Shown: positions 1 to 64,000 of the stretch, in pieces
Layout of the letters: every line of letters begins with the position of its first letter
Position numbering within the stretch: position 1 is the first letter of the stretch
Assembly (NCBI RefSeq): GCF_013299165.1
Contig: NZ_JAAFKD010000012.1
Location: 62,001-126,000, forward strand
Reading direction: 5' to 3'
Source: Microcoleus sp. bin38.metabat.b11b12b14.051
GTDB lineage: Bacteria; Cyanobacteriota; Cyanobacteriia; Cyanobacteriales; Microcoleaceae
DNA: 64,000 nt
The notes under the pieces: model-generated
Database searches by the model: none
Seen by the model: the letters and a program-made list of their open reading frames with translations, nothing else
What the model was told of the DNA's origin: nothing
Translations under genes and position numbers: made by a program

Positions 1-1284
1 CCCCTGGTAGTCAAATCTGTTACCCGCGAGGGCACCGGGCTGCGGATTTTGGGCGTCGTGGGGTTGTTGTGCGATCGGGCCAACCACTTCAACAACATAG
101 ACGCCCAACACGCCCAAGAACTCATTCCCGCCTTCATTGCAGCCCTGCGGCAAGCCATCCAACAGCGGTTTACCCACATTCACAACATCCACCCCGCAGT
201 CGAGTGGCGGTTCGCCCAAGAAGCAGAAAGGCGGAGTTGGGGACTTCCTCAAGAGACGATCGTATTTGCAGACGTTCATCCGCTGTACGGAATTTCCGAC
301 ATCCGCGGTTCCAGCGACGAGAGAAACCGAGCCATTCAAACAGATTTGCTCGAACAATTCCGCTTAGGTTTAGCCATAGCCGATGCCGTTTGTCAAACAC
401 AAACTACCCACCTCGGCGAGCAACTGCGGCTCGACTTGCTCGACTACATCGAGCATTTAAAAGAAAAAGTAACAGTCGATATGGAAGTGCGAGCAGCCGA
501 GTATTTAAACGAGCGTTTAGAAGTATATTTTGACTATTTTGTGCAGTGCGGGCCCCTGGTTCTGGCAGCAGTTGAAGCTTACCGAGCCGCCTGCGAAAAC
601 GAACACAACTGCGTTTATGGCGATCGTACTCGCTACGATCAAATGCTCAACCTGATCGGCAACAAACTCCAAGAAACCTGGGCCCGCTGGCAAGAAAAAA
701 TGCAGCAAATCCTCCCCCACTACTGCGACATCGAATGCACCGACGGCATGGATCACATGATATATGTCGGAAAGGCGATCGACCCCAAATTCAGCCAATT
801 TCACCTGCACAGTTTGCGATACGAACAACTGCGAGCAATTTGTGACTGCGGCCGCACAGTTTTTCGCCTACAAGCCGAGTCCCAAATTAACATGGAACTA
901 GCACATTTAGTATTAGTACAGAATACCACTATCGACATATTTCACAATGAAAACACCGAAAAAATGTTCGATGTCAAAGGCACTCGCGACATCCGCTACG
1001 AACTCGTCAAAAAGCGGATAGAAAAAGCCGTTGACAAAGACGCACAAGAACGAATTACCCAGTCAGGAATGCTAACCGTAGTTTATTCCACCGAAGACGA
1101 ATGGGAAGAGTATCAACAATATTTACGCTACTTGTCACGCGAAGGTTGGGTAGAAGCAAAAGTGCAAACTGGCATGGTAGAATCACTGCAAGGAGTCAGT
1201 GGTTTAAAATTCGCCCGCGTCCGTATTTTACCGGAACCCGAATCAATTGTTCATGTCAGTGAAGTTACGGTTGTTACCGATTGA
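1..1284 (+). CDS. C-terminal part of a large conserved protein (possible GAF-domain family), 5' end outside window
   Basis: The frame is open from base 1, so the start lies upstream; about 427 residues are visible. No signal peptide or membrane segment is seen. A stretch ending in YGISDIRGSS is followed by helical, charged sequence with Cys pairs (CDCG near the middle). The C-terminal block (YELVKKRIEKA, then ERITQSGMLTVVYS, then ESLQGVSGLKFARVRIL) resembles, from memory, the tail of large GAF-domain proteins of Bacteroidetes and cyanobacteria. Function is not known to me. The gene ends 313 bp before the giant kinase gene on the same strand and the gap contains palindromic repeats, so co-transcription is doubtful. 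Confidence 0.6.
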   Translation, partial: PLVVKSVTREGTGLRILGVVGLLCDRANHFNNIDAQHAQELIPAFIAALRQAIQQRFTHIHNIHPAVEWRFAQEAERRSWGLPQETIVFADVHPLYGISDIRGSSDERNRAIQTDLLEQFRLGLAIADAVCQTQTTHLGEQLRLDLLDYIEHLKEKVTVDMEVRAAEYLNERLEVYFDYFVQCGPLVLAAVEAYRAACENEHNCVYGDRTRYDQMLNLIGNKLQETWARWQEKMQQILPHYCDIECTDGMDHMIYVGKAIDPKFSQFHLHSLRYEQLRAICDCGRTVFRLQAESQINMELAHLVLVQNTTIDIFHNENTEKMFDVKGTRDIRYELVKKRIEKAVDKDAQERITQSGMLTVVYSTEDEWEEYQQYLRYLSREGWVEAKVQTGMVESLQGVSGLKFARVRILPEPESIVHVSEVTVVTD

Positions 1285-1309
1285 AAACCGTTCTTAAATC
1301 CCGGTAATT

Positions 1310-1374
1310 GTAGGGTGCGTCAGGGTTCAATGTTTTGACTAAAGACTCATAATTTTCCCCCTGACCCACCCTAC
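1310..1374. repeat. 65-bp palindromic element bounded by GTAGGGTG
   Basis: The element begins GTAGGGTGCGTCAGGG and ends CCCTGACCCACCCTAC, so its ends form a long hairpin. It is the most divergent of four 64-66 bp elements in the window (others at 16477, 25743 and 57785). The rest of the 1285-1597 gap holds AT-rich sequence and another hairpin, GAAACCAGGTTTC near 1529. Confidence 0.7.
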
Positions 1375-1597
1375 GGACTTACCACTGACAACAACGAACA
1401 GTACCGTGTTTTCACTTAGTGTCTGTGACCAGTAATTTCCAATAGCAAAAAAATACACGATTTGAATCACACCCAGTCAAGCTAAAATAGTGTTAATTTA
1501 CTGACAATTACAAAAATTACGCAACACCGAAGAAACCAGGTTTCTGAACTCTCGTGCGTAATTCCTAAATTAGAGCCTTTACTTATTAAGTTAAATT

Positions 1598-4500
1598 ATG
1601 TTGACATTATCAGAATACAAAATCAAATCTACTCTGCACGAAGGCGTCGAAACAATCATCTATCGCGCACAAACAGCCACAGACGGCGCGGCAAAAATTC
1701 TCAAAGTGCTCAAAGCCGAATATCCGACACTCGAAGCCATTACCAGACTTAAACACGAATATCAAATCCGCCAAAATTTAGACAGCGAACAAATCGTCAA
1801 AGCCATCAGCATCAAAACCTTTGACCACCGATTAGGACTGGTTTTAGAAGACTTTGGTGGCGAATCCCTTGCCCAACTCATGGAAAGAGAGAATTTGAGT
1901 CCGCAAGCAAATTTAAACATCGCCATCCCAATAGTCAAAGCCCTACAATACCTGCATTTACAAAACATTATTCACAAAGATATCAAACCCAGCAACATCA
2001 TCATCAACTCCCAAACAAAACAAGTAAAACTTACCGACTTCGGGATAGCCACAAAACTCAACAAAGAAAACCCGCAATTCAACAATTCCAACTCAGTCGA
2101 AGGCACATTAACCTATATGTCACCCGAACAAACCGGGAGAATGAACCGCACCCTCGACTACCGCACCGATTTTTATTCCCTCGGCATCACCTTGTATGAA
2201 ATGCTGACCGGAAAATTGCCTTTCCCCAGCAACGACCCCTTAGAAATAGTTTACAGCCACATCGCAGTTCAAGCCATTTCGCCGCATCAAATAAATCCCG
2301 AAATCCCCGCACCAATCTCGGAAATTGTCATGAAATTGATGGCAAAAAACGCCGAAGATAGATATCAAAGTGCCACAGGATTATTAGCAGACTTAGAAAC
2401 TTGTTTACATCAGCTAGAAACCACAGGGGAAATAACAGATTTCATCCCCGGCCGCTTAGATATTCTCAGCCAACTGTTAATCCCCCAAAAGTTGTACGGT
2501 AGAGAACAACAAGTCAGCGAACTATTAGCAGCATTTGAACGTGTAGGGACGGGTTTAGCCAACAATTTGTTAGAAAAACCAACAACCTCAGAACAAAACC
2601 AGCCCTTATCAGGAACTAGCGAACTAATGCTAGTCTCTGGTTACTCAGGCATCGGCAAATCCGCCGTAGTCAACGAAGTTAGCAAACCCATTACTAAGTC
2701 AAAAGGTTACTTCATTAGCGGCAAGTTCGATCAATTCAAACGCAACATTCCCTATGCCTCATTAATCCAAGCATTTAACTCCTTACTGCGGCAATTGCTA
2801 ACAGAAAGCGCAGCTTCATTAAAAACATGGCGCACCAAAATATTAACAGCATTGGGAACAGACGGCCAAGTAATTGCCGACGTAATTCCCGAACTGGAAT
2901 TAATAATTGGCAAACAGCCAGCAGTGCGAGAAGTCGGCCCGGCAGAAGCACAAAATCGCTTCAATCGGCTGTTTAAAGAATTTTTGCGGGTTTTCGCGCA
3001 AAAAGAACATCCGCTAGTCATATTTTTAGACGATTTGCAGTGGGCTGATTCAGCAACATTGAAATTAATGCAACTGCTGATTACTGACCCTGAACAGCAG
3101 TATCTCTTAGTAATTGGTGCTTATCGAGATAATGAAGTTAGCCCGACTCACCCGTTAATTCAGACTGTAGAAGAGATTGAAAAAACTGGTACAATTGTCA
3201 ACAATATCCTGCTGCAACCGCTGGATTTAGCAGATGTGACTGAGTTAGTGGCTGACACACTTAATAGTTGCACAGAAAAAGTCACAAATCTAGCAGAGTT
3301 GATCTGGAATAAAACGGGCGGCAATCCTTTTTTCTTGACGCAATTACTCCAAGCACTATATCAAGACAATCTTTTGAAATTTGATTTTAATGCCATTGCA
3401 GATGATGCAACTAAAGGAGGCTGGGATTGGAATATCGATGAAATTCAAGCGATTGGCATTACAGATAAAAGTGTCGTAGAACTCGTAGCTTCTCGGATTG
3501 AAAAATTGCCAGAATCCACGCAAGAAATTTTGAAATTAGCAGCTTGTGTGGGTGATAAATTTGCTCTAGATGTGCTATCTATTGTCAGCGAACAGTCGGC
3601 TAATGCTACAGCTACTGAACTTTATTGTGCTTTACAATCTGGGTTAATTTTGCCCTTGAGCGATGCTTATCGCATCCCTTTACTATTTACGCAAGCAGAG
3701 GCGGTTAATCTGAGTTTTGACACGTCGCGGGTGGGATATCGATTTTTGCACGATCGCGTCCAGCAAGCCGCCTATTCGCTCATTCCCGAAGATCAAAAGC
3801 AATCCACTCATTTAAACATCGGTCAGTTACTGCTACAGAACACTCCAGACGAAAAGCTCGAAGACAACATCTTTGATATCGTGAATCAGTTGAATTTCGG
3901 AATTGACACGATTAGCAAACCGGCAGAAAAGACGCAGTTAGCAAAATTAAATTTAATAGCTGGACGTAAAGCCAAAGTAGCGACTGCTTATGAAGGTGCT
4001 GTTAGGTATTTGTCGGTGGCTATGGGATTATTAGCAGAGGATTGTTGGCAAAGTCAGTATGAGTTAACGTTAGTAATTTACGAGTCAACAGCAGAAGCTG
4101 AATATTTAAACATTAACTATGAAGAATCGAAAAAATTAGTTAACATCATCATAAACGAAGCCAAAACTATACTGGAAAAAGTAAATGCTTATGAACTTCA
4201 ACTCCAGTCTTACAATGTTCAAAATAGACTTTTAGAAGCACTAAATACAGGACTAGAAGTCCTTAAATTGTTAGGAATTTATTTACCTAAAAACCCCAAT
4301 TCGCTAAATATTGTGGTTGGATTAATTAACACAAAACTGAGCTTGGGACTTAAACGAATTGACGATTTAGCTAACTTGCCAGAAATGACAAATCCCAATC
4401 AACAAGCAGCGATGCGGATTTTATCAGGGATTCTCGGCACTGCTATCCAGGCTAAGCCCCGACTGCTACCACTGCTGACATTTATGATGGTCAAGCAGTG

Positions 4501-7054
4501 CATTAAATATGGAAATTCTCCTTATGCAAGTATTGCCTATGTTTATTATGCCATAATTCTGTGCAGACTAGGAGATATTAGTTTGGGATACCAATTCGGC
4601 GAACTCGCAATTAGGCTGTTAAAAAGATTTCCATCCGGTTCAATTAAAAGTAGAGTTTATGCAGCCTTTGGTTCTTTTATTCAACATTGGAAAACAGATA
4701 TTGAGTTAGGATTAGGCTATCTCATGGAAGGTTTTCAAATCGGCCTGGAAACTGGAGATTTGGAATATGTGGGTTATTGCATTGATGTATATTGTACTTA
4801 TAAACTGTGGATGGGATATCCTCTCAATCTGGTTGAAGAGGAGACAGGTAAGTATCTGAAACTAATGCAGCAACTTAAACAAGAAAGCTCTTCAAATTAT
4901 ATAAGTATAGAGAGACAGACAGCCCTAAATTTGTCTGGCAAAGCTGTCGAACCATGCCATTTAGTCGGCGATAACTTTAATGAAATAAAAACGCTCCCCG
5001 TTCTAATAGCAGCTAAAAGCTTTTTTTTAGTTTGTTTGGTTTATAATGCCAAAGCTATGCTTAATTTTTTGTTCAAAAACTATGCCCAAACATTGGAGAA
5101 TTCAAAGTTATTTGAGAAATATGAAGAAGCCGCAGCCGGACTTTATGTGGTTCCCATCAATAACTTCTACTACTCTCTCACTCTCCTCGCCTTGTATCCA
5201 GCAACTGGCAAAGGGGAGCAAAAGCAATATCTGAAAAGAGTGGTAAATTTTCAAAAAAAGATGAAAAAATGGGCAGTTGATGCTCCGATGAATTATCAAC
5301 ATAAATACGACTTGGTAGCAGCGGAAAAAGCGCGAGTTTTGGGGTATGATTGCCAAGCAATGGATTTGTACGATCGCGCAATTTCAGGCGCTGCCAAAAA
5401 CGGTTATATTCAAGAAGAAGCATTAGCCTATGAATTAGCCGGAGAATTCTATCTATCTTTGGGAAAACAGATAATTTCTCAAGCATATCTGACTAAGGCT
5501 TATTACGGCTATATCCGCTGGGGAGCTCTAGCAAAAGTTAAGCACTTAGAGTCTATACATCCTTTCTTAGTAGCACAAACGCGGGCCGCAGAAACTCCAA
5601 CCCTCGATGTCACCCGCACTACCACGGGAAGCACTATCAGTAACAGTTTAGGCAATTTATTAGATTTGAACGCTTTTGTCAAAGCTTCCCAAGCTATTAC
5701 CAGTGAAATTGTTTTGGAAAAGTTATTGACTAAGTTAATCAATGTTTTGTTGGAAAATGCGGCGGCTCAAAAAGTAGTGCTGATGCTGCTAAAAAACGAT
5801 ATCCTCTGCATAGAAGCTACGGGCACTCCTACTCAGGATCAAGTGACACTTTTACCGTCTATTCCAGTAGAAACTTTTCAAGATATACCGCTGTCTGCGA
5901 TTAATTACGTACACCGCAGTCAAAAGCATCTGGTTTTAGACAACGCGACTATTGCCGAACCTTTTAATGCGGATGCTTACATTCGGAAATATCAACCAAA
6001 ATCAATCCTCTGTTTGCCGATTATTTATCAATCGCAGCGACGTGGAATTATTTATTTGGAAAATGCTTTGACGGTAGGAGCTTTTACGACAGAGAGGGTA
6101 GAAGTATTCAAAGTGTTGATTTCTCAAGTTGCGATTGCTGTAGAAAATGCTGGTTTATACGCACGGGAACAAGAAAAGTCTCAACAGTTAGAAAAATCTT
6201 TGAATGAATTGCAAGAGACACAACTGCGACTGATTCAGAGTGAAAAAATGTCGGCTTTGGGGAATTTGATTGCAGGGGTGGCTCACGAAATTAACAATCC
6301 GCTGGGTTATATTGCGGGGAATGTTGATGCTGCGGCTGAGGCGAGTTCGGATTTAATTGATTATTTGCAACTTTATCAAAAAAAGTTTCCGAATCCCGGA
6401 GATGATTTGCAGGAGAAAGCGTCGGATATCGATCTAGAATATTTGATGGAAGATTTGCCAAAAATGCTGTTATCGATGAAGTCTGGTACTGAGCGCATTC
6501 GCAATATTAGTACGTCTCTCCGCACTTTTTCCCGCGCGGATACTGTGAATAAGGTGTCGGCAAATATTCATGAGGGTATTGATAGCACTTTGCTGATTTT
6601 GCAGTATCGGCTGAAGGCTAAGGATTCTCGCCCTGCGATTCAAGTGATTAAGGAATATGGATATACGCCGCCTGTTAAGTGTTATTTTGGGCAGTTGAAT
6701 CAGGTGTTTATGAATTTGTTGGCAAATGCGATCGACTGTTTTGACGAATTTAATGTGGGTCGCAGTTATGCTGAGATTGAGGCTGTACCGAATACGATCG
6801 CCATTATCACCCATGTCTCGCCGGATAACAACAGCGTGGTGATTCGCATCAAAGATAATGGCGCAGGGATGTCAACCCAGGTGAGGGCGCAAATATTTGA
6901 CCATTTGTTTACTACGAAGGGAGTCGGGAAGGGTACGGGTTTGGGGCTTTCTATCAGCCGCCAAATTGTGGAGGAAACTCACGGTGGTAAGCTGAGTTGC
7001 GAGTCTGTGTTGGGTGCAGGTACGGAATTTGCGATCGAACTTCCTTTGAATTAA
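1598..7054 (+). CDS. Giant hybrid Ser/Thr kinase - AAA ATPase - GAF - histidine kinase
   Basis: This 1818-residue signalling protein joins two kinase chemistries. Residues 1-270 are a Hanks-type kinase with HKDIKPSN near 125 and DFG near 147. An AAA/NACHT-like ATPase follows, with Walker A SGYSGIGKS near 346 and Walker B VIFLDDLQWAD near 472. Residues about 780-1330 look like a helical TPR-type region. A GAF domain lies at about 1355-1520, then a coiled coil, a HisKA domain with H-box GVAHEINNP near 1560, and an HATPase with N-box NAIDC near 1706 and G-boxes DNGAGM and GKGTGLGLS. No membrane helices are evident, so it is probably cytoplasmic. This architecture is widespread in filamentous cyanobacteria; the signal it senses is unknown. 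The ATG start gives a full N-lobe. Confidence 0.93.
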   Translation: MLTLSEYKIKSTLHEGVETIIYRAQTATDGAAKILKVLKAEYPTLEAITRLKHEYQIRQNLDSEQIVKAISIKTFDHRLGLVLEDFGGESLAQLMERENLSPQANLNIAIPIVKALQYLHLQNIIHKDIKPSNIIINSQTKQVKLTDFGIATKLNKENPQFNNSNSVEGTLTYMSPEQTGRMNRTLDYRTDFYSLGITLYEMLTGKLPFPSNDPLEIVYSHIAVQAISPHQINPEIPAPISEIVMKLMAKNAEDRYQSATGLLADLETCLHQLETTGEITDFIPGRLDILSQLLIPQKLYGREQQVSELLAAFERVGTGLANNLLEKPTTSEQNQPLSGTSELMLVSGYSGIGKSAVVNEVSKPITKSKGYFISGKFDQFKRNIPYASLIQAFNSLLRQLLTESAASLKTWRTKILTALGTDGQVIADVIPELELIIGKQPAVREVGPAEAQNRFNRLFKEFLRVFAQKEHPLVIFLDDLQWADSATLKLMQLLITDPEQQYLLVIGAYRDNEVSPTHPLIQTVEEIEKTGTIVNNILLQPLDLADVTELVADTLNSCTEKVTNLAELIWNKTGGNPFFLTQLLQALYQDNLLKFDFNAIADDATKGGWDWNIDEIQAIGITDKSVVELVASRIEKLPESTQEILKLAACVGDKFALDVLSIVSEQSANATATELYCALQSGLILPLSDAYRIPLLFTQAEAVNLSFDTSRVGYRFLHDRVQQAAYSLIPEDQKQSTHLNIGQLLLQNTPDEKLEDNIFDIVNQLNFGIDTISKPAEKTQLAKLNLIAGRKAKVATAYEGAVRYLSVAMGLLAEDCWQSQYELTLVIYESTAEAEYLNINYEESKKLVNIIINEAKTILEKVNAYELQLQSYNVQNRLLEALNTGLEVLKLLGIYLPKNPNSLNIVVGLINTKLSLGLKRIDDLANLPEMTNPNQQAAMRILSGILGTAIQAKPRLLPLLTFMMVKQCIKYGNSPYASIAYVYYAIILCRLGDISLGYQFGELAIRLLKRFPSGSIKSRVYAAFGSFIQHWKTDIELGLGYLMEGFQIGLETGDLEYVGYCIDVYCTYKLWMGYPLNLVEEETGKYLKLMQQLKQESSSNYISIERQTALNLSGKAVEPCHLVGDNFNEIKTLPVLIAAKSFFLVCLVYNAKAMLNFLFKNYAQTLENSKLFEKYEEAAAGLYVVPINNFYYSLTLLALYPATGKGEQKQYLKRVVNFQKKMKKWAVDAPMNYQHKYDLVAAEKARVLGYDCQAMDLYDRAISGAAKNGYIQEEALAYELAGEFYLSLGKQIISQAYLTKAYYGYIRWGALAKVKHLESIHPFLVAQTRAAETPTLDVTRTTTGSTISNSLGNLLDLNAFVKASQAITSEIVLEKLLTKLINVLLENAAAQKVVLMLLKNDILCIEATGTPTQDQVTLLPSIPVETFQDIPLSAINYVHRSQKHLVLDNATIAEPFNADAYIRKYQPKSILCLPIIYQSQRRGIIYLENALTVGAFTTERVEVFKVLISQVAIAVENAGLYAREQEKSQQLEKSLNELQETQLRLIQSEKMSALGNLIAGVAHEINNPLGYIAGNVDAAAEASSDLIDYLQLYQKKFPNPGDDLQEKASDIDLEYLMEDLPKMLLSMKSGTERIRNISTSLRTFSRADTVNKVSANIHEGIDSTLLILQYRLKAKDSRPAIQVIKEYGYTPPVKCYFGQLNQVFMNLLANAIDCFDEFNVGRSYAEIEAVPNTIAIITHVSPDNNSVVIRIKDNGAGMSTQVRAQIFDHLFTTKGVGKGTGLGLSISRQIVEETHGGKLSCESVLGAGTEFAIELPLN

Positions 7055-7076
7055 GGGACTCGGCGTGTTTTTAAAC

Positions 7077-7169
7077 CCGGAGATCCCCCCTAACCCCCCT
7101 TAATAAGGGGGGGACAAGAGCATTCTCAAAGTCCCCCTTTTTAAGGGGGATTTAGGGGGATCTCCGGGG
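7077..7169. repeat. Large C/G-rich inverted repeat (REP-like)
   Basis: The left arm CCGGAGATCCCCCCTAACC and the right arm GGGGGATCTCCGGGG, with internal AAGGGGG/CCCCCTT arms, form one long imperfect palindrome of about 90 bp just after the giant kinase gene. It could act as a bidirectional transcription barrier. It is followed at 7184-7231 by a different repeat with the sequence GTTGAAACCGCGTCTACA, also seen near 23477. Confidence 0.75.
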
Positions 7170-7376
7170 CAATCAAACACGGACTCGGCGGTTGAAACCG
7201 CGTCTACACGAACGAAGTCTGCCTCCGCAGACTAAGAGTGATTAACACATATTTTTAAATTTGTCAATGTCTAATTATCTCTGAAAAAGTCCGCTGTTTA
7301 CCGTTTAAAGTAGGCAATATGCAGTTACATTGTTAGCTAAATTGTGTAATAACTGTATTTGATAGGAGTATTTCTA

Positions 7377-7796
7377 GTGAACGCTGCCGAACAAGCCAGA
7401 AATATAGAAGTTGCTAGCAAAATTGCTGCGGTTGTTAATTTATTCAAATCGGAATTCCCGGATGCGAAAGTTGATTTGAAACCTTGGATGAATGATCGGG
7501 ATACTAGGGAACTTGTCGATCCAGATTCGATCGACATTGGCTTCCATTTTCCCGGTAGAAGTCGCTTGTTGCAAAGCCGCAGCATCTTGATCCAAATCCG
7601 ATTTTACCAAGATCCGGTCGAAGATTCTCGGCGGGCGATCGGGGTTGAGGTGGCAGGTTACGATCATACTGGCGAGCAGTGGCGCTTTTCTACGGTGGAA
7701 AATTGGGGTTTTGTGGGTGAAACTGAGCCCGCTGCGGAATCGGCAGAAAAGCTCAAACACTTTTGTCGTGAGATATTTGGTTTGTTTAATGGCTAA
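7377..7796 (+). CDS. Small conserved hypothetical protein
   Basis: The product is 139 residues, soluble, with no recognised domain. I chose the GTG at 7377 because a good ribosome binding site (TAGGAG at 7363-7368) sits just upstream; an in-frame TTG at 7359 would place that site inside the gene. The N-terminal half is helical and acidic (FKSEFPDAKVDLKPWMND); the middle has alternating beta-like segments (SILIQIRFY) and the sequence is rich in Asp/Glu and Trp. It stands alone between repeat regions. Function unknown. Confidence 0.7.
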   Translation: MNAAEQARNIEVASKIAAVVNLFKSEFPDAKVDLKPWMNDRDTRELVDPDSIDIGFHFPGRSRLLQSRSILIQIRFYQDPVEDSRRAIGVEVAGYDHTGEQWRFSTVENWGFVGETEPAAESAEKLKHFCREIFGLFNG

Positions 7797-7830
7797 TATT
7801 AATTCCCGGTTAATTACGCATCATAAATCA

Positions 7831-8197
7831 GGTTTGTAGTGAGGACTTTAGTCCTTCTTGAATTAAATTCTCCTGGATGCAGAGGACTGAAGTCCTTACT
7901 ACGAACCTAAGAGGACTGAAGTTCTTACTACGAACCTAAGAGGACTAAAGTCCTTACTACGAACCTAAGAGGACTAAAGTCCTTACTACGAACCTAAGAG
8001 GACTGAAGTCCTTACTACGAACCTAAGAGGACTGAAGTCCTTACTACGAACCTAAGAGGACTGAAGTCCTTACTACGAACCTGAGAGGACTGAAGTCCTT
8101 ACTACGAACCTAAGAGGACTGAAGTCCTTACTACGAACCTGAGAGGACTAAAGTCCTTACTACGAACCTGAGAGGACTAAAGTCCTTACTACGAACC
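7831..8197. repeat. Array A of the GGACTTTAGTCC repeat family, 11 tandem 29-bp units
   Basis: A hairpin pair (GGTTTGTAGTGAGGACTTTA to its complement near 7907) leads into eleven nearly identical 29-bp units of the form AGAGGACTGAAGTCCTTACT plus ACGAACCTA from 7881 to 8197. Each unit has the palindrome AGGACTGAAGTCCT. No unique spacers occur, so this is not CRISPR. It fills the space between two convergent genes. Confidence 0.95.
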
Positions 8198-8203
8198 GAG
8201 TTT

Positions 8204-8626
8204 TTAGTTTTGATTGTCGCAATTGTCGATCGACCTACAGCCCACTGCATAAGCCGATTTGTAGGTTGTCGATCGCCTGCCAAACAAAGTATAGCGGTTA
8301 TCGCGCACTTGTTCGTAAACGCGATCGCCCATCCACTTCATCCCCGGCATTGCGCGGTAAGCAGCCACAAACACCTCACCGGTGGGCAATATCCGCCCGA
8401 TTTCCTCGGCAGCATCGCTACCTTGCCAGCGTTTTGCGGGATGATCTGCATCTATCAAAATCATCCCCATTTCGCAGTCGCCAGAAGTTATCCCAAAGCG
8501 CTGTAATCCATCCAAATCTTGCATTGAAATATACTCAAAATTCTGGCCTTTATCTAAGTTTTCTAGTAACTGTACCAAGGTGACACAGAGATTGCAATTG
8601 CCGTCGTAAATTACGTTGTAATTCAT
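8204..8626 (-). CDS. DCC-family (DUF393) thiol-disulfide oxidoreductase
   Basis: The 140-residue protein starts with the family signature YDGNCNLC, giving a CxxC pair at residues 11 and 14, the expected redox site. Length is typical for the family (120-150). Substrate and partners are unknown; members are thought to act as small thioredoxin-fold oxidoreductases. No signal peptide is visible. The gene ends seven bases from repeat array A and its start faces a heptamer repeat tract, so it is probably monocistronic. Confidence 0.85.
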   Translation of the reverse strand: MNYNVIYDGNCNLCVTLVQLLENLDKGQNFEYISMQDLDGLQRFGITSGDCEMGMILIDADHPAKRWQGSDAAEEIGRILPTGEVFVAAYRAMPGMKWMGDRVYEQVRDNRYTLFGRRSTTYKSAYAVGCRSIDNCDNQN

Positions 8627-8675
8627 TTGTAATGGTAACTTGACTACTGTTCGCGAGCGTTCCCGCTCGCACTAC

Positions 8676-8770
8676 TAATGACGAATGACCAATGACGAAT
8701 GACCAATGACTAATGACTAATGACTACTGTCAACTGTCAACTGTCAACTGTCAACTGTCAACTGTCAACT
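8676..8770. repeat. Heptamer-type short tandem repeats (AATGACN then TGTCAAC)
   Basis: Two back-to-back tracts are visible: AATGACC/AATGACG/AATGACT copies from about 8676 to 8724, then at least six TGTCAAC copies to 8770. They resemble the STRR heptamers known from cyanobacteria. The right end enters the histidine kinase gene and supplies its last codons and stop. Confidence 0.9.
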
Positions 8771-11700
8771 GATCTTCTAGCGATAGGAATCTCGATCGCA
8801 AATTCCGTACCTTGGCCCGGTGCAGAATTGCACTTCAGCCGCCCGCCGTGTTTTTCCACCACAATTTGATAGCTGATAGACAGCCCCAAACCAGTACCTT
8901 TACCCGGTTCTTTCGTAGTAAAAAATGGATCGAACAGCCGTTGGTGAACCTCTGTCGGAATTCCCGGGCCGTTGTCAGCAATCCGAATCACAATATGAGA
9001 AGGACGGCGGCTCGAATCATCAGAAACAGCGTCCTGTTCGTATTTTACACCAGTACAGATCCGCAGCGCCGGCGAAGGACAAGAAGGAATATGCGCCAGT
9101 TCTCCCTCCGCCCACTGTCCAGTTTCCATTGCTTCTTCTAAAGCATCAATGGCATTGCCAATAATATTCATAAATACCTGATTTAACTGTCCCGCATAAC
9201 ACTGTACGCGCGGCAAATCTCCGAACTCTTTAAGCAGCACAATTTTTGGATGTCCGGCTGTTTCTTTGAACCTGTGCTGCAAAATTAATAAAGTGCTGTC
9301 AATGCCTTCGTGAATGTCAACCTGCTTTTGTTCCGCTTCATCCAAGCGCGAGAAATTCTTCAGCGACAGCACAATCTGGCGAATTCGCTCGGCTCCCATT
9401 TGCATTGACGTTAACAGTTTAGGCAAATCTTTGAGCATGAAATTTAAATCTATATCATCTATTTGTTCTCGAATTGCCTCTGTTGGTTGGGGGTATTCCC
9501 GCTGGTAAAGTTGCAGCATTTTTAGCAAGTCTTTAAAGTAATCGTCAGCGTGCATGACGTTGCCGTAAATAAAGCTAACTGGATTGTTGATTTCGTGAGC
9601 GACTCCAGCTACTAACTGTCCCAAACTTACCATTTTTTCATTTTGAACCATCATGCTTTGAGTTTTATGCACGTCCCGCAGGGCTTTCGCCAATTCTTCA
9701 TTTTTAGTTCTCAATTGACTTTCGGACAGGCGGACTGCTTCTTCTGCTTGTTTGCGATCGGTAATATCTTTGCGAATTGCTACGTATTGGTGGGGTTCTC
9801 CCCGCGAATTTAAGAAAGGTACAATTGTAGTATCAAGCCACAATAATTTACCGTCTTTGGCTTGATTTTTGATTTCTCCTCGCCAAACGTTGCCCTGACG
9901 AATTGTTGACCAAAGCTGCTTGAAAAATTCGGTTGGGTGATAGCCAGAATTGACAAGTTTGTGGGTTTTGCCTATTAGTTCTTCTCGGGGATATTTTAAA
10001 AGTTCAGAAAATTGGTCGTTGACATAGGTAATAACGCCGAATTCGTCGGTATTTGAGACAATTGCTGATTGATCTAAGGCAAATTTTTCAAATTCTAATT
10101 CTTGGAGAGTTTGGCGCAATTCTGCTTCGGCTTGTTTGCGATCGCTAATATCGGTAATCATCCGCAAAACCCCGGCAAATTCGCCCTCAGCGTCGAACAT
10201 TGGCGTTGCGGAGACGATCGCCCACAAGTGAGAGCCATCAGAGCGAGTAAACTCAAAATCGTGGCGCTCGCGAATGCCTTGCCGCCTGCGCTGTACATAA
10301 CTTTCGGCTATTTCCCGAGATGCGTCATCGATAAACTCAAATAGCGATCGCCCCAGCATTTCTTCCACAGTATACCCCAGCATTTCGGCCATCCGACAGT
10401 TAGCAAAAGTCGTGGTGCTGTCGGCGTCAAACATCCAAACGCCCTCTGAAGCCGTCTCGACTATGCAGCGGTAATAACTCTCGCTTTCCCTGACTGTTAC
10501 CTCTGCTTGCTTGCGATCGGTAATATCAGTTTCCACCGCAATAAAACCTTCTAGTTCCCCGGTTTCTTGATAAATAGGGGCGATCGAAAGCGCCACCCAA
10601 TAACCCTTTCCATCCTTCCTGCAATTGTAAATTTCCTGATTGAAAGGCTCGCCCCTATCCAAAGCCGATCGCAATTGAGCAATAGTTACGGGATCTGTTT
10701 GAGGACATTGCAGCACATCACCGAGTTTTTGTCCCAACATTTGGGCCAGCGAGTAACCGCTAATCCGAGTAAATCCTTGATTCACCCATTCTATACAGCC
10801 TTCAGCATTAGTAATAATCACACCATTTTGCGTTTTTTGAGCAACGATCGCCAACCGCAACAATTCTGTTTCATTTTTTTTGCTTTCGGTAATATCTTGA
10901 GCAATACCCAAAATGTATTTAGGCGCGCCACAACCGTCAAACAAAGGAACTTTTTTAGTATGCAAAATCCGCTTTCCCCGGCGCGGAAGTTGAATAATTT
11001 CTTCCGGCACATCGAGACCTTTTCCCGTAGCAAATACTTCTAAATCTTGTGCTTGCAAGTAATTAGCCTGCTCTGCTTCAAACAAATCAGCAGCGTTGTT
11101 TCCCAACACTTCGTCGCTGGAATAGCCAAACAATTCTTCACTAGCAGCATTCCAATAAATAAATCTTTGTTCCACAGCATCTTTAATAAACACGCTAACC
11201 GGGAGATTTTGCAGTACCGCATTCAAAAAATCTTGAGTGTTTCGCAATTGTTCCTCAGCCCGCTTTCGCTCAGTAATATCCCACATTACTCCATCGATAT
11301 ACACAACCTGACATAAAGAATTTTCCAGCGGCGAAATCGCCGAAATCACCGCAGATAAAAATTCCTCAATTTCTGCTTGTTCCTCTTGTTTTCCTCTAAC
11401 CTCATCCCCATCGCTACAAACAGCTTGGCCTTTTTCGTAAACCCAGGTAATTTCGCCGTCAGCCCGGACAATCCGGTATTCAACAATGTACGGAGTTCTG
11501 GTTGCTACACTTTTTTTGAGAGCAGCCTCCACATTTTTACGGTCTTGAGGATGGATAATGCTGGCAAAAGAACGCACGCGATCGTTGATAAAATCAGAGG
11601 ATGGATAGCCAGATATTTCTTGAACACCCTCGCTCAAAAACGCCATTGTCCGTATTAATTCGCCATCAGGCCCCGTCCATTCGCAGTTACAGCAGTATAC

Positions 11701-11820
11701 AGCACCGGGAATATTAGCTACTAAATTTTTATATCGTTCTTCGCTGCTTAACAAAGATGAGCCGTCTTCGCTAGGGCGAGCGCCGTTCTTAACTTTAGAA
11801 GAATTCGAGGAAATTTGCAT
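8758..11820 (-). CDS. Five-PAS-domain sensor histidine kinase
   Basis: The 1020-residue protein has five successive PAS/PAC modules (about 25-150, 190-315, 320-440, 445-565 and 580-700), most ending in the D-I-T-D-R-K-Q-A type linker. A HisKA domain follows with H-box GVAHEINNP near residue 743, then an HATPase with NAIDAL, DNGPGIP and GKGTGLGLS. There are no clear membrane helices, so it probably senses a cytoplasmic redox, light or small-ligand cue through PAS-bound cofactors; which one cannot be read. No response regulator is adjacent. The last residues SVDS and the stop are encoded by TGTCAAC heptamers. The kinase core closely resembles those of the genes at 1598 and 62012. Confidence 0.93.
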   Translation of the reverse strand: MQISSNSSKVKNGARPSEDGSSLLSSEERYKNLVANIPGAVYCCNCEWTGPDGELIRTMAFLSEGVQEISGYPSSDFINDRVRSFASIIHPQDRKNVEAALKKSVATRTPYIVEYRIVRADGEITWVYEKGQAVCSDGDEVRGKQEEQAEIEEFLSAVISAISPLENSLCQVVYIDGVMWDITERKRAEEQLRNTQDFLNAVLQNLPVSVFIKDAVEQRFIYWNAASEELFGYSSDEVLGNNAADLFEAEQANYLQAQDLEVFATGKGLDVPEEIIQLPRRGKRILHTKKVPLFDGCGAPKYILGIAQDITESKKNETELLRLAIVAQKTQNGVIITNAEGCIEWVNQGFTRISGYSLAQMLGQKLGDVLQCPQTDPVTIAQLRSALDRGEPFNQEIYNCRKDGKGYWVALSIAPIYQETGELEGFIAVETDITDRKQAEVTVRESESYYRCIVETASEGVWMFDADSTTTFANCRMAEMLGYTVEEMLGRSLFEFIDDASREIAESYVQRRRQGIRERHDFEFTRSDGSHLWAIVSATPMFDAEGEFAGVLRMITDISDRKQAEAELRQTLQELEFEKFALDQSAIVSNTDEFGVITYVNDQFSELLKYPREELIGKTHKLVNSGYHPTEFFKQLWSTIRQGNVWRGEIKNQAKDGKLLWLDTTIVPFLNSRGEPHQYVAIRKDITDRKQAEEAVRLSESQLRTKNEELAKALRDVHKTQSMMVQNEKMVSLGQLVAGVAHEINNPVSFIYGNVMHADDYFKDLLKMLQLYQREYPQPTEAIREQIDDIDLNFMLKDLPKLLTSMQMGAERIRQIVLSLKNFSRLDEAEQKQVDIHEGIDSTLLILQHRFKETAGHPKIVLLKEFGDLPRVQCYAGQLNQVFMNIIGNAIDALEEAMETGQWAEGELAHIPSCPSPALRICTGVKYEQDAVSDDSSRRPSHIVIRIADNGPGIPTEVHQRLFDPFFTTKEPGKGTGLGLSISYQIVVEKHGGRLKCNSAPGQGTEFAIEIPIARRSVDS

Positions 11821-12169
11821 GATTTTGTCACTTGTGAGTGCGGGGGCAAGTGTTAGAGTAGATCCCTGTATAAAAACTGAATTTAATTGGCGAAATAATT
11901 CGTTATTAACTAATATAGTACAAAATTACTTGTCCGAACATTCAAAAAATTTGAGGGCGGCTAATAGGCAGAGCTAATCAAAGATATTATGTAGAAGGCA
12001 GAAGGCAGTTCGGCAAGGGATTGTATAATTTGTATAACGGACGTAACGGATGTAACGGATGGATGTTCAGGGGAAAATTTTCCAACTCTCCCCCTCTCCC
12101 ACTCTCCCACTCTCGTTACCGAAAAATGGGTCGAAAGCCCCGCCGTTCTAGGGCAACTTTCTCTCTTAA
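11821..12169. other. Gene-free interval upstream of the decayed IS-like element
   Basis: I see no convincing gene. The interval has a TA-rich stretch, a short GTAACGGATGTAACGGATGG direct repeat near 12043 and a CT-rich tract (CTCTCCCACTCTCCC) near 12090. Near 12136, AAGCCCCGCCGTTCTAGGGC resembles a damaged left-end hairpin of IS200/IS605 elements. Confidence 0.5.
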
Positions 12170-12295
12170 TCAAGGTAACGATCCAAGGAACTCACGCAGA
12201 ATATCTGTCTTTGTTCGCTTCGTCTTTTTTGGATACCGTTCCAACTGTTTCATTTCTTCCTCGAAAACTCTAACGTGCAGTTGTTTATCTGCCAT
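12170..12295 (-). CDS. Small ribbon-helix-helix-like protein (41 aa)
   Basis: The 41-residue frame begins MADKQLHVRVFEEEMKQL and ends in LREFLGSLP. A short beta-strand-like start (LHVRVF), then two helices with T-K-T-D-I-L-R, fits the CopG/Arc ribbon-helix-helix pattern. Small RHH genes divergent to tnpB occur in IS605-type elements, and I infer a repressor of the now missing transposon gene. An imperfect palindrome, TGTACCA-ATC-TGATACA at 12300-12316, lies five bases upstream of the start codon and is a candidate operator. Confidence 0.6.
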   Translation of the reverse strand: MADKQLHVRVFEEEMKQLERYPKKTKRTKTDILREFLGSLP

Positions 12296-12299
12296 CTTG

Positions 12300-12316
12300 T
12301 GTACCAATCTGATACA
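12300..12316. promoter_or_regulatory. Candidate operator palindrome upstream of the RHH gene
   Basis: TGTACCA and TGATACA are inverted copies with one mismatch around ATC. The position directly before the RHH start codon suits autoregulation. This is inference from symmetry only. Confidence 0.4.
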
Positions 12317-12519
12317 CTAATTGTAGTGGAAAAGGTAATCAACCACGCTAAAAACCTTGTCGTCGAAAGACACGCTGCACCTTGACAATTGAATCTATGC
12401 GGTTCTACTGCATTGTTCTAGATTCCACCTCGCAGTAGGTAAAAGATTCAGAGGAACTAGACGAACAGTTTTTGAAACGATATGTTTCAAATCAAAAAAG
12501 AACTTGGAACAATCCAACT

Positions 12520-12648
12520 AGGGTAGGGCATACCCGAAGTCGCTTGGGGAGAGTCCCACCTCTGGGCTAGACACTGCAAGGTATCTGGTTTAAGTGGTCT
12601 CGGTGAGCCAAGAATCCTCGCGCCTTTAGGAGGAGGAGTGTCAAAATA
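12520..12648 (+). ncRNA. Candidate orphan omega-like RNA / IS605 right end
   Basis: The segment contains complementary blocks (GGGTAGGGCATACCC; TTGGGGAGAGTCCCACCTC) and ends with a hairpin around CGCGCCTTTAGG before GAGTGTCAA. In TnpB elements this region is the scaffold of the guide RNA and the 3' flank supplies the guide. The flank here runs AATAAGATAAGTTGCC. Transcription is not shown. Confidence 0.4.
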
Positions 12649-12689
12649 AGATAAGTTGCCTTGCTATCGATCGCCCTCACACAAAAACC

Positions 12690-13883
12690 ATGACTCAACA
12701 ACAACCCCGGATTTGCATTCTCGGCGGAGGCTTCGGCGGACTCTACACAGCCCTGCGCCTGAGTCAGTTACCCTTCTCCAAAGCCGAAAAACCCGAAATA
12801 GTCCTAGTCGATCGGCGCGATCGCTTTTTGTTCGTTCCCCTGCTGTACGAACTCCTGACTGGCGAACTCCAAACCTGGGAAATCGCCCCGCCGTTTGCCG
12901 AACTCCTAGAAAACACAGGCGTGCGCTTTTGTCAAGGCACTGTCTCCGGCATCGACGTAGAGTCGAAGCGAGTGCAATTGCACGACGGGCCAGAAATTCC
13001 GTGCGATCGCCTAGTTTTAGCTTTAGGTGGCGAAACTCCCCTAGATATGGTCAAAGGAGCCGTTGAATACGCTTACTCGTTCCGCAGCCTAGACGACGCC
13101 TACCGCTTAGAAGAAAGACTGCGGTTTCTCGAAGCTAGCAACCCCGACAAAATTCGGATTGCGATCGTCGGAGCCGGTTACTCGGGAGTAGAATTAGCTT
13201 GTAAATTAGCCGATCGACTCGGAGAAAAAGGTCGCGTCCGATTAGTCGAGCAAGGCGACACGATTTTGCGGACATCACCCGAGTTTAACCGCGAAGCCGC
13301 CAACAAAGCACTAGAACAACGCAAAGTCTGGATCGACTTAGAAACAGCAGTAGAGGCGATCGAATCCGACACCATATCCTTACTTTACAAAGGACAATTA
13401 GACGTTCTCCCCGTAGACATAGTATTGTGGACAGTAGGAACCCAAGTCAGTCAAGCAGTGCGATCGCTCCCCCTCAAACAAAACCACCGCGGTCAACTAA
13501 TAGTTAACTCCCAGATGCAAATTATCGACCATCCAGACATATTTGCCTTGGGAGACTTAGCCGAATGTCACGACGCCACAGGTCAAAAAGTCCCATCCAC
13601 AGCTCAAACAGCCTTCCAGCAAGCAGACTACACCGCCTGGAATATTTGGGCATCCCTGAGCGATCGACCATTACTACCTTTCCGGTACCAGCCGCTAGGA
13701 GAAATGATGACATTAGGAATTGACAACGCCACCCTCACAGGTTTAGGAATCAAACTCGACGGACAACTAGCACACATTGCTCGTCGCCTAGCCTATCTCT
13801 ATCGAATGCCAACATTTGACCACCAACTAAAAGTTGGTTTCAATTGGATTAGTAAGCCAATTCAAGAACTACTGAAAAAGTAA
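12690..13883 (+). CDS. Type II NAD(P)H dehydrogenase (NDH-2), FAD-dependent
   Basis: The 397-residue protein has an FAD-binding Rossmann motif at its N-terminus (ILGGGFGGLYTALRLS, residues 9-24), a second NAD-binding motif IAIVGAGYSGVELA near 155 and the FAD-contacting FALGDLAE near 287. Length and order fit single-subunit, non-proton-pumping NADH:quinone oxidoreductases, which sit on the membrane face and pass electrons to plastoquinone. No transmembrane helix is evident; a C-terminal amphipathic region (GFNWISKPIQELLKK) could anchor it. The ATG at 12690 begins six residues before the first beta strand. It could be an Ndb-type paralogue; which one cannot be decided. Confidence 0.88.
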   Translation: MTQQQPRICILGGGFGGLYTALRLSQLPFSKAEKPEIVLVDRRDRFLFVPLLYELLTGELQTWEIAPPFAELLENTGVRFCQGTVSGIDVESKRVQLHDGPEIPCDRLVLALGGETPLDMVKGAVEYAYSFRSLDDAYRLEERLRFLEASNPDKIRIAIVGAGYSGVELACKLADRLGEKGRVRLVEQGDTILRTSPEFNREAANKALEQRKVWIDLETAVEAIESDTISLLYKGQLDVLPVDIVLWTVGTQVSQAVRSLPLKQNHRGQLIVNSQMQIIDHPDIFALGDLAECHDATGQKVPSTAQTAFQQADYTAWNIWASLSDRPLLPFRYQPLGEMMTLGIDNATLTGLGIKLDGQLAHIARRLAYLYRMPTFDHQLKVGFNWISKPIQELLKK

Positions 13884-13884
13884 T

Positions 13885-14290
13885 AGATCAGAAGGCGAAT
13901 AGAATTCGCGTGTATACAAACAATGTCCGCCTCCGCGGATTAAAAAAAATAACTTAATTCCATTCGCCCGGTCTTCTTCTTCTTCTTCTTCTTCTTCAAC
14001 CTGCGGAGGCAGGTTTTGTTTGTGTAGACGCGAATTCCATTCGCCCGGTCTTCTGGTTAATCCTATTACGTTACACAGGTTTTGTTTGTGTACACGCGAA
14101 TTCCATTCGCCCGGTCTTCTTCTTCTTCTTCTTCTTATTCTTCTTCTTCAACCTGCGGAGGCAGGTTTTGTTGGTGTAGACGCGAATTCCATTCGCCCGG
14201 TCTTTTGGTTAATCCTATTACGTTACACAGGTTTTGTTGGTGTAGACGCGAATTCCATTCGCCCGGTCTTTTGGTTAATCCTATTACGTT
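13885..14290. repeat. Composite repeat region: GAATTCCATTCGCCCGGTCTT units plus CTT microsatellites
   Basis: At least four copies of GAATTCCATTCGCCCGGTCTT-like sequence (first copy inverted at 13889) alternate with GTTTTGTTGGTGTAGACGC arms, TTGGTTAATCCTATTACGTT linkers (three copies) and two (CTT)n tracts near 13975 and 14120. The same unit occurs near 23585. The frame stays open into the downstream HAD gene but this is not likely to be coding. Confidence 0.9.
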
Positions 14291-14334
14291 ACATCCCGTA
14301 CATTGCTCGTTGCCGAACTTCCTTCTTCCAACTA

Positions 14335-15054
14335 ATGACAAAAATTATCTTTTTAGATGCCGCTGGTACACTCTTTGACGTGCGCGGCAGCGTCGGCGAA
14401 GTCTACGGACAACTAGCCCAAAAATTCGGAGTAACAGTTAATAGTGAAGAGTTAAATGCAGCATTTTACCAAAGCTTCGCCTCAGCAACTCCGATGACAT
14501 TTCCAGGAATAGAAGCAGCAAAAATTACCCAGCTAGAATTTGAGTGGTGGCTAGAAGTTTCTGCAAAATCATTCCAAATAGCAGGCATTCTCCATCAATT
14601 TTCAGACTTTCCCAAATTTTTTGCCAAACTCTACGATCATTTTGCCACCGCCGAACCTTGGTTCGTCTATCCCGACGTATTCCCAGCATTAAATAAGTGG
14701 CAAAAACAAGGAATTGAATTAGCAGTAGTCTCAAATTTCGATTCGCGACTTTATCCAGTATTAAAAGCCCTCAACTTAGCAGAATATTTCAGATCAGTGA
14801 CAATTTCCACCGAAGTAGGTGCCGCCAAACCCCAGCCGGAAATTTTCACCGCAGCGCTGCAAAAACACAACTGCACAGCCGAGAATGTCTTGCATATCGG
14901 CGATAGCTTCAAAGCAGATTATTGCGGTGCTAAATCCGCAGGCTTAAAAGCAATTTGGTTGAACCGACAACAGGAAAAAGTAGAGTCAGGTAAATTGCCT
15001 TTAACTGAAACCAAATTAGAACAGTGCAGCAGCCTTGATTATTTAACCTTTTAA
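14335..15054 (+). CDS. HAD superfamily hydrolase, subfamily IA
   Basis: The 239-residue protein starts MTKIIFLDAAGTLFD, where DAAGTLFD is HAD motif I. Motif II is VVSNFDSR near 137, the motif III Lys lies in GAAKPQPEIF near 160 and motif IV is HIGDSFKADY near 185. The cap is the helical C1 type between motifs I and II. These enzymes are Mg-dependent phosphatases or dehalogenases; the substrate cannot be read. I chose the ATG at 14335 because upstream in-frame sequence is repeat DNA. It is followed by a large repeat array. Confidence 0.85.
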   Translation: MTKIIFLDAAGTLFDVRGSVGEVYGQLAQKFGVTVNSEELNAAFYQSFASATPMTFPGIEAAKITQLEFEWWLEVSAKSFQIAGILHQFSDFPKFFAKLYDHFATAEPWFVYPDVFPALNKWQKQGIELAVVSNFDSRLYPVLKALNLAEYFRSVTISTEVGAAKPQPEIFTAALQKHNCTAENVLHIGDSFKADYCGAKSAGLKAIWLNRQQEKVESGKLPLTETKLEQCSSLDYLTF

Positions 15055-15104
15055 TCTGATAATGAGCAAGATGTAATATCATGTCCGGTCAATTACCCGC
15101 CAAA

Positions 15105-15580
15105 GGTTCGTAATGAGGACTTTAGTCCTTCTTATTCTGCGGACTAAAGTCCTCACTACAAACCAATATTACTATGGTCTTTCGAGCGAAAAGGTTCGTA
15201 GTGAGGACTTTAGTCCTTCTTATTCTGCGGACTAAAGTCCTCACTACAAACCAATGTTACTATGGTCTTTCGAGCGAAAAGGTTCGTAGTGAGGACTTTA
15301 GTCCTTCTTATTCTGCGGACTAAAGTCCTCACTACAAACCAATATTACTATGGTCTTTCGAGCGAAAAGGTTCGTAGTGAGGACTTTAGTCCTTCTTATT
15401 CTGCGGACTAAAGTCCTGAGGACTTTAGTCCTTCTTATTCTGCGGACTAAAGTCCTCACTACAAACCAATATTACTATGGTCTTTCGAGCGAAAAGGTTC
15501 GTAGTGAGGACTTTAGTCCTTCTTATTCTGCGGACTAAAGTCCTCACTACAAACCAATGTTACTATGGTCTTTCGAGCGG
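15105..15580. repeat. Array B of the GGACTTTAGTCC family, five units of about 88 bp
   Basis: Units start with GGTTCGTAGTGAGGACTTTA at 15105, 15193, 15281, 15369 and 15495. Each has two opposed hairpin halves (GTGAGGACTTTAGTCC and its complement) and a linker ending TATGGTCTTTCGAGCG. The fourth unit carries an extra 38-bp internal duplication. This fills most of the 15055-15651 gap. Confidence 0.95.
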
Positions 15581-15651
15581 ACATGATATAATATTTAGTC
15601 CCGTTAATTGACAGGACTTGATATCAAGTATGCAAATCACCTCGCCCAACC

Positions 15652-16428
15652 ATGAAAAAAACCTCAATTCAAACTATACTAACAGACACAATCACCGTAT
15701 TTTGGGGAGAATGGCTAGATTTGCGAGTCCGAATCTTGCCCATTGTCGCCGCTGGTTTAACATCGCCATTAATTTACATTCTAGCTTTTGGTTTTGGTTT
15801 GGGTTCTTCCATGTCTAAACCTGCAATTGGCGGCAATTATCTAGAATTTATGCTGCCGGGAATGGTTGCGCTTTCATCGATGACAGTCAGTTTTACTGGC
15901 GCAGTATTTTCTATTTGTGGCGAACGACTTTATAGTAAAACATTTGAGGAATTGCTGCTGATGCCGGTACACCCGTTAGCTTTGCACGCTGGTAAAATGC
16001 TAGCGGGAATATTGCGGGGACTACTAACTTCGGTTTCGGTGATTTTAGTTGCAGTTTTGTTTACTCAAAAGCTGGTATTTCTGCATCCGCTATTTTTGTT
16101 AGTGATTGTTCTCAATTCCGCTGTGTTTGCGGGGATGGGAGTGATAGTTGGTTTAAATGTAAAATCTCTCGAATCAGTTGGATTGTACAACAATTTTTTG
16201 ATAACTCCGATGTCATTTTTAGGTGCGACATTTTTTGACCCTACGTCGCTACCGATCGCCCTCAAAGGCATAGTTTATCTGTTACCGCTGACTTATGCCA
16301 GCATTGGGTTGAGAGCGGCTGCTTACGATATCGCCAAGTTTCCTTGGTACAGCATACCTGTTTTGTTGGTGGCTGCGATCGCCTTTTCTGCGATCGGTGC
16401 CCGCCAGTTTTATACCCAACAAGACTGA
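15652..16428 (+). CDS. ABC-2 type transporter permease
   Basis: The 258-residue integral membrane protein has about six hydrophobic segments and the ABC-2 pattern of a central conserved loop (GERLYSKTFEELLLMPVHP) before helix 3 and a late loop with TSLPIALKGIVYLLPLTY. It resembles NodJ/DrrB-like export permeases. No ATP-binding partner gene is adjacent, so the ATPase must be encoded elsewhere. Repeat arrays flank it on both sides: heptamers (GTCAGTT) begin directly after the stop codon. Confidence 0.85.
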   Translation: MKKTSIQTILTDTITVFWGEWLDLRVRILPIVAAGLTSPLIYILAFGFGLGSSMSKPAIGGNYLEFMLPGMVALSSMTVSFTGAVFSICGERLYSKTFEELLLMPVHPLALHAGKMLAGILRGLLTSVSVILVAVLFTQKLVFLHPLFLLVIVLNSAVFAGMGVIVGLNVKSLESVGLYNNFLITPMSFLGATFFDPTSLPIALKGIVYLLPLTYASIGLRAAAYDIAKFPWYSIPVLLVAAIAFSAIGARQFYTQQD

Positions 16429-16460
16429 AGTCAGTTGTCAGTTGTCAGTTGTCAATTGTC
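16429..16460. repeat. GTCAGTT heptamer tract
   Basis: Four or so tandem TCAGTTG copies begin directly after the permease stop codon. They belong to the same heptamer class as the tracts at 8728, 19560, 28508 and 51030. Confidence 0.8.
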
Positions 16461-16476
16461 ATTAGCCACAGTAGTC

Positions 16477-16541
16477 GTAGGGTGTGTCGCACGAGAAGAA
16501 TCCCTAAATTTCACCCCATATCTCATAGCGACGCACCTTAC
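16477..16541. repeat. 65-bp palindromic element bounded by GTAGGGTG (copy 2)
   Basis: It starts GTAGGGTGTGTCGC and ends GCGACGCACCTTAC, with the internal words ATCCCTAAATT and ATCTCAT that are shared with the copy at 57785 (inverted). Confidence 0.8.
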
Positions 16542-16641
16542 ATATTGGGTGGACAAAAAAACCTAAAAATTCTATTGCAGCAAACTTTTTTCTCCTAAAT
16601 CATATCAGATAGATTCCGGTCAATCACTGGCGATTAAATTA

Positions 16642-16695
16642 GTAGAGTGAGGACTTTAGTCCTCGGAAAGAAGGACTAAAGTCCTCACTACAAAC
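16642..16695. repeat. Single hairpin unit of the GGACTTTAGTCC family (C)
   Basis: One inverted pair: GTGAGGACTTTAGTCCTC and its complement with a short GAAAGAA loop, ending ACTACAAACC. It lies at the 3' end of the minus-strand kinase gene and may help end transcription. Confidence 0.85.
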
Positions 16696-16721
16696 CAGGC
16701 CTCTCGAATTTAAAATAAGGC

Positions 16722-18182
16722 TTAAAAAATATTAGAAAGTAACTTATAGATCAAGCGAAATATCGCTGTTGCCCCGATCGCCCCCAACGCCGCCAACCAT
16801 CCGACAAACAACACGCCTGCGATCGGAGAATTCGGATAAATCGTCACTGCGGTACGCAAAGCCGGGAAAAACCACAGCAAGGCCAAAGTACCCCCGCTAA
16901 TAATCAGCATCTCAGTTTGTTCGATCGATCTGCGGTACTGGCCGAAAATCATCCCCCCGACAATCATCCCCAACAATCCGATGCTGACACTAGGAGACGG
17001 TAGCAAACTCGTCAGGGCGATCGCCAGCAACCCCCCTTCAAAACCCGTAAACGCAGCCCCACCCAAAACATCCCAAATTGAAAAAGCCTGTCTCGGCGCA
17101 GGTTGTAGGTTTCCCGGAGGAGCCGCCACCACAGGAGGCACAGGAGGCTGCTGAGTCGGTGGTGGTGGCTGAGTCTGTAGGGGAGGCGGAGTCGGTATTG
17201 TTGGAGGCTGCACGACCATCGTAGGCTGTTGAGAATTGTATTTCAGAGCCGCTTCTACCTCGGCGGCCGATTGATAGCGCTGGCTGGGAGCTGGTAACAA
17301 CATTCGATCGAGAACTTCAGCCAAACGCGAACTTACCTGCACGCGCGATCGCCAATTCCACTCATTTTGATAACTATCAAACAACTCCGTCGGCTGCAAA
17401 CCGCTGAGCAAAGTAATGCAAGTCACAGCCAAAGCATAAAAATCTGTTGCTGGATAAACTTCTTGTCCGCTCATTTGTTCTGGCGGAGCGTAACCCAAAG
17501 AATAAATACCAGTCGAAGCCTTAGAAGTGCCCGCAGTTTGCGTCACCTGTTTGACAGCCCCAAAATCTAATAAATAAAGCCGACCATTTTTACCCCGCAT
17601 AATATTAGCAGGTTTAATATCCCGGTGAATCGAACCGCGAGAGTGGACAAAATCGAGAACTTTCAAAATTTCCCGCAGCACCTCCATCGTTTCAGATTCC
17701 GAAAACTTGCCTTTTATAGCAAGTTCCTCCTCCAAATTTTCACCATCAATAAATTCTTGAACCAGATAGAAAAACTGATCGTTTTTTTCCGGCTGCAAAC
17801 TCGGAACAGTCAGCTCAAAAAACGCCAGCAAACTTGGAATTTGCGAATGTTCGTTTCCCAATTCTTCCAGCACCGCCGCTTCCCGTTCAAACAGAGTTTG
17901 AGCGATTTTTAGCTGTGCCGGAGTCAGATTGACCGACGGCTGCAAAAGTTTAGCAACGCACTGCCGCATCGCCGGAGTATAGCGGTCTCTGGCCAAAAAT
18001 GCCGCCCCAAAACCGCCTTGACCCAACAACCTCACGGGCAAATAGCGACCGCTCAAAATTAGGGGCATTCCGCAGGTTTTGCAATACCTTTGCTGCACTG
18101 TTTTCAGCAGGGAACTGTCATCGAGGTCTGAAAAATAGTTTTGAGGGCGGGGGCAGCCCGGGCGGGTGCAGTAAACTTCCAT
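16722..18182 (-). CDS. Membrane-anchored Ser/Thr protein kinase with N-terminal zinc ribbon
   Basis: The 486-residue protein opens with Cys pairs (CTRPGC near 5 and CKTCG near 35) that form a likely zinc ribbon. A Hanks kinase follows at about 46-315, with GQGGFG near 55, HRDIKPANIM near 186 and LLDFGAVKQ near 206. A Pro-rich linker spans about 325-365, then four hydrophobic segments reach the C-terminus, so the kinase faces the cytoplasm. This is a common cyanobacterial Spk type. Targets are unknown. No partner genes adjoin it, and microsatellites lie upstream. Confidence 0.92.
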   Translation of the reverse strand: MEVYCTRPGCPRPQNYFSDLDDSSLLKTVQQRYCKTCGMPLILSGRYLPVRLLGQGGFGAAFLARDRYTPAMRQCVAKLLQPSVNLTPAQLKIAQTLFEREAAVLEELGNEHSQIPSLLAFFELTVPSLQPEKNDQFFYLVQEFIDGENLEEELAIKGKFSESETMEVLREILKVLDFVHSRGSIHRDIKPANIMRGKNGRLYLLDFGAVKQVTQTAGTSKASTGIYSLGYAPPEQMSGQEVYPATDFYALAVTCITLLSGLQPTELFDSYQNEWNWRSRVQVSSRLAEVLDRMLLPAPSQRYQSAAEVEAALKYNSQQPTMVVQPPTIPTPPPLQTQPPPPTQQPPVPPVVAAPPGNLQPAPRQAFSIWDVLGGAAFTGFEGGLLAIALTSLLPSPSVSIGLLGMIVGGMIFGQYRRSIEQTEMLIISGGTLALLWFFPALRTAVTIYPNSPIAGVLFVGWLAALGAIGATAIFRLIYKLLSNIF

Positions 18183-18189
18183 TTTGGTT

Positions 18190-18460
18190 TGGTAATTGGG
18201 AATTTGTAATTTGGAATTGGAATTGGAAATTGGAATTGGGAATTGGGAATTGGGAATTTGTAATAGATAATTAGTAACTGGGATTGCTAGTTGCTAATGG
18301 TTTAATTCCTAATTCTGCGCGCTCAAACTTTCCTTTTATGCCAATTTCAGTTTATTTTACCCTCTTTAGCTAGTTTTGGTATTAGCTTTTGGCATCAAAC
18401 AAGCCAATTACCGATTACCGATTACCGATTCCCCATTCCCAATTACCCATTCCCAACTTG
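18190..18460. repeat. Minisatellites GGAATTG and ATTACCG
   Basis: GGAATTG-type repeats at 18190-18262 and ATTACCG/CCCATTC-type repeats at 18404-18457 fill the gap between the kinase and rbcR. Both are 6-7 bp iterations. Confidence 0.85.
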
Positions 18461-18541
18461 CAAATTTTTCCCAGGGTTATCAAACCAGATTATAATGTCT
18501 CAACTAATGGCGAACTGAGCGCCTGCGGGCGATGTAACAGA

Positions 18542-19546
18542 TTAACTTCCCGCAGAGTTGGGAGTTGCTATTTCTATGAGTCCTAAATCCAGGCCCGCAG
18601 GTTCTTTTTTCTCCGGGATGGCAGAATAAGTAGCAAAGGAAGGCAAAATTTCATTGCTGAAAGCCTCTGCTGCTTTAGAACGGTAGCGGTTGGGGTTGTA
18701 AATCAGCGATAAAATCCGAGTTACTAAAACTTCGTCCATCCGAGATTTGTGCAAAACGCCCATCATCAACTCTTTTTCGATCGCCGAAACCGACACAAAA
18801 GCAGCACCCAACCCAGACTGAACGGCATTTTTAATAGCTTCTATCGAGTTGAGCTCCATCTCGATTTTCAGGCGGCGGGTATCAATGCCGCAGCGAGTCA
18901 GTACCTGATCGATGACTTTGCGGATAGTAGACTGCGAATCCAAGGATATAAACTGCAATTTATAAAGGTCTTCTTTTTGAATGCTGTCTTGTTGTACCAT
19001 CGGGTGAGAAGGCGGGAGAATTAGAGCCAGTTCGTCCTCAGCGTAAGGAACAATTACTAAAGCTTCTACAAGTTCGGTAGGGATTTCTCCGCCAACAATT
19101 GCTAAATCGATTTGCCCGTTGGCGACACTCCACGCCGTGCGCCTAGTCGAGTGCACGTGAAGCTGTACCGCCACATCCGGGTACTTTTGCCGAAACATCC
19201 CAATCATTCGCGGTAGCAAGTATGTCCCGGTTGTTTGAGAAGCGCCGACGATCAAAGTACCGCCTTGGAGATTTTGCAAGTCTTCGAGAGCTCGACAAGT
19301 TTCTTGACAAAGCGATAGAATTTTCTCGCCGTAACTCAGCAGCAGGTGTCCGGCTTCGGTCAGTTGAGCCCGCCGCCCCCCCCGATCGAACAGCGGCACG
19401 TCCAACTGTCTCTCTAGGTTTTGCACCTGCAAGCTAACTGCTGGCTGGGATACGTAGAGGCTGTCGGCGGCGCGTTTGAAGCTTCCTTCAGAGGCGATCG
19501 CCTTGAGAATGCGTAACTGGTCTAAAGTGAAAGGAAGGTCAGACAT
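18542..19546 (-). CDS. rbcR: LysR-type transcriptional regulator, RbcR-like
   Basis: The 334-residue regulator begins [18 protein letters not shown] with an HTH at about 20-42 ([20 protein letters not shown]) and a periplasmic-binding-like co-inducer domain from about 95. The sequence matches, from memory, the RbcR/Ycf30 clade that controls rbc genes in cyanobacteria and red plastids; in that group the regulator responds to carbon metabolites such as RuBP or NADPH. Placement next to NDH-1 genes supports a role in carbon and redox control. It is divergent from the NnrU/Z-ISO gene, with a 247-bp gap holding heptamer repeats. Confidence 0.88.
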
Positions 19547-19557
19547 ATATCTAAATT

Positions 19558-19715
19558 GTCAGTTGTCATTTGTCAGTTAACTGTTGACGGTTGACGGTTG
19601 ACGGTTGACGGCAAACAGCAAACAGCGATCGATCGGCAAACAGTGAACAGTCAACAGCGAACAGCGAACAGTCAACAGTCAACAGCGAACAGCGAACAGC
19701 GAACAGTTAACTGAC
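19558..19715. repeat. Heptamer tracts (GTTGACG, CAGCGAA and variants)
   Basis: Tandem GTTGACG, AACAGTC and AACAGCG copies occupy most of the space between rbcR and the Z-ISO-like gene, so any shared promoter must lie within or to the right of the tract. Confidence 0.88.
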
Positions 19716-19793
19716 TGATAACCGCTGAATGCTCCTATAGATACTTTGTGACACAATTTGGCCACGAATCAATAACTTTTCTTAATATTTGCA

Positions 19794-20507
19794 ATGACGA
19801 TCGACTTAGCGCTTGACTCCCACTTAGTTATTCTCGGACTTTTATTTGGTTTTGCGATCGCCCACAGCGGTTTAGCAGCCCTGCGCCCGAAAGGTGAAAA
19901 GCTGATCGGGCCGAGACTTTACCGCGTTTTGTTTGCCCTTGTCAGTTTGCCGCTGGCGGTGATTTTGGTTGTCTACTTTTTCAACCACCGCTACGACGGC
20001 GTGCAGCTTTGGCAAGTACAGGGCGTGCCCGGAGTTAAACCAGTGGTTTGGATACTGTCGGCAATTTCCTTTCTGTTTCTGTACCCAGCAACCTTCAACC
20101 TTCTAGAAATTGCCGCCATCCAAAAGCCGGAAGTTCACCTCTACCAAGCCGGGATCATCCGCGTCACCCGTCACCCGCAAATGGTGGGACAGGTGATTTG
20201 GTGCGTGGCCCACACCCTCTGGATTGGCACTAGCTTTACCCTCGTCACTTCCATCGGTTTGATACTTCACCACCTATTCGGAGTGTGGCACGGCGACAGC
20301 CGGCTGCGGGCTCGTTTTGGCGAATCCTTTGAAACCATCAAATCTCAAACCTCAATTATTCCATTTTTGGCAATCCTGCAAAAGCGTCAAACCCTTGATT
20401 TGCTTGAGTTCCTGCGCCCTTCCTACCTAGGCGTAGTCATTTTTACAGGCCTGCTGTGGAAAATTCATCCTTTTCTGATGCGTGTCACTGCGAACATATA
20501 CTGGTAG
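19794..20507 (+). CDS. NnrU-family membrane protein, likely 15-cis-zeta-carotene isomerase homologue
   Basis: The 237-residue protein has about six hydrophobic segments. Conserved His-containing blocks, AHSGLAALRPKG near 23 and RVTRHPQMVGQVIWCVAHTL near 122, match the NnrU/Z-ISO fold; in Z-ISO such His residues bind heme b. Z-ISO converts 9,15,9'-tri-cis-zeta-carotene to the 9,9'-di-cis form in carotenoid synthesis, and I infer this role. It is followed 45 bp later by a thioredoxin gene on the same strand. The alternative is another heme-binding NnrU protein of unknown role. Confidence 0.75.
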   Translation: MTIDLALDSHLVILGLLFGFAIAHSGLAALRPKGEKLIGPRLYRVLFALVSLPLAVILVVYFFNHRYDGVQLWQVQGVPGVKPVVWILSAISFLFLYPATFNLLEIAAIQKPEVHLYQAGIIRVTRHPQMVGQVIWCVAHTLWIGTSFTLVTSIGLILHHLFGVWHGDSRLRARFGESFETIKSQTSIIPFLAILQKRQTLDLLEFLRPSYLGVVIFTGLLWKIHPFLMRVTANIYW

Positions 20508-20508
20508 C

Positions 20509-20554
20509 ATGATCCCTAGGATAGAAAAAAAATTATTAAATTTTGAGGGATCAT
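20509..20554 (+). promoter_or_regulatory. Inverted repeat that would pair with the thioredoxin start region
   Basis: ATGATCCCT (20509-20517) and AGGGATCAT (20546-20554) are perfect 9-bp inverted copies 28 bp apart. The right arm includes the purine-rich ribosome binding site and the first bases of the ATG, so the hairpin in mRNA could mask translation start. Confidence 0.45.
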
Positions 20555-20930
20555 GGTGTTGTCGGTTAGCGAACGCACTTTTGCACAAGAGGTATTTCAA
20601 GCCTCTACCCCCGTTTTAGTTCACTTTTGGGCACCTTGGTGCGGTTTGTGCCGCGCGCTCGACCCCACGCTTACGAATTTTGAGGCACAGTGGGCAGGAA
20701 AAGTCAAGCTCCTAGGGGTGAATGCCGATCAAAGTTTGAAGTTGGCAACGACTTACCGGCTGACAAGTCTGCCGACACTGATTTTGTTTGAGGGCGATCG
20801 AGTTCTATTTAGATTTGAAAATTATCAAGGACGCGAGGAACTGCGGCACACTCTGGATTCCTGGATGCTCGCAACTCAGAATTATCCCCGAACTCAACGC
20901 CTGCAACGGCAGGAAGCATTGAACAGGTAA
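20553..20930 (+). CDS. Thioredoxin-like protein with CGLC active site
   Basis: The 125-residue protein has the thioredoxin fold pattern FWAPWCGLCRALDP (Cys30 and Cys33) and the cis-Pro region TSLPTLILFEGD near 75. The active site reads CGLC rather than canonical CGPC, which should change redox potential. Length is slightly longer than a classical thioredoxin because of a polar C-terminal tail. It is cytoplasmic, as no signal peptide is present. The gene is ended by a 16-bp stem terminator at 21008. Confidence 0.88.
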   Translation: MVLSVSERTFAQEVFQASTPVLVHFWAPWCGLCRALDPTLTNFEAQWAGKVKLLGVNADQSLKLATTYRLTSLPTLILFEGDRVLFRFENYQGREELRHTLDSWMLATQNYPRTQRLQRQEALNR

Positions 20931-21007
20931 CATTTCAAAAGCATTGGGCTCTTGTTGAAAAAGCATTGGGAATTGCCAGTTTGTCGATCGGCCATCCCAT
21001 CCAAAAT

Positions 21008-21052
21008 AAATATCGCCGTCTTGGGATTTCAAGACGGCGATATTTGTCTATA
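21008..21052 (+). terminator. Strong hairpin terminator after the thioredoxin gene
   Basis: AAATATCGCCGTCTTG and CAAGACGGCGATATTT form a perfect 16-bp stem with a six-base loop, followed by a short T-containing stretch. Its symmetry would also work on the other strand. Confidence 0.75.
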
Positions 21053-21079
21053 GCGGTTCTCAAGCGTGGTGAGGATAGC

Positions 21080-21137
21080 CCTATGCCCTATGCCCTATGC
21101 CCTATGCCCCATGCCCTATGCCCTATGCCCTATGCCC
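21080..21137. repeat. CCCTATG heptamer tract
   Basis: About eight tandem TGCCCTA copies, one with CCCCATG, lie between the thioredoxin terminator and the ndhF1 leader. Confidence 0.88.
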
Positions 21138-21231
21138 CGGAGAGTACCTCATCTTTCTGAGACTCGGCTATATATATCTTTAGACATAGATTTAAAGCGA
21201 ACTAGATCGATCGGGAAAATAGGCAGGAATT

Positions 21232-21267
21232 CTTAAGAATTGTCGATCGGCAATACTTAAGAATTGT
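21232..21267 (+). promoter_or_regulatory. Two direct copies of CTTAAGAATTGT upstream of ndhF1
   Basis: Perfect 12-bp copies at 21232-21243 and 21256-21267 are 24 bp apart, about two helical turns. Each contains the palindrome CTTAAG. This looks like a paired activator or repressor site about 100 bp before the ndhF1 start. The binding factor is unknown. Confidence 0.45.
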
Positions 21268-21359
21268 AGGGAGTCTTACTGCCCAGTCGTGCAGGCTTGT
21301 GTCACAATTGTTTACAGTTTTCGCAATATCTAGTAGAAACTTTAAACTACCTATCAGTC

Positions 21360-23405
21360 ATGGAACTGCTTTATCAATACGCTTGGCTGATTCCAGTCCT
21401 CCCACTGGCAGGCGCAATGCTAGTAGGTTTAGGCTTAATCACCTTTAACCAAGCAACCAACAAACTCCGACAAGCGAATGCGATTTTAATCCTTTCGACC
21501 CTCGGAGGAGCAACGGTAATGTCTTTCGCATTGCTGTGGAGTCAACTACAGGGCCACGAACCCTACACCCGAACCATTCAGTGGGCCTCTGCTGGGGACT
21601 TCTCGCTGAATATGGGCTATATCATCGACCCCCTCACGTCGGTAATGCTGGCGATCGTCACTACGGTCGCTTTTTTGGTGATGATTTACACCGACGGCTA
21701 CATGGCACACGATGACGGGTACGTGCGATTTTACGCCTACCTGAGCATCTTCAGCGCCTCAATGCTAGGTCTAGTAATCAGCCCCAACATCGTTCAGATT
21801 TACATTTTCTGGGAACTGGTAGGTATGTGTTCGTACCTGCTAGTCGGCTTCTGGTACGATCGCAAACCCGCTGCTGACGCTTGCCAAAAAGCCTTCGTCA
21901 CCAACCGCGTCGGCGACTTCGGCCTGTTGCTGGGCATCCTCGGCATTTACTGGGCCACCGGCAGCTTTGAATTTGAGGTGATGGGCGAACGCCTCCACTC
22001 TTTAGTCGAATCCGGCGCCCTTTCCGCCACTCTGGCGACAATCTTCGGCGTTTTGATATTTTTGGGCCCAGCAGCCAAATCGGCTCAGTTCCCCCTCCAC
22101 GTCTGGCTCCCAGACGCCATGGAAGGCCCGACACCGATTTCTGCCTTAATCCACGCCGCCACGATGGTAGCCGCCGGCGTCTTTTTGATCGCTCGGATGT
22201 ATCCAGTGTTTGAAGGCTTGCCAGTAGTCATGAATTTGATCGCCTGCACCGGCTGTTTTACAGCCTTCATGGGTGCTTCGATCGCAATTACCCAAAATGA
22301 CATCAAAAAAGGCCTCGCCTACTCCACAATCTCCCAATTGGGCTACATGGTAATGGCAATGGGAGTCGGCGCCTACAGTGCCGGACTCTTCCACCTAATG
22401 ACTCACGCTTACTTCAAAGCAATGCTGTTCCTGTGTTCGGGTTCAGTCATTCACGGCATGGAAGATGTCGTCGGGCACAACCCCGCCCTCGCTCAAGACA
22501 TGAGAGTTATGGGTGGCTTGCGGAAATATATGCCGATTACCGCTACTTGCTTTTTAATCGGCAATTTAGCAATCTGCGGCATTCCGCCCTTTGCCGGTTT
22601 CTGGTCAAAAGACGAAATCCTCGCCCAAGCTTTTCAAGCAAATCCCGCTCTGTGGGCTGTGAGCTGGGTAACTGCGGGGATGACCGCGTTTTATATGTTT
22701 CGGATGTATTTCAGCACCTTTGAGGGCGAATTCCGGGGCAATAATAACGCCATCAAGCAACAACTCCTGCAACCGGGTCTAGTTTTCGGCCCCGGAGCGA
22801 TGAACGTTAAGGAATTGGCACCAACTGGCGAAAGTCACGACGCACACGACCATTTTCCTCACGAATCTCCTCTGACAATGGCTCTACCGTTGGTATTGCT
22901 GGCTGTACCTTCTGTGTTTATCGGTTTTCTCGGTACGCCGTTTGCCAATTATTTCGAGCAGTTTGTCCGCGCGCCAGGGGAGTCTCTGGAAGAAGTTTTG
23001 GAACACGCCGCTAAGTTTGATTTGACGGAATTTCTAATCATGGGCGGCAGTTCTGTCGGTATTGCTTTGCTGGGCATTACCTTGGCTTCTCTGATGTATT
23101 TGAGCCGGAAAATTGATGCCGGTGCGATCGCCCAAAAAATCAAACCGCTCTATGAATTCTCCCTCAACAAGTGGTATCTCGACGATATCAACGAAGTTCT
23201 CTTCGTCAGAGGCAGCCGTCGTTTAGCGCGGCAAGTCATGGAAGTGGATTTGCGAGTTGTCGATGGTTTGGTCAACTTGACAGGGTTTCTCACCCTGGTA
23301 ACAGGCGAAGCTTTGAAATACTTTGAAAACGGCCGCGCTCAATTTTATGCCCTGATTGTGTTTGTGGCAGTGTTGGGTTTTGCGATCGTTTCTGGAGTTG
23401 GTTAA
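21360..23405 (+). CDS. ndhF1: NAD(P)H-quinone oxidoreductase subunit 5 (NdhF1)
   Basis: The 681-residue product is a polytopic antiporter-like subunit of the thylakoid NDH-1 complex, which takes electrons from ferredoxin to plastoquinone and pumps protons. Signature stretches include WELVGMCSYLLVGFWYDR, LPDAMEGPTPISALIHAATM and QNDIKKGLAYSTISQLGYM, with conserved Lys and His in the proton path. I chose the ATG at 21360 (MELLYQYAWLIPVLP) rather than an in-frame GTG at 21297, because family proteins begin at this hydrophobic helix. ndhD1 follows on the same strand after 354 bp. The F1/D1 pair normally belongs to the NDH-1L (respiratory, cyclic) form. Confidence 0.95.
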   Translation: MELLYQYAWLIPVLPLAGAMLVGLGLITFNQATNKLRQANAILILSTLGGATVMSFALLWSQLQGHEPYTRTIQWASAGDFSLNMGYIIDPLTSVMLAIVTTVAFLVMIYTDGYMAHDDGYVRFYAYLSIFSASMLGLVISPNIVQIYIFWELVGMCSYLLVGFWYDRKPAADACQKAFVTNRVGDFGLLLGILGIYWATGSFEFEVMGERLHSLVESGALSATLATIFGVLIFLGPAAKSAQFPLHVWLPDAMEGPTPISALIHAATMVAAGVFLIARMYPVFEGLPVVMNLIACTGCFTAFMGASIAITQNDIKKGLAYSTISQLGYMVMAMGVGAYSAGLFHLMTHAYFKAMLFLCSGSVIHGMEDVVGHNPALAQDMRVMGGLRKYMPITATCFLIGNLAICGIPPFAGFWSKDEILAQAFQANPALWAVSWVTAGMTAFYMFRMYFSTFEGEFRGNNNAIKQQLLQPGLVFGPGAMNVKELAPTGESHDAHDHFPHESPLTMALPLVLLAVPSVFIGFLGTPFANYFEQFVRAPGESLEEVLEHAAKFDLTEFLIMGGSSVGIALLGITLASLMYLSRKIDAGAIAQKIKPLYEFSLNKWYLDDINEVLFVRGSRRLARQVMEVDLRVVDGLVNLTGFLTLVTGEALKYFENGRAQFYALIVFVAVLGFAIVSGVG

Positions 23406-23470
23406 ATCGATCGGGACACGGCATTCCCGTGTCCTCCATTTAGGTAGGGAAATGACACCACCAATTAGAT

Positions 23471-23617
23471 AATACGGCGGTTGAAACCGCGTCTACAAAA
23501 ACGAAGTCCGCCGGACGCCGACTGAAGAAAATAAGGTGATTTTAACCACCGGTTCTTCAACCCGCGAAGGCGGGTTTTGTTTTTGTAGACGCGAATTCTA
23601 TTCGCCCGGTCTTCTTG
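23471..23617. repeat. Inverted pair of GCGTCTACA-type repeats between ndhF1 and ndhD1
   Basis: GGCGGTTGAAACCGCGTCTA (inverted form) is followed by CAACCCGCGAAGGCGGGTTT and GTAGACGCGAATTCTATTCG. It is the same family as 7184-7231 and 13885-14290. The interval 23406-23759 holds no gene. Confidence 0.8.
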
Positions 23618-23759
23618 GATTAAACTCAAATTGTGCGATCGTACAAATAGTAGCCAACACAGCAAAAAAAATAGTTTCGTATAAAGAAAGTATAAAATTT
23701 AGGCTAAAACAGCCAAAATGTGTTTAAACCTAATAATTGATGGCTAATTTTAAAACGCA

Positions 23760-25349
23760 ATGGATACAGCTAACTTTCCCTGGTTAACAACAACAATTCT
23801 GTTTCCCATTGCTGCGTCCCTGCTGATTCCTTTGATTCCCGATAAGGATGGCAAGACGGTGCGGTGGTATGCACTAATTGTAGGTTTGATCGATTTTGCC
23901 CTACTTGTTTACGCTTTTTGCACTCAATACGACTTCAGCAATCCAGACTTGCAACTGGTAGAAAGTTATACTTGGGTGCAGCAACTCGATTTAAATTGGT
24001 CTGTCGGTGCTGACGGTTTGTCAATGCCGCTGATTTTGCTAACTGGTTTTATTACTACCCTGGCTACTTTAGCTGCTTGGCCAGTCACATTTAAACCAAA
24101 GCTATTTTACTTTTTGATGCTGACAATGTACGGCGGGCAAATCGCAGTTTTTGCCGTACAGGATATGTTGCTGTTTTTCCTGGTTTGGGAACTAGAATTA
24201 GTTCCGATTTACCTAATTTTGTCGATCTGGGGCGGGAAAAAGCGTCTCTACGCAGCTACCAAGTTTATCCTGTACACCGCAGGCGGTTCGCTGTTTATTT
24301 TGGTGGGCGCGCTGACAATGGCGTTTTACGGCGATACCGTGACTTTCGATATGCGGGCGATCGCAGCCAAAGAATTCGCCCCCAATGTAGAATTGCTCCT
24401 GTACACAGGATTCTTAATAGCTTACGGCGTCAAACTGCCAATTTTCCCCCTGCACACTTGGCTTCCTGACGCCCACGGCGAAGCAACCGCACCCGCCCAT
24501 ATGTTGCTAGCAGGAATTCTGCTCAAAATGGGTGGCTACGCCTTACTGCGGATGAATGCCGGAATGCTACCCGATGCTCACGCTACCTTCGCACCCCTCT
24601 TAGTAATTTTGGGTGTAGTGAACATTGTTTATGCCGCCTTAACCTCTTTTGCTCAGCGCAACTTGAAGCGAAAAATTGCCTATTCTTCAATTTCCCACAT
24701 GGGATTTGTGCTGATTGGGATAGCTTCTTTTACCGATTTGGGAACTAGCGGCGCCATGCTGCAAATGGTTTCCCACGGTTTGATCGGAGCGAGTTTGTTC
24801 TTCATGGTAGGCTGTACTTACGATCGCACGCACACGCTGATGCTGGACGAAATGGGCGGCGTTGGCAAGAAAATGCGGAAAGTTTTCGCCATGTGGACTG
24901 CTTGCTCTATGGCTTCTTTGGCATTGCCGGGAATGAGCGGTTTTGTAGCAGAATTGATGGTGTTTGTAGGTTTTGCAACCAGCGATGCTTACAACCCGGT
25001 GTTTAAGGTTTGTGTGGTATTTCTGGCCGCTGTTGGCGTGATTTTGACTCCGATTTACCTGCTGTCAATGCTGCGGGAAATCTTCTACGGCCCGGAAAAT
25101 AAGGAATTGGCGGAACATGAAGAGTTGGTGGATGCGGAACCGCGAGAAGTGTTTATTATTGCCGCTTTGTTAGTGCCGATTATTGGCATTGGTTTGTATC
25201 CAAAAATGCTCACTCAGGTTTACGATGCGACGACTACACAGTTGACTGCCAAATTGCGCGATTCTGTGCCATCGTTGGTGTTGGCGAAGGCTGCTACCGA
25301 TAAAACAGTGTCTCTGCGCGCTCCGGCGATCGAACCCAGTAAGTTGTAA
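23760..25349 (+). CDS. ndhD1: NAD(P)H-quinone oxidoreductase subunit 4 (NdhD1)
   Basis: The 529-residue polytopic protein is the second antiporter-like proton channel of NDH-1. Conserved features are [18 protein letters not shown] (key Glu), [20 protein letters not shown] and [18 protein letters not shown]. Length matches the family. It follows ndhF1 in the same direction. The intervening repeat may reduce coupling. Directly after the stop codon begins repeat array D. Confidence 0.95.
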
Positions 25350-25352
25350 ATA

Positions 25353-25725
25353 GGTTCGTAGTGAGGACTTCAGTCCGCATCAAAGCCAGGACTAAAGTCC
25401 TCACTACAAGCCTGGTAAATAGGTTCGTAGTGAGGACTTCAGTCCGCATCAAAGCCAGGACTAAAGTCCTCACTACAAGCCTGGTAAATTCGTTCGTAGT
25501 GAGGACTTCAGTCCGCATCAAAGCCAGGACTAAAGTCCTCACTACAAGCCTGGTAAATTCGTTCGTAGTGAGGACTTCAGTCCGCATCAAAGCCAGGACT
25601 AAAGTCCTCACTACAAGCCTGGTAAATTCGTTCGTAGTGAGGACTTCAGTCCGCATCAAAGCCAGGACTAAAGTCCTCACTACAAGCCTGGTAAATTCGT
25701 TCGTAGTGAGGACTTCAGTCCGCAT
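25353..25725. repeat. Array D of the GGACTTTAGTCC family, 69-bp period
   Basis: Six units start at 25353, 25422, 25491, 25560, 25629 and 25698 (last one partial). Each has GTTCGTAGTGAGGACTTCAG opposed to AGGACTAAAGTCCTCACTAC. The period of 69 is a multiple of three, so long false reading frames run on both strands. Confidence 0.95.
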
Positions 25726-25742
25726 AAAAAAGAGAAATAGCC

Positions 25743-25808
25743 GTAGGGTGCGCCGCCATTTTTAAATCCATAAATAAAAATCGACAATCTCACATATCCG
25801 CACCTTAC
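25743..25808. repeat. 66-bp palindromic element bounded by GTAGGGTG (copy 3)
   Basis: It starts GTAGGGTGCGCCGCC and ends ATCCGCACCTTAC, with internal AATCCATAAAT and AATCTCA words shared with copies 2 and 4. The remaining gap to 25973 is AT-rich with no gene seen. Confidence 0.75.
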
Positions 25809-25973
25809 CTAATAGTTGATAAAACAAGCTCAAATTATTGTAATATTTTTTATAAATGATATTAGTTTGTAGCCTTAATTGTTCTTGTTTCTATACTTGC
25901 TAGAAAAGTTAGAGTTAAGAATTTTTACGAACTCATCTTAGCCGTTATACCTCGATCGCAATACCCCATAATC

Positions 25974-26867
25974 TCAAACCCAGGCATCGAGCTTAAACTC
26001 TTCCGCTAAAAAATCAATAAAACTCATTATTTTTGCCGGATAAAAGCGGCTGCGACGATACACCGCATAAATTGGCAACGGAGTCGGCTGATAATCCTGC
26101 AATACAATCTTGAGTTCGCCCCGGTAAATCTCATCACCAAACATCCACACTGGCGCGACAGCAATACCCAAACCCGATAACACTGCCGATCGAATAGCAA
26201 CAGAACTATTAGTTTGAAAACAGCCCCCAACCCGCACCTTAATCGTGCCATCTGTTCCTAAAAAATGCCACTCATTCCCCGTAGAAAGATGGGTATAAAC
26301 AATACAATCATGATCCACTAAATCATCCGGTATTTGGGGCTCTCCCGCTTGCTCAAAATAGGCTGTTGTTGCCACTGTGACACGGCGCGTCGTGCCAATG
26401 CGATGGCTAATCAAGGAACTATCCAGATGATTGCCAATGCGGATCAAAAGGTCTAAACCATTCTCTACAATGTCCACAAAATGATCCGCCATCATCAGAT
26501 CGATCTTGACATCGGGATAGCGTTTCATAAAAGCTTTTAAACGAGGGACAATCTGCATTTGCCCAAACAGCACAGGACAGCCCAATCGTAAAATGCCTGT
26601 TGCTCGTTCTTTCTCTTTTAAACAAGCCTCCGCTTCGGCCACGGTTTCCAAAATCTGCTGACAGTATTGATAGTATCTTTTGCCCTCCTCGGTCAAACTC
26701 AAGTTGGTAGTTGAACGAGTGAGTAATTGTACCCCCAGATATTTTTCTAGAGCGGCGATTTGCTTGCTAATGGTGGGTTGCGTCGTCTGTTGTTCCCGCG
26801 CTACCGCAGAAAAACTCTTCAGTTCGATCGCCCGAACGAAAGTCTGCATACAGGAAATTCGATCCAT
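25974..26867 (-). CDS. LysR-family transcriptional regulator
   Basis: The 297-residue regulator starts MDRISCMQTFVRAIELKSFS; the HTH at about 18-40 reads AVAREQQTTQPTISKQIAAL. The co-inducer domain follows (FGQMQIVPRLKAFMKRYPDV). Within the family it resembles the DsdC/PA-type aromatic-responsive group often divergent to its targets. I chose the Met at 26867 since the 18 upstream residues are not LysR-like. It is divergent from a secreted-protein gene 71 bp away, which with DUF4079, cupin and EamA genes may be its regulon (inference). Confidence 0.85.
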   Translation of the reverse strand: MDRISCMQTFVRAIELKSFSAVAREQQTTQPTISKQIAALEKYLGVQLLTRSTTNLSLTEEGKRYYQYCQQILETVAEAEACLKEKERATGILRLGCPVLFGQMQIVPRLKAFMKRYPDVKIDLMMADHFVDIVENGLDLLIRIGNHLDSSLISHRIGTTRRVTVATTAYFEQAGEPQIPDDLVDHDCIVYTHLSTGNEWHFLGTDGTIKVRVGGCFQTNSSVAIRSAVLSGLGIAVAPVWMFGDEIYRGELKIVLQDYQPTPLPIYAVYRRSRFYPAKIMSFIDFLAEEFKLDAWV

Positions 26868-26938
26868 ACAGCACCTATTCCAAAATGGCATATAACATAT
26901 TCTATTCTGCCTCCTTCTCAAAAAAATTGAAATAGATC

Positions 26939-27355
26939 ATGATATTGTCATCGACCGTTCCTCAGGTAAAAACGAAGATGTTCAAACTCAAATCCCTCAG
27001 TCCTCTGTTCGCTACTCTAGCCATTGCTAGCGCTATCAGTGCGGGAGACGTAGCTGTACATAGCTTTTTGCCAAAATTCCAAAATACGGCGATCGCCGCC
27101 CCGGAAATGACGGTTCAGCAAAAAATCGATATTATTAGTAAAAGTAAAGGACAAGTTGGTAGTGGCGACCAATTGCGACGATTTTTCTATGGTGATTTAT
27201 TACCCTTAGGAGTACAACCCGGTGGAGCAGGCATGGTGGTCAATCTCTACAACAAGGCCAACAATGTTACCTTCTCTTACTGTGCTACCTACGATGTTGT
27301 TGTCGCTGTGAAGCAAGGGAGAGTAGCGACTTTTCCCGCCGCTGAAGTGAAGTAA
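26939..27355 (+). CDS. Small exported protein of unknown function
   Basis: Up to 138 residues; an internal ATG at 26978 (MFKLKSLSPLFATLAIASAI) gives a cleaner signal peptide with cleavage probably near AIAAPEM. The mature part of about 85 residues contains DQLRRFFYGDLLPLGVQPGG and a single Cys (SYCATYD). I do not recognise the family. It is the first gene of the set divergent from the LysR gene, so it could be its main target. Location is inferred to be periplasmic. Confidence 0.6.
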   Translation: MILSSTVPQVKTKMFKLKSLSPLFATLAIASAISAGDVAVHSFLPKFQNTAIAAPEMTVQQKIDIISKSKGQVGSGDQLRRFFYGDLLPLGVQPGGAGMVVNLYNKANNVTFSYCATYDVVVAVKQGRVATFPAAEVK

Positions 27356-27424
27356 TTTGTCTGTTCCCTTGCTGGTGGTAAGTAAGGGACAATTCCCGAT
27401 CTATATAATTAATGGATATGTAAC

Positions 27425-28129
27425 ATGGAACTTCAAGACATCTTTGCGTTATTACATCCGGCGATCGCCATTCTTGTAGTCTTTCCCTTAATCGGCATTG
27501 TCGTGAATCGCGCCCTACTCACCCGTCAGCGTCGCCTGCAAGTTGCCGGTGGGGAAAAAAGTAAAATTCCGCCAGTAGTAGGTTCCGAGCACGTAGCGAT
27601 CGGTAATTGGTTGAGTGGCTCAGTTGTAGCCGTTGCCCTACTGGGAATGGCCTATGCCATCTTCTCAAAAATCCTCAGTAACGACACCCTTACCAAAGAA
27701 CCCTTTCGAGTCGGGTTTCTGATCGCGATGTTCCTGTTAAGTATTGCTTCTTTCACACTACTATTTAAGGCAAAAGTTAAACTATGGCGAGGCATTTTTG
27801 CCACTTTAACTGGCATGGGATTGATTATTTTAGGGTTTCAGCCAGAAATTTATCGTCAAGATAATGAATGGTTTGTTTCCCATTTTTACTACGGTATTAC
27901 AGCCGCTTTATTGATGATTTTTTCAGTGGCGATCGTCCAAGATATTTATCAGGATAGACAAAATCGCTGGCGCACCGTTCATATCATTCTCAATTGTTTT
28001 GCTCTGCTGCTATTTATCGGTGAGGGAATGACTGGTGCCAAAGCTTTACTAGAGATTCCCCTCCATTGGCAAGAACCCTATATTTATCAATGTGATTTTA
28101 CCAACAAAACCTGTCCTCAACCCAAATAA
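27425..28129 (+). CDS. DUF4079-type integral membrane protein
   Basis: The 234-residue protein has about six hydrophobic segments. It begins MELQDIFALLHPAIAILVVF and ends with a Cys-containing tail (YQCDFTNKTCPQPK). His and Arg residues in or near helices (LLHPAIA, RTVHIILN) resemble the DUF4079 family, known from cyanobacteria and chloroplasts. The family has a cytochrome b561-like look but no proven role. It follows the exported protein by 69 bp and precedes the cupin gene by 18 bp, so the last two are probably co-transcribed. Confidence 0.7.
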   Translation: MELQDIFALLHPAIAILVVFPLIGIVVNRALLTRQRRLQVAGGEKSKIPPVVGSEHVAIGNWLSGSVVAVALLGMAYAIFSKILSNDTLTKEPFRVGFLIAMFLLSIASFTLLFKAKVKLWRGIFATLTGMGLIILGFQPEIYRQDNEWFVSHFYYGITAALLMIFSVAIVQDIYQDRQNRWRTVHIILNCFALLLFIGEGMTGAKALLEIPLHWQEPYIYQCDFTNKTCPQPK

Positions 28130-28147
28130 AACGGTAATTCAAAAATC

Positions 28148-28498
28148 ATGCAAGACAGAATTTTGGCCTTAGAAGCTTATGTTCGTTTCTCCGATAAAGT
28201 CGCTAAGGTGACACAGATTATTGAGACAGAAAATTCTAGCATCGCTATTTGGGGCGTCAAGGCTGGGCAAATTGTACAAGCTCATTTTCACCCCGACGGA
28301 CAAGATACTTGGGTGATGCTGCGGGGCACTTTGACTTATTATTTAGGCAATGGTGAAAGTCAAAGCTTGAATGCTGGCGAAGTTGCCATCGCAGACAAAA
28401 ATCAGATTCATGGGGCAGTGAATGAGAATAGTGAAGATGCTGTGTTTGTCTCCATTTATTCGGCTCCGAAAATTGGCTATGAAAAGGCATCACCTTAA
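28148..28498 (+). CDS. Small cupin-domain protein
   Basis: The 116-residue single-domain cupin shows motif 1 AHFHPDGQDTWVMLRGTL (metal-binding His at residues about 41 and 43) and motif 2 near NQIHGAVNE. Such proteins bind a metal or small ligand in a beta barrel; the substrate cannot be told. It lies 18 bp after the DUF4079 gene. A heptamer tract (GTTGACA) starts at about 28508, just after the stop. Confidence 0.82.
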   Translation: MQDRILALEAYVRFSDKVAKVTQIIETENSSIAIWGVKAGQIVQAHFHPDGQDTWVMLRGTLTYYLGNGESQSLNAGEVAIADKNQIHGAVNENSEDAVFVSIYSAPKIGYEKASP

Positions 28499-28507
28499 GC
28501 TAAGTAT

Positions 28508-28575
28508 AGCAGTTGACAGTTGACAGTTGACAGTTGACAGTTGATAGCAAACAGGTTGACAGTTGACAGTTACAT
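28508..28575. repeat. GTTGACA heptamer tract
   Basis: Four tandem CAGTTGA copies, then a broken set near 28556, separate the cupin and EamA genes. Confidence 0.85.
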
Positions 28576-28602
28576 AGTACGGGAATCAAACCATATCAAA
28601 TC

Positions 28603-29649
28603 ATGAATATTGTTAATGGAGTCCATAAGATTTTAATGCGACTTCCCAGCAGCATACATCTTGGGATTGCTGTTTTAATTTTTGCGAGTTCAAATTCCTT
28701 AACTCGTAAAATCGTTGAAATTGGACAAGCTCATGCTGTAAATGGCAGAAATCCCATCTCACTCTGCAATGTCTTATTTGTGGGTAATATTTGTGCTTTG
28801 GGGTTAATGACTGTAATTTTTTATCGAGACTGGAACCCGAATACTCTGAAAGCTTTGACTCGTAAAGATTGGATGAGTTTAACCATTACAGGTATTTTAT
28901 CGGGGGCGATCGCTCCAGCGTTAATTTTTAATGCCCTCGCACAGACAAATGTTACCAATATCGTTTTAATTGGGCGCATCGAACCAATTTTAACCTTGGT
29001 ATTGGGTGTTTGGCTGTTCGGTGTGCGGGTAAATTTTTGGGCAGGTGCAGGCTCTGTGATTTCCTTAGCCGGGGTGATAGTGACTGCTGTTTTAGGGAGT
29101 TCAGGCCAAACGATGACGATGGCTGGATTTCAAATTGGAATAGGAGAGCTTAGTGTAGCGCTTGCCGCGATCATTGGTTCCATTTCGACAGTTGTTGGTA
29201 AACTACAATTACAATCAATTCCCTTGGGAATTTTTAGTATTTATCGCAATATTCTAGGGACGGTAATTTTTTTCCTATTGGCTAATATCCTTTACGGGCC
29301 AAACCATTTTGCAGAAGTGTTATCTCCTTTTCTTTGGAAATGGATGATAGTCTATGCGGCGATTATTGTCGTCACGGGTCAATTATGTTGGTTCGCTGCT
29401 TTGAAAAATGCGACTTCAACGGAACTAAATTTAGCCAATTTAGTGAGCCCAATTGCAGCTATAGTGATGGCTTATTTGATTTTAGGGGAATCTCCTACTT
29501 TAGCTCAATATTTAGGGGCAAGTTTATTGTTGGTCGGGATTATATTAGCTTTTATTGGCCACCGATATGAGGCTAAAGTAAATCGAAAATTAGTTAACCC
29601 CAGTCCTCGCGATGCAATGGAAACGCCGATCGGTTTCCGGGGAGTTTAA
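28603..29649 (+). CDS. EamA/DMT-family transporter
   Basis: The 348-residue protein has about ten hydrophobic helices arranged as two EamA repeats; the second repeat contains GQLCWFAALKNATSTELNLA and the typical ending LGASLLLVGIILAFIGHRYE. DMT proteins export or import small metabolites such as amino acids. The substrate is unknown. It ends the group that starts divergent to the LysR gene, and could export the compound handled by the cupin and DUF4079 products (inference). Confidence 0.85.
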   Translation: MNIVNGVHKILMRLPSSIHLGIAVLIFASSNSLTRKIVEIGQAHAVNGRNPISLCNVLFVGNICALGLMTVIFYRDWNPNTLKALTRKDWMSLTITGILSGAIAPALIFNALAQTNVTNIVLIGRIEPILTLVLGVWLFGVRVNFWAGAGSVISLAGVIVTAVLGSSGQTMTMAGFQIGIGELSVALAAIIGSISTVVGKLQLQSIPLGIFSIYRNILGTVIFFLLANILYGPNHFAEVLSPFLWKWMIVYAAIIVVTGQLCWFAALKNATSTELNLANLVSPIAAIVMAYLILGESPTLAQYLGASLLLVGIILAFIGHRYEAKVNRKLVNPSPRDAMETPIGFRGV

Positions 29650-30060
29650 TATTTTTATCTGCATCTTGAAGTAGCCCAAAGGCTAATAAACTAATCAGCG
29701 ACAGTATTTCAGTGATATTTGCCACCACTGCACCGAGTCGTTAGCTGGCGATCGCCCAACGAATACGATTTTCGATTTTAGAATAGGAGATGATAGACTG
29801 CATCAGGATTTGGAGCTGACTTACAGTTGCATTATTTTGGGAAACTGGTATGAATACTCAATGGTTCAAAATTACCAGTGGCTCGATCGCTCTTCAATTC
29901 GGTACGAGCTCTTCTTGTCTGTAGCCCGATCGCGCTCCGGAGAGTGCGATGCTTTTTCGTTGGGCGATCGCCGAGTTGTACGATACTTTCCTCTGTTAAA
30001 TAAATATTAACAGGCAGAAAAGGTATATTATAACTTTAACCAGATCATCTCTTAAGAGAT
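29650..30060. other. Gene-poor interval with gene debris
   Basis: No full gene is seen. An open frame of 24 codons at 29850-29924 reads MNTQWFKITSGSIALQF and stops, which looks like the start of a signal peptide, perhaps a broken exported-protein gene. The words GTTGGGCGATCGCC occur twice, inverted, near 29749 and 29959. Confidence 0.45.
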
Positions 30061-32088
30061 ATGTTCTACTGCTCGAATCCAAGGTGCTCTAATCCTTTCA
30101 ATCCCGACAAATCTAAATTTTGTCAAAGTTGCGGCCAGGCCGACCTCACGCCTCTATTCAGGAACCGCTACCGCGTGATTCGACTGTTGGGCGAGGGGGG
30201 ATTTGGCAGAACTTATGAAGCGGTAGATATCGATCGCATGGACGATCCCTGCGTCATCAAGCAGTTTATGCCCCAAGTTCAGGGAACCTCAGCACTGGAA
30301 AAGGCTACAGAACTGTTTAAGCAAGAAGCTAAACGACTTTACGAACTCGGCGAACATCCCCAAATTCCTCGATTAATTGCTTATTTTGAACAAGACAAGC
30401 GGCTTTATTTAGTACAAGAGTTGATTGAAGGCCAAAATTTACTGGCTGAATTAACTCAGCAGGGCGTTTTTAGCGAAGAAAAAATTTGGCAGTTGCTGGC
30501 AGATATTTTGCCGATTCTGAAATTTGTGCACGATCGCAATGTGATTCACCGAGACATCAAACTTGAGAATATCATCCGCCGCCGCACCTCCCCCAATCCA
30601 TCTCTATTGGCGGGAAATTTCCGCAACTCAGCTTTCCGCAGGGGAGCGCGCCGAGAGTTAGTTTTGATTGATTTCGGCGTTTCCAAACAAGTGACGGGCT
30701 CGCTGATGAGCCAAGTAGGTACCACCGTAGGAACGCCCGGATATTCGCCTCTAGAACAAATGCGCGGTCAAGTTTTCCCCGGAAGCGATTTGTACAGTTT
30801 GGGGATAACTTGTCTGAGGCTGCTAACTCAATGTTTGCCGAAAGTTGACGGTTCCGACGACCTTTACGATCCGATTAACGGCGGCTGGATTTGGAGAGAA
30901 CGGTTGCCAGCCGACACAAAAATCAGCAGCGAGTTGGCAACAATTTTAGATAAATTAATTCAAGATTATCTCAAAAATAGATATCAATCTGCTGATGAAG
31001 TCATTAAAGCTTTAAATCTCTATTCTTTACCTCCTCAACCCCATTTTGTCAAAAGTGGGCAACTTGCTTTAAATTCTTCTCAAACCAAGGCAGCCCTACC
31101 TCCCCTCAATGCTTATCTAACCGAGGGAGGAAAACTTGCTATCAATAGCCAGCTCAATCATAGCGGGCAAATCAACAGCAATATCTCTGTGAATCAGAGG
31201 GTAAAATCTAACACAAATCCGCCTCACAACGAGGGAAGACAAAAGATTGCTGCTGTCAAAAGCACTTTTGAATTTCAGGTGGTGACAGTAGACAATCGCG
31301 GGAAGCAAATTAATATTAAAAGTGGCAAAGCGCATTTTTTTGAAGAAGATATCGGCCGCAGCGCAGTCATGGAAATGGTATCTGTTCCTGGCGGTACTTT
31401 CCTGATGGGTACCCCAAAAGATCGGGGTGATGGCGACGAAAAACCGCAGCACTCAGTAACGATATCACCTTTTTATATTGGCAAATTTCCAGTTACTCAG
31501 TCGCAATGGACAGCAGTAGCAGCCCTGCCGGAAATTAAAATATATCTCAATCCCGATGCTCCCCGTTTTAAAGGTGTAAATCGACCTGTCGAGAATGTAT
31601 CTTGGTACGAGGCTGTCGAATTTTGCGCTAGACTTTCTCGCAAAACAGGTAAGAAGTATGGCTTGCCGAGCGAGGCCCAATGGGAATATGCTTGTCGGGG
31701 GGAAACTTCGGGGCCCTTTCACTTTGGGGAAACGATTACCAGCGAGTTAGCAAATTACAACGGAAATTCTAATTACGCTGATGCGCCGAAGGGTGTTTAT
31801 CGCTTTCAAACTACAGATGTGGGCAGTTTTAAACCCAATGCTTTCGGATTGTACGATTTCCACGGAAATGTGTGGGAATGGTGCGCGGATGCTTGGCACA
31901 ATAATTACAACGGTGCGCCTGTTGATGGTAGCGTTTGGGAGTCTAGCGGCGACTTTTCGCTGAGGTTGTTGCGGGGCGGTTCTTGGAACGATCATCCTCC
32001 GAATTGTCGCAGTGCGTGCCGCCTGAGATACCAGCCGGATTGTAAGGCTAGTATTGTAGGTTTTCGAGTTGTTGTTTCTGTCGTTTGA
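30061..32088 (+). CDS. Ser/Thr kinase fused to a formylglycine-generating-enzyme-like domain
   Basis: The 675-residue protein starts with a zinc ribbon (CSNPRCSNPFNP, CQSCG), then a Hanks kinase at about 36-325 with GEGGFGRTYEA, HRDIKLENII and LIDFGVSKQ. After a polar linker comes an FGE/sulfatase-modifying (SUMF1) domain from about 440, with VPGGTFLMGTP, ENVSWYEAVEFCARLS, WEYACRG and the end RLLRGGSWNDHPPNCRSACR. FGE-like domains in such fusions often bind ligands and need not be catalytic; the key Cys pair for FGE activity should be checked. The role in this organism is unknown. No sulfatase gene is adjacent. Confidence 0.92.
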   Translation: MFYCSNPRCSNPFNPDKSKFCQSCGQADLTPLFRNRYRVIRLLGEGGFGRTYEAVDIDRMDDPCVIKQFMPQVQGTSALEKATELFKQEAKRLYELGEHPQIPRLIAYFEQDKRLYLVQELIEGQNLLAELTQQGVFSEEKIWQLLADILPILKFVHDRNVIHRDIKLENIIRRRTSPNPSLLAGNFRNSAFRRGARRELVLIDFGVSKQVTGSLMSQVGTTVGTPGYSPLEQMRGQVFPGSDLYSLGITCLRLLTQCLPKVDGSDDLYDPINGGWIWRERLPADTKISSELATILDKLIQDYLKNRYQSADEVIKALNLYSLPPQPHFVKSGQLALNSSQTKAALPPLNAYLTEGGKLAINSQLNHSGQINSNISVNQRVKSNTNPPHNEGRQKIAAVKSTFEFQVVTVDNRGKQINIKSGKAHFFEEDIGRSAVMEMVSVPGGTFLMGTPKDRGDGDEKPQHSVTISPFYIGKFPVTQSQWTAVAALPEIKIYLNPDAPRFKGVNRPVENVSWYEAVEFCARLSRKTGKKYGLPSEAQWEYACRGETSGPFHFGETITSELANYNGNSNYADAPKGVYRFQTTDVGSFKPNAFGLYDFHGNVWEWCADAWHNNYNGAPVDGSVWESSGDFSLRLLRGGSWNDHPPNCRSACRLRYQPDCKASIVGFRVVVSVV

Positions 32089-32124
32089 TTTTGTGTCCGC
32101 TTCTATTTTAAGCGCCATAAAACA

Positions 32125-32281
32125 GGTTCGTAGTGAGGACTTTAGTCCGCATAAATCCAGGTTCGTAGTGAGGACTTTAGTCCTTAAAATCAGAGGACTA
32201 AAGTCCTCACTACAAACACTTAATAAAACAGGTTCGTAGTGAGGACTTTAGTCCGCATAAATCCCAGGACTAAAGCCCGCA
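32125..32281. repeat. Array E of the GGACTTTAGTCC family
   Basis: Three imperfect units with GGTTCGTAGTGAGGACTTTA lie between the convergent kinase-FGE and EamA genes. The last arm is degraded (AAAGCCCGCACG). Confidence 0.9.
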
Positions 32282-32303
32282 CGATCAAACACCAGTTTCT
32301 ACC

Positions 32304-34076
32304 TTAAGTAGCCTTCTTCTGAGGAGCCATCATACGTTCTACACTCATCGCAGCCACGCTCAACGTCACCACAATCATGCCGAGAATTGCCACAGGCTCC
32401 AACTTTTCATTGATAATTAGAAACCCGAAAAGTGCGGTCATCGCCGGGCCCAAAGTCCCAATTACTGACGCTAAGGCTGCCCCCGCGAACCGGATGGCAA
32501 AATTGTTCAAAAGATAGCTAAACAGCGTCAGGACGCCTAAAATAACGCCTCCTACAATCAAACCAGGCCAAACGTTTTGGTCGATTTGAGGAGCCAAATT
32601 TTCCGAGAGCGGCACCCACAAACTCAGGGCGGAAAATACAAAAATTGCGGCGAAATTAACTAAACTAAAAGGAATCGGGTGCAGCTTGCCAGCGGCCATC
32701 TGCGTCAGCAATACGTAACCTGCAAAGGTAATCCCAGAAGCCAGTGCCGCGGAGACTCCCACCCCGACATTGCCACCGCCCGGAGCTGGTGCGGCAAAAC
32801 TCGGCCATCCAGCTAAAATCAGACCTGCGGTAATCCCGAACATTGCCAAAAAGCCGATCGTACTTGGGCGAGCGCCAAACAAGACCCAAGAACCGAGTAC
32901 AGTGACGATCGGGTAAATAAAGAAAATGGTAATTGCAATCCCTGCCGGAATATTGCCGATCGCCAGATAAATCAAAACCTGAGACAAAAACAGAAAAAAT
33001 GCGCTTCCTAAAACCTTGCTCCACAAAGCTCGATCGCCCGACTGGAACAATCGTTTAATATCTTTCCACACAGAAGGATACAGAAATGTCGCCAATACCG
33101 GCATCAAAGTCATTACCACGATCAGCCGCATCAACAAAATCAACAAAGAATTTCCAAAACCCCGAGTTACCACCCCATCAAGTTCAAACAAGCCAAAAAT
33201 CATCCGAGGATTTCTGCTTTTAATGATAATTCTCAAACAAACATTAAACAGCGACAATACCACCGCCGAAGACAAAGCTAGAATCAAACCTGCTTGCACT
33301 TGAGAAGTTGCTGTCGCGACTGCCGAAGGCGCCGCTGTTGGCTGGGGCACGGCTCGCCGCGCATCCGCAGGTGCTGGCGGCAGAACTTGCGGGCGGATAG
33401 AATTAACCGAATTAGTTGATGCTTCGGGATAGGAATCTTGAGCGTCGAAAGGATTGTCAAGATATGCTTCTTCTTCTTCGAGTTCTTCCCGAATGCGGTT
33501 GACAAGATTTTGTAACAGCTCTTCCCCTTGGAGTTCGAGGGTTTTCATGTTGTTGAGCCGCACAGATAGCTCGCTTTCATAGCTGCTCAAATCTTGTTCC
33601 AGCATCTGGAAACTGCGATCGATCCGCTCATCTAACGCCGCGAGTAATTCCGAGGCCCGTTCGTCGTAATTGCTCGGGGGCATCGGGATCGGGAATTCGC
33701 CGCTGGGAATCGGGCTGCTGAGAGAATGTCCTGAGTTAGCGCTGAGTTCGTTGAACCGCTGCACCAACAAATCTTGCAAATTGTGAGCCAAAACTTGAGC
33801 CAACTGCTTCAGCCACAATTGCTGCTGCTGAATGTATCGCCCAGACAGAGATTCCATTTGCTGGGACTGCAATTTGCGATATTGATCCCGGAGGCCTTCA
33901 ATATCTTCAATCAGGTGATTTTTTTCAGTTTGCAGGCGAGTAATGTCCTGATTTAACTGACCTTTGACATTTTCATGCAAAGCGTCCAGTTCCTGCATCA
34001 CTGAGTTGAGGACTTCTTCTGCTGATTGTGCATCCCCTGCGTCGCCTTTTGGCGAGTATCTGTTCCGGTTCGCCAT
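32304..34076 (-). CDS. EamA-type transporter with long N-terminal coiled coil
   Basis: The 590-residue protein has two parts. Residues about 20-215 are hydrophilic and heptad-rich (QELDALHENVKGQLNQDITR and later LSVRLNNMKTLELQGEELL), so a coiled coil is likely. A Pro/Ala linker at about 225-255 precedes ten hydrophobic helices at about 258-580 with EamA features (NIPAGIAITIFFIYPIVTVL; FAGAALASVIGTLGPAMTAL). The coiled coil is cytoplasmic if the usual EamA topology holds, and could give oligomers or tether the protein. Substrate unknown. Confidence 0.85.
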   Translation of the reverse strand: MANRNRYSPKGDAGDAQSAEEVLNSVMQELDALHENVKGQLNQDITRLQTEKNHLIEDIEGLRDQYRKLQSQQMESLSGRYIQQQQLWLKQLAQVLAHNLQDLLVQRFNELSANSGHSLSSPIPSGEFPIPMPPSNYDERASELLAALDERIDRSFQMLEQDLSSYESELSVRLNNMKTLELQGEELLQNLVNRIREELEEEEAYLDNPFDAQDSYPEASTNSVNSIRPQVLPPAPADARRAVPQPTAAPSAVATATSQVQAGLILALSSAVVLSLFNVCLRIIIKSRNPRMIFGLFELDGVVTRGFGNSLLILLMRLIVVMTLMPVLATFLYPSVWKDIKRLFQSGDRALWSKVLGSAFFLFLSQVLIYLAIGNIPAGIAITIFFIYPIVTVLGSWVLFGARPSTIGFLAMFGITAGLILAGWPSFAAPAPGGGNVGVGVSAALASGITFAGYVLLTQMAAGKLHPIPFSLVNFAAIFVFSALSLWVPLSENLAPQIDQNVWPGLIVGGVILGVLTLFSYLLNNFAIRFAGAALASVIGTLGPAMTALFGFLIINEKLEPVAILGMIVVTLSVAAMSVERMMAPQKKAT

Positions 34077-34484
34077 TAGCCTATAACCTCTAATTTAAAC
34101 TGCACGTTCAATGTTCTTAAGTAATTTGGCTGCATCAGGTCGCAAGTTCTAGAGAGTTGCTCTCAAAGATTGCGGACACTGTTGAATCTATAGTAGTCGC
34201 TAAGCTAGAAATGTTAGAAATTTGCGATCGCCCCAAAAACACTTTGTGCAATTAGAAATCATACTACAGCTTGACCTCTGCACCGATTGCCCCCGATAAT
34301 TCTCGCATCTAACTCATCCGCCTCGCAAGCTCGCTCGCCCTTTCCCCACAACTCAAGTTGAGGGTAGGGCCGAGACTCCTCACCCCTAAAGGCATAATTT
34401 GAGCCTTAAACGGTGATCAACCCGGTTTCTGGGCGCAAGTCTCTGCCGCACTCTTGCACCCGGATTTATCAGAAAACTGGGTTT
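34077..34484. other. Intergenic DNA before the TnpB element
   Basis: No gene is seen. The interval contains AACCCGGTTTCT near 34420 and the partner AGAAAACTGGGTTT near 34470, a palindromic repeat also seen near 1529, that immediately borders the element's left hairpin. Confidence 0.5.
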
Positions 34485-34559
34485 AAAACCCCGTCCTTCG
34501 CTTGACGGGTTTATATTTACTGGTGTTGTACCTGCCACTAAATATGTCAAGGTAGTGAA

Positions 34560-35819
34560 ATGCTAACCATGAATTACCGCTATCGAATCTATCCCAGCAT
34601 CACTCAAGAGCAGTCGCTCAAAGAGTGGATGGATGTTTGTCGCGTCGCCTATAACTATGGGCTGCGCGAAATTAAGGATTGGTGCAATAGCCGGAAGTGC
34701 ATGGTTGACAGATGCTCTATCAGTCATGAGTACATCATGGCTGCCGACAGTCCTTTTCCTAGCGAAGTGAATCAACTTAATGCTTTGCCAAGCGCTAAAA
34801 AGGTATTTCCCCGGTTGGGCGAAGTACCAAGCCAAGTTTTGCAGCAGGCTATTAAACAAATGCACCGAGCTTGGGATGGGTTTCAAAAAGTTGGACATGG
34901 ATTTCCCAGATTCAAAAAGTTTGGACAATTCAAGTCTTTGTTGTTTCCCCAATTTAAACAGAATCCAGTGCAGGGAGTGCATATTGCCTTGCCTAAGTTG
35001 GGGCTGATTCCAATTAAGCTGCATCGCCCGATACCAGGTGGGTTTGTGGTTAAGCAGGTTCGGATAATTAACAAAGCTAATATTTGGTACGCTAACGTCA
35101 ATATCCAATGCGATGTTAGTGTTCCCAATCCTATGCCTCATGGTCATCCAATTGGGGTAGACGTTGGAATTTCCAAGTTTTTGGCAACTAGCGACGGTGT
35201 TATTGTAAAATCGCCGAAGTTCTTGAGAGTGATGCAAAGCAAGCTGAAATTGCTGCAACGCAGACTTGATAGAAAAAAGAAGCGTTCTAAAAATTACGAG
35301 AAACAACGGATTAAAGTCGCTAGAATCCACCACACGATTGATAATACCCGTAAGGATTTTCACTTCAAGCAAGCTCACGCCCTTTGCGACGCTGGTGATA
35401 TGGTCTTCATGGAAGACTTGGATTACCGAATTCTGGCTAAAGGGATGCTTGGCAAACAGATGCTTGACGCTGGTTTTGGGCAATTCCGAGCTATCACCAA
35501 GTACCTGTGTTGGAAGCGTGGTAAGTTCTTTGGGGAAGTTAACGCCAGGGGGACTTCTCAAGAGTGTCCTGAGTGTGGCGCAACAGTTAAAAAAGACTTG
35601 AGTGTGAGAGTACATCATTGTCAAGAATGTGGATTCATTGCCGATAGAGATGTGGCTAGTGGTCAAGTAATCAGAAATAGAGGAATAGAATCAATTAGTA
35701 CGGCGGGACACGTCGGAATCCAAAACGCCTATGCAGACGGTTTGCCGGGGACTGAAATCTCTCAGTCTAGGTCAAAGTCGAAAACCCGTAAGGGAACAAC
35801 TAGGAAATCTTTGAAGTGA
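34560..35819 (+). CDS. tnpB: TnpB RNA-guided endonuclease (IS605-family OrfB)
   Basis: The 419-residue protein carries the full RuvC triad: Asp201 in GVDVGISKF, Glu285 in VFMEDLDYRIL and Asp364 in ADRDVASGQVI. A zinc finger of the CPEC...CQEC type lies at about 336-358. The N-terminal OrfB helix-turn-helix part starts MNYRYRIYPS, typical of the family, so either the first Met or the Met at 34569 may be the start. TnpB nicks or cuts DNA with a guide RNA made from the right end and favours retention of the transposon. The gene appears intact. It sits just upstream of the NRPS genes on the same strand. Confidence 0.93.
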   Translation: MLTMNYRYRIYPSITQEQSLKEWMDVCRVAYNYGLREIKDWCNSRKCMVDRCSISHEYIMAADSPFPSEVNQLNALPSAKKVFPRLGEVPSQVLQQAIKQMHRAWDGFQKVGHGFPRFKKFGQFKSLLFPQFKQNPVQGVHIALPKLGLIPIKLHRPIPGGFVVKQVRIINKANIWYANVNIQCDVSVPNPMPHGHPIGVDVGISKFLATSDGVIVKSPKFLRVMQSKLKLLQRRLDRKKKRSKNYEKQRIKVARIHHTIDNTRKDFHFKQAHALCDAGDMVFMEDLDYRILAKGMLGKQMLDAGFGQFRAITKYLCWKRGKFFGEVNARGTSQECPECGATVKKDLSVRVHHCQECGFIADRDVASGQVIRNRGIESISTAGHVGIQNAYADGLPGTEISQSRSKSKTRKGTTRKSLK

Positions 35820-35823
35820 TTCA

Positions 35824-35860
35824 AAGAAGCTCCGTACCCTGACAGTCGGAGTCATGTCAC
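35824..35860 (+). ncRNA. Candidate TnpB guide-RNA 3' region (right end)
   Basis: The right end directly after the tnpB stop forms a CTCCG/CGGAG hairpin before CATGTCACG. In TnpB systems the omega RNA overlaps the 3' end of tnpB and runs through this point into flanking DNA. Extent is not defined here. Confidence 0.4.
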
Positions 35861-35976
35861 GATGTTAAAAGTTGTGCTCTTTTGCTCGCCAAAGTTTTAA
35901 GAGGCGATCGCACCCTCAAGAAGCCACCCCGCGCGATCGAGAAACTAACACATCCCATCCCCCGAGAGCAACAGAT

Positions 35977-38900
35977 ATGGTTTCCGAAAATTATGACAAT
36001 TCCTTTACAGGCTATCGCCCAAACCTGAATATTTCTGAGCGAGCCGAAGTGTTTGTCTTTCCGGCATCATTTGCACAACAGCGCCTGTGGTTTCTCGACC
36101 AATTCGCACCGGAAAATCCTTTCTACAATGTAGTAACAGCACTGCGCTTAACTGGTTCCCTCAACATAACTGCCTTAGAGCAAACCTTCAACGAAATAGT
36201 CCAGCGCCACGAAACTTTGCGAACCACTTTTGCAGCGGTATCGGGCGAACCAATGCAGATAATTTCTCCCGATTCTCCGATTAATTTACAAATATTAGAA
36301 CTGCAAGATTTGCCGCCAGAACAACGGCACACAGAAGCCCAAAAAATCACCTGCGCCGAATCTCTTCGCCCTTTCAATTTATCCACCGGGCCGCTGATGC
36401 GAGTCACTATTTTGCGGCTGACAGAGCGCGATCATGTTCTGTTGCTAAATATGCACCACATCGCCTCCGATGATTGGTCGATCGGCGTGCTAATTCGCGA
36501 AATACAAGCTATTTATACAGCTTTGATAAACCGACAACCATCTCCCCTGCCAGAATTATCACTGCAATATGCCGACTTTGCCGAATGGCAGCGCCAATGG
36601 CTGCAACGAGAAGTATTAGAAACTCAGCTAGCTTATTGGCGGCAGCAATTGCGCGGGATTTCGGTGTTGAATTTGCCGATCGCTCGCCCTGCACCAGCTC
36701 GCCAAAGTTATCGCGGACAAACTCAATATTTAGAACTACCTAAAAAGCTCCAAGATGGACTTGTAGCTATGTCGCAGCGAGCGGGAGCTACTTTATTTAT
36801 GACATTGCTCGCCGCATTTCAAACTTTGCTTTACCGCTATACAGGACAAGCTGATATTGTTGTCGGTTCGCCGATCGCCAATCGCAACCGCAGCGAAATA
36901 GAAGCATTAATCGGCTTTTTTGTCAATACTTTAGTGCTGCGAACAGACTGCTCGGGAAACCCGACATTTCGAGATTTTTTGGGGCGGGTGCGGGAAGTCA
37001 CCCTGGGAGCTTACGCTCATCAAGATTTGCCTTTTGAGAAACTCGTCGAGGAATTGCACCCAGAGCGATCGCTCAACCGACACCCGCTGTTTCAGGTAGT
37101 ATTCGGTTTGCAAAATGCGCCTGTGGACGAGCTAGAATTGCCAGAATTAAAGTTGAGTTCTTTTTATTTGGAAACTCAAACCACGCGCTTTGATTTGGAG
37201 CTGCATTTGTGGGAAGCTGCGGATAAGTTTCGCAGCAGGTACGGCGCACAGTGGCAAGATTCGGAAGGGCTTAGAGGCGTGCTTATTTACAATCCCGATT
37301 TATTTGATGAAATTACGATCGCCCGAATGCTGAGTCATTTTAAAACCCTGCTGGAAAGCATTGTGGCGAATCCGGAACAAGGAATTGCCAACTTACCTTT
37401 ATTGAGCGAGGATGAAGTGAATCAATTATTAGGAGAATGGAACGATACTCGCACAGATTATCCTCAAAATAAGTGCATTCATCAGTTATTTGAGGAGCGG
37501 GTTGAGCAGCATTCGGAGGATGTCGCGGTAACTTGCGACAGCCAGCATTTAACTTACAAAGAACTTAACATTAAAGCCAACCAATTGGCGCGCTATTTAC
37601 AAAAACAGGGCGTGGGGGCGGAGGTTTTGGTGGGGCTGTGCGCCGAAAGATCGATCGACCTAATTGTCGGGATGCTGGGTATACTGAAGGCTGGAGGCGC
37701 TTATTTACCGTTAGATCCGAGCTATCCGCGCGATCGGCTAAACTTGATGCTGGAAGATGCGGGAATCGAAGTCTTGGTAATTCAAGATAAATTGAGCGCA
37801 AATTTCCGAGACTTCTCGCATTTGGTTATTAAGTGCGATCGCGACTGGGAACAAATCGCCACAGAAAGTACAGAAAATCTCACCAACACAGTCACAGCCG
37901 ATAACCTAGCTTACGTTATTTACACATCCGGCTCCACCGGAAAACCCAAGGGAGTTGCTGTCACCCACAAAGCAGTAAATCGGCTGGTACTCAACACCAA
38001 CTACATAAACATAGAACCTACGGACAAAATTGCCCAAGCATCAAACGCTTCATTCGATGCAGCCACCTTCGAGATTTGGGGAGCCTTGCTCAACGGCGCT
38101 CAACTCGCTATAATTAGCACTAATATTACGCTTTCGCCTCACGATTTAGCATTGGAATTGCGGCAACAACAAATTACCATTTTATTTTTAACTACAGCTT
38201 TGTTTCAACAAATTGCCAGAGTTTTACCCCAAGCTTTTAATTCTTTGCGCTGCTTGCTGTTTGGCGGCGAAGTTGCGGATGTGAGATGCGTGAAAAAAGT
38301 TTTAAAACAGTTGCAAACTACTCAACTAATTCACGTTTACGGCCCTACCGAGAATACCACATTTTCGGCTTATTATCCGGTGCGAGACGTACCGGAAACC
38401 GCTACATCACTCGCGATAGGGCGGGCGATCGCCAATACGCAAATTTATCTGCTGGATGGGGAATTGCAGCCAGTGGCGATCGGCATTCCCGGCGAATTGT
38501 ACCTCGGTGGCGACGGGCTGGCGCGAGGCTACCTCAACCGCCCAGATTTAACTGCTGCTGCATTCATTCGCGATCGTTTTAGCAACAAACCAGATTCATA
38601 CCTTTACAAAACAGGCGATTTATGCCGCTATTGGGTTGACGGCAATATCGAGTTTTTAGGCCGTGCTGACAACCAAGTAAAAATTCGCGGCTACCGCATC
38701 GAATTAGGCGAAATAGAAGCTGCTTTGTGCCAACACCCACAAGTAAGCCAAGCCGCAGTAATTGTCAGAGAAGACATCCCCGGCGAAAAAGATTTAGCAG
38801 CTTACATTATTCTTGACGACATTAATCAAAACTCAGAAATTCCCAATCTCAAACCAACTGACTTGCGCCAATTATTGAAACAAAAGTTACCAGGATATAT

Positions 38901-39312
38901 GGTACCTGCAACTTATACAGTGTTGGAGTCTATGCCGCTAACCCCCAACGGTAAAGTTGACCGCCGGCTATTACCTCAGATAGATACAGCCAGCGAGGAT
39001 CTAACAGTAAATTATGTAGAACCTCGGAATGATATCGAAGAGGCGCTGGCGAAAATTTGGGCTAAAGTTTTGAGAAAACAGCAAGTTAGTATCTACGATA
39101 ATTTCTTTGAATTAGGCGGGCATTCCCTGCTAGCAACGCAGTTAATTTCTCGCATCCGAGATGCTTTGCAAGTCGAATTACCTGTCAGCAATTTGTTTGA
39201 ATCCCCGACAGTGGCGAGTCTAGCAAAATACATTGAAACAGTGCGCTGGGCTGCTAAAAATCAAACGACTACCAACCATAGCGTAGATACTAGAGAAGAG
39301 GTGGAATTTTGA
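35977..39312 (+). CDS. NRPS module 1: C-A-T, predicted Ile/Val-activating
   Basis: The 1111-residue single-module NRPS has a condensation domain at about 24-450 (HHIASDDWS near 159), an adenylation domain at about 470-965 (YTSGSTGKPKG at 648, YGPTENTT, YKTGDLCRY, NGKVDRR) and a carrier domain with FFELGGHSLL (Ser1050 takes the phosphopantetheine). The ten specificity residues read by homology to GrsA are DAFFLGVTFK, an Ile/Val-type code. Opening with a C domain means this module either accepts a fatty acyl starter or an upstream peptide encoded elsewhere. The C-terminal tail ends with acidic DTREEVEF, a possible docking motif. I chose ATG 35977 because earlier in-frame sequence is not C-domain-like. 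Confidence 0.9.
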   Translation: MVSENYDNSFTGYRPNLNISERAEVFVFPASFAQQRLWFLDQFAPENPFYNVVTALRLTGSLNITALEQTFNEIVQRHETLRTTFAAVSGEPMQIISPDSPINLQILELQDLPPEQRHTEAQKITCAESLRPFNLSTGPLMRVTILRLTERDHVLLLNMHHIASDDWSIGVLIREIQAIYTALINRQPSPLPELSLQYADFAEWQRQWLQREVLETQLAYWRQQLRGISVLNLPIARPAPARQSYRGQTQYLELPKKLQDGLVAMSQRAGATLFMTLLAAFQTLLYRYTGQADIVVGSPIANRNRSEIEALIGFFVNTLVLRTDCSGNPTFRDFLGRVREVTLGAYAHQDLPFEKLVEELHPERSLNRHPLFQVVFGLQNAPVDELELPELKLSSFYLETQTTRFDLELHLWEAADKFRSRYGAQWQDSEGLRGVLIYNPDLFDEITIARMLSHFKTLLESIVANPEQGIANLPLLSEDEVNQLLGEWNDTRTDYPQNKCIHQLFEERVEQHSEDVAVTCDSQHLTYKELNIKANQLARYLQKQGVGAEVLVGLCAERSIDLIVGMLGILKAGGAYLPLDPSYPRDRLNLMLEDAGIEVLVIQDKLSANFRDFSHLVIKCDRDWEQIATESTENLTNTVTADNLAYVIYTSGSTGKPKGVAVTHKAVNRLVLNTNYINIEPTDKIAQASNASFDAATFEIWGALLNGAQLAIISTNITLSPHDLALELRQQQITILFLTTALFQQIARVLPQAFNSLRCLLFGGEVADVRCVKKVLKQLQTTQLIHVYGPTENTTFSAYYPVRDVPETATSLAIGRAIANTQIYLLDGELQPVAIGIPGELYLGGDGLARGYLNRPDLTAAAFIRDRFSNKPDSYLYKTGDLCRYWVDGNIEFLGRADNQVKIRGYRIELGEIEAALCQHPQVSQAAVIVREDIPGEKDLAAYIILDDINQNSEIPNLKPTDLRQLLKQKLPGYMVPATYTVLESMPLTPNGKVDRRLLPQIDTASEDLTVNYVEPRNDIEEALAKIWAKVLRKQQVSIYDNFFELGGHSLLATQLISRIRDALQVELPVSNLFESPTVASLAKYIETVRWAAKNQTTTNHSVDTREEVEF

Positions 39313-42300
39313 ATATAGTTGAATTTATCTCTTACCTTCGCAGTCTAGATATTAATATTTTTGTGGAAGGTGAGCGCCTGCGCTGCAACGCTCCTGAAGG
39401 CATTATCACGCCGGAATTGCGCGCCGAAATTTCTCAGACAAAAGCCGAAATTATTTCATTTTTACAAGCAGCTAATCGTACTTCTAATTTTACTTTGGCA
39501 CCGATAGTTCCTATTGCGCGCGACGGAAATCTACCGCTATCCTTTGCACAGCAGCGGTTGTGGTTTCTCGACGAATTAGTGCCGAACAATCCTTTTTATA
39601 ATGTTCCCGCCGCCTTGCGCGTGACGGGATCGCTCAATTTTCCGGCGCTACAACAAACCTTCAATGAAATATTGCGCCGTCACGAAGCTTTGCGGACGAC
39701 TTTAGCGGTGGTGGCGGGCGAACCCGTGCAGAGAATAGCTGATGCTTTTCACCTGCCGATTTATGTATTTGACTTGCGAAATTTGCCCGAGGAATCTCGC
39801 CAAAGTGAAGCAAATCGGCTCACGGCTAAGGAAGCTCAACGCCCTTTTAATTTGTCTACAGATTTGTTGCTGCGCGTGACATTATTGCATTTAGATGATG
39901 GCGAATATTTGCTGATGCTGAATATGCACCACATTGTCTCCGACGGTTGGTCGATCGGAGTGCTAATTCAGGAATTAGGCGCAATTTATACGGCCTTTGC
40001 GATCGGCAAACCTTCGCCTTTACCGGAGTTGTCGGTGCAGTACGCTGATTTTGCAAAATGGCAGCGCGAATGGCTCCAAGGCGAAGTTTTAGAAACGCAG
40101 CTTGCTTACTGGCGGCGGCAGTTAAACGGCATTTCGATGTTAAATTTGCCTGCGGATCTGCCCCGCCCCGCAGTTCAAAGTTATCGAGGAAAAAGGCTGC
40201 TTTTGCAACTGCCAAAACCGCTCAGCGAGGCTTTGGAAATGTTGAGCCAGCGCCAAGGAGTGACGCTGTTTATGACAATGCTGGCAGCTTTTCAAACGTT
40301 GCTTTACCATTACGCGCAGCAGGAGGATATTGTTGTCGGTTCGCCGATCGCCAATCGCAACCGCAGCGAAATCGAAGCATTAATCGGTTTCTTTGTCAAC
40401 AGTTTAGTGCTGCGTACAGATTTGTCGGGAAATCCCACTTTTGTGGAACTTTTAAACCGAGTCAAAGAAGTCGCATTAGGAGCTTACGCTCACCAAGATT
40501 TGCCGTTTGAGAAGTTAGTCGAAGAATTGCACCCCGATCGCGCGCTGAACCAAAATCCCTTATTTCAGGTAGCCTTTGCGCTGCAAAACGCGCCCGCACA
40601 GCCGCTAGAATTGCCAGAATTAACCTTCAGCCCGCAGCAGTTAGACGTGCAAACAGCCAGGTTTGACTTAGAATTGCATTTGTGGGAGCGATCGCCCAAC
40701 AGCTCGGAAAGCAACGAATCGCCGAGCAATAAGCTCTGGGTTGACACTTCCGAAGGCATTAGCGGGATGATGATTTACAGCGCCGATTTATTCGATGAAG
40801 CGACAATTTCTAGAATGATTGGGCATTTTCAAACCTTGTTAGAAAGTATTGTGGTAAATCCCGAAGAGCGCATCGCCTACTTGCAATATATGAGCGAGCA
40901 AGAGCGCGATCGTTTGTTATTTGAGTGCAACAAAACTGCCGTTAATTATCCGCAATATTTTTGCGTACACCAGCTTTTTGAGCTTCACGCCAAGCAAACG
41001 CCGGATGCAGTGGCGCTAATATTTGGAAACGAGCAAATTACCTATGGAGAGCTAAATATCCGCAGCAACCAACTAGCACGTTACTTGCAAAAAATTGGGG
41101 TGGGGGCGGAAGTTTTAGTCGGGCTGGGCTGCGATCGCTCGATCGAGCTAATTGTCGGGATGTTGGGTATCCTGAAAGCGGGGGGAGCTTATCTCATTTT
41201 AGATCCGAGCTATCCCGCGGCGCGATCGCACTTGACGATAAAAGACGCTCAAGTGTCAGTATTGCTTACCCGCCAGGGGTTGAAACCCCTGTCTAACAGC
41301 GAAAGTCGTCTAAAGACGACTGAAACAGGAGAAGTTTCTAGTCGGCTTCAGCCGACTTCAGCTATGAGCCAGGGAATTTATTCCCTGGCGGATGATGGCG
41401 AAGTGCAAGATTTAGAAACACAGTCAGATGATAAAATTCACCATCCAAGGGTTGTTTTTCTAGACACAGACTGGGCGACGATTTCTTGCGAAATCGCCGA
41501 CAATCCGACTAGCGCAGCCACAGCCGAAAATCTGGCTTACGCGATTTACACCTCCGGCTCCACGGGAAAGCCGAAAGCGGTGGAAATTGAGCACGGGAGC
41601 CTGTTGAATCTGGTTTTTTGGCATCAAAGAGAGTTTGAGGTGTCAGCGGGCGATCGGGCTACGCAAATTGCTGCGATCGCCTTTGATGCTTGCGGCTGGG
41701 AAATTTGGCCGTATCTCGCCACCGGATGTAGCATCTACTTTCCCGAAGATGAGATCCGGCGAGATCCTGAAAAACTGCAAAACTGGTTAATCTCAAAATC
41801 AATTACAATTAGCTTTGTACCGACACCGTTAGCCGATCGTATTTTGCGATTAGATTGGCCTCCAACAACAGCATTGCGAATCCTCCTGACAGGCGGCGAA
41901 AAACTGCAACAACATCCCATCAAATCTTATCCATTTAAGCTCGTAAATAATTACGGCCCCACCGAAAATACTGTTGTCGCAACTTCCGGTTATATTCCCG
42001 CCACAGAGCGAGACATCGCCCCGACAATTGGCCGCCCGATCGCGAACACTCAAGCATACATATTAGACAAATATTTGCAACCAGTACCCGCAGGCGTTGT
42101 CGGCGAATTGTACATCGGTGGAAACGGACTCGCTCGCGGCTACCTCAACCGCCCGGAGTTAACCGCAGCCAGCTTTATTTCCAATCCTTTTCAGCGAAAT
42201 TCACGAGAGCGAATTTACAAAACCGGCGACTTAGTGCGGTACATATCCGACTACAACCTAGAATTTTTAGGACGGATTGACGAACAAGTAAAAATTCGCG

Positions 42301-44198
42301 GTTTCCGCATCGAATTAGGCGAAATAGAAACAGTATTGACTCAACATCCGGCGGTACAGCAAACTGTAGTAACAACTGCGGAAGACGGACAAGAAAATAA
42401 ACGTTTATTAGCTTATATCGCTCTGAATCCAGAATATAGCAGCGCCAGCGAAACCGACCAAATTATCGAATTGCAAGCCGAACAAGTTTCGCAGTGGCAA
42501 ATGCTCTACAATGAAACCTACAATCAACCTGCCGCCGAGTCAGATCCAACATTTAATATAGTCGGCTGGAATAGCAGTTATACCAATCAGCCACTCCCAG
42601 CGGAACAGGTGCGCGAATGGGCGAACAATCAAGCCGCCCAAATTTTAGCTTTGGAGCCGCAGCGAGTCTTAGAAATTGGCTGCGGCACAGGCTTAATGCT
42701 GTTTCAAATTGCACCTCGCTGCACTGAATATTGCGCCACTGATTTTTCCCCAATTTCGATTAACTACATTCAACAGCACCTAGCAAATCAAGAGTTAGCT
42801 AATGTCACGCTACATCAGAAAATGGCTGCTGACTTTACCGGAATAGAAACAGCAGCTTTTGACGCAGTAATTCTCAACTCTGTAGTGCAGTATTTCCCGA
42901 ATATCGACTATCTCATGCAAGTGCTAGAAGGTGCCGTGCAAGCAACTGCTCCCGGCGGCTTTATCTTCATCGGAGATGTGCGGAGTTTGCCGCTGCTGGC
43001 TGCTTTCCACGCTTCAGTACAACTGTATCAAGCCGAACCGAGTCTGGCTGGTGAACAGTTGCAGCAGCGAGTACAAATGCAAATGTTTCAAGAAACAGAG
43101 TTAGTCATTCACCCAGATTTTTTTAGTGCATTACAGCACCGCTTTCCGCAGATTGGCGGCGTAGAAATTCAATTAATTCGTGGCAGTTACCACAATGAGT
43201 TAACTAATTTTCGGTACAATGCTATTCTGCATCTGGCACCGGAAAACAATCTACCAAACCCCCCTAATAAACAAGAGATTGAGACATCGCAACGGCTAGA
43301 TTGGTCGGCGCCAAATCAGCATCTGACTGTTAGCAATGTGCAACAAATATTATTAGAGAATCAACTGGATAGCTTGACAATTGCCAACGTACCTAATGCA
43401 CGGGTAACTGCTGCGGTAAAAACTGCCGAATTGCTTTCAAATCCTGAGACAATTAAAACAGCAGCTCAGTTACAGAAAGCTTTGGAAAAACTTGGAGATT
43501 TAGGAATAGATCCCGAAGCTTGGCATGACTTGGAAGTTCCATATAATGTTAGTATTGCTTGGTCTAATTCCGACAGTGACGGGCGCTACGATGTAGTGTT
43601 GGCGCGAGGCGAAACTCGAAATTTTGTGCGATCGATCGCAGGCGACAAGTTGCTTCCGTGGCGCTCTTATGCTAACAACCCCTTACAAGCGAAAGCAGCG
43701 CGCAAATTAGTGCCGCAGTTGCAGGCTTATCTAGCAGAAAAACTGCCGGAATACATGATTCCGTCGGCTTTTGTGGTACTGGAGTCGCTACCGGTGACGG
43801 CTAACGGAAAGGTCGATCGCCTCGCTTTACCCGCACCAGAGCCGATTAAGTTAGAATGGGCTGACGGTTATCTTGCGCCTCAGACTGCGATCGAGCAAAT
43901 GTTAGTCAAAATTTGGGTTGAGGTTTTGGGAATCAAGCGAGTGAGTATCCGCGACAATTTCTTTGAATTGGGAGGCCATTCGCTGCTGGCGACGCAGCTT
44001 GTTTCGAGAGTGCGAGATGCTTTCGGGATAGAGTTACCTTTACGCAGCGTTTTTGAAGCACCGACAATCGCAGAATTATCTGAAGTTGTGGAAAGTTTAA
44101 AGGATAAGAATGCTAAAAGCGAAGTTCCGGCTTTAGTGCCGATTTCCCGGGATAGTCGGCGGCGAAAGCTATCATCTTTGAATCAAAAAAGTAAATAA
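39309..44198 (+). CDS. NRPS module 2: docking-C-A-(N-methyltransferase)-T, predicted N-methyl-Leu
   Basis: The 1629-residue protein starts with a TubC-type docking domain (MNIVEFISYLRSLDINIFVE, residues 1-55), then C (HHIVSDGWS), A with YTSGSTGKPKA at 747, a methyltransferase inserted between the A8 and A10 motifs (LEIGCGTGLML near 1120), A10 (NGKVDRLAL) and a carrier domain (FFELGGHSLL, Ser1558). Specificity residues read DAWFLGNVVK, the classical Leu code. The TTG start overlaps the previous stop in TTGA and is preceded by GAGGTGG, so translation is coupled. A 40-residue repeat-encoded insertion at 655-694 lies between A2 and A3 motifs; whether the A domain still folds is not known. Confidence 0.9.
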   Translation: MNIVEFISYLRSLDINIFVEGERLRCNAPEGIITPELRAEISQTKAEIISFLQAANRTSNFTLAPIVPIARDGNLPLSFAQQRLWFLDELVPNNPFYNVPAALRVTGSLNFPALQQTFNEILRRHEALRTTLAVVAGEPVQRIADAFHLPIYVFDLRNLPEESRQSEANRLTAKEAQRPFNLSTDLLLRVTLLHLDDGEYLLMLNMHHIVSDGWSIGVLIQELGAIYTAFAIGKPSPLPELSVQYADFAKWQREWLQGEVLETQLAYWRRQLNGISMLNLPADLPRPAVQSYRGKRLLLQLPKPLSEALEMLSQRQGVTLFMTMLAAFQTLLYHYAQQEDIVVGSPIANRNRSEIEALIGFFVNSLVLRTDLSGNPTFVELLNRVKEVALGAYAHQDLPFEKLVEELHPDRALNQNPLFQVAFALQNAPAQPLELPELTFSPQQLDVQTARFDLELHLWERSPNSSESNESPSNKLWVDTSEGISGMMIYSADLFDEATISRMIGHFQTLLESIVVNPEERIAYLQYMSEQERDRLLFECNKTAVNYPQYFCVHQLFELHAKQTPDAVALIFGNEQITYGELNIRSNQLARYLQKIGVGAEVLVGLGCDRSIELIVGMLGILKAGGAYLILDPSYPAARSHLTIKDAQVSVLLTRQGLKPLSNSESRLKTTETGEVSSRLQPTSAMSQGIYSLADDGEVQDLETQSDDKIHHPRVVFLDTDWATISCEIADNPTSAATAENLAYAIYTSGSTGKPKAVEIEHGSLLNLVFWHQREFEVSAGDRATQIAAIAFDACGWEIWPYLATGCSIYFPEDEIRRDPEKLQNWLISKSITISFVPTPLADRILRLDWPPTTALRILLTGGEKLQQHPIKSYPFKLVNNYGPTENTVVATSGYIPATERDIAPTIGRPIANTQAYILDKYLQPVPAGVVGELYIGGNGLARGYLNRPELTAASFISNPFQRNSRERIYKTGDLVRYISDYNLEFLGRIDEQVKIRGFRIELGEIETVLTQHPAVQQTVVTTAEDGQENKRLLAYIALNPEYSSASETDQIIELQAEQVSQWQMLYNETYNQPAAESDPTFNIVGWNSSYTNQPLPAEQVREWANNQAAQILALEPQRVLEIGCGTGLMLFQIAPRCTEYCATDFSPISINYIQQHLANQELANVTLHQKMAADFTGIETAAFDAVILNSVVQYFPNIDYLMQVLEGAVQATAPGGFIFIGDVRSLPLLAAFHASVQLYQAEPSLAGEQLQQRVQMQMFQETELVIHPDFFSALQHRFPQIGGVEIQLIRGSYHNELTNFRYNAILHLAPENNLPNPPNKQEIETSQRLDWSAPNQHLTVSNVQQILLENQLDSLTIANVPNARVTAAVKTAELLSNPETIKTAAQLQKALEKLGDLGIDPEAWHDLEVPYNVSIAWSNSDSDGRYDVVLARGETRNFVRSIAGDKLLPWRSYANNPLQAKAARKLVPQLQAYLAEKLPEYMIPSAFVVLESLPVTANGKVDRLALPAPEPIKLEWADGYLAPQTAIEQMLVKIWVEVLGIKRVSIRDNFFELGGHSLLATQLVSRVRDAFGIELPLRSVFEAPTIAELSEVVESLKDKNAKSEVPALVPISRDSRRRKLSSLNQKSK
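41271..41390. repeat. 120-bp palindromic module inserted in frame in the NRPS A domain
   Basis: Terminal inverted repeats CGCCAGGG (41271-41278) and CCCTGGCG (41383-41390) enclose four nested hairpins: AGGGGTTGAAACCCCT, AGTCGTCTAAAGACGACT, AGTCGGCTTCAGCCGACT and the CCAGGGAA/TTCCCTGG right arm. Length is exactly 40 codons and no stop occurs in the gene frame. The sister modules have no counterpart at this place. Confidence 0.85.
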
Positions 44199-44201
44199 AA
44201 A

Positions 44202-44315
44202 GGTTCGTAGTGAGGACTTTAGTCCGCATTTTTCAGAGGACTAAAGTCCTCACTACGAACCTTTTGATGGCGATTTTATTTTTTATACAGAGGACTAAAG
44301 TCCTTACTACGAACC
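44202..44315. repeat. Array F of the GGACTTTAGTCC family, inside the NRPS gene set
   Basis: Three hairpin arms, two forming an inverted pair (GGTTCGTAGTGAGGACTTTA opposed to CACTACGAACC), sit between NRPS module 2 and module 3 genes and may weaken or end read-through. Confidence 0.92.
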
Positions 44316-44368
44316 TTTTGATTAGCGACTAACAATCGGATATGATATTATCTGAACCTGATTGAAAT

Positions 44369-47300
44369 ATGCAGCAAGAAACAGAAGTTTTCGTCTTCCC
44401 CGCATCCTTTGCTCAGCAGCGGCTGTGGTTCCTCAATCAACTAGCACCGGACAACCCTTTCTACAATGTTTCAACCGCACTTTACTTAACAGGTTCCCTC
44501 AACATAAGAGCCTTAGAGCAAACCTTCAACGAAATTGTGCAACGACACGAAAGTTTGCGTACTACTTTTGCAATGTTGGAAGGCGAAATCGTGCAAATTA
44601 TTGCTCCGATGCTCGCGATATCTCTCCCCACAATCGACTTACAAAATCTCTCGCCAACCCAGCAGCAAACCACAGCGCTGCAACTTGCAATTGATGCTGC
44701 ACAACGCCCTTTTGATTTAGCCACCGGGCCGTTATTTAAAGTAACGCTATTAAAACAAAGTGAAACAGAGCATATTTTGTTGCTGAATTTGCATCATATT
44801 GTGGCTGATGGTTGGTCGATGGGAGTGCTAATTCGAGAGCTGGGAACGCTCTACACCGCATTTGTAAATAACAGGCGATCGCCCCTCGCAGCACTCCCCT
44901 TGCAGTACGCCGACTTTGCAGAATGGCAGCACCAATATTTGCAGGGCGAAGTGTTAGCAACTCAGTTAGCTTATTGGCGCCAGCAGTTAAGCGCAATTAG
45001 TGCGATCGATCTACCGACAGACAGACAAAGGCCTGTGGTTCCCTCCTACCGCGGCGCCAAAGAGTCGATCGCACTATCGCCTGCTTTAAGTAACTCGCTA
45101 AAGTCGCTGAGCCAGCAAGAAGGTGCGACTTTATTTATCACCTTGCTCGCGGCTTTTCAAACTTTGCTGTACCGCTATACAGGACAAGCTGATATTGCAA
45201 TAGGAACGCCGATCGCCAATCGCAATCGCAGTGAAATCGAAGCATTAATCGGTTTTTTTGTCAACAGTTTAGTGCTGCGCGCAGATTTATCGGGAAACCC
45301 AACGTTTCAGGAACTATTACAGCGGGTAAAAAACGTCGCGATGACAGCCTACGCCCACCAAGATTTGCCCTTCGAGAAGCTGGTGGAGGAATTGCACCCC
45401 GATCGCGAATTGAGCCGCAATCCCCTGTTTCAAATTAGTTTCAGCCTGCAAAACACTCCTGTAGCAGCGCTCGAATTGCCGGGAATTGCTTTTAGGGCGC
45501 TCGACTTTGACTGCGGAAGCGCCAAGCTCGACTTAGAGTGCAACTTGTGGGAAGATGCAGGAAGCATTCACGGGCAATTTGTCTACAGTACCGACTTATT
45601 CGATCGCGCCACGATTTCGCGGATGGCGGGACATTTTCAAACGCTACTCGCAGCGATTGTTGCTAATCCCAAACAGCGCCTTAACGACTTGGCTTTGCTG
45701 ACAGCGCCAGAATCCCAACAATTATTAATTGATTGGAATGACACTCGCAGAGATTATCCGCAAAACCAGTGTTTCCCCCAGCTTTTTGCAGAGCAAGTCG
45801 CGCGCCATCCCGATGCTGTCGCCGCCGTCTTTGAAAACCAGCAATTAACCTACCGTCAACTCAACAGCCGAGCCAACCAACTCGCAGGCTACTTGCAGCA
45901 ATCGGGAGCCAAACCAGAAGTTTTAATCGGCATTTATGTAGAACGTTCTTTAGAGGCGATCGTCGCAATTTTAGGCATTATCAAAGCAGGCGCAGCGTAT
46001 CTGCCTTTAGATCTAAATTATCCTCAAGAGCGCCTTAACTTCATGTTAGCAGATGCTGGCGTGTCTATTTTAGTAACTCAACAGCACTTAGCAAAAAACT
46101 TAACTGCGCCGGAATGTGCAGTAGTTTGTGTGGACTCCGACAGAGAACATATCGCCCGACAAAGCCCAGCCAACTTAACTTTAGATATCATACCAGAAAA
46201 CCTGGCTTATGTCATCTACACATCCGGTTCAACCGGAAAACCCAAAGGCGTTTTAATCGAACATCGCGGACTTTACAACTTAGCTTTAGCTCAAATAGCA
46301 GCTTTTAACTTAAACTCAAATCACCGCGTTTTGCAATTCGCATCCCTGAGTTTTGATGCCTCGATTTTTGAGATTGTCATGGCCTTGGGAAGCGGAGCCA
46401 CACTTTACTGCGCGCGCAAAGAATCTTTGTTACCCGGACAAACATTAATTCAATTTTTGCAGGACAATGCTATTACCCACGCCACCTTCCCGCCGTCGCT
46501 GCTAGCTGTGCTTCCAGACGCCGAACTTCCCGCACTGCAAACAATTATCTGTGCTGGCGAATCCTGTTCCTTGGATGTGGTGAAACGCTGGGCTTCTGGG
46601 CGCAGGTTTTTTAATGCTTACGGCCCTACAGAGGCGACTGTGTGGTCGAGTTTTGCCGAAATTGGCGATTGCAAAAAACCGCCAATCGGCCGCCCAATTG
46701 CCAACACGCAACTCTATATTTTAGATGAAAATTTACAGCCCGTACCCGTCGGAATTCCCGGTGAATTGTACATCGGCGGTGCTGGTTTAGCCCGAGGCTA
46801 CATCAACCGCCCCGAATTAACCGCTCAGCGCTTTATTCCTCATCCGTTTAGCGAGAAAGCCGGAGAACGAATTTACAAAACAGGTGACTTAGCTCGCTAT
46901 TTACCCGATCGCAATATTGAGTTTTTAGGCCGCACTGACGCACAGGTAAAAATTCGCGGCTATCGCATAGAATTAGGAGAGATTGAAGCGCTGCTGGTGG
47001 AGCATCCAGCAGTCAAAGAAACAGCCGTGGTGGCTGAAGCTGATTTATCGGGAAACCAGCGCCTAGTTGCTTATGTCGTCCCCGATCGCGATCGGGCGCT
47101 CAATCCCTTGGAAATGCGTAATTTTCTCAAGCAAAAGCTGCCCGAATACATGATTCCCCATGCCTTTGTGGCGATCGCATTTCTGCCCCTAACTCCCAAC
47201 GGCAAAATCGATCGCCTGCGCCTCAAAGCAGCGGATAATATCACTAGCAATACCACAGATAAAAGCTGCATTGCACCTCGCACGCCAACCGAATCAGCCC

Positions 47301-48406
47301 TCGCCAAAATTTGGTCAGAAATCCTCAACACTGAGCCAGTTGGAATTCGCGACAACTTCTTCGATTTGGGTGGAGATTCCCTGCTAACAATTCGCCTGAT
47401 TAAGGAGATTAACCAGCAATTTAACTCCGAGTTACCGCTATCATCTTTGTTCTTAAATCCTACAATAGAAGGTTTAGCAGATTCGCTCGATTCAGGAACA
47501 AATCCTAGGGAATGGTCGCCCTTAGTAGCAATTAAACCTCGCGGTAAAAATCCGCCTTTCTTCTGCGTCCATCCCATCTTTGGCGTCGTATTTCCTTATT
47601 GCGATCTAGCATTTCAGTTAGGAGAAAATCAACCATTTTACGGACTGCAACCAAAGGGAATTGACGGCGAAACTGCTCCGCTAACTCGCATTGAAGATAT
47701 GGCGGCTGACTACATTGCAGCCTTGCGTACAGTTCAACCACAAGGCCCTTATTTTTTAGGAGGTTGGTCTTTTGGGGGTTTAGTGGCTTTTGAAATGGCT
47801 CAACAGTTGCTCGCAGCCGGGGAAGAAGTGGCTTTACTGGCGGTGCTGGATACTTTAGCGCCGGTTGCTGCTAACAAACCTTCTGTTTGGGACGGTTGCA
47901 AGTTTATTCTGACTACTGTTTCGCGATCAATCTGGCCTTTTGTCGTCGATTATTTTCGGTTGGTTGCTGCTGCGGAAAATGTCCAATTTAGTGGTATAGC
48001 TGCGCGGTTTCCCAAGTTAAATAACTTGCTAAATTTTGTAGCTAAGTTTTGGCAATGCTGGAATTGGAAACAGGCCGTTATGGTGAGCATTTTATCTCAG
48101 GAGTCAAACCAAAACAACTGGCGCGAGCTGGCAATTCCCTCGATGTTTACTTTATTTCAGGCTAACAGTCAAGCAACTCTCAGCTATGTACCGAAAATTT
48201 ATCCGCACCGAATTACTCTGTTGCGATCGGGAGAAAAGCTGAAGGCGAATCATCAAGATCCGACTCTGGGCTGGAAGGATTTAACGACGGAACAAGTAGA
48301 GGTGATTCGAGTTCCGGGAAATCACCTGACTATGTTGAGAAAACCCTATGTTGAGGTGCTAGCCAGACAGCTAAAGCTTTGCTTAGAGAACGAAATAATT
48401 GATTAG
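44369..48406 (+). CDS. NRPS module 3: C-A-T-TE, predicted aromatic (Phe-like) residue and release
   Basis: The 1345-residue protein begins directly with a C domain (FVFPASFAQQRLWFLNQL; HHIVADGWS near 145). The A domain has YTSGSTGKPKG at 617; the specificity residues read DAFTIAAVWK, close to Phe codes such as those of gramicidin and tyrocidine but with Trp at position 331. The carrier domain reads FFDLGGDSLL (Ser1004). A type I thioesterase follows from about 1060 with GGWSFGG (Ser1134), so chain release by hydrolysis or cyclisation ends here. No epimerisation domain exists in the cluster. The gene lies 170 bp after module 2 with repeat DNA between. Confidence 0.9.
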   Translation: MQQETEVFVFPASFAQQRLWFLNQLAPDNPFYNVSTALYLTGSLNIRALEQTFNEIVQRHESLRTTFAMLEGEIVQIIAPMLAISLPTIDLQNLSPTQQQTTALQLAIDAAQRPFDLATGPLFKVTLLKQSETEHILLLNLHHIVADGWSMGVLIRELGTLYTAFVNNRRSPLAALPLQYADFAEWQHQYLQGEVLATQLAYWRQQLSAISAIDLPTDRQRPVVPSYRGAKESIALSPALSNSLKSLSQQEGATLFITLLAAFQTLLYRYTGQADIAIGTPIANRNRSEIEALIGFFVNSLVLRADLSGNPTFQELLQRVKNVAMTAYAHQDLPFEKLVEELHPDRELSRNPLFQISFSLQNTPVAALELPGIAFRALDFDCGSAKLDLECNLWEDAGSIHGQFVYSTDLFDRATISRMAGHFQTLLAAIVANPKQRLNDLALLTAPESQQLLIDWNDTRRDYPQNQCFPQLFAEQVARHPDAVAAVFENQQLTYRQLNSRANQLAGYLQQSGAKPEVLIGIYVERSLEAIVAILGIIKAGAAYLPLDLNYPQERLNFMLADAGVSILVTQQHLAKNLTAPECAVVCVDSDREHIARQSPANLTLDIIPENLAYVIYTSGSTGKPKGVLIEHRGLYNLALAQIAAFNLNSNHRVLQFASLSFDASIFEIVMALGSGATLYCARKESLLPGQTLIQFLQDNAITHATFPPSLLAVLPDAELPALQTIICAGESCSLDVVKRWASGRRFFNAYGPTEATVWSSFAEIGDCKKPPIGRPIANTQLYILDENLQPVPVGIPGELYIGGAGLARGYINRPELTAQRFIPHPFSEKAGERIYKTGDLARYLPDRNIEFLGRTDAQVKIRGYRIELGEIEALLVEHPAVKETAVVAEADLSGNQRLVAYVVPDRDRALNPLEMRNFLKQKLPEYMIPHAFVAIAFLPLTPNGKIDRLRLKAADNITSNTTDKSCIAPRTPTESALAKIWSEILNTEPVGIRDNFFDLGGDSLLTIRLIKEINQQFNSELPLSSLFLNPTIEGLADSLDSGTNPREWSPLVAIKPRGKNPPFFCVHPIFGVVFPYCDLAFQLGENQPFYGLQPKGIDGETAPLTRIEDMAADYIAALRTVQPQGPYFLGGWSFGGLVAFEMAQQLLAAGEEVALLAVLDTLAPVAANKPSVWDGCKFILTTVSRSIWPFVVDYFRLVAAAENVQFSGIAARFPKLNNLLNFVAKFWQCWNWKQAVMVSILSQESNQNNWRELAIPSMFTLFQANSQATLSYVPKIYPHRITLLRSGEKLKANHQDPTLGWKDLTTEQVEVIRVPGNHLTMLRKPYVEVLARQLKLCLENEIID

Positions 48407-48866
48407 GTTCGTAGTGAGGACTTTAGTCCGCAAAAAAGAGAGGACTGAAGTCCTTACTACAAACCTAATAACGCTCGTAGTGAGGACTTTAGTCCGCAAA
48501 AAAAGAGAGGACTGAAGTCCTTACTACAAACCTAATAACGCTCGTAGTGAGGACTTTAGTCCGCAAAAAAAGAGAGGACTGAAGTCCTTACTACAAACCT
48601 AATAACGCTCGTAGTGAGGACTTTAGTCCGCAAAAAAAGAGAGGACTGAAGTCCTTACTACAAACCTAATAACGCTCGTAGTGAGGACTTTAGTCCGCAA
48701 AAAAAGAGAGGACTGAAGTCCTTACTACAAACCTAATAACGCTCGTAGTGAGGACTTTAGTCCGCAAAAAAAGAGAGGACTGAAGTCCTTACTACAAACC
48801 TAATAACGCTCGTAGTGAGGACTTTAGTCCGCAAAAAAGAGAGGACTGAAGTCCTTACTACGAACC
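48406..48866. repeat. Array G of the GGACTTTAGTCC family, seven units of 66-67 bp
   Basis: The GTAGTGAGG word recurs at 48411, 48477, 48544, 48611, 48678, 48745 and 48812. Units contain TTTAGTCCGCAAAAAAAGAG between the opposed arms. The first G of the array is the last base of the module 3 stop codon TAG. Confidence 0.95.
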
Positions 48867-48874
48867 TATTGCGT

Positions 48875-50230
48875 TCATTTAACTAAAATCCATTGGGCGA
48901 TACTGAAAATGCTAGCACCCAAACCGGCGGCGATCGGGATTGTCACCAGCCAAGCCGAACCAATTGACTGCAAAGTTTGCCATCGTACCGATTTCCAACC
49001 TTTAATCAGCCCGACTCCCACAACTGCACCGACTAAAGCGTGGGATGTGGAAACCGGCAAACCTAAACGAGATGCTAATAATACTGTGGTAGCTGTCGCT
49101 AATTCCGCGCAAAATCCGCCGCTGGGTTGCAGTTGGATGATATTTTCGCCGACAGTAGCGATCACTGTTTTGCCCCAGATGGCTAAACCGATGACGATTC
49201 CTGCGCCCCCAAGGACTAAAATCCACAAAGGAACCCTGAAATCTTCTAGGGGAAAGGAACCTGTACGCTGGATGTAGGCGATCGCAGCTAAAGGCGCAAC
49301 CGCATTCCCTACGTCATTAGAACCATGTGCAAATGCTACAAAACAAGCACTCAAGACTTGAAATCTCGCCATCTGTCGCTCGATAGCAGAGTGAGAGGGA
49401 GGGCGAGATTGGGATAATATTCCCTCTTCCTTCTTCCCTCTTCCTTCTTCCCTCTTCCCTCTTCCTTCTTCCTTCGCTAAGTTTTTCCAACTATTGAACG
49501 AAAGCCCGATCGCCCCAATACTCCCAATGCCAATCACAATATCGTGAATTGGCAGACTCCAGCCAAATGTATCGCGCAAAAAGTCGATCGCACCTGTCTG
49601 CACCAAACCCACATCCACAACAGACGGCAAAACAATTATCCCAAATACGGTCAACAGCGCCGCACTCAGCCAAGGTATCCACTCGCGCAGTTGAAATAGA
49701 GGATCTGGGCGATCGAGAATCCAATGCTTTACCCCACTGTAAAATAGTGCAGCTAAAGCACCGCTAGCAAAAGGTGTCGCCACCCAAGTTAACGAGATCC
49801 TGCCGATAATCGGCCAATCAACCGCATGAATTCCGGCTGCTACCCAGCTAAAACCTGCGATCGCACCTACCACCGCATGGGATGACGAAACCGGCAAACC
49901 TCGACTGGTAGCAATTTGCAGCCACAAGCCGCAAGCTGCTAACACTGACACCATCCCGATTAAAAATACCTGCGGTTTTGCCACAAACACTTCTGCATTC
50001 ACAACTCCTGTTGCAAGAGTTTCGGAAACTCCTTCCCCGAACAGCACTGCACCGGAAAACTCCAGTATCCCTGCAACAATTATTGCTTGTCGCAGCGTCA
50101 GCGCCTTCGAGCCTACCGATGTCCCCATTGAGTTCGCCACATCGTTAGCCCCCAAGTTGGCGGCGACATACAAGGCTAGCGTGGCGATCGCGCCCAGTTG
50201 CAGAAATTCCACCCCAGAAGTATTTAACAT
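48875..50230 (-). CDS. PiT/PHO4-family inorganic phosphate transporter
   Basis: The 451-residue membrane protein has two inverted halves with the family signatures ANLGANDVANSMGTSVGS near 20 and AFAHGSNDVGNAVAPLAAI near 290, and two LPVS[ST]SHA[VL]VGA loops. PiT proteins move phosphate with H+ or Na+ at low affinity. A loop at about 250-272 is encoded by a GAAGAGGGAAGAAG-type microsatellite and reads as EEGRGKREEGRGKKEEG; it is not part of the family. I chose the Met at 50230, since longer starts would run into rplS DNA. It is divergent from rplS with only 67 bp between. Confidence 0.88.
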   Translation of the reverse strand: MLNTSGVEFLQLGAIATLALYVAANLGANDVANSMGTSVGSKALTLRQAIIVAGILEFSGAVLFGEGVSETLATGVVNAEVFVAKPQVFLIGMVSVLAACGLWLQIATSRGLPVSSSHAVVGAIAGFSWVAAGIHAVDWPIIGRISLTWVATPFASGALAALFYSGVKHWILDRPDPLFQLREWIPWLSAALLTVFGIIVLPSVVDVGLVQTGAIDFLRDTFGWSLPIHDIVIGIGSIGAIGLSFNSWKNLAKEEGRGKREEGRGKKEEGILSQSRPPSHSAIERQMARFQVLSACFVAFAHGSNDVGNAVAPLAAIAYIQRTGSFPLEDFRVPLWILVLGGAGIVIGLAIWGKTVIATVGENIIQLQPSGGFCAELATATTVLLASRLGLPVSTSHALVGAVVGVGLIKGWKSVRWQTLQSIGSAWLVTIPIAAGLGASIFSIAQWILVK

Positions 50231-50297
50231 AGAATTTTTTTGAGATAAAACTGGCAGTTCGATATATGATAAGGGATTGTGAGTTTTGGAAATTTTT

Positions 50298-50684
50298 ATG
50301 AAAGGCGCAGCAGAAATAATCCGTTCGCTCGAAACGGCAGAAATAAATAGAGTCAAAGTAGAACTCAGCAAAGTGCTCCCCGATATTTACGTTGGCGACA
50401 CCGTGCGCGTCGGCGTGAGAATTAAAGAGGGCGCGAAAGAACGGGTTCAACCCTACGAAGGCACTGTGATTGCCATGCGGAACGGCGGGATTAATGAAAC
50501 AATCACCGTCCGTCGCGTGTTTCAGGGCGTCGGCGTGGAACGGGTGTTTTTGATTCACTCGCCCCGCATCGCTAATGTCCAAGTCATGCGTCGCGGTAAA
50601 GTCCGTAGAGCCAAACTTTACTACCTGCGCGATCGCGTCGGCAAAGCAACTCGCGTCAAACAGCGGTTCGATCGCTCCCTCTAG
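50298..50684 (+). CDS. rplS: 50S ribosomal protein L19
   Basis: The 128-residue protein shows the L19 core [20 protein letters not shown] and [20 protein letters not shown]. Start ATG 50298 ([12 protein letters not shown]) is preferred to an in-frame TTG at 50286, in line with family length. It lies at the 30S-50S interface and is upstream of trnW and secE-nusG, the usual cyanobacterial order. Confidence 0.95.
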
Positions 50685-50716
50685 GAATGCACCCAGCCTC
50701 CTATTGGTGAGAGAGA

Positions 50717-50757
50717 AAATGGGAAATTAAAAAAATAAAAAAAAAAGTTTCCCATTT
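50717..50757 (+). terminator. Hairpin after rplS
   Basis: AAATGGGAAA (50717-50726) and TTTCCCATTT (50748-50757) are inverted copies around an A-rich loop. There is no long T-run after it, so it may stabilise mRNA or be a weak terminator. Confidence 0.5.
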
Positions 50758-50819
50758 CCGATCACACTGTGTTAAAATACGAATCTAGAGGTTAAGCGAA
50801 TTTCAGCAACCTCACCTGT

Positions 50820-50892
50820 GCGCTCTTAGTTCAGTTGGTAGAACGCAGGTCTCCAAAACCTGATGTCGGGGGTTCAAGTCCTCCAGGGCGCG
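50820..50892 (+). tRNA. trnW: tRNA-Trp (CCA anticodon)
   Basis: A 73-nt cloverleaf: acceptor GCGCTCT pairs with AGGGCGC, D-loop AGTTCAGTTGGTAGA, anticodon loop TCTCCAAAA with CCA, T-loop GTTCAAGTC, discriminator G. The terminal CCA is not encoded. It sits between rplS and secE, a conserved placement. Confidence 0.97.
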
Positions 50893-50908
50893 CTGAATCA
50901 CCAAAATT

Positions 50909-50980
50909 TTAATTCTGCCCGAAAGCGCCCGGATAATTGGCTGGAAACAGCCGAAACCGAAGACTTTCGGGTAGAATTAA
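50909..50980 (+). terminator. 17-bp stem-loop after tRNA-Trp
   Basis: TTAATTCTGCCCGAAAG and CTTTCGGGTAGAATTAA pair over 17 positions with one G-U, followed by TTTTTG. It suits a terminator or processing signal behind the tRNA. A second hairpin, TGATAAGAACG/CGTTCTTATCA at 51067-51101, lies before secE. The rest of 50893-51342 has heptamers (GTTGACA, 51030) and AAAATCT repeats (about 51295-51325). Confidence 0.6.
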
Positions 50981-51342
50981 TTTTTGTGGGCGGTTCGCAA
51001 CAAAGGCCATCAACAAATGCTCGGTTTAAACAGTTGACAGTTGACAGTTGACCTGGGACAGCGAAGTGATAAGAACGAAGATTTAAGCTCCGTTCTTATC
51101 ATAATCTGCCGACCTGAGTAAGGGCTTCAAACCCCGGCTATTCTGTGGCTTCTGGCTCGTCGGTTTCGGCGATCGGCATTTACACCGTTGATGGCTTAGG
51201 CTTGTAAAAAAGTGCTGGCTTTGGATTTGAGATTTTGGACTTGGGCGTAAGTGGTTAGTGTCAAAAAATCAAAGAGCCGCGAGCCACTCACAAAATCTAA
51301 AATCTAAAATCTGAAATCTGAAATCGCAAGGGGGATTCGATC

Positions 51343-51576
51343 GTGGCGAAAAAAGACGAAGCTCAAGAAACTCAAGAAATGACTGCGCCTGGGTTCGATC
51401 CTGCGGGTTTTTTTAAGGAAACTAGAGAAGAACTCGATAAAGTGGTCTGGCCGAGCCGCCAGCAGCTAATTAGCGAGTCTTTGGCCGTGCTTTTGATGGT
51501 AATCCTCTCAGCAAGCCTGATCTATTTGGTGGATAACTTCTTTAACTGGGGCGCAGGAAAGGTGTTTGGGCCATGA
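51343..51576 (+). CDS. secE: Preprotein translocase subunit SecE
   Basis: The 77-residue protein has the short single-helix SecE form: FFKETREELDKVVWPSRQQL before the membrane helix LAVLLMVILSASLIYLVD. It clamps SecY in the inner and thylakoid membranes. The GTG start is preceded by GGGGGATTC. The stop overlaps the nusG ATG in ATGA, so the two are translationally coupled. Confidence 0.94.
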   Translation: MAKKDEAQETQEMTAPGFDPAGFFKETREELDKVVWPSRQQLISESLAVLLMVILSASLIYLVDNFFNWGAGKVFGP

Positions 51577-52211
51577 CTTTTGCATCAGAAGAATCTGATT
51601 ATTCCACAGAAGCGACGGGACAGGCAGCATCGCCAGATAAGCCGGAGATTCAGGCTCGCTGGTATGCTGTTCAGGTAGCCTCAGGCTGCGAGAAGCGCGT
51701 GAAGGCAAACTTGGATCAGCGGATTCAAACTTTGGATGTTGCCGATCGTATCGTTCAAGTCGAAATTCCGCAAACTCCAGCGATCAAAGTCGGCAAAGAC
51801 GGTTCCCGGCGCCAGTCAGATGAGAAAATTTTCCCCGGCTACGTACTCATCCGTATGTATATGGACGAGGATACGTGGCAGGTGATTAAAAATACCCCGA
51901 ACGTAATTAATTTTGTAGGGGCAGAGCAAAAACGCCGCTACGGGCGCGGCAGGGGTCACGTCAAACCGCTACCTCTGAGTCATTCGGAAGTAGAACGGAT
52001 CTTCAGAAACGCTCAGGAATCAGAACCAGTTGTCAAAGTATCGATGGCGACAGGAGACCACGTTGTGGTACTTTCCGGGCCATTTAAGGATTTTGAAGGT
52101 GATGTGATTGAAGTTAGCCCGGAACGGAACAAGCTCAAAGTTTTACTCTCGATTTTTGGGCGCGATACGCCTGTAGAATTAGAGTTCAATCAGGTTCAGA
52201 AACAGAACTAA
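51573..52211 (+). CDS. nusG: Transcription antitermination/elongation factor NusG
   Basis: The 212-residue protein has an NGN domain (ARWYAVQVASGCEKRVKANL, then FPGYVLIRMYMDEDTW) and a C-terminal KOW domain (GDHVVVLSGPFKDFEGDVIE). It binds RNA polymerase and links it to ribosomes or Rho. It starts inside the secE stop and ends 3 bp before rplK. Confidence 0.95.
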   Translation: MTFASEESDYSTEATGQAASPDKPEIQARWYAVQVASGCEKRVKANLDQRIQTLDVADRIVQVEIPQTPAIKVGKDGSRRQSDEKIFPGYVLIRMYMDEDTWQVIKNTPNVINFVGAEQKRRYGRGRGHVKPLPLSHSEVERIFRNAQESEPVVKVSMATGDHVVVLSGPFKDFEGDVIEVSPERNKLKVLLSIFGRDTPVELEFNQVQKQN

Positions 52212-52214
52212 CTA

Positions 52215-52640
52215 ATGGCAAAGAAAGTTGTTGCAGTAATTAAGTTGGCGATTACGGCGGGAAAAGCCAACCCAGCTCCTCCGATCGGCCCAGCCTTGGG
52301 TCAGCACGGCGTCAATATTATGATGTTTTGCAAGGAGTACAATGCTAGAACCGCAGACCAAGCAGGTCTCGTGGTTCCGGTAGAAATTTCGGTTTTTGAA
52401 GACCGCAGTTTTACGTTTATTCTCAAAACCCCTCCGGCTTCGGTTTTGATTCAAAAAGCTGCTGGTATTGCTAAGGGTTCGGGTGAACCTAACCGCAAGC
52501 AAGTAGGGAAAATTACACAGGCTCAGTTGCGAGAAATCGCTGAGACTAAAATGCCTGACCTCAATGCTAATGATGTTGAAGCTGCTATGAAAATTGTAGC
52601 GGGAACAGCTAAAAACATGGGCGTGGCGATCGCTGATTGA
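52215..52640 (+). CDS. rplK: 50S ribosomal protein L11
   Basis: The 141-residue protein shows [20 protein letters not shown] and the C-terminal rRNA-binding domain ([20 protein letters not shown]). It forms the GTPase-centre stalk base. A GAAGGAA microsatellite starts directly after its stop. Confidence 0.96.
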
Positions 52641-52694
52641 AGGAAGAAGGAAGAAGGAAGAAGGAAGAAGGAAGAAGGAAGAAGGAAGAAGGAA
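52638..52694. repeat. GAAGGAA heptamer tract between rplK and rplA
   Basis: About eight tandem GAAGGAA copies start at the rplK stop. The same word forms the coding microsatellite inside the phosphate transporter gene (49420-49475). The rest of 52695-52917 contains AAAATCC/AAAATCT heptamers in two blocks near 52750-52790 and 52865-52895. Confidence 0.88.
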
Positions 52695-52917
52695 AAGTTT
52701 TTTCTGATTCGTAATTCTTACTTGTCAGTCTTAAATCCTAAATTGCTAATCCAAAATTCCTGATTTTCAATCCAAAATCCAAAATCGCAAGTCGGTTCAG
52801 GGGGAGAAGTAATACTTCGCTAGCAACCGCAAATTTTTTAGATTTTAAATGACCGAAATGGTTCAATCTAAAATCTAAAATCTAAAATCCAAAATAGACT
52901 GACCCCAGGAAATAACA

Positions 52918-53631
52918 ATGGCAAAGAAAGTATCCAGAAGACTGCAAGAACTTCTCAAAAAAGTTGAAGAGAGACCTTACCTACCGCTGGAAGCTCTGCA
53001 ACTTTTGAAAGAAACAGCAACCGCTAAGTTTGGCGAATCTGCTGAAGCTCACATCCGTTTGGGAATTGACCCGAAATATACTGACCAACAGTTGCGGACA
53101 ACTGTATCGCTACCAAAAGGAACTGGTCAAGTAGTCAGAATTGCGGTGATTGCTAAGGGCGAAAAAGTTAAAGAAGCTCTGAATGCTGGCGCGGATATTG
53201 CTGGTTCTGAAGAGTTGATCGAAGAAATTCAAAAGGGCATGATGGACTTCGATTGTCTGATTGCTACTCCAGATGTGATGCCGTTGGTGGCAAAATTGGG
53301 TCGGTTGTTGGGCCCGCGCGGCTTGATGCCTTCTCCCAAAGGCGGCACGGTGACGACTGACATTGCTCGGGCGATCGATGAATTCAAAGGTGGTAAACTA
53401 GAATTCCGTGCCGATCGCACAGGCATCGTTCATGTTATGTTTGGCAAGGCAGCTTTCTCAGCGGAAGATTTGCTGGTAAACCTTCATGCTTTGCAAGAAA
53501 CTGTTGACCGCAACCGTCCTTCTGGTGCGAAGGGTCGCTACTGGCGCAGTTTGTACATATCCGCAACTATGGGCCCATCGATCGAAGTCGATATCAGTGC
53601 TCTGCGCGATACCAAACTTGATGCTGTCTAG
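52918..53631 (+). CDS. rplA: 50S ribosomal protein L1
   Basis: The 237-residue protein has the L1 features [20 protein letters not shown] and [20 protein letters not shown]. It forms the L1 stalk at the E site and in many bacteria represses its own operon by binding mRNA. The ATG is preceded by CCAGGAAATAACA. Confidence 0.96.
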
Positions 53632-53754
53632 CAAGTATTGATCCGAAGGCAGAAGTAAAAGACAGCTTCGGTTGTCTGTGTAAATCTCTCAGGAAATTTG
53701 CATGATACCCTTGCTAATGTCTGCCTTCTGGTGATAGTCTAATCAAAAATCCAT

Positions 53755-53905
53755 AAGCTGAAGACCGCAGGTGCCTAGCGCTTAATTTCCTGCCGAGGCC
53801 CAAGAAATAAAAAGTCAAGAAAATCAATTAAAAAGTTCTATCTTTTAATTCCTAATTCTTAGTTTTTAATTCTATGCCCCGGCTATAAGGTTGGGGTTTT
53901 TGATT
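53755..53905 (+). promoter_or_regulatory. Ribosomal protein L10 leader with attenuator-like hairpin
   Basis: The leader contains GAAGACCGCAGGTGC, CGCTTAATTTCCTGCCGAGG and a later CCCC/GGGG hairpin (53877-53896) followed by TTTTT. The first two words match the L10-leader consensus known upstream of rplJ in many bacteria, where the L10-L7/L12 complex binds. The rplJ ribosome binding site AGGAGG is at about 53923. Confidence 0.75.
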
Positions 53906-53940
53906 GGCAGTTTGAGATCCTAAAAGGAGGTGAAATTAGT

Positions 53941-54504
53941 ATGGGCAAAAGTTTAGCAGTAAAAAATGAGATTATTGCAAACCTCAAGCAAACCTTGAGC
54001 GAATCTCAACTGGTAATCGCGATCGACTACAAAGGCTTAACTGTTGCTGAAATAACAGATTTGCGGCGGCGTTTGCGTCCCAAAGGCAGCAGTTGCCAAG
54101 TGGCAAAAAACACGCTGATGCGAATTGCTGTTGATGGCGATGAAACATGGCAGCCGATACAGGAATTGTTGACTGGTACGTCGGCATTCATGTTCGTGCA
54201 AGAAGATATTGGCGGCGCGATAAAAGCTTACCAAGAATTCCAAAAAGCTTCCAAGAAGACAGAACTTCGCGGCGGCGTAATGGAAGGACGGGTGCTGAAA
54301 GAAGCTGATGTGAAAGCATTAGCTGATCTGCCGTCGAAAGAACAACTCATGGCTCAAATTGCTGGCGCTATCAACGGTGTCGCAACCAAGTTGGCTGTGG
54401 GTATCAATCAAGTTCCTACTTCGATCGCACGTGGTCTCAAAGCTTATGCTGAAAAAGACGGCGATGCAGCAGAAGTAGTAGCAGAAGTAGCAGCAGAAGC
54501 ATAA
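53941..54504 (+). CDS. rplJ: 50S ribosomal protein L10
   Basis: The 187-residue protein carries the N-terminal rRNA-binding part (ITDLRRRLRPKGSSCQVAKN) and the C-terminal helix that binds L7/L12 dimers. The tail is rich in Ala and Glu (EVVAEVAAEA). A strong AGGAGG site lies 10 bp upstream of the ATG. Expression is likely controlled by the L10 leader. Confidence 0.96.
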   Translation: MGKSLAVKNEIIANLKQTLSESQLVIAIDYKGLTVAEITDLRRRLRPKGSSCQVAKNTLMRIAVDGDETWQPIQELLTGTSAFMFVQEDIGGAIKAYQEFQKASKKTELRGGVMEGRVLKEADVKALADLPSKEQLMAQIAGAINGVATKLAVGINQVPTSIARGLKAYAEKDGDAAEVVAEVAAEA

Positions 54505-54646
54505 ACTGCTTAGTCATTAGTCATTGGTCATTAGTCATTGGTGTTGATTAACACGGTGACGAATGGAGACAAGAGACTAATAATTAACGATCGCAAATCC
54601 AAAATCCAAAATCCAAAATCCAAAATCGAACTAAGGAGTTTAACGA

Positions 54647-55033
54647 ATGTCTACTGCAACCGACGAAATCTTAGAAAAACTGAAAACTTTGACTTTGCTC
54701 GAAGCTTCTGAATTGGTCAAGCAAATTGAAGAAGCTTTCGGCGTCAGCGCTGCTGCTCCTGTAGGCGGCATGATGATGATGGGCGGCCCTGCTGCTGCTG
54801 TTGAAGAAGTAGAAGTACAAACTGAGTTCAGCGTCATTCTGGAAGAAGTTCCTGCTGACAAGAAAATCGCCATTCTGAAGGAAGTCCGGGCAATTACCGG
54901 TCTGGGCCTGAAGGAAGCGAAAGACTTGGTAGAAGCCGCACCGAAGGCAGTTAAGGAAGCTATTGCTAAGGAAGCTGCTGAAGAAATGAAGAAGCAGCTT
55001 GAAGCTGTGGGCGCAAAGGTTTCTATTAAGTAG
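54647..55033 (+). CDS. rplL: 50S ribosomal protein L7/L12
   Basis: The 128-residue protein has the N-terminal dimer domain, an Ala/Gly/Met hinge ([20 protein letters not shown]) and the C-terminal factor-binding domain ([20 protein letters not shown]). It is the last gene of the block and is followed by a terminator. AAAATCC heptamers occupy about 54596-54628, just before its ribosome binding site AAGGAG. Confidence 0.96.
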
Positions 55034-55074
55034 TCATAGACTGTAGCCGACAGGTTTCTACCTGTCGCTATGTG

Positions 55075-55107
55075 ACCTCAGTTTGCTGTGCAGACTGAGG
55101 TTTTTTT
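55075..55107 (+). terminator. Rho-independent terminator after rplL
   Basis: ACCTCAGT and ACTGAGGT form a stem around TTGCTGTGCAG, followed by seven T. A second hairpin, CGACAGG/CCTGTCG at 55048-55066, precedes it. Confidence 0.9.
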
Positions 55108-55159
55108 GGGTTAGTTAAAGCGTATTGAGATATTTCGATATGCAAGAAAATAACTAAAT

Positions 55160-55950
55160 TCAATTTAGACAACAATTCTTTACATATTCTTGAAAAACAG
55201 AAGACAATTTAAACAAGATTTTATCCTCTTTTATTTTCGTCACTAAATACCTTTGTTGTAAAGACTGTAAACCATTAATTAAATCCATTGATGATAAATC
55301 TAAACTCTGTCTTAAATATTCTCTGGATACAGGTTGATTAAACTTACTTAATTCTAAGACAAGTTGCTGTTCTATAGGTGATAGTTTGTTAAATAACTGG
55401 TTAAAATTATCTTGCATATTTTTGGTAATAATCAAGCTATTATCCGCTAAAAACTCAGCAACATCCCCATCAAAAATCTTTTTGATTGAAATAGCAATAC
55501 TTTTCAAATAAACCGGATTACCCTCATATAAATTAATTAACTTTAACCAACTATCCTCATTTTTTAATCCTGTACCTTTCAGAATCTCCACATCATCTAA
55601 ACCTGATAACTCTAAAGACTTAATAGGATATAATTCTTCATCTAAACACTGCATTTCTGCACATTGTTCTTGACTAATTAAAATTACATGACTCTGATGT
55701 TCAACTTCTGCGAGCGTGGTAAAAAAGTTTTGATAATCTTGATATTCTGATTTATATTCTCCAGCCAATTGACCGTCAATAAAGACATTATGAACATCAT
55801 CAAAGATAATCAAACATTTTTTATACATGAGTATATCTAATAGCTGTTTTAACTTCTCATCTAGATTTTCGGGAATATTTTGTTTGTTACAAACCTTCAA
55901 TAAATCATTTATAAGTAATTCTAAAGATTTAGAATTCTTTAGACTTCTTA
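55160..55950 (-). pseudogene. 5'-truncated NB-ARC-type ATPase remnant
   Basis: The longest frame with a usable start is 246 residues (TTG at 55900). The frame stays open upstream to about 55952 without an ATG; the extra residues SLKNSKSLELLINDLL resemble NB-ARC proteins of filamentous cyanobacteria. Walker B is present (KKCLIIFDDVHNVF) and the later helical ARC-like region ends QEYVKNCCLN, but Walker A and the N-terminal HTH region are missing. The gene is therefore broken at a junction with a plus-strand fragment. Such proteins are NLR-like defence or signalling ATPases. Base composition is visibly AT-rich. Confidence 0.65.
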
Positions 55951-56679
55951 CCTCAAGAGTTATTTACTACAACTAAAGCTGTTTTTAGTAAAGATTTTTC
56001 TGACCAAGCTCATGTTTTTATTGCTAAGTCACAAGATGCTTTAACAAATGCAATTGCTTCAGGATGGTATCCTTTAGTTGTCGATGGAAGAGTAATTGAA
56101 AAACATTTAGCAGACCATTATACTTTTGGAAAAGCGCTAGGTTATCCTCACTGTTGTCTTGAGTTTTTTCAAAAGCGAAATCATTGGAATTTTTATAATA
56201 ATTACTATGAAATTTATCGCAATACAATTAACAAGTCTACATATTTATCAAATGGGTTGTTACGCCATACTCCATTTTCATTGATTCCCCATATACCTTG
56301 CTCTTTTAATTGTGAAGCATCTATCGAGTATGCTAAAAGAAATCGGCTTCTAATTAATGAGGAGAGCCAAGAATATTTAGAAGAAATAGAACATCATTTA
56401 CAAACACCAATTTTATGTTTGTCAGAACTTAAAATTTATCGTTTTGAAGGTAACATTGTTGCTGAAAATGTAGTCAACTATCAATCTGTAGAGGCAATAT
56501 ATCCTACATCACAAAATGATTTACTATATCAAATACTTGTTAAAGGTGATACTTGTATTGTTGAGGGGAATATTATTAGAGTTTACCGAGATAATTTTCA
56601 GATAAGTGCTTATTTTGCTAGAGGTGACAAACATGAAGTAGAGATTCCATTTTTAATTAGTTTTTCCAAAGATACTTAA
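55933..56679 (+). pseudogene. 5'-truncated GYPxCC protein (DUF483-like)
   Basis: The frame is open from 55933 to 56679 but lacks an ATG, GTG or TTG before 56257, so the start seems lost. Readable motifs are FGKALGYPHCCLEFF near the start and PHIPCSFNCEASIEYAKRN later; the paired Cys in GYPHCC and PCSFNC suggest metal or cofactor binding. From memory this is like DUF483-type proteins, but I am not sure. The start of the frame overlaps the start of the NB-ARC remnant head to head. Composition is AT-rich and no HIP1 site is seen. Confidence 0.5.
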
Positions 56680-56724
56680 TTGACAAAATAGGTATTATTA
56701 AAAATATTTTAGGGAGCAGATAAA

Positions 56725-56766
56725 ATGTATACTTTAGTTTTAATTAGACGAGGATTAATATCATGA
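56725..56766 (+). CDS. Possible 13-residue leader peptide overlapping the next gene
   Basis: ATG at 56725 follows a good site (AGGGAGCAG). It encodes MYTLVLIRRGLIS and its TGA overlaps the downstream ATG as ATGA. The layout suits translational coupling or a small signal/leader peptide. It could also be chance. Confidence 0.3.
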   Translation: MYTLVLIRRGLIS

Positions 56767-57563
56767 ATCTTGTAGAAAAAATTATTAACAATATTCAAGA
56801 AAAAGACTTACAATATATTCTTGATTTAGAAAAAGAGATTTTGAATTCTAAATTAACTTTAGATCGAAATTTGTTAATAGATGTGGAGGATCAAAAAACC
56901 GCACAACGATATTTCTATCTTCATACACTACCTATGTTAGAAGGACTAGGAGTTTTAGAGCAGCAGGAAAATGCTATTTTTTGGGGGACTGTGCAATTAT
57001 GTTTAGATTTACATCTAAGATATGTGGATTACATCATAGATGATGATAAAATAGACATAAGCAGATTATTAATTACGCAAAAATCTTATAACTATTTATT
57101 CCGAGCGCAAATGCTACTAAATCAAAAAGGCTATTTGTGGGGTTCCGATCAAATGGCTATTTATACGCAATATTTTGACTACGAGAAGGAGGCAAATACC
57201 GATATGTTTCATGATTTTGGTAGCTTATGGAGACGAGTATCTCCTCTATTCATTGTTTCTGAAAGTTACTTAAAATTATCTGGTCAAATAGTTGATTTTG
57301 ATTTTTATTACAAACGGTATATAAGTTCTTGGCTGCTCAAAGCAGATTGCTCGGATATTATTAAGGATATTCATAAACAAAAAACTCCGATTACCCATTT
57401 AGTATATGATTATGATGCTCAAATTGATAAGAATGTAATGTTGATGGCTAAGACTATTAACTCTATTGATGTCAAACTCGATCGAGGTTTAACTCAAATC
57501 AAAAACCACATATTTAACAAACTTCCAATATGGACAATAATTATTGAAAGTTTGTTGTCTTAA
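56763..57563 (+). CDS. Orphan all-helical protein, possibly isoprenoid-synthase-like
   Basis: The 266-residue protein has no signal peptide and looks fully helical. An Asp-rich stretch, VDYIIDDDKID near 88-98, and a later SSWLLKADCSDIIKDIHKQK (about 190-210) followed by TPI, recall the first and second metal-binding motifs of class I isoprenoid synthases of the polyprenyl-synthetase fold. This is a motif-level guess; overall similarity cannot be tested here. The gene starts in an ATGA overlap with a short peptide frame and follows the GYPxCC fragment by 84 bp. AT-rich composition suggests acquisition by transfer. Confidence 0.45.
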   Translation: MNLVEKIINNIQEKDLQYILDLEKEILNSKLTLDRNLLIDVEDQKTAQRYFYLHTLPMLEGLGVLEQQENAIFWGTVQLCLDLHLRYVDYIIDDDKIDISRLLITQKSYNYLFRAQMLLNQKGYLWGSDQMAIYTQYFDYEKEANTDMFHDFGSLWRRVSPLFIVSESYLKLSGQIVDFDFYYKRYISSWLLKADCSDIIKDIHKQKTPITHLVYDYDAQIDKNVMLMAKTINSIDVKLDRGLTQIKNHIFNKLPIWTIIIESLLS

Positions 57564-57784
57564 AGTTTCGCTATAGCCTTTCGAGCGAAAGATGGAGTAC
57601 GCCGAAACCCTCTGTTGTCAAGCTTTTTAGGTTTAATTATATACCTCATCTATCCAAGAACCGCTATATCAGGCTTGAACGGCTTTGGTTGTCACTGTCT
57701 TTGTTATACCATTTATAAAAAGTCGTGCTACAAAACAATTGTTGGGCGGAGTGAAACGGAGGGTTGTTTCCACGGGCCCGAAGT

Positions 57785-57848
57785 GTAAGGTGCGTCGCCA
57801 TGAGATTGTTAACTTAATTTAGGGATTTTTCTGGGCGACACACCCTAC
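57785..57848. repeat. 64-bp palindromic element bounded by GTAAGGTG/CACCCTAC (copy 4, inverted)
   Basis: On the minus strand it reads GTAGGGTGTGTCGCC...GGCGACGCACCTTAC with internal ATCCCTAAATT and AATCTCAT, very like copy 2. It marks the right edge of the AT-rich island. No gene is seen in 57564-57875. Confidence 0.8.
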
Positions 57849-57875
57849 AAATACTCCAATTATTTTGCCAAATTC

Positions 57876-59465
57876 TCAAAACTCGGCTTCCATTTGTCGC
57901 ACGACGGTTAAAGCAGAATAGGAAACACCGGCTGTACCTTCTCCCGGATGGGTAGAGTCGCCGACTAACCAGAGGTTTTTAATTGGTGTGCGGTTGGCAA
58001 AGCCGAACGGGCCGAAGTTTGGTACTCGCTGGCCAATTCCACCGACAACTCCTTTATCGCGCGCCGTGTAGCGGGCAAAGGTGCGAGGTGTGGCTGATTC
58101 TTGGTGTACAATTTTTTCGGGTGTCAAATCGAAATATTCGCTTAAACGCGCGATCGCCCCTTCAGCGTATTTTTGCTTCAATCCTTCATAATCAGCGGAA
58201 TTCCACCACATTCGAGTATCAGTAAAAGACGAAGCGATAATTGTCACCATTCCCTCCGGTGCTCGGCCGTCGCCCGCATGACTCACGGAAACAAATAACG
58301 AATTATTCTCGCCAATCTCGCCGTCGTAATCGTAGAGAAACTGAAGGTGCGGCGGACAATTCGCTGGAATTGCGCTTTCATGCACTCCCAAATATATCAC
58401 AAATGCGCCGGATGCGGGTGGCAATTTATCAACTCGATATTTGTAGCCGGCCATTTGATTTGGCAGTTGGTTTGTTGTATCTAAATTATCTGTTAAAGTT
58501 TCTACAACAGACTCGTTTGACATCAATTTTACAAGATTTTGGGCTGTGACGTTGGCAACAATACGATCGCCAGTTTCTGTCCAAACTTCGCCTGTTTTTT
58601 GATTGCGAATCACTGTAGCTGTGGCTTTACCGTTAGTGGTGACAATACTTTCGACTGTGTGGCGCAGCAGGACTTTGCCGCCGTAAAGCTCGATCGCACT
58701 TACCAGGCGATCGCTCAACACCTGCATACTTCCTTGTAAATGATACAATCCCAGCGGCGCTTGGGAAACTCCCAAAGCCGTCGCCGCGTAAAGTAGCGCC
58801 GTTTCTTCGGTATCGACTTGGGAATACAATTTTAACTGCAAATCCAGAAAAGTTCTTAACCGCAAATTGTCGCCCAAACCGCACAAGCGCAAAGCATCTC
58901 CCACTGTCATAAAAGTGAAAGGTAAAGTAATTAAAGTATCAGGGCGAACTGCTTGAATTAATTGCCAGAAATCCCAGAAGTTTCTCGGCGGTAAAACTGG
59001 ATCGCGCCCTTGAAAGTTCCAGCTAGCTTGGAACAATGTAGATAGTAATTGCCAAAAAGGTTCGCTTCCGGGGAATTGTTTTTGTCTTTCTTGCTTCCAC
59101 TTTTGCGGATCTCGCCACACGCTAATCGGTGCGGTTTCTCCCGGCAAAAATACCGCACAAGCCGGATCGCAGGGTGTGGCGGGGGGAAGTTCTATTTCTA
59201 ATTCTGAGAAAATTCGGTGGTGAATCCCTCCGGGTTCCAATCCTGCAACCTGTGTCGCGCCGACATCGAAGGTAAAGCCTTTGCGTTTGAAGGTGGAAGC
59301 GCATCCTCCAGGGACGATCGCCTGATCTAACACTAGCACTTGGTATCCTCTGCGGGCGAGCAGGGCTGCTGCTGTCAGTCCACCGATGCCGGCTCCAATT
59401 ACCGTGACGCGGCCCTTTGTGTCTGCTGCACTGGGTTTGCTCTCAGGGGTGCGATCGCTCGTCAT
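57876..59465 (-). CDS. crtD: Carotenoid C-3',4' desaturase CrtD-like FAD oxidoreductase
   Basis: The 529-residue protein has the dinucleotide motif VIGAGIGGLTAAALLARRGY at about 22-41 followed by the family VPGGCASTFKRKGFTFDVGA. The C-terminal FAD-contact block is LWLVGDSTHPGEGTAGVSYS near 505. This fits phytoene-desaturase-like enzymes; the stretch LYHLQGSMQVLSDRLVSAIE and length match, from memory, cyanobacterial CrtD, which adds a double bond in myxoxanthophyll synthesis. A carotene isomerase (CrtH) paralogue is the main alternative. It is membrane associated. No carotenoid genes adjoin it. Confidence 0.78.
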   Translation of the reverse strand: MTSDRTPESKPSAADTKGRVTVIGAGIGGLTAAALLARRGYQVLVLDQAIVPGGCASTFKRKGFTFDVGATQVAGLEPGGIHHRIFSELEIELPPATPCDPACAVFLPGETAPISVWRDPQKWKQERQKQFPGSEPFWQLLSTLFQASWNFQGRDPVLPPRNFWDFWQLIQAVRPDTLITLPFTFMTVGDALRLCGLGDNLRLRTFLDLQLKLYSQVDTEETALLYAATALGVSQAPLGLYHLQGSMQVLSDRLVSAIELYGGKVLLRHTVESIVTTNGKATATVIRNQKTGEVWTETGDRIVANVTAQNLVKLMSNESVVETLTDNLDTTNQLPNQMAGYKYRVDKLPPASGAFVIYLGVHESAIPANCPPHLQFLYDYDGEIGENNSLFVSVSHAGDGRAPEGMVTIIASSFTDTRMWWNSADYEGLKQKYAEGAIARLSEYFDLTPEKIVHQESATPRTFARYTARDKGVVGGIGQRVPNFGPFGFANRTPIKNLWLVGDSTHPGEGTAGVSYSALTVVRQMEAEF

Positions 59466-59577
59466 AATTTATTTATTGTAATATTTCTTAATATTATGCT
59501 CATACTTAGCAATAAAAAGCTTGTGCAGATAGCACATAACGGCTGTCTCATGTCCGATCGATTACCACCACAAAAAA

Positions 59578-60146
59578 GGTTCGTAGTGCGGACTTGAGTC
59601 CGCTCTAATGCTGCGGACTGAAGTCCACACTACGAACCGACACAAAAAAGGTTCGTAGTGCGGACTTGAGTCCGCTCCAATGCTGCGGACTGAAGTCCGC
59701 ACTACGAACCGACACAAAAAAGGTTCGTAGTGCGGACTTGAGTCCGCTCTAATGCTGCGGACTGAAGTCCGCACTACGAACCGACACAAAAAAGGTTCGT
59801 AGTGCGGAATGCGAGTCCGCTCTAATGCTGCGGACTGAAGTCCGCACTACGAACCGACACAAAAAAGGTTCGTAGTGCGGACTTGAGTCCGCTCCAATGC
59901 TGCGGACTTAAGTCCACACTACGAACCGACACAAAAAAGGTTCGTAGTGCGGACTTGAGTCCGCTCTAATGCTGCGGACTTAAGTCCGCACTACGAACCG
60001 ACACAAAAAAGGTTCGTAGTGCGGACTTGAGTCCGCTCTAATGCTGCGGACTGAAGTCCGCACTACGAACCGACACAAAAAAGGTTCGTAGTGCGGAATG
60101 CGAGTCCGCTCTAATGCTGCGGACTGAAGTCCGCACTACGAACCGA
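59578..60146. repeat. Array H of the repeat family, GCGGACTTGAGTCCGC variant, eight 72-bp units
   Basis: Units start with GGTTCGTAGTGCGGACTTGA at 59578, 59650, 59722, 59794, 59867, 59939, 60011 and 60083. Two units carry GGAATGCGAGTCC instead of GGACTTGAGTCC. The opposed arm is GCGGACTGAAGTCCGCACTA. The 59466-60272 gap holds no gene. Confidence 0.95.
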
Positions 60147-60272
60147 TCGCGCGTGCGGTTAATCTGGAGACGATATGAGATGGTGCGTAATTGACCGGAT
60201 CGTGATAGGAGACTTGTAGGAACAGGGCATTGCCGTGTCCCTACCCGCAGCTTTAAAAAAATCGTATTAGAA

Positions 60273-61499
60273 TCAGGAACGGCGCCACTTATTGAGATAA
60301 GCTTCGCCAATCCCAGCCACAGCTTGCATTTGAACGAGCTGTTCCCGTAAACCTTTGATGGTTCTTTGCTGTTCTTGAGACTGTTGCTGCAAATCCTCGT
60401 AATTTCGCTGTTTCGCCGCACTTTGACTCAATTGATGTTCTAGAGAGTGGAACTGGACGAGTTGAACTTGCAAGTTGCCGATCGCACTTGACATTTGTGC
60501 TAACTGGTGCTGCAAATCTTCGTAACTCGACTTAGACACTGTTTGCTGCAATTGGCTGGCGAGATTTTGCCTTTCCGTAGCGAATTGCTGGTGCAATTGG
60601 GCGATCGCACTTTCTTTGTCGGCTACTTGATGCTGCAAAGTTTCCAAATCGCTCGACTTGGAGGCTAATTGCTGCTGCAATTCGTTAGCCCAATGTTCTT
60701 TTTCGGCAACTTGATGCTGCAAAGATTCCAAATCGCTCGACTTGGAGGCTAATTGCTGCTGCAATTCGTTGGCCCAATGTTCTTTTTCGGCAACTTGATG
60801 CTGCAAAGATTCCAAATCGCTCGACTTGGAGGCTAGTTGCTGCTGCAATTCGTTGGCCCAATGTTCTTTTTCGGCTACTTGATGCTGCAAAGATTCGTAA
60901 CTTGACTTCGGTACAGTTTCCTGCAATTGACTTTCGAGATTTTGCTTTTCGGTAGCTAATTGCTGCTGCAATTGGGCGATCGCACTTTCGCCTTCGCTCA
61001 ACTGCTGCTGCAAAGATTCGTAACTTGACTTCGATACAGTTTCCTGCAATTGACTTTCGAGATTTTGCTTTTCGGTAGCTAATTGCTGCTGCAATTGGGC
61101 GATCGTACTTTCGCGTTCAGTCAACTGCTGCTGTGAAGCTTCATAACTTACTTGCAGGGGATTTGACTGTACGCTCACCGAGTCCAATAGAGTTTCTGCC
61201 GTTATCGCGTCATTACTGTCGCTTTTTTCGGCTGTTTCCCCTTCCAATTCAGCGGTCTCGACCGCAATTTCTTCACCTTTTTTCCAAGTGACACTAACTT
61301 GACTCTTGTCCTTAGAAATATCCAGAGCGCCTTTTGCCAAGCGTTCTAGGAGTTCCGACCTTGATATTCCCAGCTTTCGAGCGATCGCGTTCAACCGATC
61401 GGCACTAGAAGGAGTCAGCGAAAGTCCGACTTTGACTTTGCTGTCTGGATTTGAACTAACTACATTGCGATTTTTTTTGACCATTGGCATTTTCCTCAT
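60273..61499 (-). CDS. RHH-type DNA-binding protein with long tandem-repeat coiled coil
   Basis: The 408-residue protein has a basic start (MVKKNRNV), then a ribbon-helix-helix-like segment at about 24-62 (VGLSLTPSSADRLNAIARKL, GISRSELLERLAKGAL). After an acidic spacer comes a coiled coil at about 125-390 made of two repeat types: a 41-residue unit (LQQQLSEGESAIAQLQQQLA...) seen about three times and a 28-residue unit (LQHQVAEKEHWANELQQQLA...) seen three times with near-identical DNA. The C-terminus ends AYLNKWRRS. It may bind DNA and multimerise, like KfrA-type or nucleoid proteins; that is inference. Flanked by gene-poor DNA. Confidence 0.75.
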   Translation of the reverse strand: MRKMPMVKKNRNVVSSNPDSKVKVGLSLTPSSADRLNAIARKLGISRSELLERLAKGALDISKDKSQVSVTWKKGEEIAVETAELEGETAEKSDSNDAITAETLLDSVSVQSNPLQVSYEASQQQLTERESTIAQLQQQLATEKQNLESQLQETVSKSSYESLQQQLSEGESAIAQLQQQLATEKQNLESQLQETVPKSSYESLQHQVAEKEHWANELQQQLASKSSDLESLQHQVAEKEHWANELQQQLASKSSDLESLQHQVAEKEHWANELQQQLASKSSDLETLQHQVADKESAIAQLHQQFATERQNLASQLQQTVSKSSYEDLQHQLAQMSSAIGNLQVQLVQFHSLEHQLSQSAAKQRNYEDLQQQSQEQQRTIKGLREQLVQMQAVAGIGEAYLNKWRRS

Positions 61500-62011
61500 G
61501 CCAACCTACACTTATTAGTATAGTGGCTGAAGCTTGTATTTAAAATCAATTTTTGTTACTTACCAATTGTGGCAGATTCCGTTCCCAATCTCACAAAAAT
61601 TCGTGAAGATTCTCTTGGGTTCATTCCTCGCAGCAGAACCGCTTAAACATTCCCCGGGCGGTTTTTTTGCGTCACGATCCCGCAGATAGCACATTTGAGC
61701 TTGTCAAATACTATCTAACTTGGCGCTGTTTGTCACGGGTGCGGCGCGATCGACCAAATCCAAATCAGCCGCCCGATAGTCTTTGGAATGCTGCAAAAAT
61801 AGGAGTCTCCACCATTTCCGTTTCCTTGGGCGACTCCACAGCAACGCCGGCGCGGGAAAATCGGCACCTCAAGCCAAGTACGGTTGATGAGCTTGCCAAA
61901 TTTGGGCGATCGATCGAGTATACTTAGCCTCGCAGTCAGCGTCACAGCCGAACAGAGGCTGCACATCCAGAACAATCAAATTGCCGCTGGGGATCGTTCT
62001 AAATTATCGCA
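61500..62011. other. Gene-poor interval between the coiled-coil and response-regulator genes
   Basis: A plus-strand hairpin ACCGC...GCGGT followed by seven T at about 61638-61668 looks like a terminator, yet no plus-strand gene precedes it, so a short plus-strand RNA (about 61520-61668) is possible. An 86-codon frame at 61667-61927 is Pro/Arg-rich without a clear start signal and I do not support it. Confidence 0.4.
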
Positions 62012-63301
62012 TTAATCGATCGGCAGTGCGATCGTAAATTGGGCCCCCTCACCCAACACAGAAGAGCAAGTCAAAGTGCCGCCGTGCATTTCTTCCACTA
62101 TCTGGCGGCTAATAGACAAACCCAACCCCGTCCCTTCACCGACTAATTTCGTAGTGAACAAGTGGTCAAAAATGTGTGCTTTTACATCCTGAGAAATCCC
62201 TTTACCGTTATCTTTAATTTTGACTACGACCCTTTGTCTGTCTTCACTTAATTCGGTTGTAATAGTAATCTTATTAGGAGACGCTTCAATGTCATGATAA
62301 CTGCGTCCGTAACTGCACTCATTCACAGCATCGATCGCATTTGAGATCACATTCATAAACACCTGATTCAGTTGTCCCAAATAACATTTTACGGGAGGGA
62401 TATCTTTATATTCCTTAAGAACTTGAATTTCGGGGCGAGTATCTTGAGCTTTCAGGCGGTGCTGCAAAATCATCAGCGTGCTATCAATACCGTCGCAGAT
62501 GTTAGCCAAGACTTTCACAGCCGTATCGGCGCGGGAGAAGGTGCGGAGGGAAGTGCTGATGTTGCGGAGGCGATCGCATCCGATCTCCATTGATGATAGC
62601 ATCTTCGCTGTATCTTGCAATACATATTCTAAATCAATGTTTACCGCGTGAAATTCAATATCTTTCCCTGGATTTGGACATTCTTGCTGATAAAGCCGCA
62701 AATGCTCAACAATGTCTTGTAATGCCAAATTTAACTCCTTGATATTGCCATAAATAAAACCGACTGGATTGTTGATTTCGTGAGCCACACCAGCAACTAA
62801 ATTGCCCAAAGCCGACATTTTTTCGTTCTGAATTAACTGAAGCTGCGATTGCTTGACTTGCGCCAAAGCAGAAGTTAGTTCCGCCGTGCGCGAGGCTACG
62901 TGCTGTTCTAGTTCTTTATGCAAATTTCGGAGTTTGATGTGAGTATTGACACGCGCCAACACCTCCATTTCTTCAAAAGGTTTAGTGATATAATCAACAG
63001 CACCGATCTGAAATCCTTTAATCTTATCTGCTGTATCCGACAAAGCAGTCATAAAAATTACAGGAATGTCCTTGGTAGCTGGCGAAGCTTTGAGGCGGCG
63101 GCAGGTTTCAAAGCCGTTAATTCCCGGCATCATGACATCGAGTAAAATTAAACTCGGCAGCGTATACTGAACTTGCTTGAGAGCTCGTTCGCCGTCAATG
63201 GCGATCGCAACTTCATAACCCGCATCCGTCAACGCCTCCGAGATGACATCTAGATTAGCGGGCGTATCATCTACTACTAAAATTAACTCAGCTTCTGACA
63301 T
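62012..63301 (-). CDS. Response regulator - histidine kinase hybrid
   Basis: The 429-residue protein has an N-terminal REC domain (DD at 11-12, phospho-acceptor Asp55 in LLDVMMPG, Lys107 in ITKPF), a short coiled coil, a HisKA domain (His174 in GVAHEINNP) and an HATPase (NAIDAV, DNGKGIS, GEGTGLGLS). This REC-HK order is typical of phosphorelay kinases that take input from another kinase's receiver. It lies 14 bp downstream of the receiver-ended gene at 63316 on the same strand, so the two are an operon and probable partners. Confidence 0.93.
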   Translation of the reverse strand: MSEAELILVVDDTPANLDVISEALTDAGYEVAIAIDGERALKQVQYTLPSLILLDVMMPGINGFETCRRLKASPATKDIPVIFMTALSDTADKIKGFQIGAVDYITKPFEEMEVLARVNTHIKLRNLHKELEQHVASRTAELTSALAQVKQSQLQLIQNEKMSALGNLVAGVAHEINNPVGFIYGNIKELNLALQDIVEHLRLYQQECPNPGKDIEFHAVNIDLEYVLQDTAKMLSSMEIGCDRLRNISTSLRTFSRADTAVKVLANICDGIDSTLMILQHRLKAQDTRPEIQVLKEYKDIPPVKCYLGQLNQVFMNVISNAIDAVNECSYGRSYHDIEASPNKITITTELSEDRQRVVVKIKDNGKGISQDVKAHIFDHLFTTKLVGEGTGLGLSISRQIVEEMHGGTLTCSSVLGEGAQFTIALPID

Positions 63302-63315
63302 AAATATTTCTCCTG

Positions 63316-64000
63316 TTAGTTCAGATACTGCTTGAGCAAGTCTTCAATTTTATCAGTTTGAAAGCTCTTTGCCAATTCCAAAATAGGCTGCACAAATTCA
63401 GTATAACCCTTGTTTAGTTGTGCAATGCGTTTAGCTTCTTCAGTCAATTTTTTCAAGCGCCCCTGCTGGGCTAAATTGAGTAACAAAGCTAACTCTTCCG
63501 GTGCAGGAACTGCCATTGCTGAACTTGGCAGAAGTGAATTACCTTTAGGTTTCGGTGTTAATTGTTCCCCAGCAGTTTCATTGGAGGCTGTCTGCTGATA
63601 ATTCCATTTGATTTTCAAGTGCTTTTCCACAATAAAAAATAATTCCTCAAGCTGCACAGGCTTCGGCAAAAAATCATCACCCCCAGCATCCAAACTTTTT
63701 TGCCTGTCCATCTCATAAACAGAAGCAGACGAGACGACAGTACGCAGATTTTTTAACGATTCAGAACTCCGCAACTGCCGCAGCATTTCAAAACCGTCCA
63801 TCACAGGCATCGACAAATCAGCGATAATTAAATCAGGTTTTATTTTAGCTGCTTTAGCTAAACCATCCTCGCCATTTTCTGCTTCGACAACCGCAAAACC
63901 AATTGGTGCCAAGAGGCTGACAATCACTGAACGGTTCTGCCAGTTGTCATCGACAACGAGAATCGTTTTCTGAGTTCCCTGATAGCCAACAATTTGCTTT
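63316..64000 (-). CDS. C-terminal part of a receiver-domain protein, probably a hybrid sensor kinase (partial)
   Basis: The frame runs off the right edge: before the first Met (63927) it continues as TQKTILVVDDNWQNRSVI, the normal start of a REC domain, so that Met is not the start. The receiver has Asp in LIIADLSMPVMDGFEM and Lys in FLPKPVQ. A helical tail of about 70 residues ends in IEDLLKQYLN. Together with the downstream REC-HK gene it forms a phosphorelay. The missing N-terminal part probably includes sensor and kinase domains (inference). Confidence 0.85.
   Translation of the reverse strand, partial: KQIVGYQGTQKTILVVDDNWQNRSVIVSLLAPIGFAVVEAENGEDGLAKAAKIKPDLIIADLSMPVMDGFEMLRQLRSSESLKNLRTVVSSASVYEMDRQKSLDAGGDDFLPKPVQLEELFFIVEKHLKIKWNYQQTASNETAGEQLTPKPKGNSLLPSSAMAVPAPEELALLLNLAQQGRLKKLTEEAKRIAQLNKGYTEFVQPILELAKSFQTDKIEDLLKQYLN

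Follow-up and report, generated by a model that had tools for sequence, protein, structure and literature searches.

How does a strongly palindromic stretch of DNA come to lie within the reading frame of a biosynthetic gene without breaking it? The question is raised by an NRPS gene of a Microcoleus genome, located on the forward strand at 39309..44198 of the window (the whole stretch of 64,000 nucleotides that was analysed, to which all positions refer) and encoding a protein of 1629 amino acids with TubC_N docking, condensation, adenylation (A), methyltransferase and carrier domains. A preliminary description of this DNA reported an in-frame palindromic module of 120 bp, or 40 codons without a stop, at 41271..41390 on the same strand, and both the coordinates and the frame proved to be right: the module encodes residues 655-694 of the open reading frame 39309-44198. 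It also placed the module between motifs A2 and A3 of the A domain, where sister modules would have no extra residues. This agrees with the spacing of the A2 and A3 landmarks, which are 116 residues apart here and 70 in the one sister module matched by pattern, hence 46 extra residues. Separately, the A3 motif at 41550-41585 reads GKPKAV in the window and GKPKGV in close orthologues, a change that might affect activity.

The 120 bp are a real unit, but a slice of a larger one. Comparison of copies sets the limits of the repeat core, CCGCC...GGCGG, at 41270..41391. Outside this core, the copies have CCnnnAGT and ACTnnnGG in common, so that the true element must exceed 120 bp and its ends must have diverged in the window copy; with these ends included, and following the consensus ..CCnnnAGT-core-ACTnnnGG.., the full element may span 41261..41405. 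The left end of the window copy looks shortened. The terminal inverted repeats, first described as eight bases long, are present and measure 9 bp (CCGCCAGGG/CCCTGGCGG, at 41270-41278 and 41383-41391). Likewise, the four hairpins exist but are arranged in tandem rather than nested. Hairpin 1 (41274..41291, CAGGGGTT-GA-AACCCCTG) and hairpin 2 (41304..41321, AGTCGTCT-AA-AGACGACT) make up the first half, and a variable spacer (41322..41339) separates it from hairpin 3 (41340..41357, AGTCGGCT-TC-AGCCGACT) and hairpin 4 (41368..41389, GCCAGGGAAT-TT-ATTCCCTGGC). The two 52-nt arms of the module show 75% complementarity to each other. In the window copy, the CAGGG core of hairpin 4 begins 96 bp (32 codons) past that of hairpin 1 and in the identical codon phase; loss of the intervening DNA would therefore preserve the frame. 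The acidic stretch noted downstream of the module is there as well (41391..41447 on the forward strand, residues 695-713), but comparison of flanks indicates that part of it is likely the eroded outer end of the element, the other part belonging to the A-domain loop.

The proposal that the module is a repeat unit was borne out by searches of its own genome and of related strains. In its own genome, blastn returned 27 matches, certain places being counted on both strands, and a covariance model constructed from 26 copies (model R1) returned 80 matches over both strands, with 21 full-length places by our count. Beyond it, blastn matches were found in 30 of the 39 genomes searched as relatives and model R1 matches in 29 of 29 Microcoleus genomes, the own genome being included in both figures. 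The full-length places and the matches in all congeners exclude the possibility, raised at the outset, that no other copy exists anywhere. In a sample of the phylum, the model had matches at E<=1e-10 in 45 of the 292 genomes drawn, from 26 of the 115 genera. Per-genome copy numbers from the genus and phylum scans, in which the best candidates were scored, are to be read as "at least". The core is mostly 116-135 bp long; phage records gave no match to the element and plasmid records gave two partial ones. The module is confirmed as belonging to a dispersed family of non-autonomous four-hairpin repeats of filamentous cyanobacteria, small elements that are probably mobile.

A candidate for the enzyme that would move it emerged from its neighbourhood. 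The own genome has ten Y1_Tnp matches. Two closely similar copies of the element flank one of these, and the others have no copies within the flanks fetched. The same arrangement recurs across the genus, with copies on both sides of all nine full-length close homologues of this transposase (82-100% identity) and copies near a tenth, truncated one. None of the 11 distant homologues (35-51%) had copies in the flanks fetched, which extended to at most 1.5 kb and were shorter at contig ends for L266 and L271. The bracketed transposase scores 84.3 bits with the IS200-type TnpA model NF033573 (cut-off 55) and 96.6 bits with PF01797, above its cut-off, and only 24.1 bits against a cut-off of 80 with NF047646, the model for REP-associated tyrosine transposases. 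Only 9 of the 29 congeners have a full-length close homologue and 20 have none, including the copy-rich genomes G001, G002, G006, G008, G012, G020, G041 and G043; there, the transposase has been lost, was missed in drafts, or another enzyme acts. We infer that the element moves and that this transposase is its likely mover.

Copies of the element also lie in frame in other genes. The copies examined were taken from best-scoring lists, and the following fractions describe that chosen set rather than genome-wide rates: 31 of 170 unique copies, drawn from 226 loci, lie in frames open for at least 40-60 codons on either side, and by a stricter rule 27 of 145 copies lie inside long open frames, as compared with 0.25 expected with shuffled flanks. 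The 145 derive from 150 full copies, five of which were dropped for ends off the pattern; L028 is among the 31 and absent from the 27. The hosts of the 31 are DUF4347 genes (22 copies, 16 loci), a TPR/glycosyltransferase-61 (GT61) gene (4 copies, 3 loci), the NRPS A domain (2) and, with one copy each, an NRPS condensation domain, an AMIN-like secreted protein and L034. The 22 copies in DUF4347 genes may be traceable to one or a few insertions. L034, a frame of 202 aa for which Pfam gave no match, is included in both counts and is not counted as a kind of host. Pfam was run on L189, L218, L213, L027, L210, L034 and the window NRPS, so that each kind of host is represented by one or two members and the others were placed by likeness to these; it named the host in six of the seven proteins, the AMIN match being marginal (21.1 bits, cut-off 20.5). 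Outside the genus, one of 43 copies is in frame (L358 in G164, in an unassigned frame called membrane-like by eye).

The preliminary description had supposed a repeat able to enter coding DNA without breaking it, and this is supported: at least five unrelated types of protein contain copies in frame (NRPS, DUF4347, TPR/GT61, AMIN-like and one membrane-like frame, four of them named by Pfam), and orthologues free of the insert exist. Over the 145 cores, 71 of 78 open frames fall in a single codon phase. Among non-coding copies, this same phase is open in just 45 of 236 cases, hence coding is not what the element is built for; the open copies would instead be those that survive in genes. Core length is divisible by three in 19 of 27 coding copies, as against 26 of 118 others.

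Alignment of the A domain with its orthologues, as had been suggested, yielded loci both with and without the insert. Four of 80 named A-domain loci carry it (L278, L279, L282 and L283), all four with the 46 extra residues found in the window; they come from Microcoleus sp. FACHB-DQ6 (G002), the cyanobacterial MAG G013, Kastovskya adunca and Coleofasciculus sp. S288. The closest insert-free loci are L280, L281, L284, L285 and L286, and a normal A2-A3 loop is seen in M. vaginatus HSN003, Tychonema sp. LEGE 06208 and Microcoleus sp. FACHB-61, LEGE 07076 and MP8IB2.171. Distant orthologues with the same residues and no repeat structure would speak against a mobile repeat, and Kastovskya adunca (L282) comes part of the way: it keeps the 46 extra residues and its hairpins are visibly eroded, which fits the decay of an old insertion. 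Two further NRPS genes deserve mention. In G011 (L030:130-1500), a 1.4-kb insertion lies within the element copy, with an open frame that looks transposase-like, and the gene additionally shifts frame farther on. In G010, a second NRPS A domain (L031/L089) likewise contains a copy in this loop, in the same frame and followed by a similar tail, and the upstream part of this domain is broken by stops.

Other host genes display a wider range of states. The AMIN-like protein has matches in 26 of 29 congeners and the TPR/GT61 protein in 27 of 29, and their best-matching relatives include full, tandem, partial or decayed, single-hairpin and empty forms. The flanking DNA shown for L407 and L424 is identical, L407 retaining one hairpin only, in frame; L431 and L432 likewise have a single hairpin and flanks closely similar to those of L425. 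Such single-hairpin forms are probably products of collapse rather than precursors. The DUF4347 relatives L232, L236 and L251 are devoid of the element, three of 30 loci having been read as empty with a narrow pattern. Neither the near-identical copies nor the empty DUF4347 sites provided a clean empty site, a junction or a target-site duplication. Several copies share flanks that continue into a different repeat containing TTAAGTTGACA, and TGTCAACTTAA or TTAAGTTGACA stands immediately outside the recent intergenic copies L184, L172, L215, L179 and L160; these sequences are part of another dispersed repeat, which may enclose the element.

How has the insert evolved within the A domain? In the 10 pairs compared, which are related and not independent, the dN/dS of the flanks is 0.11-0.34, as compared with 0.73-1.45 for the insert in the 9 pairs with differences, the latter values being based on 3.5-10 synonymous changes per pair. 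Judged from these codon changes, the insert is near-neutral while its flanks are constrained. Synonymous divergence is lower in the insert than in the flanks in all 10 pairs, again non-independent (0.136 versus 0.685 between the window and L283), and is zero in one of them, so simple drift in place since the genera split does not suffice, and recombination, conversion or repeated insertion is needed. Furthermore, comparison of the window with L278/L279 shows two base pairs of hairpin 1 changed, in each case on both arms together. The low synonymous divergence and the two-arm change suggest conversion or recombination. The insert could thus have spread among A domains mainly by exchange with NRPS genes or other copies of the element, rather than by a single, vertically inherited transposition, and we give this reading slightly less than an even chance; the copy in the same loop of the stop-broken A domain of G010, with its similar tail, adds to it. 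Exchange of this kind leaves the origin of the element and its copies in unrelated genes unexplained, and it is compatible with the overall explanation that we favour below.

A further reading is co-option, with the inserted peptide retained for a role in the enzyme. The same 46 extra residues persist in five genomes, including Kastovskya and Coleofasciculus, and the tail shows a dN/dS of 0.34-0.89 in the seven of 10 pairs that give a value. The near-neutral ratio of the insert itself speaks against a role, as do the close orthologues that retain an open frame without the insert and the G011 copy interrupted by 1.4 kb. So does the predicted fold. The preliminary description had asked if residues 655-694 form a surface loop, and an AlphaFold2 model built from 43 sequences, whose best PDB matches are NRPS A domains, leaves the corresponding region disordered between two strands: model residues 118-168 (658-708 of the protein) have a pLDDT below 50, in a model with a mean pLDDT of 71 in which other loops are low too. 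Homology to proteins of the PDB halts at the start of the insert and resumes past it in the two alignments shown of 187 matching PDB sequences. We consider co-option unlikely; judging from the codon comparisons and the model, the insert is most likely a tolerated passenger loop.

Conservation of the hairpins bears on what recognizes the element. The module folds at -57.8 kcal/mol, as compared with a mean of -32.2 (sd 3.7) for shuffled sequences, none of 200 equalling it (z-score -6.9). Across the 26 copies, the four local hairpins show changes on both sides of the pair in 72 cells versus 17.1 in shuffles (0 of 500 as high), with 97.6% of cells paired. Across genera, 39 sequences give 207 double-change cells versus 54.8 (0 of 500) and 97.4% paired, one of five measures (further pair types, 40 versus 39.5) not exceeding the shuffles. 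These shuffles leave the relatedness among copies in place, and sliding the pairs by one to three columns destroys the four-hairpin signal. RNA folding favours a single long hairpin over the four local ones. As a conserved structure, the long hairpin is weak at best: its 28 double-change cells versus 20.9 are close to shuffle level and were attained by 4 of 500 shuffles, and its other measures by 50-338 of 500. The conserved feature is thus four separate hairpins, as would be expected for recognition of a single strand.

Strong folding and covariation could also indicate an RNA element acting in the transcript, through pausing, attenuation or mRNA stability. Rfam 15 has no match at E<=1 within 41000-41700, orthologues do without the insert and the hairpins are eroded in Kastovskya, all of which make a function in RNA improbable, and more so than co-option. 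An ordinary variable A-domain loop with chance hairpins, for which one might invoke the slight variation of A2-A3 length among relatives, can be dismissed, as the folding of the shuffles, the covariation and the genome-wide copies exclude chance hairpins.

The overall explanation that we favour, with a probability of about 0.8, is a dispersed repeat moved by a Y1 transposase and tolerated here in frame as a drifting passenger loop. The element would most likely spread as single-stranded DNA, its hairpins being recognized by an IS200-type Y1 (HUH) transposase encoded elsewhere, and would insert at many places. A copy landing in a gene would survive only in its one openable phase, with the frame kept and in a loop on the surface where extra residues are tolerated, which in this gene is the A2-A3 loop of the adenylation domain. 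The inserted codons would then be translated into a passenger loop, free to drift while selection acts on the surrounding enzyme. If the DNA separating hairpins 1 and 4 were later deleted, a single in-frame hairpin could remain, as seen in relatives of other host genes.

To which known system does the element belong? The preliminary description likened it to Rickettsia palindromic elements (RPEs), which are palindromic repeats lying in frame in unrelated genes, with a recurring peptide and in several families (PMC10969869; PMC3733652). Similar size, palindromic structure and in-frame insertion in unrelated genes support this likeness. The phylum and architecture differ, the element having four hairpins, most of its sampled copies outside genes and copies that bracket a Y1 transposase. 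Moreover, RPE-4 and RPE-6 are grouped with CGTC-tagged repeats (PMC3733652), and this tag is absent from the ends in the consensus of 26 copies, CGTC being found inside stems 2 or 3 of certain copies. A second likeness is to REPs or REPINs with their RAYTs (REPtrons), as hairpin units occur in inverted pairs, are dispersed and bracket a Y1 transposase gene; REPs within coding genes have already been described in several bacteria (PMC3733652). Here, however, the GT[AG]G tag (GTAG/GTGG) is absent from the hairpin foot in the consensus of 26 copies, and the transposase is matched by the IS200 model and scores under the RAYT cut-off. The cyanobacterial GTAG-12/15/16 REPs are likewise palindromic but GTAG-tagged by definition (PMC3733652), a tag that the element described here lacks. 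Non-autonomous derivatives of IS200/IS605 share an IS200-type TnpA and structured ends; the elements studied here carry no transposase and hold four hairpins. The element works like RPEs and like REPs with RAYTs; since the GTAG and CGTC tags are absent from its ends and its transposase is not a RAYT by model, it is filed under neither. A partial literature search, covering few subscription papers and mostly titles and abstracts, returned no description of the element or its peptide in cyanobacteria.

The loops that host the element also harbor other repeats. The N-terminal linker of the AMIN-like protein (L406, L408, L410, L417 and L419, L417 being from the own genome) contains a different in-frame repeat peptide, with GTGILPV and GGQDAHPT-like segments, whose DNA shows, by eye, GGCAAGATGCC-type near-palindromes; this suggests a second protein-compatible repeat family. 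More repeat-like peptides lie in the same variable linkers: VGAGSPTNL..NKPAPT in L420, and PPLAKGG in L427 and L434. In the DUF4347 genes L039, L144, L176 and L198, tandem peptides such as NDERAIDREYAIND stand beside or between copies of the element, so the DUF4347 loop gathers more than one type of repeat.

Rickettsia is the best-known source of palindromic repeats compatible with proteins, and we know of no demonstrated mover for them there. Tentatively, with a probability slightly below that of exchange among A domains, Microcoleus and its relatives may run a Rickettsia-like economy, in which several unrelated repeat families share landing loops, one family has an IS200-type transposase as its dedicated mover, and insertions shrink in frame to single hairpins when the stretch from hairpin 1 to hairpin 4 collapses, providing a reversible change of loop length. 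In this free-living lineage there are numerous congeners and a candidate for the cognate transposase, and corresponding positions of the same genes show natural copies that are full, reduced to one hairpin, decayed or missing. Such a system lets one test how repeats enter genes, why proteins tolerate them and whether they give rise to new loops.
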